From Branchiostoma lanceolatum (taxonomy: Eukaryota > Chordata > Leptocardii > Amphioxiformes > Branchiostomatidae), in NCBI RefSeq assembly GCF_035083965.1, contig NC_089723.1, positions 29,763,193 to 29,827,192 of the forward strand: a DNA stretch of 64,000 bases. The letters run 5' to 3'. A program made the translations under genes and the position numbers. This document shows, piece by piece, positions 1 to 64,000 of the stretch (positions are counted from its first letter, which is position 1; each line of letters opens with the position of its first letter). The notes under the pieces were generated by a model. The model did no database searches and was not told the origin of the DNA. It saw only the letters and a program-made list of their open reading frames with translations.

Positions 1-191
1 AAAAATGAATGTTGAATGTGCTTCATCTTTTCTTGTCAGCTTTTCTGTTGAAGGTACTATAAGTGTGGAACAGTGTGTATGGAAACTTCAAGGCAATAAC
101 TGTCAGTATGACAAATATGAGGAATGTGTATACAAGAAACAAACAGTATAGGCAGCAAATAGAATGTTTCCCCCCATCTGTTTTTCTACAG

Positions 192-3100
192 CGTCCATTC
201 GTCTGTGCATGGGGTCCCGCCGTGGGTTTATCTGTCGTATGAGGGTCGGCAACGCCATCCACGACCCTTCCCAGCATTCCCGGCTCGCTCACATCCGACA
301 GCGGAATGGTCTGGGTCCGCCGGGGAAGGATGGGGATCAGTATGCCGTGGTACACTGCACGGGATACATCAAGTCATGGCCGCCTACCGGTAAGGGCTGT
401 ACCAAATAAACATCTAGGGGGCAAGGCAACAGTCTGCAAATGTATTTCCTTAGAATATATCAGTTAACAGTAACAACTTGGCAGTGAAAAACATAACCCT
501 GTTATGCTAAACAAGCCTGTTGTGTTATATGTTACAAAAAGTTGGAAATTCCTTTTTCCAGTTTGGTATCATAGTCTGGCTGCGAATTAAAACATGAACA
601 AAATTGCAATGTTTCTGTAGTGCAAAGGAAGAGCAGAAAATTGAGTTTGAAGTAACAATTCTACTGTTTCAGGTTTTAGACTTGTATTGGAAAAAAAGTA
701 CACTTGGTCGGTCAGTTTTCAGACTGCTGTCTTCCCTTTTTTGTCTGTGTGAAAAAAAGCATTGAAAACTAGTCACATTGTAGATACATGTACGTGTTAC
801 ATGCAAACAGGTGCTTCAGACCCTACATGTAGATCTTTTCACAGATCCCATTGCCTGCTGAGAGAGGTGAGGCACTATGGGTATCACAGGGGCAACATCA
901 TGGTACCGGGTAATGTTGTTTGTCCTCTGCACTACCCATAGTGCCCTGCGTCTTCCAGCAGGCAATGGGATCCATGAAAAGGATTATGCACAAGTTCCAG
1001 GCTATTGTATAGCTGGAGGTTATATCATTAGAGTCCCCCAAAAAACTTTGGTATTTAGTGTATATAAGTTCCATCTGATATTCAACTATTGTGACATTGA
1101 TACCCCCTCATTCACTGTGTGTATAGTTTCTTGTTATGTTGCTGAATATATGCTACTCCTCACTATCACCCCACCTAACCAACATTTTTTGTTCACTCTC
1201 TGATTAAATTCTTAACACAGCAGTGAATGTATGACCTTCCTGTAACTAAAATAGATGCTAGTATGTCTGCCTATTGTATGTCTACCTTTTTCCTTAAAGT
1301 TAGTCTAAGAGTTTCTGTAAGAGGTTTATATTTTCTACTTGCATGAGGCAGTTATGTTGTGGACGTTTAGAAATAATAAAAGTAGGCAAAAGTATTTATG
1401 AACTCAAGGTACCAGGACTGGTTGTATGATGGCTTTGGTGTAATGCCAGGTGAAGGCAGTGATATCTGAAGTCACACTGCAGGACCTAAGTTCAGGGCTT
1501 AGCTTTAGATTACTTATTTCATTTTAGGTGTCATAAAATAGAGTTGTAAGACAACTGTGAAAATCATTAGCTTGCTTAATAAGAGCATTTTCTTCTGAGT
1601 TTGAGGTCTAAATCATATTAGAAACCTAACCTACTCCAAAAAAGGTAGACTAGTTCTAGGAAGTAGTCATTTCTGAATTTAGTTAAACTCAGTGTCCGTC
1701 ACCCATACATTGTAGAACACAGTATCGGTGCTAACTGTCCTTTTGTTAGGGGTTAAACTTAAACAAGGCAGCTTAAAACATTATAAGTCTTCATTTTTCT
1801 TAACTTAAATAATTCTTTTTTGTGGGCATTATTTACTAATTCCTCTTCCTTCATACTTGCAGAAACTGTTTTTTTTTTTCATTTTCCCTTCAGTATATCA
1901 TTTTAATGTTTCTAGTTCAGGGATGACCAAATGAATACATCATAAGTCCATCCCCCAAAGTAGTGCATGCTGCTTGTGATTGTAAGCACGAATGAATGGC
2001 ATGATTACAAAATCAGTGAAACCCGAATCAGAAATGAGATGAGCGCTGTGATTTGATGATTGAACAATGCTGTGATTCTTGTTTTTGACTCCAGGAAAGC
2101 TTGCCGCTAAGCTGGTCAATGCAGGTACGTTAGTGGCGAGGAAAGCCCGGGTTTATAATTGAATAATGTGGCTTTGTGGTCTGTGGGTTCAATTCGGGTG
2201 TCTTCTTACAATTTTTTTTTTCAGAGAGCCCTTTGCATGTCAAAAAAATGGATACTGCTTTGTATGCATTTTGTTATATGAGCTGTCTGTAAAATGGTTG
2301 CTTCAAGTAGAAATGAAAATGATTTACTGGGTTAAGTATTTTGTTGCATGTCAGATGATTATTTGAATGATTTGTACATCCGCTCAGCATTGTTGGTCAG
2401 CATCGGTCAGACCAGTGCATTGAACAGGAATATAATTCACAGTGGGTGATTCTGGCATACATGCATATACAATGTATGTTGGTATAATTCAATAACATGT
2501 TGGCTATTAATGTATTGGCTGAATGGTATGTATTGAGGTCAATGTGTATGTGTGCATCATTTGATCATGCATACATACATTGGGACATATGTGAACTAAA
2601 GTGCACAAATTGACCATGATGTAAGATTCATCTCAGTGTCTTTTGAATTTCTTTGGCTGCTAGATTTTGAGTACAAACTGAACGACATTTTAACAACATG
2701 TATCACTGCCAGTATTACTAAGGCTAGTGCAAATGGGAAAAGAACACTGCCCTCTGTGTCAGTCTCTTATTTTCCCTTCTGGCGTTGTTTGGTGGGTAGT
2801 TGGTGGTATGTGCCTGTATTCTGGTGTGAGGTGCCCTTGCTACTGAGTCCTAGTCTTAACCACTCTTGTTTTAAATCAGGAGTTTCTCTTTCCTGATGAG
2901 ATAAAATCTGATTAGCCTTCCTTTTCTTTTTCACAAATAGTCTTCTCTCTTTTTTGTTCAAGCTATTTGTAGTGTATTTACTGATTTGTTTATTTCCCTT
3001 ATGTTTGCTCTACTGCATTTCTATATATGGAATCATTGGGATCTATCGCCTTGTTAATTTCTGGTTTTAATTTTGATTTAAAGATTGGCTGACCATGTAG

Positions 3101-6100
3101 GACAATTTTATAGCATTCACCTGATAACTAGACTTCTTGATTTATCAACAGCAGAAAACAAGCATTTAAACTGTTAACATTTTATTTAAAGAACTTTAGC
3201 ATCTATAATTATGTGAAGACTCTACTATGACATTAGCTTCCATATTATTAAGATGCTACAGATTAGTACAGTGATTTATAATATTATGATATACATGTAC
3301 TAGTAATTGTAGTGATGCAGTCACTGTCACAGTGGCACTCATTAGATACATGACATTTTGTATATTAGTCATCTCTTTTTGGCAATGTCTCTTTTCATGT
3401 CACAGTATACAGTTTTACATGTAGTAGTACCTGTAGCGTGTTTCAGTTTAAAAATTCTAAAATTATCTGAACAGGACAGAAACACAGAGAAATACATGTA
3501 CATGTACATGATACCATTTCAGTTTTAATCACAAAAATGTATATTTAATGTAGTCTAGAATATCGTTTTGCAGCTTTCTACTACTGTTACAGTAACAGTA
3601 ACTGCATACAAAAGTGTACCTTGAAATAAGCAAGTTGTCTATTAGTTAACTCCATCACTGTATGTTTATTCACTAAATGAGTTCTAATTATTCCTTTACC
3701 TGTGTTCTATGTTGGCTTATGTTGGCGTCTTATATCTGTTCTATCAGCTGCTGGTGTTAAGTGTCCATCAAGCTGTGCATTACACTAAGACAAAAGGATA
3801 ACTGACTACTAACAGGCCTACATTAGCCTACTATCTACCCTAATTTAGCCCCAGACTGCTGCTCTGAATACTTCCCTGTCAACTAGTTTGGAGCCTGTTG
3901 ATAGAAGAATGATTGGCATTTAAACAATGATTAAATGCAAGAGCTCCGATTAGCTCTCAGTACAATCTTCTGCAATGGCATTGTAATGGGGTTTGAACAG
4001 GCATTCAAAAGTTCAATCCCAGTTACACTGCTTCTGAAGAATATTGATTAATGCCCTAAGGGCCAAGATGGTGATGGGTGCTTGTCTTTTCGGGATCAGA
4101 GGAGCAAACTGGAGCTAGAATAGGATTGATACCAGGCTCGTACATCTAGATTGCTATGATCACAAGTTCTGAACAGTTGTTTTTACTGGTGCGCCCCCTA
4201 GGTGTAGTCCTGGAACAGCAGGATGCAGATGCTGATGGTCACAGCAACAGCCATTACTGCTTGGTTGCGATTGGTCGGCTGCAGGTGACCAGTTCTCCCA
4301 GCTGCAGCGACCTCAACACGACGTCGCCCCCCACGGAGTTCATCTCCCGACACAGCATGGATGGCAAGTTCACCTTTGTGGACCAGAGGTCAGAGGGACT
4401 ACTGTTTTTTTAGTACTCACCATATACCTGATCTCAGTTATAGTCTGTATGAAGGATAGATATAATGCCCTTTGATGAAAGACATTGTTCGGCCAGCATG
4501 ATTCAGTGACTAGCTCACTTACAAATGTACATTCAGTGACATGTTATATTGTCTGTATCATCTCAGCTTATCAAAGCTACTGATATCTGATGACATGGCT
4601 TTTATAGTACATAATACATTTAATTGATTTTGATGACACTTCTTCTCTTCACTAGTTTTAGTAGAATGACACAAGGATTTTGTTTCAGAAGTTAAGATAC
4701 ATGTTGTGTGTCGTACAGTCATTGGTTGTTGTTTTATTGAGTGTCTGTGCAGCCAATGTGTTTGTGTGTGCTAACAGTAACTCCTGATGTTTGGAACATT
4801 GCAAAACCCTCCTCATACATTTGTATGTACATAGTAAAATTGGTTTAGAAAGAAAATGTAAACATCCACCAGAGAGGCCAAGGAAAATTATTTCTGTTGC
4901 ATTTTTGCAGAGTGATCCCTGTTCTGGGATACCAGCCCACAGACCTGCTGGGGAAAACCTGCTTCGACTTCTACCATCCCGAGGACCAGCCCAACTTAAA
5001 GGAGAGTTTCGAGCAAGGTAAGACCTTACACAAATCAAGTAGAAGATATGATTAGCAAGGAAAAAGTGATAAATTTTACGTCTCGTAACCAACTTTAACA
5101 ATCAATGTGTTTAAAAACTGATAGATCCGAATATAATAAATTTTTGCGGTGGTTTGATGTTCTCAGTTTTTGCGGCAAGCTCTTCATTGCAAAGTTAGAA
5201 CCAACGCGAAAATGTTTCTTCTCTCTTCTGCCCGCTTACCCCCTATACATGTATATACAATAGTTTATACTGAAGACCACCATAAACACTTCTCTTTTCT
5301 CTCTACCACGAAATTGAATCGCTGCAAACTTAAAGTCATTTACAGTATTACCAGTTGGCTTATGAATGTATTGTCTCATCACTGTTGTCCATCACATCCT
5401 TTGTCCCTACTTGACTGGTTGTACTTTTTGAAGTCAAGTCTAACCCTTTGTCTTCTTGCCTGGCCAGTACTTAAGATGAAGGGACAGGTGATGTCGGTGA
5501 TGTACCGCTGTCGGGCCAAGAACGGAGAGTGGGTGTGGCTGCGGACGAGCCTCTTCAGTTTCCAGAACCCCTACACCGACGAAGTGGAGTACATCGTGTG
5601 CACAAACACTTCAGTGAAGTAAGTACTGGACTCCCCGATTTTGTCTTTTGTTTCTTTGTTTATATCTTGGACACAACATGCAACTCTCAAAAAAAATTAT
5701 GAAAGTCTTCCACGGCTGTCTCAAAAGCTACCCCACTGTCGTGTAACATTTGCTGGGCATTGCTGTCGAGCCAAGCAGGAAATGGTTTCAGACGTCCTCC
5801 TGTGGAAACCAAGAGGCCGAGTACATTGCAGAAGTTTGACTTTTACTGACACTTTAGTTAGAGACACTGGAATTGAATATGAAAAAATTATTTTTGTTAG
5901 GGGAATGTGGAGTGAGCTATACTTCTTGTTTTGTCCCGGCTAATACAGGCTGATAGTTTTTTTATGGTGATTGCATATTATTACCTGTCCAGTGAAATGC
6001 TGTCGGGTGTAACGCTCAGGTTTTGTTCAGTTAGCACAAGCTGCATAAGACTGGCCTGATACGTTTGATTGGGGCATAGCCCTACTCTTATCAATACTGT

Positions 6101-9100
6101 ACAATGTGTATGGTGGGCTCTCAAACATGCTTGGGGTGCGGCTCAAGTAGTGCTCAAATACTAGACCTTCAGCTTAAGCATGTCCCCGTAGCGCAAGCAG
6201 TAAGGCAACCCCACTGCTTGGCCATTTTGATCAAATTCCGTAGATCAGTGGGCCGGAGTTAGATCTTAGGGTTGCCCCCAGCTTGGACATGTTGCAAGGG
6301 ATTGCATTTGTCATTTCGGTTGGTGATGTAAAGCCGGTGGCCCCTTGTATGAGGGAGCTTCAGGCATTTGCCTCAAGCATCAAACCTCTGCACATAAAAG
6401 AACCCAAGACATGTATCAAGAAGAGTAGGGGTGCCCTGAGTGCTTGGCTAAACATGCAAGCTGTAGCAAAGCTGCATTGCACTACTACTACTAGCTAGTT
6501 TAAAAAGCGTTATGCTTCACCTGAATTGAGAATAACTACTCTAGCTGCCTTTACCTTCAGCTTAACATTCCCACTGAAGAATCATAACCCTTCATACATC
6601 TTCAAATTGTATTAGGAACCTCCAGCAGCAGCAGCAACAGCAGGAGATGGACAGACTACGGGCCATGGAAGTGAAGGGCATTCCTGCACTCACCTCCGCA
6701 CAGTTCGACCCCACACAAGTACAGACTGTACAAGGTTGGTTGGTTTGTTCTCATAGCAGGTAAACCACCAAAAGGTGCAACGCACCAGTTTTACACATTA
6801 AGTTGGGTAAGAGCATGCTCCACCTGGGAAAATACAGTTAGTACTGTTTCTGTAGCTCAACTGGTATCAGCCTCACAGTTGAGTTCCTGGTTCCAATTAG
6901 TTGCTAACTGGGAGACTCTGGTTCAATTCCGGGCAGGACATTTGGGTTGGGACTGCACCAAGGGCAGTAAAAGTGAAGTCCTGTGTTAGAGGTGTCTCGA
7001 GCACCTTAAACTAAATTAAAGGGGAAAGGCTAGCAACCCCTCTCTTTCAAAATGTACCCTGCTACTGAAAGAGCAAAGATACCTGCTGCTCTGAACGAAT
7101 CGTCTGATATGTATTAACTACACAATGTCATGTATGCTTTGTTAGGCATTAACCACAAAGCCTGTTCTAACAATATTCCCTAACTACAGGTATGGACCAG
7201 GATGACAAGGCAAAGGACTTATCCGGTTACCCTGACAACCGTGAGGCGTACCAGGCCACGGGGAACTACATGATGCCATCCCCCGGCGTGCAGGACCCCA
7301 ACAAGCCGCTGGCCTCACCTCCGGTGAGTGGATCCTTCCGAGCCGCCGCCTTCACGGCGCAGAGATCGCCCCAGGTGGGTGGACACGGTAAAACAGACGA
7401 GAAAGCTGTGACGCAGCGTCACAGACATTACGCTGCTGACAGACGGACAGTCTCAGATCTTAAAGAGAGGAGAAGGGAGAAGACTTCTGTGCAATACCTT
7501 GAGGAGTAGTCTCACAAATTGTGCATTTAAGTCACCTCTTTGGTTAGATCTTGATTAAAATCTAAATCAAAACAGAAGGCCTATTGGAAAACATAACAAA
7601 GCCGACCCTTAACTATTCCCTCTTGAAAGAACAACATTGGCAGTCAAACAGCACTTGCATTGTAAGACAACTCCTCACCTGCTATCAGCCTGACTTCTTC
7701 ATAGCTTTTGTTACAAGTTACCTTTACATTGGACTATATTCTTTCTATTAACCCATTGTTCATTAACACTTTCTATCCGCATTGTTACTGAACTTAATTA
7801 CTCTGATTTGTATCATTGACATTGACGACAACATGTATTATTACCATAATCTCCATTGACATTTATTCACTCATGTTAATAGTATGTTAACTTTCAATTC
7901 TGTCTTTATCATCTTTATTTAACAATTGTTTGGTCAGGCAACACTTCACACAACAAGTACCCAACTGTGTTCTCCTCTAGTCCATTATCATGAACCGTTA
8001 CAAACACGAAAGCTAAACACTTTTGTTTTGTACATTTGTTACAATGATATTATGTTTTAGGATTGGGCTCACCAAAAGTTTGATCTATTAGAAACTTTGA
8101 TTTGATGATTAATTGGGGCATAGCCCTACTCTTGAACATTTGATGATTAGATGCCTGCTTCCAGTATGAAAATGAGGAGCAGTTTGGAAAAATGATTTCT
8201 TTGAAAAATATCTTTTCTTCTTTGAAAATTTTTTAATTTTTTTTCCAAATCTTACGACTGTGGACTGGAAGGAGACACACCATAGATATGCCATACGCTA
8301 ACACATAACATCTATTCCAGGCATACGGCCCCGGGTCTGTCCAGCAGAGCATGGTATCAGCTGGAGGGGCTCTGGCTGAGATGGTCCGTCGACGACAGGG
8401 CCCCAAACCAGCCACTTGGTCATCACCTCCGTTTGCCAACCAGGTAAGAGTAACAAATAGGTGACTGTAAATGTATTTAAGTTCACAGTGGTTTGATGTT
8501 CATGTTTTCAAGGTGATCTCTTCACCATGAACTTAAAACCACCGCAAAATGCGGTTTTGTCATCTTTCTGCCTCCCCCATTGTTTTAATCGCTAACTAAA
8601 AACCACCGTGAACATTCCATTTTCTCCCTACTGTGAAATTAAATCTTCTCAAAAATGCATTTCTACTACCAAGTGTCGACAGAAGAGATTCATTTTTGTC
8701 AGTCACAGTCTATGAGAAAGATATTTATTTTGTTTAAGAAGTATAAAATCTTTGTGAGACATACAGTGTAGTTTAGCCGTCTGCATTGTTTCTTTAGTTC
8801 AAGTATCAGGTCGCAGGACTTCCTTTAATTGTCTTTCTTATTTTGTGAGACATACAAACATCTTTAGTTCAAGTACAGATTCAGATGGTGGGACTTCCTA
8901 TAATTGTCTTTCCTAGATGTATTTTAAGATGGTAGTTCATACTTTAACTCACAATTCTTCTGTATCTTCTTCATTGTTGTGTTTCATGAACTTTCATGGT
9001 TTCATGCCCTGTTTGCAGACATCCAACTCTCGCAACAGTAAACCCCAGTCACCCACCTTCACCACCATGGCATCTGGGGCTGCAGCTGGCTACCCACCCA

Positions 9101-10013
9101 CGGTGTCCCCAGCTGTCAGCTACAGCCCCACGGCAACGTCCCCTGGACCCACCTACACCCAGCTCAACTCCTCACAGAGGGTTTACCCAGGGTACCAGGG
9201 AGAAAAAGGTATGTAAGAAATGTTGTTCTGTCATGTGCATTTAAACTTGGGCTGAACAGACTTGAACCCAGCTTAATACAGCTTTGACAGTGTACAATGC
9301 ACTCAAGGAAAAGAGCTTACTGGTACCCATCATTGGTCAGAATATCTATATCTACATGCACCTTATATGTATGTATACAGGAACTATTTAGTGTTCTTTT
9401 GTAACAATTGTATAACATACATGTACAATCATGTAACATAGTGGTACATGTACCAATTGTTGTCCGATTTATTGAAAATACATGATACATGTTTAACCCA
9501 TGGGAAGAAATATCAGTTCTTCTGTAAGATTAAGATTGGAAGATTATGACTTTTCTCCATATTTTGCAATGAAAGCATTTATTTTGTGCTAGCAGAAATC
9601 TGGTATACCGGTCCTGTATATATGTGTAACATGTAACATGATTGTATGTGATAGGACGTACATTTAAAAATACAATATATTTCATCCATACTGTAGTATG
9701 GGTGAAATATAATAATTTCTCCACCTTTGGTCAAAGACATTGCAAGTAGATACATGTAGCTCAACCCCTGTGCTAAAGGCCTTTGTGTTTTCTCCAATTT
9801 GCAGATGGAGTCCCCCCAGGTAGCCTGGGTCCGTGGGCTGCACAGTGGCCGCAGGGGGCCTCGGCACAGTCTGGCACCAGCGAGCACCCCCCACAGCAGC
9901 CGCAGGAGATGTTCCCCGACATGTTGACCATGTTAGACCAGCCCCCGACTGGCAGCAACTACAACAACGAGGACTTTGGAGACCTGTCCATGTTTACAAC
10001 CTTCTCCGAGTAA
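192..10013 (+). CDS. ARNT: ARNT (aryl hydrocarbon receptor nuclear translocator), 3' nine exons, partial
   Basis: Class II bHLH-PAS transcription factor that dimerises with AHR, HIF-alpha or SIM-type partners in the nucleus. Coding exons read as 192-389, 4201-4388, 4911-5017, 5468-5618, 6616-6734, 7190-7374, 8321-8443, 9019-9208 and 9805-10013; each has AG/GT borders and the phases join without a break. The first exon carries the end of the PAS-A region ([26 protein letters not shown]). The next three encode PAS-B and its PAC tail ([57 protein letters not shown]). A short glutamine run follows at 6620-6645, then a Ser/Pro/Gln-rich activation region. The protein ends in MFTTFSE, close to the vertebrate ARNT end. 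The bHLH and most of PAS-A lie upstream of the window. BMAL is excluded by the PAS-B linker and C-terminus. The exon ending at 7374 also has an internal donor at 7324 (phase-compatible), so a 17-codon shorter form is possible. Confidence 0.95.
835..981. mobile_element. Palindromic MITE, family 1 copy A (about 147 bp)
   Basis: Inverted arms: the left begins CTTTTCACAGATCCCATTGC and the right ends GCAATGGGATCCATGAAAAG. Inner arms also pair (CACTATGGGTA against TACCCATAGTG). Relatives sit at 25766-25921 and 30387-30546. No transposase is encoded, so this is a non-autonomous element. Confidence 0.75.
2095..2124 (+). other. ARNT: Candidate in-frame 30-nt microexon in the ARNT intron
   Basis: A 30-nt block lies between a good acceptor (a T-rich tract ending gactccag) and a near-consensus donor (gcag/gtacgt). 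Its length is a multiple of three. The flanking ARNT exons (ending 389, starting 4201) meet in phase 1, and the block keeps that phase: joining it inserts [10 protein letters not shown] just after WPPT with no stop. The insertion point is the loop between the PAS-A end and PAS-B. Splice signals and frame are seen directly; use of the exon is an inference. Confidence 0.45.
5126..5350. mobile_element. Degenerate MITE, family 2 (GCGGTGGTTTGATGTTC type)
   Basis: Contains TTGCGGTGGTTTGATGTTC, a middle part matching the 15201-15400 element, and ends in TTTACAGTATT. It lies in the ARNT intron between 5017 and 5468, where it creates the long open frame around 5170-5460. Confidence 0.55.
6030..6500. 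repeat. Probable SINE-like dispersed repeat in ARNT intron
   Basis: Contains ATTGGGGCATAGCCCTACTC (6069-6088), repeated at 8113-8132 in another ARNT intron, and a tRNA-like GTAGCGCAAGCAGTAAGGC segment near 6189-6207. Family and borders are not determined. Confidence 0.35.
6845..7110 (+). mobile_element. tRNA-derived SINE in ARNT intron
   Basis: A pol III box A-like TAGCTCAACTGG (6852-6863) and a box B GGTTCAATTCC (6920-6930), followed by an unrelated tail. The A-to-B spacing, with an insertion, is too long for a working tRNA gene, which favours a SINE head. Confidence 0.55.
8464..8650. mobile_element. MITE, family 2, degenerate copy
   Basis: Starts GACTGTAAATGTATTTAAGTTC and carries CAGTGGTTTGATGTTC, ACTTAAAACCACCGCAAAAT and AAACCACCGTGAACATTC. 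These inner parts match the elements at 15201-15400 and 55960-56175. Lies in the ARNT intron after 8443. Confidence 0.55.
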
Positions 10014-11439
10014 ACAAACAAACATGTTTACAAAAGGGAAAGTCTGTTGATGTGGCATATCTAACGTTTCTGAATCACAACTCGATGTTTTCTGGTGTGG
10101 TAATGTCTGTTGCTAAGAACTACACAGCCTGGGCTCAAAATCATGAAGGTGTTACCATGCTTATTAGCAGGTAAAATTCTGCTTACTGTATGAAGTGAAC
10201 TTGTGAAATTTGTACAGTACTGTTGCATGTAACTGTCATCTTTTGCTGTTTTTTCCAAATTAGAAGTTTCAAAATGTACATGTATTTTGTTACTGGAAAA
10301 AAAGTTAATGAAAATGACTTAATGCAACATTATTTACTTTTTTATTATCATTTCTTTGTTATCTAACTTGGAGCTAAGCGTTCTGAAATTGAAAAGTCTA
10401 TTTTATCATGTCACCAGCATTTACGCATACAGTACTTTTTATTGTGTAGGATATGGAAGCATAAAATGCTTTTAGGTCAAATAATTGTGTCACATGGTAA
10501 GAAAGTGCCATGGCTATTCTTTTACCTTTTATGGTAACTTATTGATTTTAAAAATGATTTCTTATGAAAGTACAAGAAGATCCCAGATGTAAGGACTTCA
10601 TAGACATACTACAATGGTCAAGTGGTTTGTGTAGTTTAGTATTTATGTATCCAAGATGCAAACTAGCTGTTCTTGATCAAAGTTCAAATAGACTGTGACA
10701 TACTGGAATGTACTTTCACTTTTTAAAAAGTCTTTGAAATGTTTTGGCAGATTATGTTTATGGAATCAGCCAGTGGTGAATATATTGTCTTGATGTGTAG
10801 TATTAAGATGGGTGCAAATAATGACTAGGGTGTGATCACATATACTTGTATATGACAGTTGCTACTGTTCACATCTGCATCAAATGATGTTCTGTTTTGT
10901 ACTGAGAGCATGTGATAATCTTTCTTGTAAATTTCATGTACCAGTATGGATTAAATAAAGGCTTGTTCTACCTGCCACGAATGTATGGAGAGTATTCGTG
11001 TGTAAATGTATCTAGATCTATGATGTCTGTTGTTATATTATAACAATATCATCTTGTGGGGTTGCTAATGTCTATATCAACACTTGAGTAATACTGTATC
11101 CCCTTCTGGATTCAGTTTTGGATTTTGAGACTCATATCAAAGATTTTTAACAGTTAAATGATATATGATGTACATGTACACATCAATACCACCAAAATTT
11201 AAAACAAGCATAAAACAGACATACAAAAAAATTATATATATACATTTAGCTTGATTATATTACATATCAATGAACTTGGCTTCCTAATAATGTCATTCCT
11301 AATAATGTTCCATGTATTAATCACTCTATCATTGTATTAAGCATCACATGTGCAGTCTGATATTTCATACATCCCGACAATATAGAGCCGGGCAGGGCAA
11401 TATGGTTGTTGACATGCAAAAGCACAGTAATTATGACTC
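10014..11439 (+). other. ARNT 3' UTR and intergenic DNA
   Basis: AT-rich, no coding signal. The 3' UTR probably ends shortly after the AATAAA at 10954; nothing recognisable follows until the LINE remnant at about 11440. Confidence 0.6.
10954..10959 (+). terminator. ARNT polyadenylation signal AATAAA
   Basis: AATAAA about 940 bp after the ARNT stop, followed by a T/G-rich stretch. It is the first convincing signal in the AT-rich 3' UTR. Confidence 0.6.
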
Positions 11440-11690
11440 GGGATGGAACAATCCATTGTTGAGGCCATTCGGACAAGGAGGCTAAGATGGTTTGGTCATG
11501 TGAGAAGATTAAGAAGACCTCCACAAACATTAGTTTACAAACCATACAACCGGGAGTTTGCAAACCATAGAAAGACAGCATGAAAGAGTCTGGACTTGGT
11601 CTAAAGGTAGCAGAGTATAGGAGCCTGGATGTGCAACAAGGAGGAACCTAACGTCGGGGAGCAAGGGCGCGCCAAGTTTCTGGCCCATGT
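11440..11690 (+). mobile_element. Decayed LINE reverse-transcriptase tail
   Basis: The + strand reads IRTRRLRWFGHVRR, a motif characteristic of the C-terminal end of many non-LTR retrotransposon polymerases, then breaks at stop codons (TGA at 11580-11582). A short inactive fragment. Confidence 0.65.
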
Positions 11691-11785
11691 ATCTAGCAGG
11701 TAGGCATGATGTTTCATCATAATACATTATACCTTTAATTCGTAAATATCTGTAACATTTTGTCAATACATGAGAGAACATTTCA

Positions 11786-11791
11786 TTTATT
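11786..11791 (-). terminator. Candidate SARS2 polyadenylation signal
   Basis: TTTATT on + reads AATAAA on the minus strand, about 270 bp past the SARS2 stop. Confidence 0.4.
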
Positions 11792-12058
11792 TACCAGTTG
11801 ACATGGAATGAAGAAAGAATACTATACATTTTACAATGGTACATGTGTATGATTGGATCCAAAAGGAACTTGGAAAATCAGTTCACCTGCTACAAAAGAC
11901 AACTGTATAACATCTTCACAGTTACACTGAATCATCCTTTGCGCTGACCCAGGTTACTTGAAGCAGCATATAAGTTCTAGAGATCTGCAATATTCCAGAT
12001 TTTTTTCCATCGCCTCACACAATTGCACCAAAATACAAAAAAAATAAAATAACTTCTA

Positions 12059-15000
12059 TTACCGGTACTTAGAAAACTTTTTCTTATGTTGTTTAAACAC
12101 CCTCCTTTCCCTGCCAGTGTACTTCATAGGTAACCCATCTTGTACAGTTAGAACTTTCCTCCCTGCCATGTATGGTTGTAGGGCCTCTGGTACCACCACT
12201 GATCCGTCCTCTTGTTGGAAGTTCTCTAGTATCGAGATTATCAGTCGTGGAACGGCACACGCTGTAGCGTTGACCGTATGTGCGTATTTCAGTTCCTCGT
12301 GCTCTGTTTCGTAGCGTATATGCAACCTCTTACTTTGGTAGTCCGTACAGTTTGAGGCACTGGAGACCTCGCCGAAGGAGTCCCTCCCAGGCATCCACGC
12401 CTCGACGTCATATTTTCTGTGTGCAGGAAGGCCAAGTTCTTGTGTGGGCATGTCTATGATGCGGAAACACAGGCCCAGTTCTGAGTACAGGTCCTTCTGT
12501 AGGGCGAGGAACTCTTGCTGTAGTCTGTCACTTTCAGTACCATCATCATTGGCAGTCACTCCAAACATCTCTACCTATTGGAAGGACACAAATCAATGAA
12601 TCAATAAATAAAGTCAACAGTTAATCTACTAAAATTGTAACCAACACACTATCAGTGTGCAGTATTGGCTCAAGGCCCACCATGAAAGAAATAATGCACT
12701 ACCGGTTTGAGTACATGTAAACACACTCATTTGTATAATCTTTCAACGTAACAAATACAGGTTCTTGTGTCAGAGAATGAAATTTTTGCTTTATTTTCTA
12801 CAAGAGCAGTAAGATGCAAGAGGTTCAGGGGCAAACTAAATGAATAAAACTATAGCCATCCACTTTCATACAATTACAAGGAATTTGGAAATGCATTATC
12901 ATGTATATAAATCAACAAATCAAACAAGTACCTTTGTGAAATGATGGACTCTGTAGATGCCATGGGGCTCAGTTCCGCTCCATGTCTCTGCTCGATAACA
13001 CGTGCTGACTGCGAATGCTTTCTGTGGTAGCTGGTCCGCCCGCAAAACGTGGTCCTTAAACATCCCCGCAATTCCGACCTCGGCCGTCCCTGCGAGACAC
13101 AGGGACTCGTGTTTGGTGGAGTCTAAGGTGTAGATCTGAGTGTCGAACGCTCTGGACTTCATCATGCCGCACCCCTCCAGTATGGCAGGGTAGAAGAAGT
13201 CTGGTACCACCAGAGGGGTGAAGCCTTGCTTGTACAGTCTGTCCTGTGTGAACTGTACCAGGGCATGCTGTAGCTGTGCTCCTGCACCTTTCAGATAGTA
13301 GGACCTACAAGATTAGTGATGATTTGGTTATCAATCATAGAGAATTGGGCATTAATGTCCCTTACCTGTCACTTGTAAAGCCCCTATATCTCACTGGACC
13401 TGCGGCACATTGGCAACCTCACTGCAACTGGGCAATTTGACAAAGCGCACAACAAATTTCATCAATAAAAACCTTTTTACACTTTGTGTGTTTTGTTGTC
13501 TTTTTATGTTTCGCCAACGAAACATATTGTTTTTAGTCATATTTGTGCGTTCTGCATGATATTCACATTAGAAAGGATAACACAAATCCAATTTAGGTCA
13601 CAGCCAGGTCGCCAACATGCTGCGGGTCAAGTGAGAATTAGGGGCTTGAGGGCTCAAAATACATTTTGGGAATTGGTGTATTGGTGCACTTAGCCTAAAA
13701 ATTTAGGGGCACAGAAAAAATTTTGGATGCACAACATAAAAAAGAGTAGAAAGTCAGCAAAACCTAGACACAAACCTTCTTGCCTCTCTTCAGAGCTTCA
13801 ATCTAAAATTGTACTGCTAACATCAAAAATTCAACAAGTGATACATGTCAAGAATCCATATGTATCACATGTCCAAAAATATAATTATAGTACCTGTATG
13901 TATCTAGTGCATCCATGGTCAAAACTTAAGTGCACAGCTCCAATTTTGGGTGTACAAAAGTGCACAATCAAGCACCCGCAGTATTTAGAGCCCTGCTGGT
14001 ATATGTCACTTCAGATCATAAATGCAGATACAGCAGGTGGACCCTGAGACCCCACCTGTGGCCTGAAACATTTGCCAGGTGTCGCAGCTGCAGAATGTCC
14101 AGCCGTTCCCCCAGCTCCAGGTGGCCTCTGGGAACAAACTTGAAGGCTGGCTTCTCTCCGACCGTCTCCACCAACCGAGCCTGTGATTCGTCACCAACAG
14201 GGACAGAGGGATGGCAGCTGGAACACAAACACATTCTCATTGGTTACAGTAATCACATGACCTAACAGTGTGTGGAACTAAGTCAAATGAAGGTAAGTAC
14301 TTATAATACCAATAGTTGCACTTAATACTAGTTTCTTTTTGAGGTCATAGGGACAGAGGGTCCACTGTATCTTGGGGGTCCTCTGACTATCTCCTTCAAC
14401 CATCTTTTCCATTCGCAACCGAAGTCAGGTACTCATTTACACCAGGGTGGAGTGAGGGAAGTTGTTGAAATACCTTTCTCAAGGACAGAGCATCTCAATC
14501 CTGTGTCCTCTAACCTTGAACTGCTAGGCCATTGACTCAATCTTTTATCATCAGGATTACGGGTGGATACCGGTTTGGCTTAATAAGGTCCAGGTTTTGG
14601 TCCAGAGATTGAGGTTCAGATCCGGACCTGATACTGTCTAGTTGACATGTTTTGTTTTATTAAACCGCAGGACTATAAAAGTGTCTTGGTGAGAAGACTT
14701 TCAAGACAAACCAGTATTTGATTTTTCAATGTTGCACTTATTTTTAATGCATTTTTTTACAGAGGGGAGACTCAAAACACTGTTCATCAAACAAAATAGA
14801 AAAATATATTTGTACTTTACAGTTTGTTTTTTTTTACTCAGGTTTTTGGCTTTCAGGTTATTTGGACTCGGTTCTCGAATTTTATACAGGTCTGAATCAG
14901 GTCTAGCTAACTGGTATCTACCCCTTAGTCAGGATACAAGCCATTCAACACACAATTTTCTAATTGAGTTTGAGGAAACTTAAGATTCAATGTCCTGACC

Positions 15001-16420
15001 TGTTGGGTAGCCTGAGGAGAATGTTGTACAGCTGACTGTTCAGCTCAGTCTCAGAGCGGCTGGCCTCGTTAAATTCCTTTCGGAGCTGCACAGAGGGAAA
15101 ACCAATCATGTCACTCGTTATTCAATGTAATTGTAAATGTACTGTTAGCAAACACCTTTAACAACCAGGAATTATCTGTGAGTTCTCTGGCTAGTAATCA
15201 ATACAGTAAATGCAGAAATGTTTGTGGTGGTTTGATGTTCGCGTTTTTTGCGGTGAACTCTTTACCATTAGAACTTAAAACCAGCGCAAAAAGCCGTCCA
15301 TTGTGTGACTGTAGCGCTACTATTATTTCAAACGGCAACTTAAAACCTTAACGTACACCGCGAAAATAAATCCCTGTGAACATTTCTGCATTTACAGTAT
15401 TCAGACAGCAATTCTACAGATTTCAGTACATTTGACGAAGAACATATTATTTCATCTTTACCTGACGCCCTTTCACTTGCAGGTCCTTGAATTCAGCACT
15501 GTTCTGTTGACCTTTCAGATCTTTCCCCTGATTGGCCAGGGCCTGTCTCTGCTCCTGTAGTTCATCCACTTGACCTTTAACCCTGCATCTCTCCTGCCAC
15601 AGATCTACCAGTTTGTACACTTCATCCTCCTTTCAATGTTAGGAAGAAAAACATTAGTTCTTCAATATGTGTATAAAATCTCCAAGCAGATGTACGGTTT
15701 GGCTCAGTCTTTGATGCATGTTTTCTGAGCATTTTCTTTCTGGGTTTTCCTCTGGAAGATTCATAAAAAAAAGACCTGGAGTATAAATGTAAATGAAAAA
15801 AAAAAGCGAAAAAAAATATACATATGATTGGATACCGTACATTCATTTATTTTTGCAATTGCAGGACTTAATTTCACGGTCGGTAGAAGGGGAAAGGACT
15901 GGTTTTCATGGCGTTTGTTGTTGAAACAATTTTTATTACAGTAATACATGGGAAACGTATATTTACAGTGGAGAGGTCACCGTAAACATTTCAAGATTTA
16001 CAGTATAATCAAGCAGATGTTAGAAGACAAAATCGTAACATTTCCTAATAGCTCCCTGTTTTTGTTACAAACAAAGGAGGCTATTGAACACAGAAAAAGA
16101 GTACAATTTGCCGCTGGAGGTTTAAAATCACCTTGGACGAAGGTGCTTACCTGCATTTCACCTTTGCGGTCCCTCACTCGCTGGGCTACGCTGTCCGCAT
16201 TCTTACAAATGTCCTCGACATCAAACTCTATATCATCTATGATCCCCCTGGTCATGTGATCATATAAACCATCCTGCTCATGGAGCAAATACTTCCCATC
16301 TTGTGAACTGCAACATCTAGCCAGGATCCTGCCGGGGTGCTGTGTGTGGCGGACGACACAACGATTCGTCCTCGCCAAAAAGCTGCTTCTTAAGGTTCGT
16401 ACTATGGTTGTTCGGATCAT
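12059..16420 (-). CDS. SARS2: SARS2, mitochondrial seryl-tRNA synthetase, complete
   Basis: Class II synthetase that charges mitochondrial tRNA-Ser with serine. Minus-strand exons in order: 16420-16151, 15629-15462, 15085-15000, 14217-14056, 13304-12932 and 12574-12059 (stop TAA). They sum to 1575 nt, 524 residues, close to human SARS2. Residues 1-50 are basic and hydroxylated with few acids ([20 protein letters not shown]), a typical mitochondrial presequence. The second exon (about 91-146) encodes the coiled tRNA-binding arm, rich in E, Q, K and [18 protein letters not shown] and [15 protein letters not shown] lead into the catalytic core. Motif 2 lies in [12 protein letters not shown], followed by [20 protein letters not shown]. 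Motif 3 is near [21 protein letters not shown]. The run [15 protein letters not shown] is shared with bacterial and organellar SerRS. The start is the first ATG that gives the presequence. Head-to-head with ABHD17. Confidence 0.95.
13647..13998. repeat. Dispersed repeat, GTGCAC family, copy A
   Basis: Begins GAGGGCTCAAAATACATTTT, ends TATTTAGAGCCCTGC, and contains several GTGCAC motifs plus AAAGAGTAGAAAGTCAGC. The element at 23131-23533 has the same order of motifs and near-complementary ends (ACTCGAAAT and ATTTCGAGCCCTGC). It sits in the SARS2 intron between 13304 and 14056. Confidence 0.6.
14380..14560 (-). mobile_element. SINE fragment, antisense
   Basis: Read on the minus strand it gives CTTCCCTCACTCCACCC then AATGAGTACCTGACTTC, matching the order of TTTCCTCACTTCACTC and ATGAGTACC in the element at 36000-36370. 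Located in a SARS2 intron. Confidence 0.5.
15201..15400. mobile_element. MITE, family 2, best-preserved copy (200 bp)
   Basis: Terminal inverted repeats ATACAGTAAATGCAGAAATG and CATTTCTGCATTTACAGTAT differ at one base. Inside are GTGGTGGTTTGATGTTCGCG, GGTGAACTCTTTACCAT and ACTTAAAACCAGCGCAAAA. Lies in the SARS2 intron between 15085 and 15462. Relatives at 5126, 8464, 55960 and, more weakly, 15940 and 20884. Confidence 0.75.
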
Positions 16421-17014
16421 TTTCCGTCCTCTTTAGTACTTCGAGGTATATCTGACCTTTCCAGCGATCTATGCACATGTATGAGCTAAAATACCCAGAC
16501 AAAAACAAATTTGTGAGCTTCTACTTGTGGGAATGCCATTTGTAGACTGATTGACAGGTCAAAGTTGAAGGTGCCGCGGTGGCTGATGGGCAGGATTTCT
16601 GGCGCATGCGTACACGCGATATCCGGGTGGTTGATGACGTCAGGCTCATGGCCGGCCTGGAGTGAAACACAAAATTGAAACACTTCCCTCTAGCGTTTAC
16701 TCACCTTCCTGAGTCTGGATCCGCCGCGAGCTGGGACAAATCTTGGTGGGCGAGATTAGCAGCATTCTTCCGCCCATTTTCTAGGAAAGGAAGGTCCCTT
16801 GCTGAGGGAAGGAAGCGCTTGAAATCCGCCCAAATTTGTGACTGCTGTCTCAAGTACCCCTGAGCGAGCTTGTCGACTGACTCGAGTTCCTGAGGAAAGA
16901 CATTTCCTTTTTCACCGCGATATCTACCTGGTTGTAGAGTCGTGCCGAGGGATTTCAGTGTCGTTGTGGTTCGTTCTGCTCAGTGCTTACCGGAATCCCC
17001 AGCCGCTGTTCCAG
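16421..17014. promoter_or_regulatory. Probable bidirectional promoter, SARS2 / ABHD17
   Basis: The start codons of two divergent genes are 594 bp apart. The spacer is richer in G+C and CpG than the surrounding introns (for example 16570-16640 and 16920-17010). No TATA box is evident. A shared promoter is inferred from geometry and composition. Confidence 0.55.
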
Positions 17015-20000
17015 ATGAACGGGTTATCTCTAGGAGAGCTGTGCTGCCTGTTCTGCTGCCCGCCATGCCCGGCCAGGATCGCCGCCAAGCTCGCCTTCCT
17101 TCCACCCGAGGTACAAAAATCATAATTTAATCCGGGAAACATTTTGGCGGGGTTAATAGAGAAGGTCTGGACGATTACGTAGATTTGTAAAGTCTTCTTA
17201 AACACACTGTAAGCCTTCGCATTCACTGTCCAATTCCTTTATATGGAAGAATCTTTGTAGGACTTCTTATGTTTCACGTTGTTTACATGTGATTTTCTAC
17301 ACCCTTGGGTGAGATGATGGCTTTAATTTTGTTTCAACCTACCTTTTTCATAAACAGATATAGGCATCTCATTAGAAATATAATTAAATAGCTGTTAATG
17401 ATTGTGAATAAGTAAAAGTAAGTTGATATGAAAAGTAAATATGAATTTTTAAGTTTACACGGTATTATTTTGAACTTCTGGTCAGGTGGATTTGGCTGCC
17501 ATTTGAACTTTACCATGTTTGGATCTACGATATTATCATGATTGTTATATATGGGAAAGGCACTTTACCCAATGAACTGGTTCGTAGTTCAAACCTTGAA
17601 CCAACTTATTTCCTCACTCGACTCAGGTGAACATGAATCCCATTAGCTTCTACTAGACTGGGTCCATTCTTGTATCGAACGTAAAGCTGAGCTCCAGAGT
17701 TTGAGGAGAACCATATCTCAAGAACGTTAAAGAACCACCACACTTGCAAACCTTTCAGTCTGGTCTCACGCACCTCGTACTCATTGCACAAAACTGCTGT
17801 GTTACGCTAACTGGTTGTGCAAACAAACAACCGAATATGCCCCAAGGGTGTCCAAGACTGCAAACAACTTGCAGCTGAACAAGGGTTTTTGTCAGAAAAA
17901 AAGATGATATTCACTTTTTCTTTTCTTCAAATTCTTGACTGACTTATCACCCTTCTTGAAAAGTCAAACATAGCCAGTGAGTATAGAGTGCCCTAAATTG
18001 GTAAGGAATTTGTTGAGAGTGATTTTCTCATCTAAAATCATGACTAGATGTTTACAGTACTGTTCTTGATTCCTCCAGCCCACCTACGCCTTTGTCCCAG
18101 ATGACTCGGGCCAGCGTTTCTCTCTGCACCTGTCAGAGCGAGCAGAATGGCAATACACGCAACGAGAACTGGACTGTATCGAAGTCTTCATGACACGTAC
18201 AAACCGGGGTAATCGCATCGCCTGCATGTTCGTGCGGTGTTCGCCATCTGCACGGTACACCCTCCTGTTTTCACATGGTAACGCCGTCGACCTGGGCCAA
18301 ATGTCATCCTTCTACATTGGCCTGGGAACGAGAATAAACTGTAACGTCTTCAGTTTCGACTACTCAGGCTATGGCGTATCGACAGGGAAGCCAAGCGAAA
18401 AGAACCTGTATGCAGATATCGATGCAGCTTGGCACTCGCTACGAACGAGATACGGCATATCACCAGAACACATCATTTTGTACGGACAGTCAATAGGTAA
18501 GGATTCTCAATTGTTACCCATCATGCCTTGTATTCAGCAGAACTTACCCATCATGATCATGCCTTTGCCCTCAGCAGGACTCTTTCTATTTTGATAAGGC
18601 ATGATAAAACCTCCTTGGATGAGGTTTAGATACATCTTCTTAGTTGTGCCATCGAGTGTTCAGGTTTTCTATTTGTGAGATATATGTTCTAAATCCTTTG
18701 CCATGAATTCTGTAGTAGTTCAGGATAGGTCTGTGCAGCTGTTTTTTGCAGGAATCCTGTCTTACTAGTACCATACTCCTTTTCCATGCAGCCTGATGCA
18801 GGTTTTTTGTTTCCAGGACTTGATGTGGTAAATCCTTAGAATTTTCTTCCAGACTTCCAGAAAATAAGAAGTTCACTGACAGTCAAGTCATACATCTGTT
18901 GATCATTAATGGTTAGGCACTGAACTTCAGCATCTTGCATACCATACCAGGTATAGACAGCACCTTCACCTTGTCCAACCCTCATCTTGAAGGTCAGGGA
19001 CCATGGTTGCATAAAGGAGCAGTACATTGTATTTCTTTAATGGCTATACATTACAATACATAAACAGTTCGGGGATGGTTCGCCAAGTATTGTGGATTTT
19101 TGTACAGTTTGCAATATCATGTCTGACAGTCACTCTTAAATGTTTCCATGTGACAGTAATCTTTCATGGCTAAAACTGGGTTGTATAACTTAGTAAGGAT
19201 ATCAGAAACTCAACAAAAAGATCAAAAAGAAAAATGTCTGATTTTCTACTATATTCCACCTGTATTTTGTGCAAATTTATTCATTGAAAGAAAACTTGGT
19301 ATTCATGGTATTTTGTGTGTTTCAACATTCAGTATCAGTTACAGGACTACCATGGCAAACTGCTTCCAACTATGTCTCTTATGTTGAGTTCAAAGCATTT
19401 TTGGTATATTGTGTAAACAGAGAAAACTTACTGTGATGATTCTTATGTCATGGGTCAGTGTCAGTGTAATAGTCCTTCTTCATTTTTTCCTGCTCGTGGT
19501 TATCACCATCTTTGTTTGTTTCACCTGTACCAAGTTGTTTGTTTTCCTATTTCAGCCAGACCAAATATTTATCAGACTGACAAAATATCCTAATGCTTAG
19601 AATAACTGCTTCATCTTCCCAACATCAGCATTACTTATGCAAACAAGATTCACAAAATACTTGTGCATCACAAAGGCTAGCACGTATTGCCTGCTATGAA
19701 TTATGATATTGATAAGAGCTATCAAATGTCTTTTTTTGCTCTCTCAAGGGTAGACAACCTACAGTTGTGTGAGAAAGAAACAGAAACGTGTGATTACAAA
19801 AAAATATAAGTACAAGTTGTTGCTGCTTTGAATGTTGGTCTGAGAATGTCCTGACTGGTACTCAGTGGTAGGGCATCTATCTAAATGTGTCTTTTGAAAA
19901 GAAATACATGTAGGTAGTTCTACATCTTTGTCTTGCTATTGGACTTTGGAGAACGAGTAGGGCTTTTTCATTCAAAAGATCTATCTGCTTGATTTATCCA

Positions 20001-23000
20001 TTGACAATCTTTTTTTTAAAGATCATGCTGTTATTGATATTATTATTTTTTTTGGAGAAAGGTACTAGTAGCTATCATGTGATTTTTTGCTGGTTTTATA
20101 TTCACGGAGCCATTCAGGAAATCAATATAATTAGCTAGCATGGTATCACAAGACTTCTATTCTTTTAATGTTGATGCCAGGTGTGACTTATCATCTAGAG
20201 TCTAGAGAGTCAACTTGAAGTAGACCGACTTTGTGTGGGTGGTCCTGAGTAAATACCACTGGGGACAGTGTGGTGCTTAGGAGTAGTGCACATGCAGAGG
20301 TCTGTGAGTTTGAACAGCGTTGCATGTGTCAAGGCGTTTAACAGAGAATAGCTTGATAGCTTCAAGATATCTATTATAGCTTTCTTGCAAATGCTTGTAA
20401 GACATGTATGCAATTGGCGAATGTAATTTTTTACTTAGGAAAAGTAGGTACATATACTTACGATGAAGTAGAATATAGGATGCAATCAGGAGGCCTACAT
20501 TTTGTTGGTTCAGCTTGAGTCTGCCCCAACTGAAGTAGGAATCCGGACATTTCTTTCCAACAACTACATCATACACATGCATGCAGTTTTCAATATGGGG
20601 ATCTGATTGCTTGCCTAGGTCTGAGAGCTGTCCATGTGGTCATCAGAGCAATCAAAACTTGCTAGTTATCAGAAAACTGTGCGTAAGTGAAAAAATACAC
20701 CTGGCAGGGTCTGCAACCAAGGTTAGGCACAGACAGAAGCAAAACAAAGCTGCATGTCAGGCTCCTTTAACCAGAGGCACCAAATCAAATTCCAGTATTA
20801 AAGCCACATCATCTAGGTACATTTTAAAACAATATTAGTAGCATGGGACGTAATAATGTAGTCATCCCTATTGAAGGTTTTTTATTTACCGTAAATCTTT
20901 AAATGTTTCCAGTGGTTTTATTTTGAATTTCACAGTGACGAATTTATGATATTGCATCTCCAATGTATTATTACTTTGGTACAGAATTGCTGTAAATTTA
21001 AAACACCACAAAGCCTCCTTTCCCCTGCTGCCACAAACTTAAGTCCATGCCAAGATGAACGAATTTAAGGTAGAGTCTAGGTCCAGGTGTTTTACAGAGC
21101 TGATAGTTGGCCACACCTTTAAAGGGTTTCCTGCTTACACCTGGCTACACATAGCGTGCGAAGAGGCCTAGCTATAGAAATTAACCACCTAATCATACAT
21201 ATAAGCTTGTAGCGCGTGTGATCGCATCCCTTCCAGTAGTCAGGAGGGCTGTTCATTAATGCAGATGTAGTGGAGGCGCAGTTTTCATAACATATATTGT
21301 TTAACCTTTGACTGTACTAAACAAGTACTGTAAATCTGAAGATTTTATGTTTGCAATTTATTTATGATTCAGTATATTTATTTCTCACATGAAGTCTTTA
21401 TACTGCAACTTTGTACTCTATCTTGCAATGCGTTACCACAGTTCCTTCAAATGCAAACTCAAAGACTCCACAAACTCTTTATATTTGCCTAGCCACGAAA
21501 TTGAAGTGCTGCCAAGTTGAAGGAACAACAGTGATACAGATACATGTTCCAGGTCATGACCTCTCTGGAAATTATAGTATAACGTGCCACAATGCCATAC
21601 AACTGGTTACAAATAGATACATGAACTCTTACTAGATGTCAAACAATATTATATGACTGGCCTTGCCTTTGAATGTTTGCACATATGAAATGTTGCCAAA
21701 TGTAGAAGTAATTACTACCTTTAATTGATAAATTGTTTCAGAGAATTTTTCCAATGTCGTACTAAACAAGGATTTATTGCCATATTCTAGCTGACTTATA
21801 ATATATAATTCCATATAAATATGTAATGTTGAATCAAGGTTATGCTGTAATCTTGTTATGTCATCCTTTTTTTGGTAGTGCAGTAAGGTTTTGAATTTTT
21901 ACTGAGTTGAATTGGATTGGCCACTTATTTATGATCCCAGCATCATGTAATATAATCAGACTTAATAGACAGAGTGCATTCTCATAATTTCTCATTTAGG
22001 GGCACACCCCTGTATGTGGCATGCACTATTGATACATTGATTTGTAGGAAGGGTTACATAAGAAACCATTATGTTAAATTCTTAGAGAGGATGCTAATTC
22101 TGGTTCTGTTACTAACTTACTGTGCTAAACATGTTACAGATATATATGAATTTCCTGCAAAATGTTGTACATTAAGGGACTAAGATGAAAGAATAGTATT
22201 TCTATGTGAAAAGCTTTGAATCATTGATTTTTTTTTCAAATAGTCCATTATCTTGTACATGCATAATGATTTATCTTCAGTGTTCTCGCCAGGCCTTTTC
22301 AGCATAGGGGCCCCCTATGCTGTGATTTGGACCCCCTATGCTGTGATCTGGACCCCTATGCTGTGTTTCAACCAGCATAGGGGTGTTTCTTTCTTGGGAG
22401 AACCTTGAGACCCTTCATAAATCTTATAAAAAGTTCATATTTGGCTTTAGAATAAGACTGTGACAGAGGAAACACTTTACTTTACCAAATTTATCCCTCA
22501 AAATGTAGAAAATAGTGCCTCATTGGGTTATGAATTTAAAGATTTTCCTTGGGAGCATGCCAGACTCCCTACTCTTGTCATGTCTTCGGCACTCTGTGCG
22601 TGACTTGCGTTGCGTAAAGTTGGCCTCCTTTACCTGACCCCTATGCTGTGAAAAAATTCTGGTGAGAACACTGATCTGTATCTACCTATCACGACCTTCG
22701 CTTTTAATACCCATGTCTTTGTGTTAGAGTGGTCCTTGACCAGAAGTCCGGTCAATATTTTGCCATAGGAACTGTATTAACATTTACATCTGATTTGGAA
22801 CTTTGGAATGTTTATCGATTCATTTTTGACCTTGTGAATATGATACAATTGCAGCACGGTGATTTTCTATAGCCAGTTGATAAAATCCTTAGATGTGCTG
22901 CATCATGTGCACGTGTATGTCACAGAATATGGTTGTCTTTTGTATTTCAATTTCTCTGTGAAAGGTCACTTGCAAGTATTATTACATGGGATTAAATGGT

Positions 23001-25353
23001 AGTGTAGTATTGGTTTATAGTATCAGACCATTAGATCATTTATTGCTGCCTCCAGGTTTGTCCCTGAGCAATTTATTAACCATGTCTGTGTAATGAATTA
23101 TGATCCTACTGTTCCTACAAGTACACAGTCAGGACTCGAAATTCGTTCTTGGAAAAAGGTGCACTGGTGCACCCAACCAAAAAATTGAGGTGCACAAAAT
23201 GAATTTTGGGTGCACAACCCTAAAATAAAGTAGAATGTCAACCAAACTCAATTACAAAGTTTAACACTACTGCCTCAATCTGTTATTCTATTTCTATAGC
23301 TTACTTCAAAACTTTAAACAAGCAATACAGATAAAATACAACAAAGTTTAAATTAATTTTTCTGATACTCAGATTTCATTAATATTTTGTATGATACTAA
23401 TAGTGTACAATAGTTACCTTAACCATATAGCCTACCAAAATATCTAGGTGCACCAGTGCACCCACAGTAAAGAATTAGGTGCACAGTTGAGTTTGGCACA
23501 AAGGTGCACATGCACCCTCTATTTCGAGCCCTGCCAGTCAATGATATAATTATAATGCACAATGTATCTGCATGATGCATTGATCTGGCAATTGCTGTTT
23601 TCCTGACCTCTTTGCAATGTTCATGTTGTTTCAAATCTGGTATATACAGTATCATTATTTCCACCTCTGCCGCCCTCCCGTAGGTACTGTCCCGACGATA
23701 GACCTGGCCTCTCGGTACGAGTGCGGTGCAGTAATCCTGCATTCCCCGCTGATGTCCGGCATGAGGGTGGCGTTCCCCGACACCAAGAGGACCTGGTGCT
23801 TTGACGCCTTCCCCAGGTGAGCTGTGATTGGTTGCGATGGAAGGCTGAAAGCAGCACTCCATAGAGCTGGATATATGGTGGTGAAGCTTGTTAGAAAATA
23901 ATGACTGCCACTGTGTTAATAGTAATACTAGTGGGGGAAAATAAGAGGAACATTTCTGATTTAAAGTTTTAGAAAAAGACGATTGAAAAATCAAGGGCTA
24001 TAGCAATGGAGATGGGTACCACACTAAAATGGCTTATCCGCGTACACCAAGAAGTATGGAAAGGATTTTGATTTGCTGAACGTATCACCATTACTACCAA
24101 GCTTATTAAGGCGGTGTAGCAGACCTTATCAATATTCGTTTGCTTCTGTATTACCATCTGGCACATTTACTATACCTGTAGACAAGCAAATCAATTCCTG
24201 GTTGAAAAGTTTACCATTTGCTGACACCCAGCTCTGTCATAATGAGTTCCCCCAGTCCTCACTGCAATGCATATTGTAATTATTTCAATGTCAGAAAGGT
24301 AACACTAACAGGTCCCCAACAGCAACTAAGTGCTATTCTTATTCTATCCTGCCATTTCTGGATCCCTTCAATTGTTTTAAAGTCCCAGCTAGGAGTCATT
24401 TCTCTCTGTTATTACTCCTAATGTCCCACTTTGCCATGAGAAATTCCCCATGTAACATTCTAGATGATGGCTTAGAGTTGAGTTTTGCTCATAAAAACGC
24501 TGAAAATCTTTTGAGGGTAATCGTAATGTATCTGCCTTTGTATGTAAGAATTAAGTCTATGGTTGCTTGGTTTGGTAGACCAGTGTGCAAGGATTTAGGA
24601 TTTAGTAGGCTTTTTTCTGAGGATTCAAGGTCTTAGTTAGGCCTCTGCTATTGTACTAGCATTTTCTGAAGTGTTCACTGACAGTATGGATAAACTAAGT
24701 TGATTATTAGAGGATAAAGGCCCAGGTTTCCAGGTGAACATATGATGTTTAAGTCTGGCCAAAGAGGCTGACATTTACAAGTAAAAATGTAAATGCAATG
24801 AGATTCAGTCAGCATCATGTACATTAAAACTGAGATTAGTTTCTTCAAAGCCGCTAGAGCACTTACTGTAGTACAGTTGAACCAGTACTTTGTGTAACTC
24901 TACTACTGTATTCAATGCCATTTACACCATGAGGTATGGTTTTATTTTGATCTCAGGTACATACCTGAATTAATGAATGTAGGAAATATGTTATGCCTCC
25001 GTCATAAGTATGCAACATAGATTCTTGCTGGGTTCTAGAATGAATGTATTAATTTTTACATGGTAAGTTAAAAAGTATGCATGTACTGCAGGCATGTGTA
25101 CTGTGGATTTAATTTGACTGTTCTTCCTCCTAGCATTGACAAGATCTCCAAGGTGACGTCGCCCGTTCTTGTCATCCACGGCACCGAAGACGAGGTCATC
25201 GACTTCTCCCACGGCCTGGCGATCTACGAGCGCTGCCCGCGTGCGGTGGAGCCCCTGTGGGTGGAGGGGGCGGGCCACAATGACGTGGAACTGTACGGCC
25301 AGTACCTGGAGAGGTTGAAACAGTTCGTGTCAACAGAGCTGACGCAGCCCTGA
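17015..25353 (+). CDS. ABHD17: ABHD17-type protein depalmitoylase, complete
   Basis: Membrane-anchored serine hydrolase; vertebrate ABHD17A/B/C remove palmitate from N-Ras, PSD-95 and other proteins. Exons 17015-17110, 18079-18496, 23684-23816 and 25134-25353 total 867 nt, 288 residues, the length I expect for ABHD17B. The N-terminus CCLFCCPPC is the cysteine cluster that is itself palmitoylated and holds the enzyme at the membrane. The alpha/beta-hydrolase core shows the oxyanion region [12 protein letters not shown], the nucleophile elbow YGQSIG (Ser170), the acid in GTEDEVID (Asp235) and the base in [11 protein letters not shown] (His264). All triad residues are intact. The fold is broken by introns after residue 32, inside the glycine of GQSIG, and at FPS. 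The 5.2-kb third intron is packed with repeats. Which vertebrate paralogue is closest cannot be told by eye; a single pre-duplication orthologue is plausible. Confidence 0.96.
17550..17770 (+). mobile_element. SINE fragment in ABHD17 intron
   Basis: GGGAAAGGCACTTTACCC, then TTTCCTCACTCGACTCAG, then TTAAAGAACC, in the same order as the element at 36000-36370. Confidence 0.5.
20884..21010. mobile_element. Degenerate family-2 MITE
   Basis: Starts ATTTACCGTAAATC with CCAGTGGTTTTATTTTG inside and ends GTAAATTTAAAACACCAC, a worn version of the 15201-15400 element. Confidence 0.4.
22278..22673. mobile_element. TIR element with internal CCCCTATGCTGTG repeats (about 396 bp)
   Basis: Ends are AGTGTTCTCGCCAG and CTGGTGAGAACACT, inverted with one mismatch in 14. 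Inside, CCCCTATGCTGTG occurs four times (three in the first 90 bp, one just before the right end) and CAGCATAGGGG occurs in reverse. No ORF of transposase size. Confidence 0.7.
23131..23533. repeat. Dispersed repeat, GTGCAC family, copy B
   Basis: Starts GGACTCGAAATTCG and ends CTATTTCGAGCCCTGCC. Terminal GGTGCACTGGTGCACCC and CACCAGTGCACCC blocks form inverted arms. Shares ATGAATTTTGGGTGCACAAC with copy A at 13647-13998. In the ABHD17 intron, 150 bp before exon 3. Confidence 0.65.
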
Positions 25354-25765
25354 CCACCAGGCCCTGGCTGCCACTCTGTAACATGGCATTCTAGTGTGTA
25401 GAACCTACAAGTTATACATATTCCATGTCAAATGGTGTATATATGCATCAAGGGAAGAGGTACCAAATTTGGAGGCGTCAGCTGTGTTTGTTAAACTAAC
25501 AGTTGCACCGCTCCCCGGACGGCTGACACCCCACATCCTGGTTGTAGTGTTTCATTTTTTAATTATAATCAGAGCACTAACAGTGTGTGACCATGTTCTA
25601 AGTGTTGATAAACAAATTTCCCATGCACCCTGTCTTGTGAATCACCAACAGTCATGTGTAGGATTTAAAAAGATGGTGGGAGAAGTTCTTGCCAACTTCC
25701 TGAAGTGGAATACTAGTATTTGGTTCAAAGGGGTTAGGATTTAATGTTTATGTTTGCCAGTAGAA

Positions 25766-25921
25766 CTTTTCACAGATCCCATTGTATCCTGGGAGGTGCA
25801 GGGCACTATGGGTAGTATGGTAAATGCAAACTGTGTCCAGTCTGGTCATGTTAATGGTTTGCCCCCTGCGTTACCCATAATGCCCTGCATCTCCCAGCAT
25901 GCAATGAGATCCACGAAAAGG
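25766..25921. mobile_element. Palindromic MITE, family 1 copy B
   Basis: CTTTTCACAGATCCCATTG at the left and CAATGAGATCCACGAAAAG at the right; CACTATGGGTA and TACCCATAATG pair inside. It lies 412 bp after the ABHD17 stop, so it is probably transcribed in the 3' UTR. Confidence 0.75.
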
Positions 25922-26957
25922 TGTACCTGTTAAATGAGGAAAGAGTTTGGTGCTTACAAACTAACTGGACAGGGATACTGAACGAAACATTTGACTTGTT
26001 GACGGTGTTTGTATGTATATGGGGAATTGGGCTGGTTGTAAAGGTTTTGTAATTAGCATGGGAGGTTGGTATCCCTTCTGGGTGTAGGTTGTTACTAACA
26101 AAATGCCTCTGCCCTTGAGGTGTTGCCAAAAAAAGAGTGTTTGTCTAGGGTATTTCATACTTATGTAGGGGATAACATTGACTCACAGGAATGTACTCCA
26201 GCACTTTGACAGAAATGAAGGAAAAGAAAAGAATCTCTTGACAGTTGTAGAAAATTGTGCATGAAAAAAAAAATTGTGTATGAAATCAAGACTAAGCAAA
26301 CCCAATAGTAAGCTGGCTTCAACTTATTTAGCTGTGTTGTATATATGCTGGGTTTTACTTATTGGAAGCCTCGTACTTATTGGCCCAAAATTAGTCTGTA
26401 ATACAATGTACAAACCCATGCTGCCCATTTCGGTCATGTATAGTCAGAACTTAAAGAATGTAAGACACAAGCTAGCATATATAGAAGTGAGCTGGCTAAG
26501 TTGAGGCCATACATGTATCTGTATACAAGTCCCAAGTACACAGAAGTATCTAATTTCTTTGTCCCGCCATTTGTCGTGTATGTGTCTGTGTGCATGTCAA
26601 CATGTGTGAGCAAAGTTGAGGCCATGTAAGTCTAACAACGAATTATTTTGGTCACCAAAAAATGAAGAAAAATGTTAGCAAGGCCAATCTGGGCAGAATC
26701 ATTGGTAAAAAGAACCGCAATTGGAGGGAAAGGACTTTCAAGTAGATTTGTAGACATGATAAAGACATAATATTTCTACCTTACGTTTCCAATATCGGGG
26801 CATCAAAATTGGGTTTTAATCAAGACTAGAAGATCTGTTTAGACTTGCCTGGCCTTAACTAGTTCTTATTTACACAATGCCTACTCTATGGTGGTGGCTA
26901 TCTCATTCTATGGAAGTACATGTAGTACTACTTTTTTGTTCAATTTGCTGTGTAAGG

Positions 26958-26963
26958 AATAAA
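26958..26963 (+). terminator. Candidate ABHD17 polyadenylation signal
   Basis: AATAAA 1.6 kb after the stop codon; a second candidate is at 28517-28522. Confidence 0.35.
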
Positions 26964-29624
26964 AATATACTTAGCATTTTTGTAAGTTAAGATTGCAGGA
27001 TGACGGGAACTTCTGAGGTATGTCTGTCTCAGGTACATGTTGCATCTCAAACTTTCACATCATATTTGTCTCTTTTGTTATAACTTTCATACTAATCATC
27101 TGTCAATATCAAGGGGTGGACCACAGAAATTTGCTAGCTTGTCCATACTTTTGCCAAGAAAGATCTACAGAATTTTTTTTTACAAATAACACATGCTCTG
27201 GCTTAGTTTCTTTGTCATCTTTATGGTAAACAAAATGCTGGAATTGTGTAAATATGATCTGTATGGTCTACTCTATGTAGTCCCTCCTTGTACAAACAAT
27301 ACCAGAGTTTTGTATCATGTGTTGGCAAGGCATCATTTCAAAGCTTGGATGTATGACTATGAGTACAAAACTGTAAAAGTTCTGTCAAGAGATTCTTGTA
27401 TTGCAGAGATTAATTTTGCAGACTAGATGTTCAGTTGGTTAAGTGTTATAAGAGATTTCTTTTTTTTGTGTCTAAGGTTTGGATTTGCATGCTTTACTCA
27501 AAAAGGAGGCCTAGAATACATCATTGCTCATAGCTCAGCCACTGTTAAAAGGAAGGAAGAGGAGAAAAAGAATAAGACAAACTTTGAACACTTATGTGAT
27601 GATTATGTTTACTTAGAAAATAGAGTAAGAGAAGGAATTGTGTTCATATTATAAGGCTGCACTATGTTAATTCCTTGGTTGTTGGACATTTCTGAAACAA
27701 ACCTGAATTTAGCAAGAAAGCAGATATGTCAGTGTGCCCTTGCATTCTTCATTTTATTTCCAGATGCGAATACATGTTCTGTGCAAATGACTCGCCTGTT
27801 ATATTTTTTGCCCTTTTATTTCCTTGAACCGAGGAATTTTTCCTAGTGTGGCCTTTTAAAGCAAAATTTACTGGTGTGGTACCAAACCCATGCACATCCA
27901 ACATGAAAGGGGTAGGGGCAACAGGAAAATGTGGAAGCAATTGCAGTTTTGGGCGCAACACTTAAGCAATCAATTTTCATTTTCAAGTTGACAGGCAGCT
28001 TATGCAGGTTGGGTGTGGATGGATTAAAGTATTGGCATTTGACCACTCCACTGTGAAAGCCAAGGTCAAGTTATCCCAGATTTCTGTTCACAAGGAGAAA
28101 GATCATGGCATCATACAGGGTTGGCAGATGTTTGTAACATTCTGAAAATTCCTACGAGTTTCTTGATGTGAGTGTCCGACTGTTTATAGTATTTTAAATG
28201 AATTTGACGTAACTTTGATGACTTATTATTAAGTACATTGTCTGGTGTGAAATGAATCATTCCTGTTTAATACCTATGTGTTGTGTTAGAAAAAAGCACT
28301 TCAAAATGGTAGTCAAAGATGTGTTCTCCATTTGTGTGCATCTGTGTAATTTAGCAATGCTCCAAACAAAAGCAAGTTACCCTGTACAAAAGTATTTTGC
28401 CATAGTGCATTTTGTACAAAGTTTTATGAATATTTGAGCACCCCGGATCTAGAAAAGCTCGGAAGAAATATAGACTTTTGGAACATTTCAAGTTAACATC
28501 GAGGAAAGTCTTGTAAAATAAAACTCTCACCTGCTTGTAATGCTTTTGATCCATTTAGACATGGAAAAAAGGTTTTACCACTTAAAAACTACTCATATGA
28601 AAATGACTAAGATGATGATGTATGGAAGGTAATTATAATGACTGCCTCTGTAACAGTCCTAGAATCCCTGTCAGATACCTCAAGTTGTAAATGTACATGT
28701 TTCACACATCTGTCACTTATTGTAGAGTAAGCGCATGTTTTACACTAACAAATACTGGGGACTTGTAAATATGGGAAACTAAAATGAAGATCACCTTTCT
28801 GTGTCAGGCCATGCTGTTTGTACGAGTCATTAAACCAAAAAAAAGTGAACTGGGGTAAGACGTTCATTTCATTGTGATCGTGACTTATCCAACTGTAGAC
28901 CTAACTGCTTGTCAATGCTTTGCTGCTTTTGCCATACAATATTCAATAATCAGTTTTGTAACCAAGTCAGAATAGGGCTGTGTACCTAAACGTACCTAAC
29001 ATCAGGTACATGTACAGACAGAGGTTTAGGTCCTGTACTTGAACCTGAACAACTCAACAAAGTAACCTGTGGTCTCCTATAATGACAGAAACCGTAAATT
29101 GTTACTGTATATTTAGATATTTGGACTTTCAGTACCTCATTCAAGAAATCTACTCTTGCAAGAGGATCTCAAAGCAAAGACGCTGATGTCAATGCCCATT
29201 CAGTGTTTTGGCTTTTTCCCTGCAATGCTAAATCTCATCTTTGTGTAGGAATTACAGGTTTCAGTCACAAAATAAGTATCTGTTTGAGTGTAATCTTATT
29301 TAGGTACCGTACTGGTATTTATCAACATTCATTTTTTTGGACCTGTACCAAAAAGATTTCTGTGATATTGTATTGTTACCCTGTACCTGTGCGCAGCCCT
29401 AGGCAAGAGTAATTCGGACACAGGATGTGAGAGTCCTAAAAAGTGGAGAACCACATCTCAAAATGGAAATGTTCTCATGATTGTTAAACTAAGTAACAGA
29501 AATTTCAGTTTAGTAAGAGTTTTAATTGCTTGCCTGTTGTGGCCATCCACACATACAAAATACTGTTAGGCCGAATGTAACCGCTGGCTGTCATTGCAGG
29601 GCAATGTGGCTATATTTGGCACAG

Positions 29625-29674
29625 GTTAACCAAGGAGGTTATATAGACCTAGGTCTATGTAACCTTCGGTTAAC
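29625..29674. repeat. 50-bp hairpin with no loop
   Basis: Arms GTTAACC..GGTTATATAGACCT and AGGTCTATGTAACC..GGTTAAC meet at the centre (AGACCTAGGTCT) with few mismatches. Confidence 0.65.
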
Positions 29675-30386
29675 TAAGTCAGTATGTGGCATGAAGGTGT
29701 TAGTACCAAATGCTTTACACCAATATAGACTGGCTTGTGTAAAGAAACTCCACTGTCTAAATATTTTTGTTTTCCACAATTGGTGTAGGAAAGCAGCAGG
29801 GCTTCAGACTGGTTGTTTTGATATGTGATTAAGAGCCAAGTGAAAATCTTAAAATATTTTTTGGGTGAAAACCTGTAATACTAACAAAAACAGAAAGGGG
29901 GAGCTTCTAGCAAGGTCTACACAAATGCAAACACAATGTCATGTAAATTGTCAATAATTCTTGATACACATGTAGTTTCACATATGTTTGCAACATTTAG
30001 TAATACATTGGCTTCTGAAATATGAAAATGTTGGCTAACTCTAAACTGCTGGAAACATTAACATACCGGTGCCTGTCCTTCCCTATTGCCTTGGACACAA
30101 AAATGTTTCTGTGGAATCAAATGAATGTTTCTCCCAACTTAAATAATATTTGTAATGTTACAAGAGGCTGTGAATAAGATCTGATGGGATAGAGGTCATG
30201 GAAATCTTCAAGAAAGCCTGATGTGTACACCTCTGTTCATCCCTCAATTCTGGAACCACGACTCACGCTACACAGCGGCTACAGACAATATCTGACCCAT
30301 ACCAAATTTGTACATTAATAACGGTAATAATTGTTACCAATTAGGTTAAAAACAGTCTTCCCTTCTGGTACCACATACATGTAGGC

Positions 30387-30546
30387 CTTGTCACAAATCT
30401 CATTGCATGCTTGGAGACACTATAGGTAGCGCAGGTGTCAACTAACATCATTACCATTTCAGTGCATACTGTGTCTGGTCTATGTTGATGCCATTTGCCC
30501 TGTTCCCCATAGTTCTCTTTTACCATTCAATTTGATCCGTGAAAAT
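30387..30546. mobile_element. Palindromic MITE, family 1 copy C, diverged
   Basis: TCACAAATCTCATTGCATGC at the left and ATTTGATCCGTGAAAA at the right; inside, ACTATAGGTAGCGCAGG and CCCTGTTCCCCATAGT align with copies A and B. Confidence 0.6.
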
Positions 30547-31588
30547 GAACAAAAAGGGTAAAATTTTTGTACATGCAGTGCTGTGTACAGAGCTATTTTG
30601 ATGACTGTATATAATTATAACCTGTGGGTGTTCAGTATTTCGCATATCGCACATGCATAAGATGTTAGAGCTAACAATCAAGTCTTGCTGTGTATATCCC
30701 CTTTTGCTGTAATTCTTCCGACATGTACCATGTGAACTGATACAAGACAGGTTTATTGATTTAAATCTTTCAGACAAGAAATACATTACTAAGTATTTAT
30801 TTTGTTGACTGGATAGTGTTGACTTTGGCATTGTGTGCTGTACATTGACACCTTGCTATTGCTTGTGGGAACTATTCTTTCAATGTGCTGTATTGTTAGC
30901 AGAGTGTGTACTTGTGATCTTTAGGTTTGTATAATTATGCAGGAACCTCACAACAAGGGAAAGTTGTTTTTAAAGACACTGTGTCAGAAGTCATATTTGA
31001 TAAACTGGTAATCATGTTTTTTAACAGCCACACTTTGATGTGTGATTCAGGCATTTTGTTATCATTTAGTCATATACTCCACATTTGTAGTTTTCCATCT
31101 TAAAAAATTATGTTATAATTTAAGCTATTATCAAAAACTTGTATGTAGCCATTACACAAAACTTTAGCTGGTAAAAGGTGAGACAACTAACATCAACTCT
31201 TTTACTGTTCAAAAATTACAGAATCAAATTCCAACTATAACTGAAAAAAGCAGCTTGTCAGTGTAACTGTTTTTAAAATGTTGAAATGAAAACCACTGAT
31301 TTTCCTTTGTTCAGAAACTTAAAGGTTGCCACATTTGACCTACATCTAGCACCTGTAAGTTGAATGATTAAGTACATGAATGCTAAATGTGCTTTCCCTG
31401 TCTAAGAAAATTCACAGGAAAAAGCAACTTTCTTTCCATCTATTCCATTCACTTTCCGTACACTGTCAGACAGTATTGCATTCCTAAGTGTCAATATCAA
31501 TATTACTTAATCTGTTGTGCCCAAATGCATTACAACCATCACATACACAAAGTGTCAAAACTCAGTAAAGAAAAAAATGGGTTCAAAC

Positions 31589-31594
31589 TTTATT
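31589..31594 (-). terminator. Candidate polyadenylation signal of the FASTKD-like gene
   Basis: TTTATT on + (AATAAA on the minus strand) about 220 bp after the stop. Confidence 0.45.
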
Positions 31595-31814
31595 TTTCAT
31601 ACTTCATACACTTTCTACATCATGTGTTTATCAAGAAAAGCACAAAATTGAAAATCACAATTAAAATCATATTACTGATGTTTCGCCCAATGAAACTGAC
31701 AGCAAATATTGGGCAATGAGTAACATTATGACAAGTTACAATACTTATTGCAGTTATGCCCATTACAATATGACAGCAGCAAATGGAAGATTGACATAAC
31801 AAGCATATTTGAGT

Positions 31815-34800
31815 CTACTTGTTATGACCAAATATTTTCTTCCTGAGGTATTCCTTCCTTTCATTGTTAGGGTGCCTGGGTAGCTCTAGCCACTCATAGT
31901 AGGGAATCTGTGAGGAATACAAATGTACCAATATCATTAAACTGCAACAAGCTTTATGTCAATAGTAAAAGGCTATAGGGAATACCAAGAAGAGGCAAAA
32001 AATTGTTCTGTTTCCTGCAATAATTGTAAAAAAATTATATGCAATGTTAAACAAGGCAATCAATTTTTGTCTGTGGGTCTATTTTATCTGTTATTTAACA
32101 TCATTCCATTATGCCTGATACAAAATCAGTTTGACAATTCTCAAGGTTTTTTTTTTCAAAGTTAAGGTGGATTGTACAGTGGCTTAAAAACAGCCATAAA
32201 TTATGTTAATACAGAAGCTTACAAAGGCCAGAAGCTCCAGGGTTCTTATCTGCTACGTATCTGGACCAGCCCCATGAGGTGTAGCCAAAAATGAATCCTC
32301 TACAGAATGCATTCATGGACTCTCACATAGGTGGAATTTTTATAATGCCTTCAAATTGTGGCCAACACCTTTACCCAGGTTCCATCCCTGATGTGTTGGC
32401 TCCTCCCCTGAGGTGTTGCCAAAAGATCTGTGTACTGTAATTCACTTTATCTGCATGGTGGCAAATCTTCACAGTGTAAGGAAAATGGACATTTTCACTG
32501 AACTCTAACTGCACAGTGGTGGCAAGTGATTTACAGTACAGGTGTGTGAAGCTTCATAGATACATGTAACAACAGGTTTTTTCACAGTCATCAGATGATT
32601 AGTTCATGGTACAGAGGTGACCGTGAAAACAGTGAGCATAAAGTGAAAGAAACAAGAATTACAGTATCAGATATACCAAGGAGGTTATACACAGATCTTT
32701 TGGGCGACGCCTCAGGGGAAGACCCTGCTATGTAATGTGTCTGATGCCTGATGTTCTCACCTCTACGACCTGGTACCCCAGCTTCCTGAGTTGTCTCCTC
32801 TTCATCTGATGGACCCCCAGCAGAGAGTGGCTGTTGTAGAGGTGGTGCTTCATACTGGTGACCTGTACGGCCAGTCTGGGGAGGGGGGAGGATTTACATC
32901 ACTGAAGTTCAAGTGTAGACAATACAATTCAACCACTTTTACTAGTATACTAACTAAGACTGAGTTGCAAGTGATAATAAAACCCTTTTTCTGGCCAAAT
33001 GTACTTGAAAATTACATAAAATCTTTTATTTTCAAATTCTGCGTCCTATGACAACAAAGGAATTATGGTCTGTTTATAGGTATGGTGAGTAATGGTTAGG
33101 TGTGAAGCTTTGATGGTGATAATGTTCCCAAAGGATGACAGCATTCATTCCCAAAGGATGACAACAGCCTACAACAGCACAGAGAGCTAATGCTCTCTCT
33201 CCCCACCTTCACGTTTTGACACAAGCGGGATTTCCTAGCTATAAGTAACATGATACTGTGGCCGCCAGTCCCAGGCGCCCGCTTATGACGCAATTTTCAA
33301 ACGACTACAGGAGTCAGTGTAATGCCGTTTTGGGTATATTTAGCATGCATAGATTTAGTATTTTGAATCTTAAATTTTGGTTTCCTTTAAAATTCAACCA
33401 CAATCGTCATTTAATGGCTGATTTTCTGTGGCTATTATTAGACCAAAATTTCCAGCCAATCCAGATTAAGTAATAATGTACCTTGTTATATTTTCTGTGT
33501 CTTGGTTTTCAGGTTCGACTTCCTCTTCCTCCTCCAAACTACTTTCTGATTTTGTACCTGCAGTACAAAAATAATCAACATAAATTATCAAATTGTACAC
33601 TGTGACCAGCTTTAGGCCATGTGATACATAGTTAGAAGGTCAGGCCTGTTGCCAACTTGCCAGTGTCTAATTCAACAAAGTTAAAAGCAACAGGAGAATG
33701 CAAAAGATTTTAACTTTTTCAGAGGTCATAAATTAACATTGAATTGTTTTGCATAATGGTCAGGCATGACTTGACTTTATTTGGGATCCACAATTAGCTT
33801 ACAATATGAATGTAGCTATTCTTCCTGTGGTCCTTGACAACAAACCAACTAAGTTTACAAGTGACTTTTCTTACATTGGGAAGAGCATGATGCAATGAAC
33901 TCTCATGGTAATTACAAGTGGAGAGTAATTAAGTGACAAATCTAAGGACAAAACGTATGCAGACGAAATTTCTTCTTATTGACAAAATGAGTTTTAACAA
34001 TGTTATAATCTATCATCTTCCAATAAAACAAACATTTTCAGAACAACAAGATGTTAACCTTCTTACTGCCGTGAGCCCATTTACAATGTGTAAGACCACT
34101 AAGTTGTATTGGTAACAGCGGGTGTAAGCACACAGATTGTTAAAGCCTCTCACCAGTTAGAACATCAATGAGGTTGTCATCCAGCCGGATGTTTGCTTGT
34201 TTGTTCTTGCCAGGAGGTGTAGAAACAGAACCAGTCATCATCATTGCCTGGTTTGTCTGGTCCACATGGATCTCTATATCTACAGGAATAAACAACAACG
34301 AAACAACAACAGTCATTGTCACTGCATGGTTTGTCTGGTCCACACGTATCTCTAAGGAATTAACAACAACAAAACAACAACAGTCATTGTCACTGCATGG
34401 TTTGTCTGGTCCACATGTATCTCTATATCTACAGGAATAAACAACAACAAATCTAAAACAACAAACAGTCATTGCCACTGCCTGGTTTGTCTGGTCCACA
34501 TGTATCTCTATATCTACAGGATCAAACAACAACAAAACAACAACCAGTCATCATCACCGCCTGGTTTGTCTGGTTCCGATGTATCTCTATATCTACAATA
34601 AAAAATATATCAATAGAATTCCAAAATCTTGCAGGATTTCCAGTGTAACAGGCCAAATGTACCCATGGCAAGAATATAGATCTACCTGGGCCTATTCTGT
34701 CGGGGGTTTATTCTGAACTGTTACACTGGTTTACATGTAATTTGTATAGTCTACATTTTTACAGTGATTGTCTTGTTGACTGCTCCAATCATTTTTAACC

Positions 34801-37800
34801 AGGGAATCACAAACTGACACGCACAAAACATGTAGAACTACACATCGTTTATTCACTATGATCCTGAACACCCACTGTAGAAAGACCCCAACGCCCCCCA
34901 GGGGCCCAGTGCCTGTGCGCGAGTACATTAGTGGGTTCTGGGCCAAACATCCCGCCACTGCGCCACAGACACGCACAGTGACACCAAATATGCGCGAGTA
35001 TAATAGTGGGAGATGTAAGTTACATGTCTAACCTGTAGACTTGAAGTGTGGCAGGATGTGATGAACCTTGAGTTGTTTCCTCCCCATCATCTGTTCCAGT
35101 ACCCTGACCACCTCCGCTAGGTTCTCCCGGTACGTCAGCTCATGTTTCACACTGCCTCCTGCACCCTGGAATATAACAAAATACTTATCATCATACATGT
35201 AGCTTATTCCAACTCAATCAATGTAGTACCAAAAAAAGCTGCCAGGGGCAAAAAATCTAATTATTTCTTTGACTGGTTCTCACCATGTAGGTAATATCAT
35301 GGAAATAAATAGTGACTATGGCTTTTTCCAAACACGACGTACAAAAACCAAACGCAGTACCAAAGAAAGCTGATAGGGGGCCAAAAATCTAATCTTTGAT
35401 TGGTTCTCACCACATGCAAAATATCATGGAAAGAAATAATGACTATGACTGGCGGCCAAAGAAAGCCTATTGTGGATAGTGCCTAATTGCAGTTATAAAT
35501 GCTCTAAATATCGTTTACCCATTGGATTTAGGGGGATATCTTTTCATAGCTTAAAAAATAAGTGTGCTTGGCATTGTTTATTGCATATGGGGCCATAAGA
35601 GTTGTAATTTTTATTTTGTTATCAAATCCAATGGTACAGCAAAATTGTTGTATGAGACCTCAAAAATGACCACTTTAGGGTAATGTCATTCTTGTGGCAT
35701 CAACAAGTTGGACCTCTGACCTCTGGTAGTTGTTTGATGAACTCCTGAGAGAGCCTGTGTCCGGTATAGTCCTCACACTCCACTCCGACTGTACCATCAA
35801 TAACATACAGGTCACGCATGGTCTCCCAGGGACAGTACTCTGGTAGGGACATTCAAAAAAGGTTAATGTTACATGTATATGTATAAGTTGTATCTGAAAA
35901 CCTGTGGTACATGTATGACCATTCTCAAATTCTTTCATTAAGTCAAAAGGTCCGTATGTTCGAAGAGATAACGTTACCTATTTTCAATCTAGAAACAGGA
36001 ATTGTTAGGTGGATGATCCAATGTTCTGCTGTTGGTCCTGGGTTTGAATACCGACACGCCACGACTTTGTGGGAAATGCACTTAACAGTACACGACTTTC
36101 CTCACTTCACTCAGACAGAAATGAGTACCTAGCGTCAGTTAGGGACGTCCCTCGGATAGGATGTTAAATGGAGGTCCCATGTTTGAGGATAGCCATACCT
36201 CGAGCACATGTTAAAGAACCCACAACAAATTTATCCAAAAGAGTACGGGTCCTTCCCAATGGGAGTGGATCAAATGGATCTATCCAAATAATATTATGCA
36301 GCTTGTACTCTTCAGTACAAACCTGGTGTTTTATGCCATGAGGCGGTTTACCAGGTATGGAATACAAACAAACAAACAAAACTGACTTTGTATCTGCTGC
36401 AGGGTGTCTGGATTGAACACAGTGTTGATGAGGTCATACGGGAACCTCTCCATGTAAGCCAGCGCCACCACACTGTACACCAGGTGTTCTGGGAAGGTCT
36501 GGAACTCAGAGGAGCGGGCATACAACTCCTGCAGAATAAACCACAGAAATATCAAAGGTTGACAGCGTCTCTGGCTTTATCAATTCTTTATGGCTGATAT
36601 AGACAAGGTAGAATGCCAAGGGGAATGCCAAGGGGAAGTATGATCTTGTATGATACAATTACATGTAGACGACACAAGCCTTGATACTGCCAAAGGACCA
36701 ATTTAAAGGTGAAACATCCCTGTGACATGCCTGTCACAGGGCTATGTACAGCTAGCTTGTATTCAACACAATGTTTGCAGCATACCCTCAGATAAACAGC
36801 CTATCCCTACAATACATCCTTCTGAGGCCTTAGTGCCAGACAGCTGCCAGCCAATCAGATACTTCCTAGCACCTCTTGCTGTTATTGCTGGCTAAGGTCC
36901 CAAAATGGTCATTGGAAGTTACCAGCCAATCAGGTCGTCTCTTATGGTCAGGAGGAGCTGTGATTGGTTGGCAACTTCACAGCACCCTCGCCTGGGAACA
37001 AGAGCTCTACCATAATGCCCCAGAAGGATGGATTACTAGTATACAGTGGTTTGCCTGGGTATGATGCTGATATATTATATAACAGTTAGCTGTTACAGTA
37101 TCTCTGCATCTGGTGAGTGGGGATGAAGTTAAAGAGTAAAATACACTGAAAGGTATTTCAAAAGACTTCACGACACACTTAGCTTTGCCCTGCAGAAGAC
37201 ACATACCTTTACCATAGTATCAAGAAACAGGTCAACGTTGGCTGGACGAAAGTTAAGCTGTGCAAACGTCCACAAGAACTTGGCGATGTCTTTGATCCGA
37301 CACAGTCTGGCATCTTTCACAGCTTTCTCAGACACAGCTTCGAGCAAGTCCTTGTCGATAATGTGTAGCGCTCCATACGTGAAGACCAACTGCATCACAG
37401 ACACGAGCGGTAGGTCTTGGATAACGCTGGAAAAGGTTGCAGCAGCCTTCTTGAAGAGAGGCAAGTGGACTGTCGTGGCATGTCTGAAGGCCTTGAAGAC
37501 ACTGACGGCACTGAAGAAATCTAGTTGGTCAAAATGTTCGCAGGCTTTGTCCCCCAGGATTTGCAACAGTGCAGCAGACGATATGATAGTCTGCGACTTG
37601 AAGTAACCCAAGCAGATTGCCGCAATCTCTTTTCCATTTAGATCATTAACATATGAAAGCACCATGTCTTCTAGTTTCTTCATGAGAGTTAACGGTGCTG
37701 TCCTGTTTTCTCCGATCACATAGAGCAGCTGCACCAGTTGGTGATGGGTCAGCTCGAGATACTGTGGCTCCACGCGCTTCAACATCCGACCGTTGTAATC

Positions 37801-38586
37801 AACAACTACCCGGCCAATCGCTCGCCAGGTGTCGGATACAAGTAACATCGTATCAATGTCCCAATTATAGACCCGCCTTTCGCACTCCGAAATAAACTTC
37901 CTGTAGATGCGATGCCAAACTGGGATCCCTAAGTTGTGAAGGGAGACTAAAACAGTTACGAAATCTTTGTCCGTGAACATTTTGCAATAGTTTGATACCA
38001 TTGTGAGACATGGGTCGTAATGATCACTCAGTAAAAACTGAGAAATCCTCTTCTGTGGTTGTCTAGCTAAAGCCGACAGACTGTCGGCCAGAACTGCAGG
38101 ACTAACATCTCCTTTGCTGTCACTGATTGCAGCTAAGACACTCTCAATGTCTACATCATTTTCACTTCCTTTGCAACGATGAGACTGAAGGAAGTTGTGA
38201 GCTGTGAGATACCTGTCCGAGTCTTCATAGAAGCTTCTTGTAGCCGCCTTCTGATCAAATTTTTCTTCCCACTTTGGACGTTCTAAAAAGTCCTTGATCC
38301 TAAACTGGCCACTTCTGTCATGATGCCTTTCATTTAGGTTTCTCTTGCGAACTGTATGATGCTTAGGAATCGTTGACTTTTGTAATGTGGTTGTGGAATA
38401 GCACATGACTTGATAATGCGTGGAGGGATTCTTTGCTTGGGAGTAAAATCTAATAGCAGTGGGAGATACAGTCATGGGAGAAACCAGGAAAAAGCTGGCT
38501 TCTGTACAGTATCTTCTGAAGTACGTTTGTAACCCTAGTCTTAAACAGCCTCCCCTGGAAGCTTGACTCAAGGTAAAAGATGCCAT
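31815..38586 (-). CDS. FASTKD: FASTK-domain / RAP-domain mitochondrial RNA-binding protein, complete
   Basis: FASTK family proteins act in mitochondrial RNA processing, stability and translation. Minus-strand exons: 38586-37207, 36528-36387, 35839-35721, 35165-35033, 34279-34154, 33557-33482, 32875-32761 and 31907-31815 (TAG). They total 2184 nt, 727 residues, in one frame. The N-terminus (MASFTLSQASRGG, then Arg/Ser-rich with FRRYC) suits a mitochondrial presequence. FAST_1-type leucine-rich sequence includes LVFTYGALHIIDKDLL and IAKFLWTFAQLNFRPANVD (about residues 390-460). FAST_2-type sequence continues over exons 2-4 (FPEHLVYSVVALAYMERFPY, YVIDGTVGVECEDY). An acidic linker (SSLEEEEEVEPE) precedes the RAP domain (HQMKRRQLRKLGYQVVE, IPYYEWLEL). 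Start chosen at the first ATG after an acceptor at 38595-38596. The member (FASTKD2, 3 or 5) is not resolved. The fifth exon start is tandemly amplified (see 34250-34600). Confidence 0.88.
34250..34600 (-). repeat. Five-unit tandem repeat carrying splice acceptors
   Basis: GGTTTGTCTGG recurs at 34250, 34329, 34399, 34484 and 34563, so units are 79, 70, 85 and 79 bp. On the minus strand each unit is an intron end (T/G-rich, then TAG) plus the first 30 or so bases of the fifth coding exon of the FASTKD-like gene (ATATAGAGATNCATGTGGAC). Units contain ACAACAAC runs on +. Confidence 0.85.
35226..35450. repeat. Tandem duplication (about 125 bp) in FASTKD-like intron
   Basis: AGTACCAAA(A/G)AAAGCTG, AAAAATCTAAT, TTGGTTCTCACCA-type and AATATCATGGAAA motifs occur in the same order at about 35226 and 35353. 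A relative with TAGTACCAAGGGAAGCTGC is at about 51127. Confidence 0.55.
36000..36370 (+). mobile_element. tRNA-derived SINE in FASTKD-like intron
   Basis: Box B-like GGGTTTGAATACC (36040-36052), then GGGAAATGCACTTAAC, TTTCCTCACTTCACTC, ATGAGTACC, TTAAAGAACC and a tail ending in ACAAACAAACAAACAAA. It abuts the 3' end of the second coding exon (36387) on the opposite strand. Related pieces at 17550 and 14380. Confidence 0.6.
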
Positions 38587-39130
38587 GTTGGTATCTGAAA
38601 AAAAAGAGGAGTTGTTCAATCAATTCACAGCATACAACCAAAGGTGTGAAATTTGGATTCTCATGGTATCTCTCCATGTGCAATTTGCGAAGGACAATTC
38701 TATTCGATCAGAAATAATCTGGATAGGGTCATCAGCAGCTAGACTGTCAAAACAAGGTTAAAATCAGCTGATAGAAGGTACACACATAATGGCGCCCCCT
38801 GTCGTCTGTTGTGATTACTACAGATAACAGTGCAAATGTTGTGTAACCTGTGTAAGACACTAAAACGTCTTCCTACTGAGTGGCCTCGGCAACTAAATGT
38901 GCGCGACGTAAATAATTGTTTCTTGAGTCGGATTACGGAAAATAACGTGACATACCAGAGAACTACCGGCTAAAAGTACATCACACATACTATCTTTGTA
39001 AAGCCGCGGGCCTTGCGTAAGCTTAGCTTCGTACTGGGAGCGGGGAAAACGATATATCTGCGAAAATTACCGTGACACAAAGAATCAAACAGTCGCTACT
39101 CATACCTTGGTACCCAACAGCCCCTGTTAT
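38587..39130 (-). promoter_or_regulatory. 5' UTR, first intron and promoter area of FASTKD-like gene
   Basis: An acceptor (T-run then cag) lies 10 nt before the start ATG. A matching donor on the minus strand (ccaag/gtatgag) has its boundary at 39106/39105, so a short 5' UTR exon reaching 39106 or beyond is likely. CpG is raised around 38890-39060. Confidence 0.45.
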
Positions 39131-39599
39131 GTTAATGTTTCCAAAATCTAAAGTAATCTTTGGATCAGAGATTGACGAATCGCCTGGTCCTTCCGAAGCT
39201 GTTTGCTTCCGGACTGAACATGTGTTGCCCTGACCCGGAAGTAAACTGTGTGGGCCCTACCATTTACACTAGAAGATCAAGGAGGCTTGATAGATCATTT
39301 ACAATTCCACATAAAATTCAGTTTCTCAAATTTCCCAAAAAGAAAACCCTCGAATCCGTTTGATATAATGAATCCTTAATGTTGGTGAAGTGAATTCATT
39401 CATTTGCTTTGAGGCCGCGTTCAAATTTATTGTGGACCCTTCCAACTCTACTCTGGTATGGGGTAGGCCGTATAGGGACCATTAAAATGGCCTTTTATGC
39501 AAATCATGGCTAAAGCCATCTTAAATTAAAACATTTACCTACATCTCGAACCTCCAATCTGTACCACCCCTGCAAAACTGGACTGTCCCGTCTGTGTTT

Positions 39600-40062
39600 A
39601 GGTAAAAAAAAGGAGGTCAATTCCGGCATATCAACGACCCAGAAGTTCAAGTTAGATGAGATTTCACCACACCCCCTGTTGAAGGCTGTTCTATTAATGA
39701 ACTACATTTTATAAGCGAATGTCCCAAATTCGAAGCCGAAAGAAACAGATTATTCACGAAAGTATCCGAAATCTCTAAAAGCTAATGTCTAGATTAAGAA
39801 ATACACAGAAATTCCTTTTGAAATGGCCCACTCATCATCGAAAGTGTGGGACTTTTTGTTGTCCACTGCTGTCAAAGAAGAAGTCAAACCACGCATTAGT
39901 ACGGTAGATATAGAAACTTATTGTAGACTAGCAATATAGTACGATCTTTTATCACATGTATGCCTTATGTTTTACTTTATGTTTGTACATCGTCATTGTT
40001 GTCAACTTGCAATTAGCATACGGGCATGAATCTGCAATAAACTTATCATTATTATTATTAAT
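39600..40062 (+). mobile_element. 3' end of a truncated LINE
   Basis: A frame at about 39690-39785 reads LHFISECPKFEAERNRLF, the C/H-rich tail seen after reverse transcriptase in many non-LTR elements, followed by stops. It ends in AATAAACTTATCATTATTATT, a typical simple-repeat LINE terminus. Confidence 0.65.
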
Positions 40063-40796
40063 GTATCAGTGAACGGATCCCACTCAGGTCTTTCCGATCG
40101 CCAAGAGCGATTTTCCTCCGTTCTGGAGCTGTCCGCGCTTCTGATGACGTCATGGTTCGACAGGTGAAACCTTTCCTCGCTCGCTCACCGACGCACGAGG
40201 GACGGGCGGGCGGAGAATAGGCTCTCGATCGAAGGGTCTGGGTGGGCCCTGTCACCTAAGCGCAAACGCTCGGTCCTCTTTGTGTCCTACCTTCCGCAAA
40301 GTCGAAAATACTCCGGCGGTATAGAATGCCAATGGCGGGAGAGTATTTTCTCCGTTTCTCTCACGTAATATAGAAGCGGAAGGATTCGTGTGAACTAACA
40401 TAGAAGAGAAAATGCTATAATTCCATGCTAATAAATGATGGGAATTTTATTCTCGTTTCTATTTTGTTATTTGTAGTTGACCGTACGAAACTTACCTTAC
40501 ATTTTCCTATTTCTATTATCATATTCTATTATCGATAATATTTTGTGGTTTTGAATTTAGGATAGATTAGCCTCGCGGTATTGCTCTTAAATACTAGTAC
40601 TAAGTAGTTGTTGCCGCACCTTCTACCATGTGCGATTGTTTAGCGATAAAGGTCATTCATTCATTATCGTTCTTGTACTTTATTCCTCCCTTGGGAGAGC
40701 ATTGAAGTGGACATATTTACAAAGTCAAAGGGGACGCCATGTCAATTTATATGTGGTGTAGAAAAAATAAAAATGCTTTGGAAAATAAATTATCTT
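40063..40796. other. Intergenic DNA
   Basis: G+C-rich to about 40330, then AT-rich. I see no exon or clear element. Confidence 0.5.
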
Positions 40797-40995
40797 TCAT
40801 TAATTCATTTATCCATTAATCCATTAATTCCTTAATTCATTAATTCACCAATTCATCAATTCATCAATACGTCAATTCGTCTATTCGTCTTTTCGTCGAT
40901 TCGTCGATTCGTCGATTCGTCGATTCATCGATTCATCAATTCATCAATTCATTAATTCATTAATTCTTTAATTCATTAATTCATTAATTCGTTTA
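40797..40995. repeat. 8-bp tandem repeat with nested sequence zones (about 200 bp)
   Basis: Units of ATTCNTNA form: outer zones are ATTCATTA, inner flanks ATTCATCA, and the core ATTCGTCG (about 40894-40925). Confidence 0.8.
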
Positions 40996-41537
40996 TTACT
41001 TCATCAGCATAGAAAGCCACAAATCCAGGTCCACATCATTTGGTCCATTCTAACGTTTTAATCGTGATAGGTCTACATATTTATCAATTCAAATATATAG
41101 AATCCTAATACATAGTATAGACAAACATTTAAGGTTAACATTCCGTTGCTTTTACAATTGCTACATCTTGGCCATGTACACTACAAAGACTGCATACATA
41201 GGGACATATACAGTGATGCCGTTATACGCTTATACTGTATAATAAGCGGCACTTCTAAATAACATGTGCAACATGAGACAAAATATGCTCGAAATTGACA
41301 GCTAAAGGATGTAAACGTCCGATGCAGAACAATGAAGAGATAATAATGTTTTTGTATTGGTTAAGATGTCAAATGATGATAGATATTATAGGTTACCAAC
41401 AATGTACATTCTGTATTGTAAAAGCGGATTAAGGTCTCCATAGCTCCGAAGCTCTTCTAACAGGTAACTGTGTTACTTAAAATGTTATGGTTTATTCCCA
41501 AGCAGATTCTATGGTACTGCAGCGTTTATTGCAGTAC

Positions 41538-41721
41538 TTATGCCGTGCTGACGCCTTCTCACCTGATGATTGAATTATATGACGTCAGTGTTTCAAATTT
41601 TTCACCTGATGATTGAATTTTAAAATACTGACGTCATATAATACAATCGTCAGGTGAAAAATTTGAAACACCGACGTCATATAATTCAATTCTCAGGTGA
41701 GAAGGCTTCAGCACGACATAA
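41538..41721. mobile_element. 184-bp palindromic MITE with TGACGTCA motifs
   Basis: Left end TTATGCCGTGCTGACGCCTT and right end AAGGCTTCAGCACGACATAA are inverted. CACCTGATGATTGAATT modules alternate in orientation four times. TGACGTCA-type sites occur at about 41579, 41629 and 41673. It lies 130 bp before the orphan sulfotransferase exon. Confidence 0.8.
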
Positions 41722-41852
41722 GTTGCAAACTGTGGAAAATCCCAGAACTATGACGGACTTATGTGAAACAACTTGAAGTAAGACTTTGACTTTGGAATAT
41801 ATCAAGCATAGCATAGAAGGATTTTCAATTTTTTGTGTAGCTTTCCTTTAAG

Positions 41853-41962
41853 GTATCGCTGGAGATTGGAAGAACCACTACTCGGCCGAGCAGAGTGCCA
41901 GGTTGGACCGGAAGTATCGTGAGGGGATGGCAGGATCGGGGCTGGAGTTTGAATTTGAGTAA
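41853..41962 (+). pseudogene. Orphan terminal exon of a sulfotransferase
   Basis: A 110-nt exon after a T-rich acceptor (ctttaag) encodes GIAGDWKNHYSAEQ and the SULT C-terminus ending GSGLEFEFE, stop TAA. It is nearly the same as the last exons of the two full genes at 48274 and 54493. It has Arg-to-Gly (REGM for RERM) and Gln-to-Arg changes. No other SULT exon can be found in the 2.7 kb before it, where repeats lie. The 3' flank, with AATAAA at 42628, matches the flank of SULT-A. Read as the remnant of an upstream copy; a distant 5' part is less likely. Confidence 0.75.
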
Positions 41963-44243
41963 CTGACAAACCTATCTCGGGAATTAGAACTTATAATGAA
42001 TGCAAGGAATATGGCGATGGTGCCATGGTGTAAAGGTATTATAAAAGTTGTCACCACAACACTAATAATTGTTAGGTCATTAAACAGAAAATGTCGATAG
42101 TGTTAAGTACAGGATTACTACTGCAGAATACTGTGAATCTCTTACAGAACTGGTAATCTGTCAGAACAGCACACAATAAGCCAAAACAAAACAGCCAAGA
42201 AGTCGATCTATGGGCCACATGATCATGAATGTCACTTATCTGATAGATCAGTCTCCTACTTTGACATGCTGGTTTACATGGTTCTAAAAAATGACACGGT
42301 AGTGATATATTTCGCCCTAAGTAAATCATTTCGAATTTAGCAATAGCGTCAAAGTTCCTACCAACAGTAGTAACGATGCTGAACTAATTGATGTAACGTA
42401 GTGAGAAAAGCTACCGTATTTGATTGGTCCCCAGCCTCATGATGATATTCATCAGATCAGAAATGCATATGTTCACCAAGAATGAATTATTAACCCGATA
42501 GTTACCGACGTGTTACAATGTGATATTCACAGGGTTAAGCGCTGTGAGAGTCAGACTGTACTATGTTAGAACATGTTGAGTAATGACAATCATGGACTGT
42601 CTTTTAGAATGCAGGCAGGGAATGAGAAATAAAAGATATAGCGTGAGAGAAAATATATCAAATACATAGATTTATACGCAACTATCATTTGTATTTCCAC
42701 GTAGAAATTTAGTTTCTCAAAGTTTAAAACAAAGAAAATCCACATCAATTGTTAATTTTCTGGGCAATTTCGGGCAGGCTATTTTGGTGGTTTTGTCGGC
42801 CCCCGGTTGATTTTAGCCCGTTAGCCGTAACCTAATCCGGTGAAAACATGTACCCGGCTAATATACACATTAATGTTATTGAGTAACTCATTATTACGCC
42901 GACACCCCCCCTCAAAGTGCGAATAAAACCAACTGGGGGGGGGGCATCTCCTTAAATTGCGAATCGAATGAATCATCTGGGGGTCCACCGTACAAATTGC
43001 CCGGCACCGACAGCTACTGGGAAATCTGAATGAAGTTTATTCCTGCGGTCAATGACACTGTGACTACGTCACTAGGGAATAGGTCAGGGCGTAGTTCATG
43101 GAGTAAAGTACATCGGCTGCCACTGAGACGTAAACAACACACCAGGGCTTAAACGAGTTGGACGAACACGGTAGTTTCTTGTGTAGTACATACACAGCAG
43201 GTAACGTAACATATCTTTACTTTCTTGGTTATATCTATTGGCTTACATGTGCTTTTGAAGCAGTGATAATTGTCACGATTTCCGCTCTTTTGTGGGTTTG
43301 GCTTTAAGATCATTGTCACAGTTTTAACCAACATGCCTATTCATGTAACCGTCTGAAAGCATGAAATGGCCTTCACGTCTTGCCCCTCCCCCTTAGTGCA
43401 AGGCTATTCCGCGGCAAACACAGGCCTTGATTTCAAGGCCTTACATATCAGTATGGCCTCGTTATGAATACGAGGTAATAACTGCGGGGAAAGAACGAAA
43501 TGCAGTTTTGATAATCGAAGCTCTTCTAACATGTAACCGTTAACTGTGTTTCGCTGTATCAAAGTGAAGAGAGTGTGTCACGATAAATTGTTACTTGAAG
43601 CTTTGCAAATTTGGGCCGGTGTCAAAGCAAGGTCAATAGTACTTGAATTGAGTGTTGACATAATGCAAATTCGATGTTTTGTTCTTACGATCAGTGACCC
43701 TAAACTGCTGATGCAGGTTGAGATGACATAGAACACGTCGTGTAGTTCTTTTAGTTTTAAGAATGTGTATATATATGATAATGAGTTTATTGCAAGTTCT
43801 TGCCCGTAGGCTAATTGCAAGTACATGTAACATGAAAGGACGGACAGACAATATATATCAATACAGCATGTGACCTTTCTAGTCTAAATACTAACACTAA
43901 ATTCTATCTTATTTGGGTTTGACTTCTTTTTCCGAGACAGTGGAAGACGAATGATCCCACTTTTTCTATAATGTGTGGGTTTTGTGATGTTAAGAGGAGA
44001 GTAGTTTTCTTTTTGTCTGTTAACATGAAGAAGTTTGGATGGAATTTGGTGGCCTCTTGAAACAGCGCCTTTCTTTGTTGATCGTAGAAGGGGTATATAG
44101 CGTAACTTGAAATAAAATGTGTTTCGTTTTCCACCGTGCTTGACATGCAGTATATCTATGGCACCAACCAGTCAGAACAAATGTGCCCCTATAATTACTG
44201 TGATAAGTGATAAATAAGATCAACATTTGTTCCGATATTCAGA
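41963..44243 (+). other. Segmentally duplicated spacer, left copy
   Basis: Shares ordered matches with 48384-51429: GAATGCAAGGAATATGG (42000 and 48465), ACGTCACTAGG (43065 and 49982), ACACACCAGGG / ACCCACCAGGG (43138 and 50064) and CTCTTCTAACATGT (43522 and 50262). Tandem gene duplication therefore included the flanks. No exon seen. Confidence 0.65.
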
Positions 44244-47200
44244 ATGACATCATCTGAAGATAGACCACCATTTGAGCCCCCCTACACGGATCACGAGTAT
44301 GAAGGCATTCCGATGATAGGTATGGTTCCTAAGGAGAGCCTCGATGCGATGAAGACTTTCGAGATGCGCGACGGAGATGTGGTCGTATTAAGCTATCCCA
44401 AAAGCGGTAGGTGTAACTTAGAGTTTGAGCTAATTGTAAGAATCTCATATTTAGTGACGCTCACATTTAAACACCATATTGTATTTTGTACATTGCCAAC
44501 ATTCTTCCCTTCGAAATGATAAACCTTGCTACTTTCCACGAACGAGCAATAAACGTATCAACAAGTGTGAGGGGATCTTTAACGCGCTTGTGGCTGTCAA
44601 AAACAAACACCGCACAGACGGCTTAACGTTCACTCAAAAAGGTAACGTGCAGATCGGAGATACTAGCCCTAATTATATTTTCCTCCCTGTTCCCTGTATA
44701 GGGTATAGGGGAAATATGTTGTTGTTTGCTGGCGTTCTTCTTCCTTCTTCTATCCAAACAAGAAGTTGATGTAGGGTGGCAGCTCTATTAATGCAGAAAC
44801 TTTCCCGTACGGTAAAAGCTACGGAGGTCATGTTGGAGGTGTGAGTAGCTCTAGGAAAGGTGAATACAACGGAATGTGTGTTATGCTAATGAGAACCTCA
44901 TTTGTATAATTAATGCAGAAACGTCCGGGAAACGAGACCTTGAAAGGATTAGATTTTGGGACCCTTAGCGGCTTGTCACTGCAGCTGAACTTTCGGGTTT
45001 TGTATCTTTTGATTTGATCACCCAATAGAAGTGGTAGCTATCTCTTGTGCTCAGAAGGAAGCGACATAGGGTTGGAGCCCCTAGCAGCCTGTTCTAGAAC
45101 TGCGCTTTGGTTAAAATCTTCCAGAGAATAAATGAAAAAGGAAGAAGGGATTTCCGTCATATTGGGCATGCAGGTAGCTTAGATAGAGATGTAGACAATT
45201 GAAATAAACTTATGCAAATGAGGACTTAATTTGCATAACTCATGAGGAACCTCTATAGCTCCAGTGTTTTCAATATCAGGACTTTTTGATACATGTCACC
45301 CATGTAATTTATAGCAGGTGGAACATTAACAGATACCAAACAAAAAATAGGGAAACATTTTTGCACAATTAATACAAAAATGCCATAGGTCCTTCAATTT
45401 TCAATACTTGCAACATGTGTAAGTAAGGTAAATGTAAACATCACTATGTATAGATTATGTAATTTTTGCATAAACCTTTACAAAATCTCTAGATAGTTCA
45501 GGGTATGACTTCACAGAACTCAGTTACAATTTCCAGATGTACATCATGCATGCTGGATGCATTAAAATTTCAGGAAATTCTATGCCAACTCATGTCATTC
45601 ATACTGAATGCTATGAGTTGATATGGGCGTTGTTATCTTAAAACGGTTTGTGAGATTTATGTGCATATCCTGATTTAAAGATGGGGAGGTGTTACCGTAC
45701 GTCCCTCTCGGAAACGCAAGGCAAGACAAGATTTCAAGAGTATTCTACTTAAACTTTTACCACTCTACGTTGTTGTCAAAAACGTAATTAACTACTTATT
45801 ATACTCGCAGGTACAAACTGGATGCATCAGATCGTGCATGAAATTCTGGGTGGAAAGCCTGAAACAGCGTTACCGAAGACACTTGAGTTTTTCCATCTAC
45901 ATTTTGGACAGGTACAGCCAGTCTACGCCCAGCTACAACAGGCTCCATCTCCCCGGCTGATATGGACCCATCTTCCATTTCAACTGGCACCTCCAGGCCT
46001 GTCAACTCCAATCAACAAGGTTTAGTAGCGTATTTGCATCTTAATGAAATTACGATGATGATATCTATATAAGCTGTTTTCCAACACAATAAAGAAAAAA
46101 ACAATTTTTTAAGCATTTTGCAAGACCTCCTTGCTCGTGGCTTGCTATGGTACTGCAGCGGAACTATTGGTTCGATATCTCGTGTTCTGGACGTGCTACT
46201 AGTATTGTCATGGTTTTTGAGTGGTAGATTTTTTGAGTGGTAGATAGCTCTTAAGGGGCGGGGGGAGAGTAAGTTGTGTAGGTTTGCCCCCCCCCCCCCT
46301 AGCGGAACTGTAGGAGCCGATTTCGTTTTAAACTTTGAATGGGAATAGCTCATGAAGGGGTAGATGGATCGTCATTATATTTGGTCTGTAGATAGCTTGA
46401 GTGATGATTGACAAGATTGTATGCTTATTATGCAAATCAGAAGCTAATTTGCATAGCTAATGAGGAAAGGTTATAAATCCGCTGTATTCCATTATAGGAC
46501 GCATAAACATGTGACATGTGTAACTGAGAAAGAGAGGGACATCACTATATATCAATTATGTAAAAATAAAAACAAAAACAAACTATAACTCAAAAATAGT
46601 AATTGATGGGGATTTCAGTCTTGCAGCATTTGGAAGTTAAGTAGATGTAGACATAATCAGACCTGCATTATGCGAATGAGGGCCTCATCTACATAATTTA
46701 TGAGGAAATACTTCAACAACCTTCTTTGCTAAGATAAGATTTTCATAGTTTGAACACTTTGTGTTATTTGGGTAGAAAAGATGATCGACTGACATAATTC
46801 ATGCAAATGAGGTCATCATTTGCATATAGGCTTACATCACTCGGCGAAGGTATGGGGTCGTGGAACTTTAGTTGTATATGTGAAAGTATGCAATGTAATT
46901 AAAACATAGCATTTACGTTGAAGATGGTTTCTATCATCCTTTGTAGGTGAAAGTCATCGTCATGTTGCGAAACCCCAAGGATGTTTCTGTGTCGAACTAC
47001 TATTACCGACAGAGGTTTCAACTAGTAAACTCACCTCAAACTTGGGAGCAACACGCAAAAGACTTCCTAGATGGAAAATGTGAGTTTGAATTAGAATTAG
47101 TGAAGTTTAAACTGTGCATTGCTGCACACTTTTATAGAGGACAATTTGCATAGTTTTTTGTACTGTCCAAGAGGATGACATTTAAAGTTGTAAGTTACTG

Positions 47201-48383
47201 TTTTATACAACAGCAAAACATGCATGTGTTGTGATGTAATTACAATGCCTTGACCGACACTACCTACCTAGAGTTTTTGAAGGGTATATAGAAAATATTT
47301 TTATCATCATTAATATTGTTGGCACCAGATGACTACTTTTGAAGGCGAAAAATGTTCAAAACATGCATTGTACTTTTTTCACATGTATGGGTCTAACTTT
47401 AGTACGAGCCTGCTGTTGATAACAAATACTAAATCCTAGAAAAGCTGGCTTCACCATAGAGTTAGCTATAGAACAGATTCTTGTAGCCCTAGATGGAAAA
47501 CAGCTTGTAAATTTATTCATGTGCTACAGGTTATAATGGTGACTACTTCGACCACTTGCTGGGCTGGTGGCAAAGGAAGGATGACCCACATTTCCTCTTT
47601 GTCAAGTACGAAGACTTGAAAAAGGTGAGGCGTACATATTTAAAAGACAATTGTTCTTCTGATTTGTTTGTTGTTTTATGGTGTTCTTGAGCGAGAGCCA
47701 TGAGTGAGGCCTCTCGATTTGGCTAGATCACAAAATAAACTTAAGAGAAGAAAATTGCAAATTTGTCAGCATCCTTTCAGCTCGTCAGGGCAATGTATGG
47801 CAAATAACACAAGATAAATGCATCAAACCAGCCAAACGTCCATAAATAAAACAGAAGTACATAAAATAATGTAATTGATGTAAATTCACAATACTGATGG
47901 TTGAAAAAAAAACTTGTATTCAGGATTTCCCCTCATCAGTGAAGACCATATCAGCCTTCCTGGAGAAAGAGCTGACCGATGAAGACCTGGCCCGCGTGCT
48001 GACCAACTGCAGCTTCGAGTCCATGAGGAAGGATTTCGAAGAGCAGGAAGGCAGGAAGGAAATCATCAGGAAAGGTAGGGATTTTCCTCATTGCATCGGG
48101 GGTCAATCCGAAGTGTAATTTAGAACAATTATTGTAGAACAATAAAGTACAACTAAATGCAATGACAGACGTGACTACAAACTGACATTTACCGTCACGT
48201 ATATAAATACAACAACATAGAGGTTAATACTCAATTTTATGACAGAACAAAATTCCACTTTCTGTTATCTTAGGCATCGTTGGAGATTGGAAGAACCACT
48301 ACTCGGCCGAGCAGAGTGCCAAGTTGGACCAGAAGTATCGTGAGCGGATGGCAGGATCGGGGCTGGAGTTTGAATTTGAATAA
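44244..48383 (+). CDS. SULT: Cytosolic sulfotransferase SULT-A, complete
   Basis: Transfers sulfate from PAPS to small phenols, steroids or amines in the cytosol; the substrate is unknown. Exons 44244-44406, 45811-46019, 46947-47079, 47530-47624, 47924-48074 and 48274-48383 give 861 nt, 286 residues, normal for SULT1-type enzymes. The 5'-phosphosulfate loop is SYPKSGTNW (Lys53). The catalytic His108 is in WTHLPFQL. The 3'-phosphate site is LRNPKDVSVSNYYY (Arg132, Ser140). WWQRKDDPHFLFVKYEDLKK and the end motif RKGIVGDWKNHYS (249-261) complete the PAPS pocket. The usual Tyr after VS is Asn. The ATG sits one base after a plausible acceptor (ttcag), so a non-coding first exon is likely. AATAAA at 49150 may end the message. 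Nothing suggests decay. Confidence 0.93.
44560..46830. repeat. Repeats in SULT-A introns, including octamer-bearing motif
   Basis: A loose inverted motif of the form TTATGCAAATGAG..ATTTGCATA..ATGAGGAA occurs near 44880, 45213, 46435, 46670 and 46798. A SINE-like piece with GATCTTTAACGCGC and AACGTGCAGATC is at 44565-44665, and a G/C homopolymer tract is at 46257-46300. Borders uncertain. Confidence 0.45.
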
Positions 48384-51300
48384 CAGACAAAACCATCTCG
48401 ATGATAATTTCCAGCTTTCTTCTTCAGTGTCTGAACAAAACTCAACTAAGTGCAAGCTCATAAGAATGCAAGGAATATGGTGATGGTGCAAGATGGGCTT
48501 TAATCGTGGCGGTATCATAAAAATTATTACCACAACACTGATAATTATCAAATCAAATTATACTGAAAATACCGATAACTTCAAGTACAGTAGTATTATA
48601 ATTGTAGGATATTGTATATGCACCTCTAACAGGACTATTGTACACAACCAAAACACAGGGCACAATAAGTCAAACAAAACAGCAAGAACCCTGTCTAGGG
48701 AGCTACATGATGGTGAATGTCACTTATCTGATTACCTAACTTTAACAAACTGGTTAACATGGGCTTTAGAAATGATACGGTAGAATTATATCCCGCCTGA
48801 AGTCATTTTGAATTGAGAATGAGTGCCAAGTTTCCAACCAGCTTGAATCAACGAATCTCATTTAACTCACGTAACTTTCACTCCTTCCATCATCCCTTTT
48901 CCATCCTTCCATCATCCCTTTGCTGATGCTCATCAGATCGGAAATATTGACCAAGAGTGAAATATTGACCCGGAAAATAATCTTTTAACCACGCGTTACA
49001 ATTTGGTATCAATCTTTACAGGTACGCTAGGTTTCCATGATACTTATAGCTTTAAGCGCTGTGAGAACCGGGCTGTACTGCATGTGAGAACATGTTGAGT
49101 TGACAATTATGGACTCGACTGTCATTGAGTATGCAGGCATGGAATGTGAAATAAAGGAGATGGCGTGCTTTGTAGAATTTTAGAATTATTGGTACTGATG
49201 CAATATCGATATATCTAAATATGCAGACTTAAGCGAAAAAGCATACACAATAACATTATCGAACACATGGATTTATACGGAAATGATAATAATTTTATTG
49301 CACAACAATTGTACAAGGTACAAAAGCATGGCATTTATAACTACAGAAGCTCTACAATGCTCTACCTGATACAGGAGTGTACTAAAGTTCAAATATTTTA
49401 TTAAAGTTCAAATATTAGATATCATTTATATTATAATTCCGGGTATAATTTAGTTTCTCAAATTTTTAAACAAAATAATCCATTTCATAGAGGTATTCCT
49501 TATTGTCTTTTGTGCACTAGTTCTGGCCCCATGAGACTCACAGTGGCTGCTTTTGTTGATTTGGGCGGGCCCCTGTTGATTTTAGCCCGAGTCTCGACAA
49601 AAAAATACGTCGGATCCAAGCCCTGATTAGCATTGGTACCAGATCCTTCGCGAGACGATAACCCCTTTTGGCCGGGGAAGGCCTAGTGGGAGATACAGTT
49701 GGCACCCGATCTCTAATATCTATCGCGCGAGGAATAACTAGGGACCGTGTGCTAACGTTAGATGTGATGGCGGGGCAATTTGCTTCCCCGGTTGGAGGAT
49801 TAACAACTGTAGCGCGGTGGTCTGGTACCCAGGCTAAGCCCTAACCTTCAGGACCGTACCCACCTCGGGACCCTGCATGGCTGATCTTGAAAGTGGACCT
49901 TGGGTTCACCTCACGAATTGCCTGAACCGGCAGCAGCTGGGCAAATTGACTGAAGTTTTCACTCCGGTATGACACGGGACGACGTCACTAGGCACATAGG
50001 TCAGGGTGCACAGGTAGTTAAAGGCAAACTACCTCCGCAGGCAGTATCAGTGAAACGTCAACAACCCACCAGGGCCGTAAACAGGTTACGGTACTTTCTT
50101 GTCTGTCACATATCCAGCAGTGAACTTTATATCAACTGGCGTACGTGTTAATGTTCTTTTAAAACAATATTAGCTGTCACAAAATAACCAACATTCCTAC
50201 TCATGCAACAGACGAAAAGAAACCCTTAGGAGCCTCCGGGCCTTGTAAGAGGTGATAATTGAGCTCTTCTAACATGTCTAACATGTAGCTGTGTTAGTTC
50301 TCCAGCGTAGGTACTGCAGCGGAACTTCCACGTTCGACATCTCGTGTTCTTGAAGGCCTATGGTCGTGATTTTGAGTGGTCGATGAAATCTGACGCTTCT
50401 TGGTGCTGAGCACCAACCAGTCAGGTCAAATATGCTGCCTTCCGGTTAGGTTTTAAAAAATGACAGTAATTGAGGAAACAGGAAGACGACCCCGTGAATT
50501 CGCCAAGCAAGGTCATTAGTGACCAGGGAAATCACCTAATTTGAATAATAACGTTATATGACTTAAATGCTCACTTCTACATTAATTTGAATGTGTCACA
50601 TATATGAAATAGACATCATTTACCAATGGCAAAGTGCAGCCTTTGCTCATTAGATATGCCAAGTATCTTCTTACTATAATTTACATGAAATCTCCTCTTT
50701 TCAAATTACGTATGTTGCAAATATGAAAGTCCTAGCCTTCTTCCGAAAGCTATTGTAGCATTTCCTCATTAATAATGCAACTGATGTTCAAATTGAATCA
50801 TTTATGTCGGATGATATTTAACTTTATCGAACTTATGTGTGTCACTAGTATGATTAGTCCATCATAAACCACTAATTTATTATACAATCTCCTCTTGCAT
50901 CATGCAATTATATCCATTAATGTTGCTCTTTAACCAAGTTACATGGTATGTAAATGAAGTTCCTGTCATTGAGCACCATTGAAATAGAATTTTGTAAATA
51001 AAGTAACATGTTGCATAATCTACATACAATTATGTTGACATTCATCAAGGTTACCTACACGTCAAAAATCATAATTGTATCCATTCATGATCTACCCTGT
51101 TTCAAAATATACAACTAAAACACCTGTAGTACCAAGGGAAGCTGCTAGAGGACCAAAATTCATGTCACATCTTCTCGAGCACAAGCTAGAAGACCTGAGA
51201 AAAAACGGAAGTTTTGATGTAGCACCAAGGAGATTCACCAGAGGACCACAATTGTAATAGTTTCTTCCATTGGTCAAAACCTAACCGCGTACCAAATGCA

Positions 51301-51429
51301 TATCAATCCATCCATAGCTTCTGATGCTGTGCTGCTAGTTATTAACCACACCGTTGCAAGCATCACTATCAACGCTACCAAAAGCATAACATTCTTGGCG
51401 AAAGTAATAACAGGTGTCCGCCTTTCAGA
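48384..51429 (+). other. Spacer between SULT-A and SULT-B (duplicated, right copy)
   Basis: Homologous in patches to 41963-44243. Also contains a G+C-rich block at 49600-49910 with no recognised family, and GGTACTGCAGCGGAAC at about 50308, which also occurs in SULT-A intron 2 at about 46150. No exon seen. Confidence 0.6.
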
Positions 51430-54400
51430 ATGGCATCGTCTGAAGATAGACCACCAAATCAGCCTCCCGCGACCAAGTACAAGTATGAGTATGAGTATGA
51501 GGGAATTCCGATGACTTTCCTAGCTCCTAAGGAGAGCCTGGATGCGATGAAGACTTTCGAGATGCGCGACGGAGATGTGGTCGTATTAAGCTATCCCAAA
51601 AGCGGTAGGTGTACTTCAGAGTTTGAGCTAATTGTATAAATCTAATATCTGATGACGCTGACATTTTAACATCATACCTTATTTTGCAAAAAATCGTTTT
51701 CTTTCAAAAACAGGTTGACCACAATGCAAGTGAAGTTGTCAGAAACATCATTAACATCTGGTTTTCCTCCCAGGCACAAGTTGGACGTATCAGATCGTGC
51801 ATGAAATTCTGGATGGAAAGCCTGAAACAAAATTTGCGAAGGTATTGGAGACAGTGCCAGACATGGGATATGAGACACAGCCAGTCTACGCCCAGCTACA
51901 ACAGGCTCCATCTCCTCGGCTGATATGGACCCATCTTCCATTTCAGCTGGCACCTCCAGGCCTGTCAACTCCAATCAACAAGGTTTAGTAGCGTATTTGC
52001 ATCTTAATGAAATTACGATGATGATATTTGAGTTGTCATCCAGCACGATGAATAAAATCACCGAAATGTTTTACAAGATCTTCGATAATAATGAGCTGGG
52101 TTCAAAACATAGAGTCATCAGGGCACCGTCCAACCATTACTCAGTCAACAGAGACAGGGGGCGGTATAGACTTCCTGGCACCTTTGACCAACTGCTGACG
52201 TAACGTGTTCTTAAGGTCACGTGTCCCAAGCGAATCGTTATTTGAATCTGAAGAAGGGTTTAATCTTGTCGGGTGGAAGACAGCTCAGATATGAACACAG
52301 AGAAACTTTCATGCCGAGACAAAAAAAGGACAATGGACATGATCAAGGATATCATCAGCTACATGGAAGTATGAAATATCATTTTGATATGGCATTTACG
52401 TTAAAGATTGCATATTTCTACGGATGAATGTCAATGTACCGGGGCAAACATATCATTTACGTTGAATCTGGGTTTTTTCCTTTGTAGGTGAAAGTCATCG
52501 TCATTTTGCGAAACCCCAAGGATGTCTCTGTGTCGTACTACTATTTCCGACAAAATTTCCAGTTTACTACGTCTCCTGAATCTTGGGAGCAACACGCAAA
52601 AGACTTCCTGGATGGAACACGTGAGTTTGCATTAGTTAAGTGTGGAATGTACATTGCTGTACTCGGCCTTATATATGGAGAATATTGAATTTTGATTTAG
52701 TTTTCAAGGTCCAACAGAACGGCATTTAAAGCTGTAACTTACTGTTTTATGTAACAGCAATAATCTAAGTTACTTCCAAAGATGTAATCATTTTACAATG
52801 CCTGGTTCGACACTTACTTACCTAGATATTTTAAAGGCTAGAAAATATTTCATAATTTTATGCTTTTATTGCTGGCCAAGTGACAAGTTTTGAAGACCAG
52901 AGCTTTTCCGTGTATAGGTCTAGCTAGCGTCAGTATGAACCTGCTGTCGATAAGGCCATGTTGATTTGATTGTATGGATGACATCCGCGCGCGCATCACT
53001 TTTCATCTGTTTCCAAAAATACGAAAAACTGTAAATCGTTAAAGGCTGTCGCAAAATGAGAAAATACATGCTGAGAAAGTATTAGCAAAAGATGCCAAAA
53101 GACGAAGTCATCATAAGTGAAAAAGTTGTGCTAGTTAGAGGCATGCTAGCACATTAAATCGCTACTATATATATATTATAAGGGATTTCTAGATTCTCTT
53201 TCTAGTGATTTAATGAGTTAGAGGCATGCTAGCTAATTGAATCAATAGTAAGGGATTTCAAGTTCCGTAGTAGTTATCTTATGAGTTTGAGATGCGTTGC
53301 CAATTGTTAACACATGTAAATGTGCTTAACACGTGTATTGAATAAAATACTTTTCTCAACAATAGATAACAATAAATGTGCTAAATAGCTAGATCTCTGA
53401 GAATTGCAAAAAACAATATTTCAGAAAACGGAAAATAATGTCGTAGAATGCCGACGTCAAGTCCAAAGTCAAAGAAGAAGTTTTGAACGAACAAAAATGA
53501 AGAATCTATTTTTTGGTCTACCATGCTCAGTGTGTTGACTTTTGTTTATCCTTCTTGACCACAAATATTTTATAATGAAGGCAGCTTTTTTGCCAAACAT
53601 TTTTTATTCGCACACTCGCATCGGTTTTGGATTCAAATTGATCTAGATGGTAAAAGGCTTGCACATTTATTCATCTGCAGCAGGTTTTAAGCGGTTTTAT
53701 GTTGACATCACAGTTGTTTATGGTGACTACTTTGATCACGTGCTGGGCTGGTGGCAAAGGAAAGATGACCCCCATTTCCTCTTTGTCAAGTACGAAGACA
53801 TGAAAAAGGTGAGGTGTGCATATTTGTCTGATTCAGTGCTGTTGTATTTGATGTTCTTTCATAGTGTATGGCAGCATTTTTCCTATTGGACTATCTAAAA
53901 TTGTCTTCACTTTGTTTTCATATCGATTCATAGGTCGTGGTTAAAACCTGCTCATCGACAAATTTGGCTCTGTGTCACTGCCGAAAAGTAGTGGATGCTA
54001 CTTGAAACGGCTGACCGTTTCCAAAATCATATCCAGTTGCTTGAGTAACTGTTTTGTATAACGGATAGATAAATACATCAAACCAGTAAAACGTTCATAA
54101 CTACTTGGAGACAGAGCGAAGAACTGTGAATATAAGGCGTAATTGAAGTTAAAGTTACGGTGCTGATGTTTAAATAAAACTTGTATTCAGGATTTCCCCT
54201 CGTGGGTGAAGACCATAGCAGCCTTTCTGGAGAAAGAGCTGACCGATGAAGATCTGTCCCGTGTGTTTACCAACTGCAGCATGGAATCAATAAGGAAGAC
54301 TTTAGCAGGGACAATCAGGAAGGACGTCGTCAGGAAAGGTAGGATTATCAAATGAATCGAGTCTTCTCCCATTGCATACGTAGTAGATAGGAGGTTTAGG

Positions 54401-54602
54401 TTGATATTCAACATACATAGAAAATATGATTGTTGTCTCATATTCAAATCTATGACAAGACAAATATAATGTTCTACTTTATGTCGTCAAAGGTATCGTT
54501 GGAGATTGGAAGGACCACTACTCGGCCGAGCAGAGTGCCAAGTTGGACCAGAAGTATCGTGAGCGGATGGCAGGATCTGGGCTGGAGTTTGAATTTGAGT
54601 AA
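51430..54602 (+). CDS. SULT: Cytosolic sulfotransferase SULT-B, complete
   Basis: Tandem paralogue of SULT-A with the same exon plan: 51430-51604, 51774-51982, 52488-52620, 53714-53808, 54191-54338 and 54493-54602, 870 nt, 289 residues. PAPS loop SYPKSGTSW (Asn of the usual TNW is Ser), His112 in WTHLPFQL, Arg136 and Ser144 in LRNPKDVSVSYYYF, and RKGIVGDWKDHYS near the end. The N-terminus has a KYKYEYEYE run from a hexanucleotide expansion. Exon 4 was started at 53714 because this gives the same exon length as SULT-A; an acceptor 30 nt upstream (53684) would add ten residues in frame. The third base of the stop codon is the first base of an inserted MITE (54602-54833). An intron-3 insertion begins at 52953. 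Confidence 0.92.
52953..53640. mobile_element. Insertion in SULT-B intron 3, AGGCCA family copy 1
   Basis: Begins AGGCCATGTTGATTTG right after a TA, then GTATGGATGACATCC and GCGCGCATCA, matching the 54602-54833 element. CACTCGCATCGGTTTTGG near 53614 matches its far end. The SULT-A intron lacks this block. The middle holds a direct duplication of GTTAGAGGCATGCTAGC (about 53136 and 53218). The right border is approximate. Confidence 0.65.
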
Positions 54603-54833
54603 GGCCACCCTGGCTTAACTATATGGACGACATCCGGGCGCGCATCAATTTTCGTCCGTTTAAAAAGCGTTCGTGACCATATTGTAAATGGTACAAAGAA
54701 TCTTCAAAATGAACAAACATAAACCGTAAGTTGCCAAAATATTGATGTCGTATAATTCTTTTTTCTTTTGTACGCTCGCATCGGTTTTGGGGTGTCCATA
54801 GGATGTCATCCATATAATCAAATCAGTATGGCC
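54602..54833. mobile_element. 232-bp MITE inserted in the SULT-B stop codon
   Basis: Left end AGGCCACCCTGG with TATGGACGACATCC; right end GGATGTCATCCATA with AGTATGGCC. TA borders it on both sides (54600-54601 and 54834-54835), as for Tc1/mariner-type insertions. Immediately after, ACTGACAAA resumes the sequence that follows the stop TA in the orphan exon copy (41962 on). Confidence 0.8.
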
Positions 54834-54835
54834 TA

Positions 54836-55294
54836 ACTGACAAAGCCATCTTGTGATAAGTAGCCTCCTTTGCAGGCCATCTGGGCTTATTTTTTTTGGG
54901 GGGGGGGGGTGATTTTTAACTGTAACTGGCGGCAATACGATTTCCCTCCGCCAGCTAAAGTCCCTGGACCCGATATAAAATTTGAAAATCGCGAATCAGC
55001 GCTGCCCCAAAAAATAAACGCCAAATTGAGGGGAGGGGATTTTGTGACGGAGATATAAATGATGGTTGGTTTCAGCATACACAAGTATCAGTTTGAAGCC
55101 ACTAGTGTCTACCAGACAAACTCGCTGGCTATAGGATAGGGAGAATATTTGCCAGGGAAGTTTGGCCACTGTAGGGTTTCATTAAATTGGCCGTCGCCAT
55201 TTCGCAGAAAATTGACCATCCAACCGGGCCGGGACAACTGCAGTACGTGGGGCCGAATGGACAGTAGTGACGTCCTAACCGATGCCCCGCCGGG
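54836..55294 (+). other. Region after SULT-B
   Basis: Short stretch matching the SULT 3' flank, then unrelated G-rich sequence (G-run 54897-54910). Possible MITE debris, no exon. A candidate AATAAA for SULT-B is at 55900-55905. Confidence 0.45.
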
Positions 55295-55750
55295 CAGTTT
55301 GGGGCTGTTTTTTTTGCACTTTCGTATTTTCGTCAATTTAGTATAACGATATTCTGTGCAAAATATGTTCGCAATCTTTTAACCGTGACATTTATTTACA
55401 TACCTGTAGCATTAGTAATGCCAATACCCACGTTTCTTTGATACACAGTTTGGAGCTGGGTTTTTTGCACTTTCGTATTTTCGTCAATTTGGTATATTGT
55501 TACTCAGTGTGTGCGCAAATATGTTAAGAATCTTTTAACCATGACATTTATCCAAATACCTGTAGCATTAGTGATGCCACTACTAACGTTTCGTTGATAA
55601 GCAGTTCAGAGCTTTTTTTGCAATTTCGTATTTTTGTCAATTTGGTATATTGTTAAGCAGTGCAAAATATGTTTGCAATCGTTTAACCATGACATTTATC
55701 CACATACCTGCAGCATTAGAAATGCCAATACCCACGTTTCTTTGATAACT
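55295..55750. repeat. Three tandem copies of a 151-156-bp unit
   Basis: Units start at 55295, 55446 and 55602 (CAGTTT/C..GAGCT). Each contains TTTCGTATTTT, GTCAATTT, ATCTTTTAACC-type, TGACATTTAT, CATACCTG.AGCATTAG and ACGTTTC.TTGATA. Confidence 0.85.
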
Positions 55751-55959
55751 AGAAGTGTATCAATTAGGACTTGATCTATCCATCATCATCTATATCGTAA
55801 TTAAGTATTTATTAACAGATCACGTATTCTGATTTGTAAAGAAGATATGTAAAGGAGGAATGTTCAATTTTCAACCGCGTCCAAGAACACACTTGGGCAA
55901 ATAAAGAAGACTTGGTTTTCCCATGTAAAACGTCTATTATTCTCTTTCTAATAAATGTA

Positions 55960-56175
55960 ATACGGTAAATGCATTTTAGTTCGCGTGGTTTTTATTTCGC
56001 GCTAAGGGGAAAATGGAGTGTTAGTGGTGGTTTTCAGTTCGCGGCAGCGCTGTAGTCACATGCTGCTACAGTATTGGGCAAAAATGTTCGCGGTGGTTTC
56101 AAGTTCGCGGTGAAACGGTCGGCGTGAAAACCTCGTACATAATGCCACCGCGAACATTTCTGCATTTACAGTATA
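55960..56175. mobile_element. MITE, family 2 (216 bp)
   Basis: Ends ATACGGTAAATGCATTTTAG and GAACATTTCTGCATTTACAGTATA. Inside, GTTCGCGGTGGTTTCAAGTT and CACCGCGAAC. A CpG-rich, relatively young-looking relative of the 15201-15400 element. Confidence 0.7.
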
Positions 56176-59100
56176 TGGACGTCTCTCCCTTGAAAACGGA
56201 GGTATTGTTTTCGGTTCGTTTGTTTCCATGTTTGTGTGTGAAAGTTTTTTCCCGCTGGACCGGGTCCAAAGTGGCAGGATGTGAGACGGAAAATGGTGTA
56301 ACTGGAGACTTGCAGCATGGAAGGCCGGGCGCACAGTTGGTGCCGCAGGCTTGGCTCGGGTCATGCAAAGACAGAATTGGCGAGAAACACACAATAATGA
56401 AGGAGAAATTCACAAAACCTCTTCGCAGTGGTATGAGATCTTAAATTTCTTGTTGGTACGAGAGTTTATCGTAGACCTACATGTATCTATAGGAAACAGC
56501 ACTGTGTGCTTTCTTTAAACTTCGAATATCGATGTAATTGTACCCATATCATTAAATGAGCTAAAGCCATCATTGAAATATCAATTGTTTGATACTATAC
56601 GTGCATATGTATTAACTCGAATATTCATAGATAGTTTTCATAAATATGCACCCCATCTGAGCGCCCCTACATTCTTGTATGATAAGAACATGAGGGCGAC
56701 CTGGCAGCGCCATGGCCACATATAGGAACTGAATGGCATTTGGTATCAAAATTTCAGGGATCAGCAACACAACTTAGCGACATGGCTGAGAACTGCAACA
56801 CACCTTTGATAATGCAATATTATAGCATGATATAGACATTTCTGCTTGCGTTTGTTAGCATACGGAGTATAAGAAGCTACAGGCGGATTGTGATGATATT
56901 TGGTATGTTTAAACAAGATGAGGGTCAAGTTTGGCATTGGGCCCTTTCTCAAGAAGGGTTTTGATAGTATAATATCTTACCTTGTGTATGTCAGTGTCTC
57001 GGGCCTATAATACACTCCTTAACAATGCAAGTAATACAACAAATTTAGAAAAGTGTCTGCATGAGTTGCCATGGCAAAATATTGAATCGGTTGAAGCCCA
57101 TGGGGATGCTTAAAACCATTTGACTAGAGATAATTTATACCCAGAATTTTAAATGACTGCTTAAGCCTGCTTAAGTAAATATAACACAATATCGAAAACG
57201 TATACTAGCCCTTATTGTATTGTATTAGTAATTATAATGTTAAGTCTTATTCTATACTTCCACTTTGTGTTATGTCAACGAATTCTTGTCATACCTTGTA
57301 CCGTCGTCCAATAAAGTTCTTCAGTAATAAAACATCGCGCAAAATTAAAACAGCGTCTAAACTGTATTGAGTACTCAGCAGCACGTATAGCGGCATACAT
57401 GTAACGTTAACATCAAACATAAAAATTGTGTAATTTTTGAAACAGGATATTAAAAGATACTTTTGAAAAAAGCTTGAATGTATTTTCTGTTTTAGGTCTA
57501 AATGAATTTCTTCAATGGTTAGTATCTGCGTGAGAATGGGAAATCTACACGCAGGTCGCTGCGCGAGTCACTTCGTTTCAAAGGTTAGCTGAAGCCTACA
57601 GGCGGTGACACCATGTGATTAAATTCTATTGTACCCTGGGGTATTGGGTACTGTCATTTCACAGTGCGTGCCATGAATAATGAAGAGAGGTCAGTCCTCA
57701 TGGATTGAATACTGTAACCTACTTTTAAGACCTATCCGTTGTTCCTGTGATGGCCTAGTCACCAGGGTGCATTTAGTCTGTTATTTTCTGTTTCTTAGTA
57801 GTCAGCCAGCAGTATAATAGGACAGGTGCATGCAAGGGATTGTCGTAGAAGCAGGCGTATCTTAATCTGTCTTGTTTCTTGTGGCTGCTATGGACACAGT
57901 CTGTTTGTGTAAAGGCAAATGCGAAGGAAAGAAAGAAGCCCATATTTGAATTTTAATCAGTGGATTTGTCTGTATCTAGTTAGGTGCAGTTATGTTGGAG
58001 ATCACCTGTTTAGAGAAAGTGCATTTTAACCTTCTCCCTGCTGCCTAACTCTAGCGGTGTATTAACCAATAGGGAATTGGATACCAAATGGCTGCTTCAG
58101 TGTGCTAAAGGTTAAGTTCATGTAACAGTCAACTATGTACTTGATAAATGTGACATACTTACTAGACTTTATCCTATACCCCTTTAAAACTAAAAGGTTT
58201 TGTTGAGTCAGCAGAATTTTGATGTGCTGTCTTTTATGTTTTTTTTATGATGAATTTCAAAATAACTGAAAAGAACATTCTATGACTTTTGAAACTTGAG
58301 AGTAAGGGAAAATTAATATTGTCAAAATTATGTATTCAAGACTTTTGCTAAATATGTATTCAAGAAATAATACAGTGCATTTGGAAGTGAAGCTACTTTT
58401 ATTGGATTTTTACCATGCTTACTATGTTTCCATACAAGCCATATCATTTCTTTAAACTTTTACAAAAATAGTATAGAGAAGATGTTTCACTTAGATTGAG
58501 GTATATTGAAGTAGTTTTGAAGAGACGTATGCTACTACTGATCTCAGGACGGATGAAAATTGTAGACAGATAATTTTTGTTACCTTTCCTAACAATATGC
58601 AATGTATATATAATAAAGAGATTTGGGTAAAATTCTGGTTGTCTAGACTGGGTTGGACTTTGTGTAAATCTCAAAATTTTCATTGATGATACTAAAATCC
58701 ATACTTTATGAAGGACCATTCACTTAAGTTTCATAGATAGGTTTCTGTAATGAATTGATGCAGTACAGTGTACGAAAAAACTATATTCTGCGTTTTTCTG
58801 TGTAATATCAATTTTTTTGTCAAAAAAGTCTCCTAGTAGTCTAGACAGCCTATGTTTTGAAATATATACTTAAATGTGGATCCAATCAACAAGCTGATAT
58901 ACAGTACATAAAAATGCACAAGAGGCAAAGATCTATCAAATATCATTCATCTTTTCCTTTTCAGTCAATGTCTGATCAGACACAATACATATATACATTG
59001 TAAATATATTTTAAATTTGAATATTCCCATTCCATTGTACACTATTCACCATTTTCCACTTCTATAGGAAAAACAAACGAACAGAAGCTATCTAAACTCT

Positions 59101-60724
59101 ATAAGCTGTGATAAATATAAAGTCCATATTCATTGTGCATAAAATGGCAAGGAATACAGTATACATGTGTATGTGTATCCACAAAGGCTATATAGTAATA
59201 CAGGTTTCCATCCGTTCGGTTAAAAATCTATACAAATGAATATACAACACTCGTTATCATCTGTCATAGATGACACCATCTTTTCTTTACCAGAATACTG
59301 ATATATGATGACTAACTGAAAGCTTAAATATGATGAAAGGAAAAAAATGGCAGGAGAAGTCATTTACCATTGAGAACAATCTACTTCCAAGTAATTTTAC
59401 ATTTCACTTTTGTTGAAGACAATGGTTTGTGTTTTTGAGGATTCATTTGTGCAAATATTTCACACAGATTCAAAGTAAAAGGAGATGGTAAACTGATGGC
59501 TCAATTTCAGTTTCAATGATTTTATCATGACGTATTTGTCAAGGTTTTTCATGAGCTCAGTACGAATGTCAGTTTGATTCTTTAAAAAATGATTTCAAAT
59601 AATAAAGTGTTATCATAGAGGATAATTTCATAATTGTGTTCTTTAGGTAGACTTTTGTTATAATACCTAATAAAAACAGTATACATTTGTTACAAACATG
59701 TTGCCGAATTATAGGAAAAGAACTTGACAATGTACAATGTACTAAGTTTGGAGAACAACATCTTTTACCATACCGTCTCCTTTTACTTAATATATAACCT
59801 CATAACAGTCTTTGGTACAATAATGATAAAGGTGTCATATTGCATCACGCCATGGTGGTACCTGCTAATAATGCTTATCATGCTGAGCCTTATAATTGTA
59901 TTTATCAGACGAATAGTGCAACTTCTGCAATAATTACATTTTGAAAAATCTACGAGATATATGTTTCTGCTACAAAATGTACAACATATACACCTTTGTA
60001 CATGATAGCCAACATGGCAAGAAAAGAATGAAAAATCAATGTACTATTCTGATAGATTGGTTTGAAAGGCACAGACACTCCCCCTGTATTTCTTCATTTT
60101 AGTTCAAGGTTGGACTTGCCAAAAGGACAGTTATACCTCAATTGGTAATGTATGTCAACAATCTTAATGCATATTTTCAAGTCTCCTATCCCAAAGCATA
60201 CCTTAGACTGTTGTAAGTTTGTAATACTGATGTGTATGACATGTATATGGCAACCTAGCGAAAGGTAATATTGTTGAGATGACCTCCTCATCTGAATATT
60301 GCATCGCCCAAATACAACAATAAACTGTAATATTGCCTAATGGTGTATACCTCAGATCAGGTACATTTGCTGAAAATGTAGGGCCAAGTGTTGCTTTGCC
60401 TGGTGGAATCTGAGGACAATGTAAATTTTAACAGTGTCCTGGGTTCAAATGACTGTAGTAGTGTGTCATTATTGCACATGCACCCATCAAATTGCTCGAA
60501 AGTAAAAATGTCCCACTCCCAGAATCAAGAAGACATATCTTTTTAAAGTGTGACACAAAGAACAGAAAAATAGTTTCACTATAATATCACAAAAACAATC
60601 AGTGCCATCCACAAGGCATGAGATAAAATTCCTATTGCATAGTATACATTTTGTGACTATACAAAATATTTGTGTACATATTTAGTGTGCCCATGATGGA
60701 CACCAGAGGACTGCCAGGTGTTCC
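56176..60724. other. Intergenic region, probably with the 3' UTR of the acidic-protein gene
   Basis: No supported exon. Near 57220-57330 a segment ending TCCAATAAAGTTCTTCAG may be a LINE tail. The AT-rich part 58398-60724 could be the 3' UTR of the minus-strand gene at 60725, with TTTATT at 58398-58403 as one possible polyadenylation signal. Confidence 0.45.
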
Positions 60725-62868
60725 TTACTCAGCTGCTGGAGCTTGTTCCTCTGTAGCTGCAGGTGCTTCTGTGGCTTCAGGTGCTGCAGCTGTAGCATAA
60801 ATAATTTTTTTCAGATTCAGATTTGATAGAAAATGTAAAGTACAATGCATGCAGTTGCTAAGGGACTGAAGTGTAGTAAACCTCAACAAAAATTATTGCA
60901 CTATCGTTTACCCAACAACATTATACTTGAACAAGTTACACATGGTCTTCTACTGCACTCATCTATTGTTACATGTTTCAACTGCAAACTCTTATGTTAT
61001 CAAGTTTGAATGCAGCTATCTTAAACGAATTTACAGTACATGTTAAGTCATTGATGCTATCATCTCTCTGTGCCAGACCTTGGTAATGTTTCGACTGCAA
61101 GACTCTTGATTCTCACCATATCTTATCAAGTTTAAGTGCTGCTGTCTTAATCAAATTTACATTATGTAGAACTGATTATTGCTATTGTCAGAAGACTTCA
61201 AAGTGTGTCTTACCTTCAGGTTCTGCCGGAGCGTCTGTAGGGGCGGGTGTCTCTTCTTTGTTCGCTTCTTCCCCACCCTCTGCTGCAGCTGGCTCTGCCG
61301 CCGGCCCTTCTGTGGCTAATGAGAACAAAACATCAAACATCAACACTCAGACGAGACAATTGAGCTGCCTGTTGAAAGCAACTGTTATGTGAAGATAGGA
61401 TCACAACCATGTTTCTGAATATATAATGAAGACCAAAGACAAGGTCTACCCTAGTTTTGTACTGACCCGGCTTCAACACAAGGACAATGCTTACTGTACA
61501 AGTTAAGCATTGTCCTTGTCTTCATGCCATACCAGTACAAAACTTTGTTAATATCTTTAACAAACACATTGTAAACACAGCAATATCAATATTTTTAGAA
61601 TACGAAATATCAAGTTTTTATGTTTTCAACAAATGAATGTATGTTCAAGTCAGTGGTCCAAAGCATTTCATCAAGGAGGTTAAAGAGGTCAAACATAATG
61701 TTTGAACTAATTTGTAGTTATTGTGATCTTCCTCCTCACTTTGAACAATGAAACCATGAAATTAGCTGAAGATTTGGAAATGACGAAATGCTTTTTCAAT
61801 AACGGTAAAACCATTTTACATGGCAATTGCATTGATTCTAACAAGATGGGGCTGAAGCATTGCTTTTAGCTAGGATTTATAGACAGGCCATTCAAAACTC
61901 GGAACAAAAACTTGGAACAGTCAGAACCAGAAATGGACTCTATAGATTAACAAACCACAAATGGACTCTATAGATTACCTATACAATTACCTAGTAGCTT
62001 TCCATGTTAATCAATTAACATGCTGTCCTAGTGTCTGGTATGCGGAAAAAAACAACAGTGGCAGTGTGTGTGGAGTGGGGGAACACATGTACATGCAAAA
62101 CAAGGGCGTCTCATTTCTTTGTTTTCTTAGCGTAGAGCTGAAGGATTCATCTGTAGGGTTTACCTGGTGCTTGTTCTGTTGACTCTGCTGCTTGTTCTGT
62201 GGATTCTGCAGGCTGTTCTGTTGATTCTGCGGGCTGTTCTGTAGATTCTGCGGGCTGTTCTGTAGTGGCAGGTGTGTCTTCTGCTGCTGGCTGCTCTGAT
62301 GTTTCTCCTGCATCTTCTGTAATCAACAAAATACACATTTGATAAGAATTGAAACACACCTCAATATTAGTACGTAACATTATAAATTGACTTTGTAGTA
62401 CGGAAACAAATAGGTTGACCTGATCCAAAAAAATTTTGTATTTCTTATTTCATTTTCATTTCTGTTTTTATAATCATCTCACTAAGTCGTGCAAAAAACA
62501 ACTTTCAGAGACAATCACACAGAGAACAATATGATGATACGAATATTATGTTTTAAGATGCTTACATGGCTAAAGAATGCAACTCTATCTTGTGCATCAC
62601 TGCTTCCAAGCACTTAAGGTGGGGCAGCTGCATTGTGCTATCTGCTATTGAAAAATCATTACACTTCGCCTCATAGGACAAAGACCTTCTTTTAATCAGT
62701 AGAAGCATTGGTGCTGGTGTAACATGATAGATGTTCTGACATGGTCTGATGTTTTTAATCTTGTCAGTGCAAACACTGTCCCACCTGGTTTGCTTTCTGT
62801 CTGTTCTGCGGGTGCATCCGACGTCCCCTCGCCTTCAGTTACCGGCTTTTCTTCATCTTTCTTCTCTT
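60725..62868 (-). CDS. Acidic Ala/Pro/Glu/Thr-rich repeat protein, 3' exons (partial)
   Basis: Not recognised. Minus-strand exons 62868-62785, 62316-62164, 61315-61214 and 60789-60725 (TAA) have AG/GT borders and all meet in phase 1, giving one open frame of about 134 residues. The sequence starts EEKKDEEKPVTEGEG, has four PAESTEQ-type heptads in tandem (in the second exon), and ends AATEEQAPAAE. It is rich in A, P, E, T and Q, strongly acidic, and has no cysteine or tryptophan, so it is predicted to be disordered. Because every exon is a multiple of three in length and phase 1-1, exons can be skipped or duplicated without frameshift. The 5' part lies beyond the window. Possible analogies are acidic tails of muscle, axonal or matrix proteins; no function is claimed. 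Confidence 0.7.
61452..61543. repeat. 92-bp hairpin element
   Basis: Outer arms AGTTTTGTACTG and CAGTACAAAACT and inner arms ACAAGGACAATGCTTA and TAAGCATTGTCCTTGT are perfect inverted repeats around a loop of about 10 bases. It lies in an intron of the acidic-protein gene. Confidence 0.75.
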
Positions 62869-64000
62869 CTGTTGAGGACAAAAGTGCATCAAATGTCACA
62901 ACAACTCGAGTGATTGCGCCATATTTACACCTTTTATCAATCATTTATAATGCCCCTCCTGTCAAGTTGTGGTATAAATCGTTATTGTTAACCATGTAGC
63001 ATGATAAACATTTACTCTCCAAACAAAGTCGTAGTTAACACACACAGGGAGGTGTATAAACATGTGACCCAAATCACTGGAGCAAGTCTGTATCCATAGT
63101 AAACATTGGTAACCATGTAAACACCCTAGCTGAGAACAAAGCCAGCTGGGCCTGAAATTGGGTGTGCATGACAGGTGGAATTTACAAGGACCAACGCAGT
63201 AACATAACAAGGTTTTCGCTCTGGTAAAATGCGAATGGTAAAGCTCTGAGTTTAGAAAGAGTGTTTTGGAGTCACGAAATTTGGTCGGATTTGAATTAAA
63301 TGGATTTAAGTTTTCATGATAATCTTATTTCCTACCGTTTTACATTACAAAAGCAAAGAAAGCACATGGCATAGACAACATAAACCCCTATGGTAGTCTT
63401 GGAGAAGGAAGGTAAGCTTAAAGGAGGCTAGGCTCTATATTAGGCTCAAGCACTGATGTTGCCATAATACAGTACTTAGCTGGGACAAAAAACACTTAAC
63501 TGTAGGCATGGTGACAACCTTCTATGCTGCACAACAATCCAAAATGGACTTCGCACTCTTTAAGTGCTACTTTGTCATACCCAAAGAATGCAAACTGACT
63601 GTAACGTTACTTCCCTTAAGAAACTTAAACAGGCCCCACTCAATCCCTTCTTTAAAACATTGCCATTAACGTTACCAGTGAGTTGATTTTATGTTCACTT
63701 GTAATCTTTTACATTGTAGTCTGAACAAAAAAGGGTTTGTTAAAGCCTGTCAGAGAAGTCTCAAGTACACACCAGGCCCACTGTATCAAACCAAGGTTTT
63801 GTTAAAACACAAACTGACAACCAACAAAACTGTCCGTGCCAAAGAGTTCAGTTGAAACAAAGGACCTTACACCCATTACAGTTGTACACCTGTTACTGAT
63901 CTATTCACCTGAACATTTGACTAACACCGTCCACTACAAAAGGGGCATTCAGTTGTTTCAACAACGTCCTTTCCCCCGCCACTTGACGGTTCTTCAGCAG
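62869..64000 (-). other. Intron or upstream region of the acidic-protein gene
   Basis: No exon can be supported. The last 40 bases on the minus strand read AEEPSSGGGK in one frame, composition like the gene, but no donor follows, so it is not called. Confidence 0.4.

Follow-up and report, generated by a model that had tools for sequence, protein, structure and literature searches.

The SULT-B locus and its paralogs

The window, by which we mean the whole 64-kb stretch of DNA analysed, contains two full sulfotransferase genes, designated SULT-A and SULT-B, and an orphan copy of their terminal exon (Table 1). SULT-B is composed of six exons which join into 870 nt without internal stop and encode 289 aa matching the Sulfotransfer_1 domain with an E value of 4.7e-63. 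The corresponding figures for SULT-A are 286 aa and 3.4e-63. Exon borders were placed manually, guided by the GT/AG sites and by the similarity between SULT-A and SULT-B. Exon 4 offers two in-frame acceptors 30 nt apart; the downstream one was used, and the numbers of TAA/TTA and TA sites given below apply to this model. A pseudogene status of SULT-B was considered and ruled out on sequence grounds, the 289-aa frame being open and the Sulfotransfer_1 match being retained.

The terminal exon of SULT-B is 94.7% identical to the orphan copy (41850-41962) and 96.4% identical to that of SULT-A (48272-48383). The dS values between the three terminal exons range from 0.05 to 0.11, which represents only 1 to 2 changes per pair, and dS reaches 0.31 over the remaining parts of SULT-A and SULT-B. 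The last exon may therefore have undergone conversion between copies, although these numbers are very small. A 151-bp stretch spanning an exon-intron border is 99% identical between SULT-A (45914-46064) and SULT-B (51877-52027), with much less similarity on both of its flanks, and looks like the product of gene conversion.

Upstream of the orphan exon, no SULT-A exon was detected between 36000 and 41850 at an E value of 0.01, and the sole match at this threshold in the search of 41000-41850 was one of 16 bases to an intron. The 3' flank of the orphan exon nevertheless shares about 67% identity with that of SULT-A across more than 600 bases. A large palindrome (41536-41723, arms of 87 nt, 91%) is located just upstream of the orphan exon. 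Elsewhere in the window, two copies of another inverted-repeat element with ends in common are found at 829-988 and 25766-25920, and 40772-41049 consists of tandem repeats whose 8-bp unit is of the TTCATTAA / TTCGTCGA type.

Table 1. Features at the SULT-B stop codon and at the related sites of the window
Feature	Position	Strand	Basis
MITE-like non-coding inverted-repeat element, PIF/Harbinger-type anatomy	54603..54833	+	TIRs 26/33; missing from 2/2 paralogous terminal exons
Left terminal inverted repeat (TIR)	54603..54635	+	Inverted match 26/33
Right terminal inverted repeat	54801..54833	-	Inverted match 26/33
TAA target duplication, left copy = stop codon	54600..54602	+	Direct reading; single TAA at empty sites 48381, 41960
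TAA target duplication, right copy	54834..54836	+	Direct reading and empty-site alignment
SULT-B terminal coding exon, ends in TAA stop 54600-54602	54493..54602	+	Spliced 870-nt frame; Pfam Sulfotransfer_1 E 4.7e-63
SULT-A terminal exon, stop site empty	48274..48383	+	Alignment and spliced frame
Orphan terminal exon, stop site empty	41853..41962	+	Alignment
Remnant of old 3' flank, resembles other two copies, similarity fading inside	54837..54862	+	Empty-site alignment
Second, longer family copy in SULT-B intron; complete left end preceded by TAA, right TIR missing	52954..53630 (right limit approximate)	+	
Empty site TAA in SULT-A intron, counterpart of second copy	47420..47422	+	Intron alignment ends GATAA

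An inserted element at the stop codon of SULT-B

SULT-B ends in GAG-TAA (54597-54602), immediately followed by an inverted-repeat element and then, from 54834, by TAACTGACAAA. The presence of such an element at the stop, as described in the earlier note on this DNA, agrees with the sequence. The alignment of the three terminal exons together with their 3' flanks, which the same note had proposed as a check, reveals an empty site in both paralogs: the element is absent and a single TAA is present in 2/2 of the other terminal exons within the window, which read GAGTAACTGACAAA in the orphan copy and GAATAACAGACAAA in SULT-A. For this comparison the two flanks of SULT-B were joined; when they were entered individually, the MAFFT alignment gave no information beyond the stop. 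Upon removal of the element and of one TAA, SULT-B reads GAGTAACTGACAAAGCCATCTTG, to be compared with GAATAACAGACAAAACCATCTCG and GAGTAACTGACAAACCTATCTCG, and aligns with both across the stop and for some 20-25 bases further. The claim of a MITE-like insertion at the stop that leaves the protein length unchanged is thus borne out by the two empty sites and by the 289-aa frame without internal stop.

No match to the 3' flank of either paralog was obtained for SULT-B 54834-58500 at an E value of 0.01, and the short remnant at 54837-54862 likewise falls below this threshold. A further inverted repeat (54884-55022, arms of 18 nt, 83%), accompanied by a long G run, lies near the point where the flank similarity of SULT-B stops and is possibly a second insertion in its 3' UTR.

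The element starts with GGCCACCCTGG right after the stop and, 231 bases on, ends with CAGTATGGCC, followed by TAACTGACAAAG from 54834. It is thus a symmetrical GGCC...GGCC sequence of 231 bp with a TAA on either side. Its first and last 33 bases form an ungapped inverted match of 26/33 (79%), in which the longest exact run within the ends is 8 bases, just under the 9-base seed of the local repeat search. At the spacing of the element, only 1 of 63,769 window positions reaches an inverted score of at least 26, this being the element itself, and the runner-up scores 21. When spacings of 80 to 800 are considered, 142 position pairs score at least 26/33 as counted after the complexity filter, many of these being shifted versions of other inverted repeats. 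A 26/33 repeat is therefore not unique as such in the window, and what sets the present one apart is that it coincides with the boundaries of the insertion.

The element is short (231 bp) and non-coding: a frame continued past the stop into it remains open for 39 codons. The earlier expectation that the loss of the stop would extend the protein is consequently sound, the read-through amounting to 39 additional codons with the element and to 8 without it. In the gene model used, TAA or TTA occurs 9 times (4 TAA and 5 TTA) and TA 32 times in the coding exons of SULT-B. The last of these exons has just one of the 9 TAA/TTA sites, namely the stop.

A second member of the family in an intron of SULT-B

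One family copy besides the element at the stop was found inside the 64-kb window. Over its first 33 bases it agrees with the right TIR of the first copy at 30 positions and with the left TIR at 24, and inner matches between the two copies are located at 52973-53019 and 53600-53630. Global alignment of the two copies in direct orientation scores 25.4, whereas shuffled sequences (n=100) average -38.4 and reach -16.8 at most. The reverse-complement alignment likewise exceeds all of its shuffles but is weaker than the direct one, with a score of 2.2 and a shuffle maximum of -19.4 (n=100). The inner parts align mostly by means of gaps. In the second copy, stop-free stretches extend to 54 codons at most.

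The left junction of this copy reads TAA-GGCC, and the SULT-A intron can be aligned with that of SULT-B up to and including the TAA of GATAA. A TAA therefore precedes both known insertions and is present at both of their empty sites. About 65 bases of the matching SULT-A intron are absent along with the right TIR of the second copy, as if both had been deleted together. The core of the ends (22 letters, 21 of them specified) gave 0 exact matches in viral or prokaryote contigs, collections which contain no animal genomes.

Family assignment

From its anatomy, the element may be placed in the PIF/Harbinger superfamily. According to passages of a survey of the PHIS superfamily (PMC4482050), PIF/Harbinger elements produce TWA duplications, the first base of their TIRs is usually A or G and about 93% of these TIRs are shorter than 60 bp. 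The present element is short and non-coding, with TIRs of 33 bp that start with GG and match at 26/33. A TWA duplication is observed under the favored boundary, which is not a unique one, and for the second copy on the left side only. Taken with its position in a gene, these traits are those of PIF/Harbinger-type (Tourist-like) MITEs. MITEs of that class are expected to share their ends with an autonomous element encoding a DDE/HTH transposase and a Myb/SANT protein, and to form a repeated family in the genome; within the 64-kb window, one further copy was found and no transposase or named family. The ends of the element are matched at 79%.

Known systems offer partial parallels. In the account given of mJing of rice (PMC6850418), an exonic insertion of 246 bp is flanked by a duplication of 3 bp and has ends starting with GGC, and about 67% of the 72 members of its family display TAA/TTA duplications. 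The resemblance to SULT-B lies in a short Harbinger-type insertion in an exon, with a 3-bp duplication and GGC-starting ends. The exonic mJing, however, has a TAC duplication, creates a premature stop and causes a mutant phenotype, whereas in SULT-B the stop itself is the target and the protein is unchanged. The Submariner MITEs of Pandoravirus salinus, in the sections of their description cited here (PMC4495683), are comparable in being MITEs with sites in coding regions (10 of 30 in predicted ones) and with one paralogous empty site shown, but differ by their TA duplications and their assignment to Tc1/mariner. ISL2EU was rejected, since the AT duplication ascribed to it in the surveyed passages (PMC4482050) does not fit the site of the element.

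Mechanism and alternative readings

The insertion is real, as established by the element and its ends, the empty sites, the flanking TAAs, the open frame and the second TAA-preceded member, and it is mechanistically ordinary. The explanation that we retain, with a probability of roughly 85%, is that a non-autonomous PIF/Harbinger-type MITE inserted at the TAA which is the stop codon of SULT-B, and that this TAA was duplicated, its upstream copy remaining the stop. The process can be summarized as follows. The TAA-targeting MITE, presumably mobilized in trans by a Harbinger-type transposase, would have entered the ochre stop. Staggered cutting followed by repair would then have duplicated the TAA on both sides of the element, so that the upstream TAA would still serve as the stop and the downstream one would head the old 3' flank. 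Since it is the ochre codon that serves as target, the stop would be regained whatever the sequence or orientation of the element and no property of the element end would be required; neutrality would thus be built in. Survival of the insertion would appear to need only a known target preference and selection against disruptive sites. One case cannot demonstrate a preference for stops.

The earlier note had favored another mechanism, in which a TA-targeting element of 232 bp duplicated TA and completed the stop with its own terminal A; such a target would be that of a Tc1/mariner-like element. This reading formally fits the junctions, as TA is found on both sides and 232+2 bases equally account for the net insertion of 234 bp. 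Three partitions of these 234 bp are possible, namely 231+3 (TAA), 232+2 (TA and a terminal A) and 233+1 (A), and since the 3-bp and 2-bp readings give equal net lengths, a single complete site cannot by itself settle the boundary. Only the 231+3 split combines symmetrical ends with a duplication of a recognized kind. With the 232-bp boundary, the two ends are offset from each other by a single base, AGGCC on the left facing GGCC on the right, whereas a Tc1/mariner MITE is expected to have symmetrical ends inside its TA duplication. Moreover, for both insertions (2/2) the empty site has an A after TA, which a TA-only target does not require. The preference for A or G as first base is of no help here, as an end starting with AGGCC satisfies it likewise. 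The supply of the last base of the stop by the element is consequently the weaker reading, and we consider it improbable.

Two further readings were examined. The inverted match can be extended by one base (A 54602 and T 54834), and the pair 54602/54834 also scores 26/33, which would be compatible with a symmetrical AGGCC...GGCCT element of 233 bp flanked by a 1-bp duplication. DNA transposons are not known to generate duplications of 1 bp, and the bases in question are equally explained by duplication of TAA; this reading is given hardly any credit. Membership of NuwaII, another PHIS group, instead of PIF/Harbinger proper would restore the stop in the same way. In the passages of the survey that deal with it, NuwaII is reported from one amphioxus, with GG ends and a C-TNA-G target, and NuwaII-2_BFlo is described (PMC4482050). 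The GG ends and the TNA-compatible target of our element suit this group, but the two sites are G-TAA-C and A-TAA-C and not C-TAA-G, which makes such an assignment very unlikely.

A 3-bp TAA duplication is therefore most likely, in preference to TA and the element's own A. It is favored by the symmetry of the ends, by the second copy with its TAA-GGCC junction at a TAA empty site and by the TWA target described in passages of the published survey (PMC4482050). The evidence is good but not final; the right-hand TAA is seen at the only place open to inspection, the second copy having lost its right end. The earlier mechanism was probably wrong by one base.

Possible consequences for SULT-B and for other genes

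The element would be transcribed as part of the 3' UTR of SULT-B. The 244-nt region has a predicted RNA folding energy of -72.5 kcal/mol, compared to -51.4 +/- 4.4 for shuffled sequences (z -4.78; 0 of 200 shuffles as stable), as expected from its inverted ends. If transcribed, the new 3' UTR would thus start with a hairpin-forming sequence. The base following the stop is changed from C to G by the insertion. Altered termination or message stability may follow for SULT-B. The contribution of a poly-A signal by the element was considered and rejected, as neither AATAAA nor ATTAAA occurs between 54600 and 54833, the first one being located at 55013.

Narrow word searches of the open-access literature retrieved no account of a stop codon regained through duplication of the target, a result which does not imply absence of precedent. 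The passages dealing with stop codons in PMC6850418, PMC4495683, PMC6382973, PMC3626606, PMC6593561 and PMC2872659 describe no such case.

With the mechanism corrected, the stop of SULT-B survived since the duplicated target is TAA, and a lucky terminal base is unnecessary. By extension, and as a speculation that we hold to be rather doubtful, every ochre stop might be a potential safe site for TAA-targeting transposons. Among tolerated exonic insertions, PIF/Harbinger-type elements would then be over-represented at TAA stops, as opposed to TAG or TGA, and would repeatedly supply the starts of 3' UTRs. If this were true, the stop of SULT-B would be one case of a general route, and a testable prediction is thereby provided as to which sites of coding genes tolerate TAA-targeting elements.
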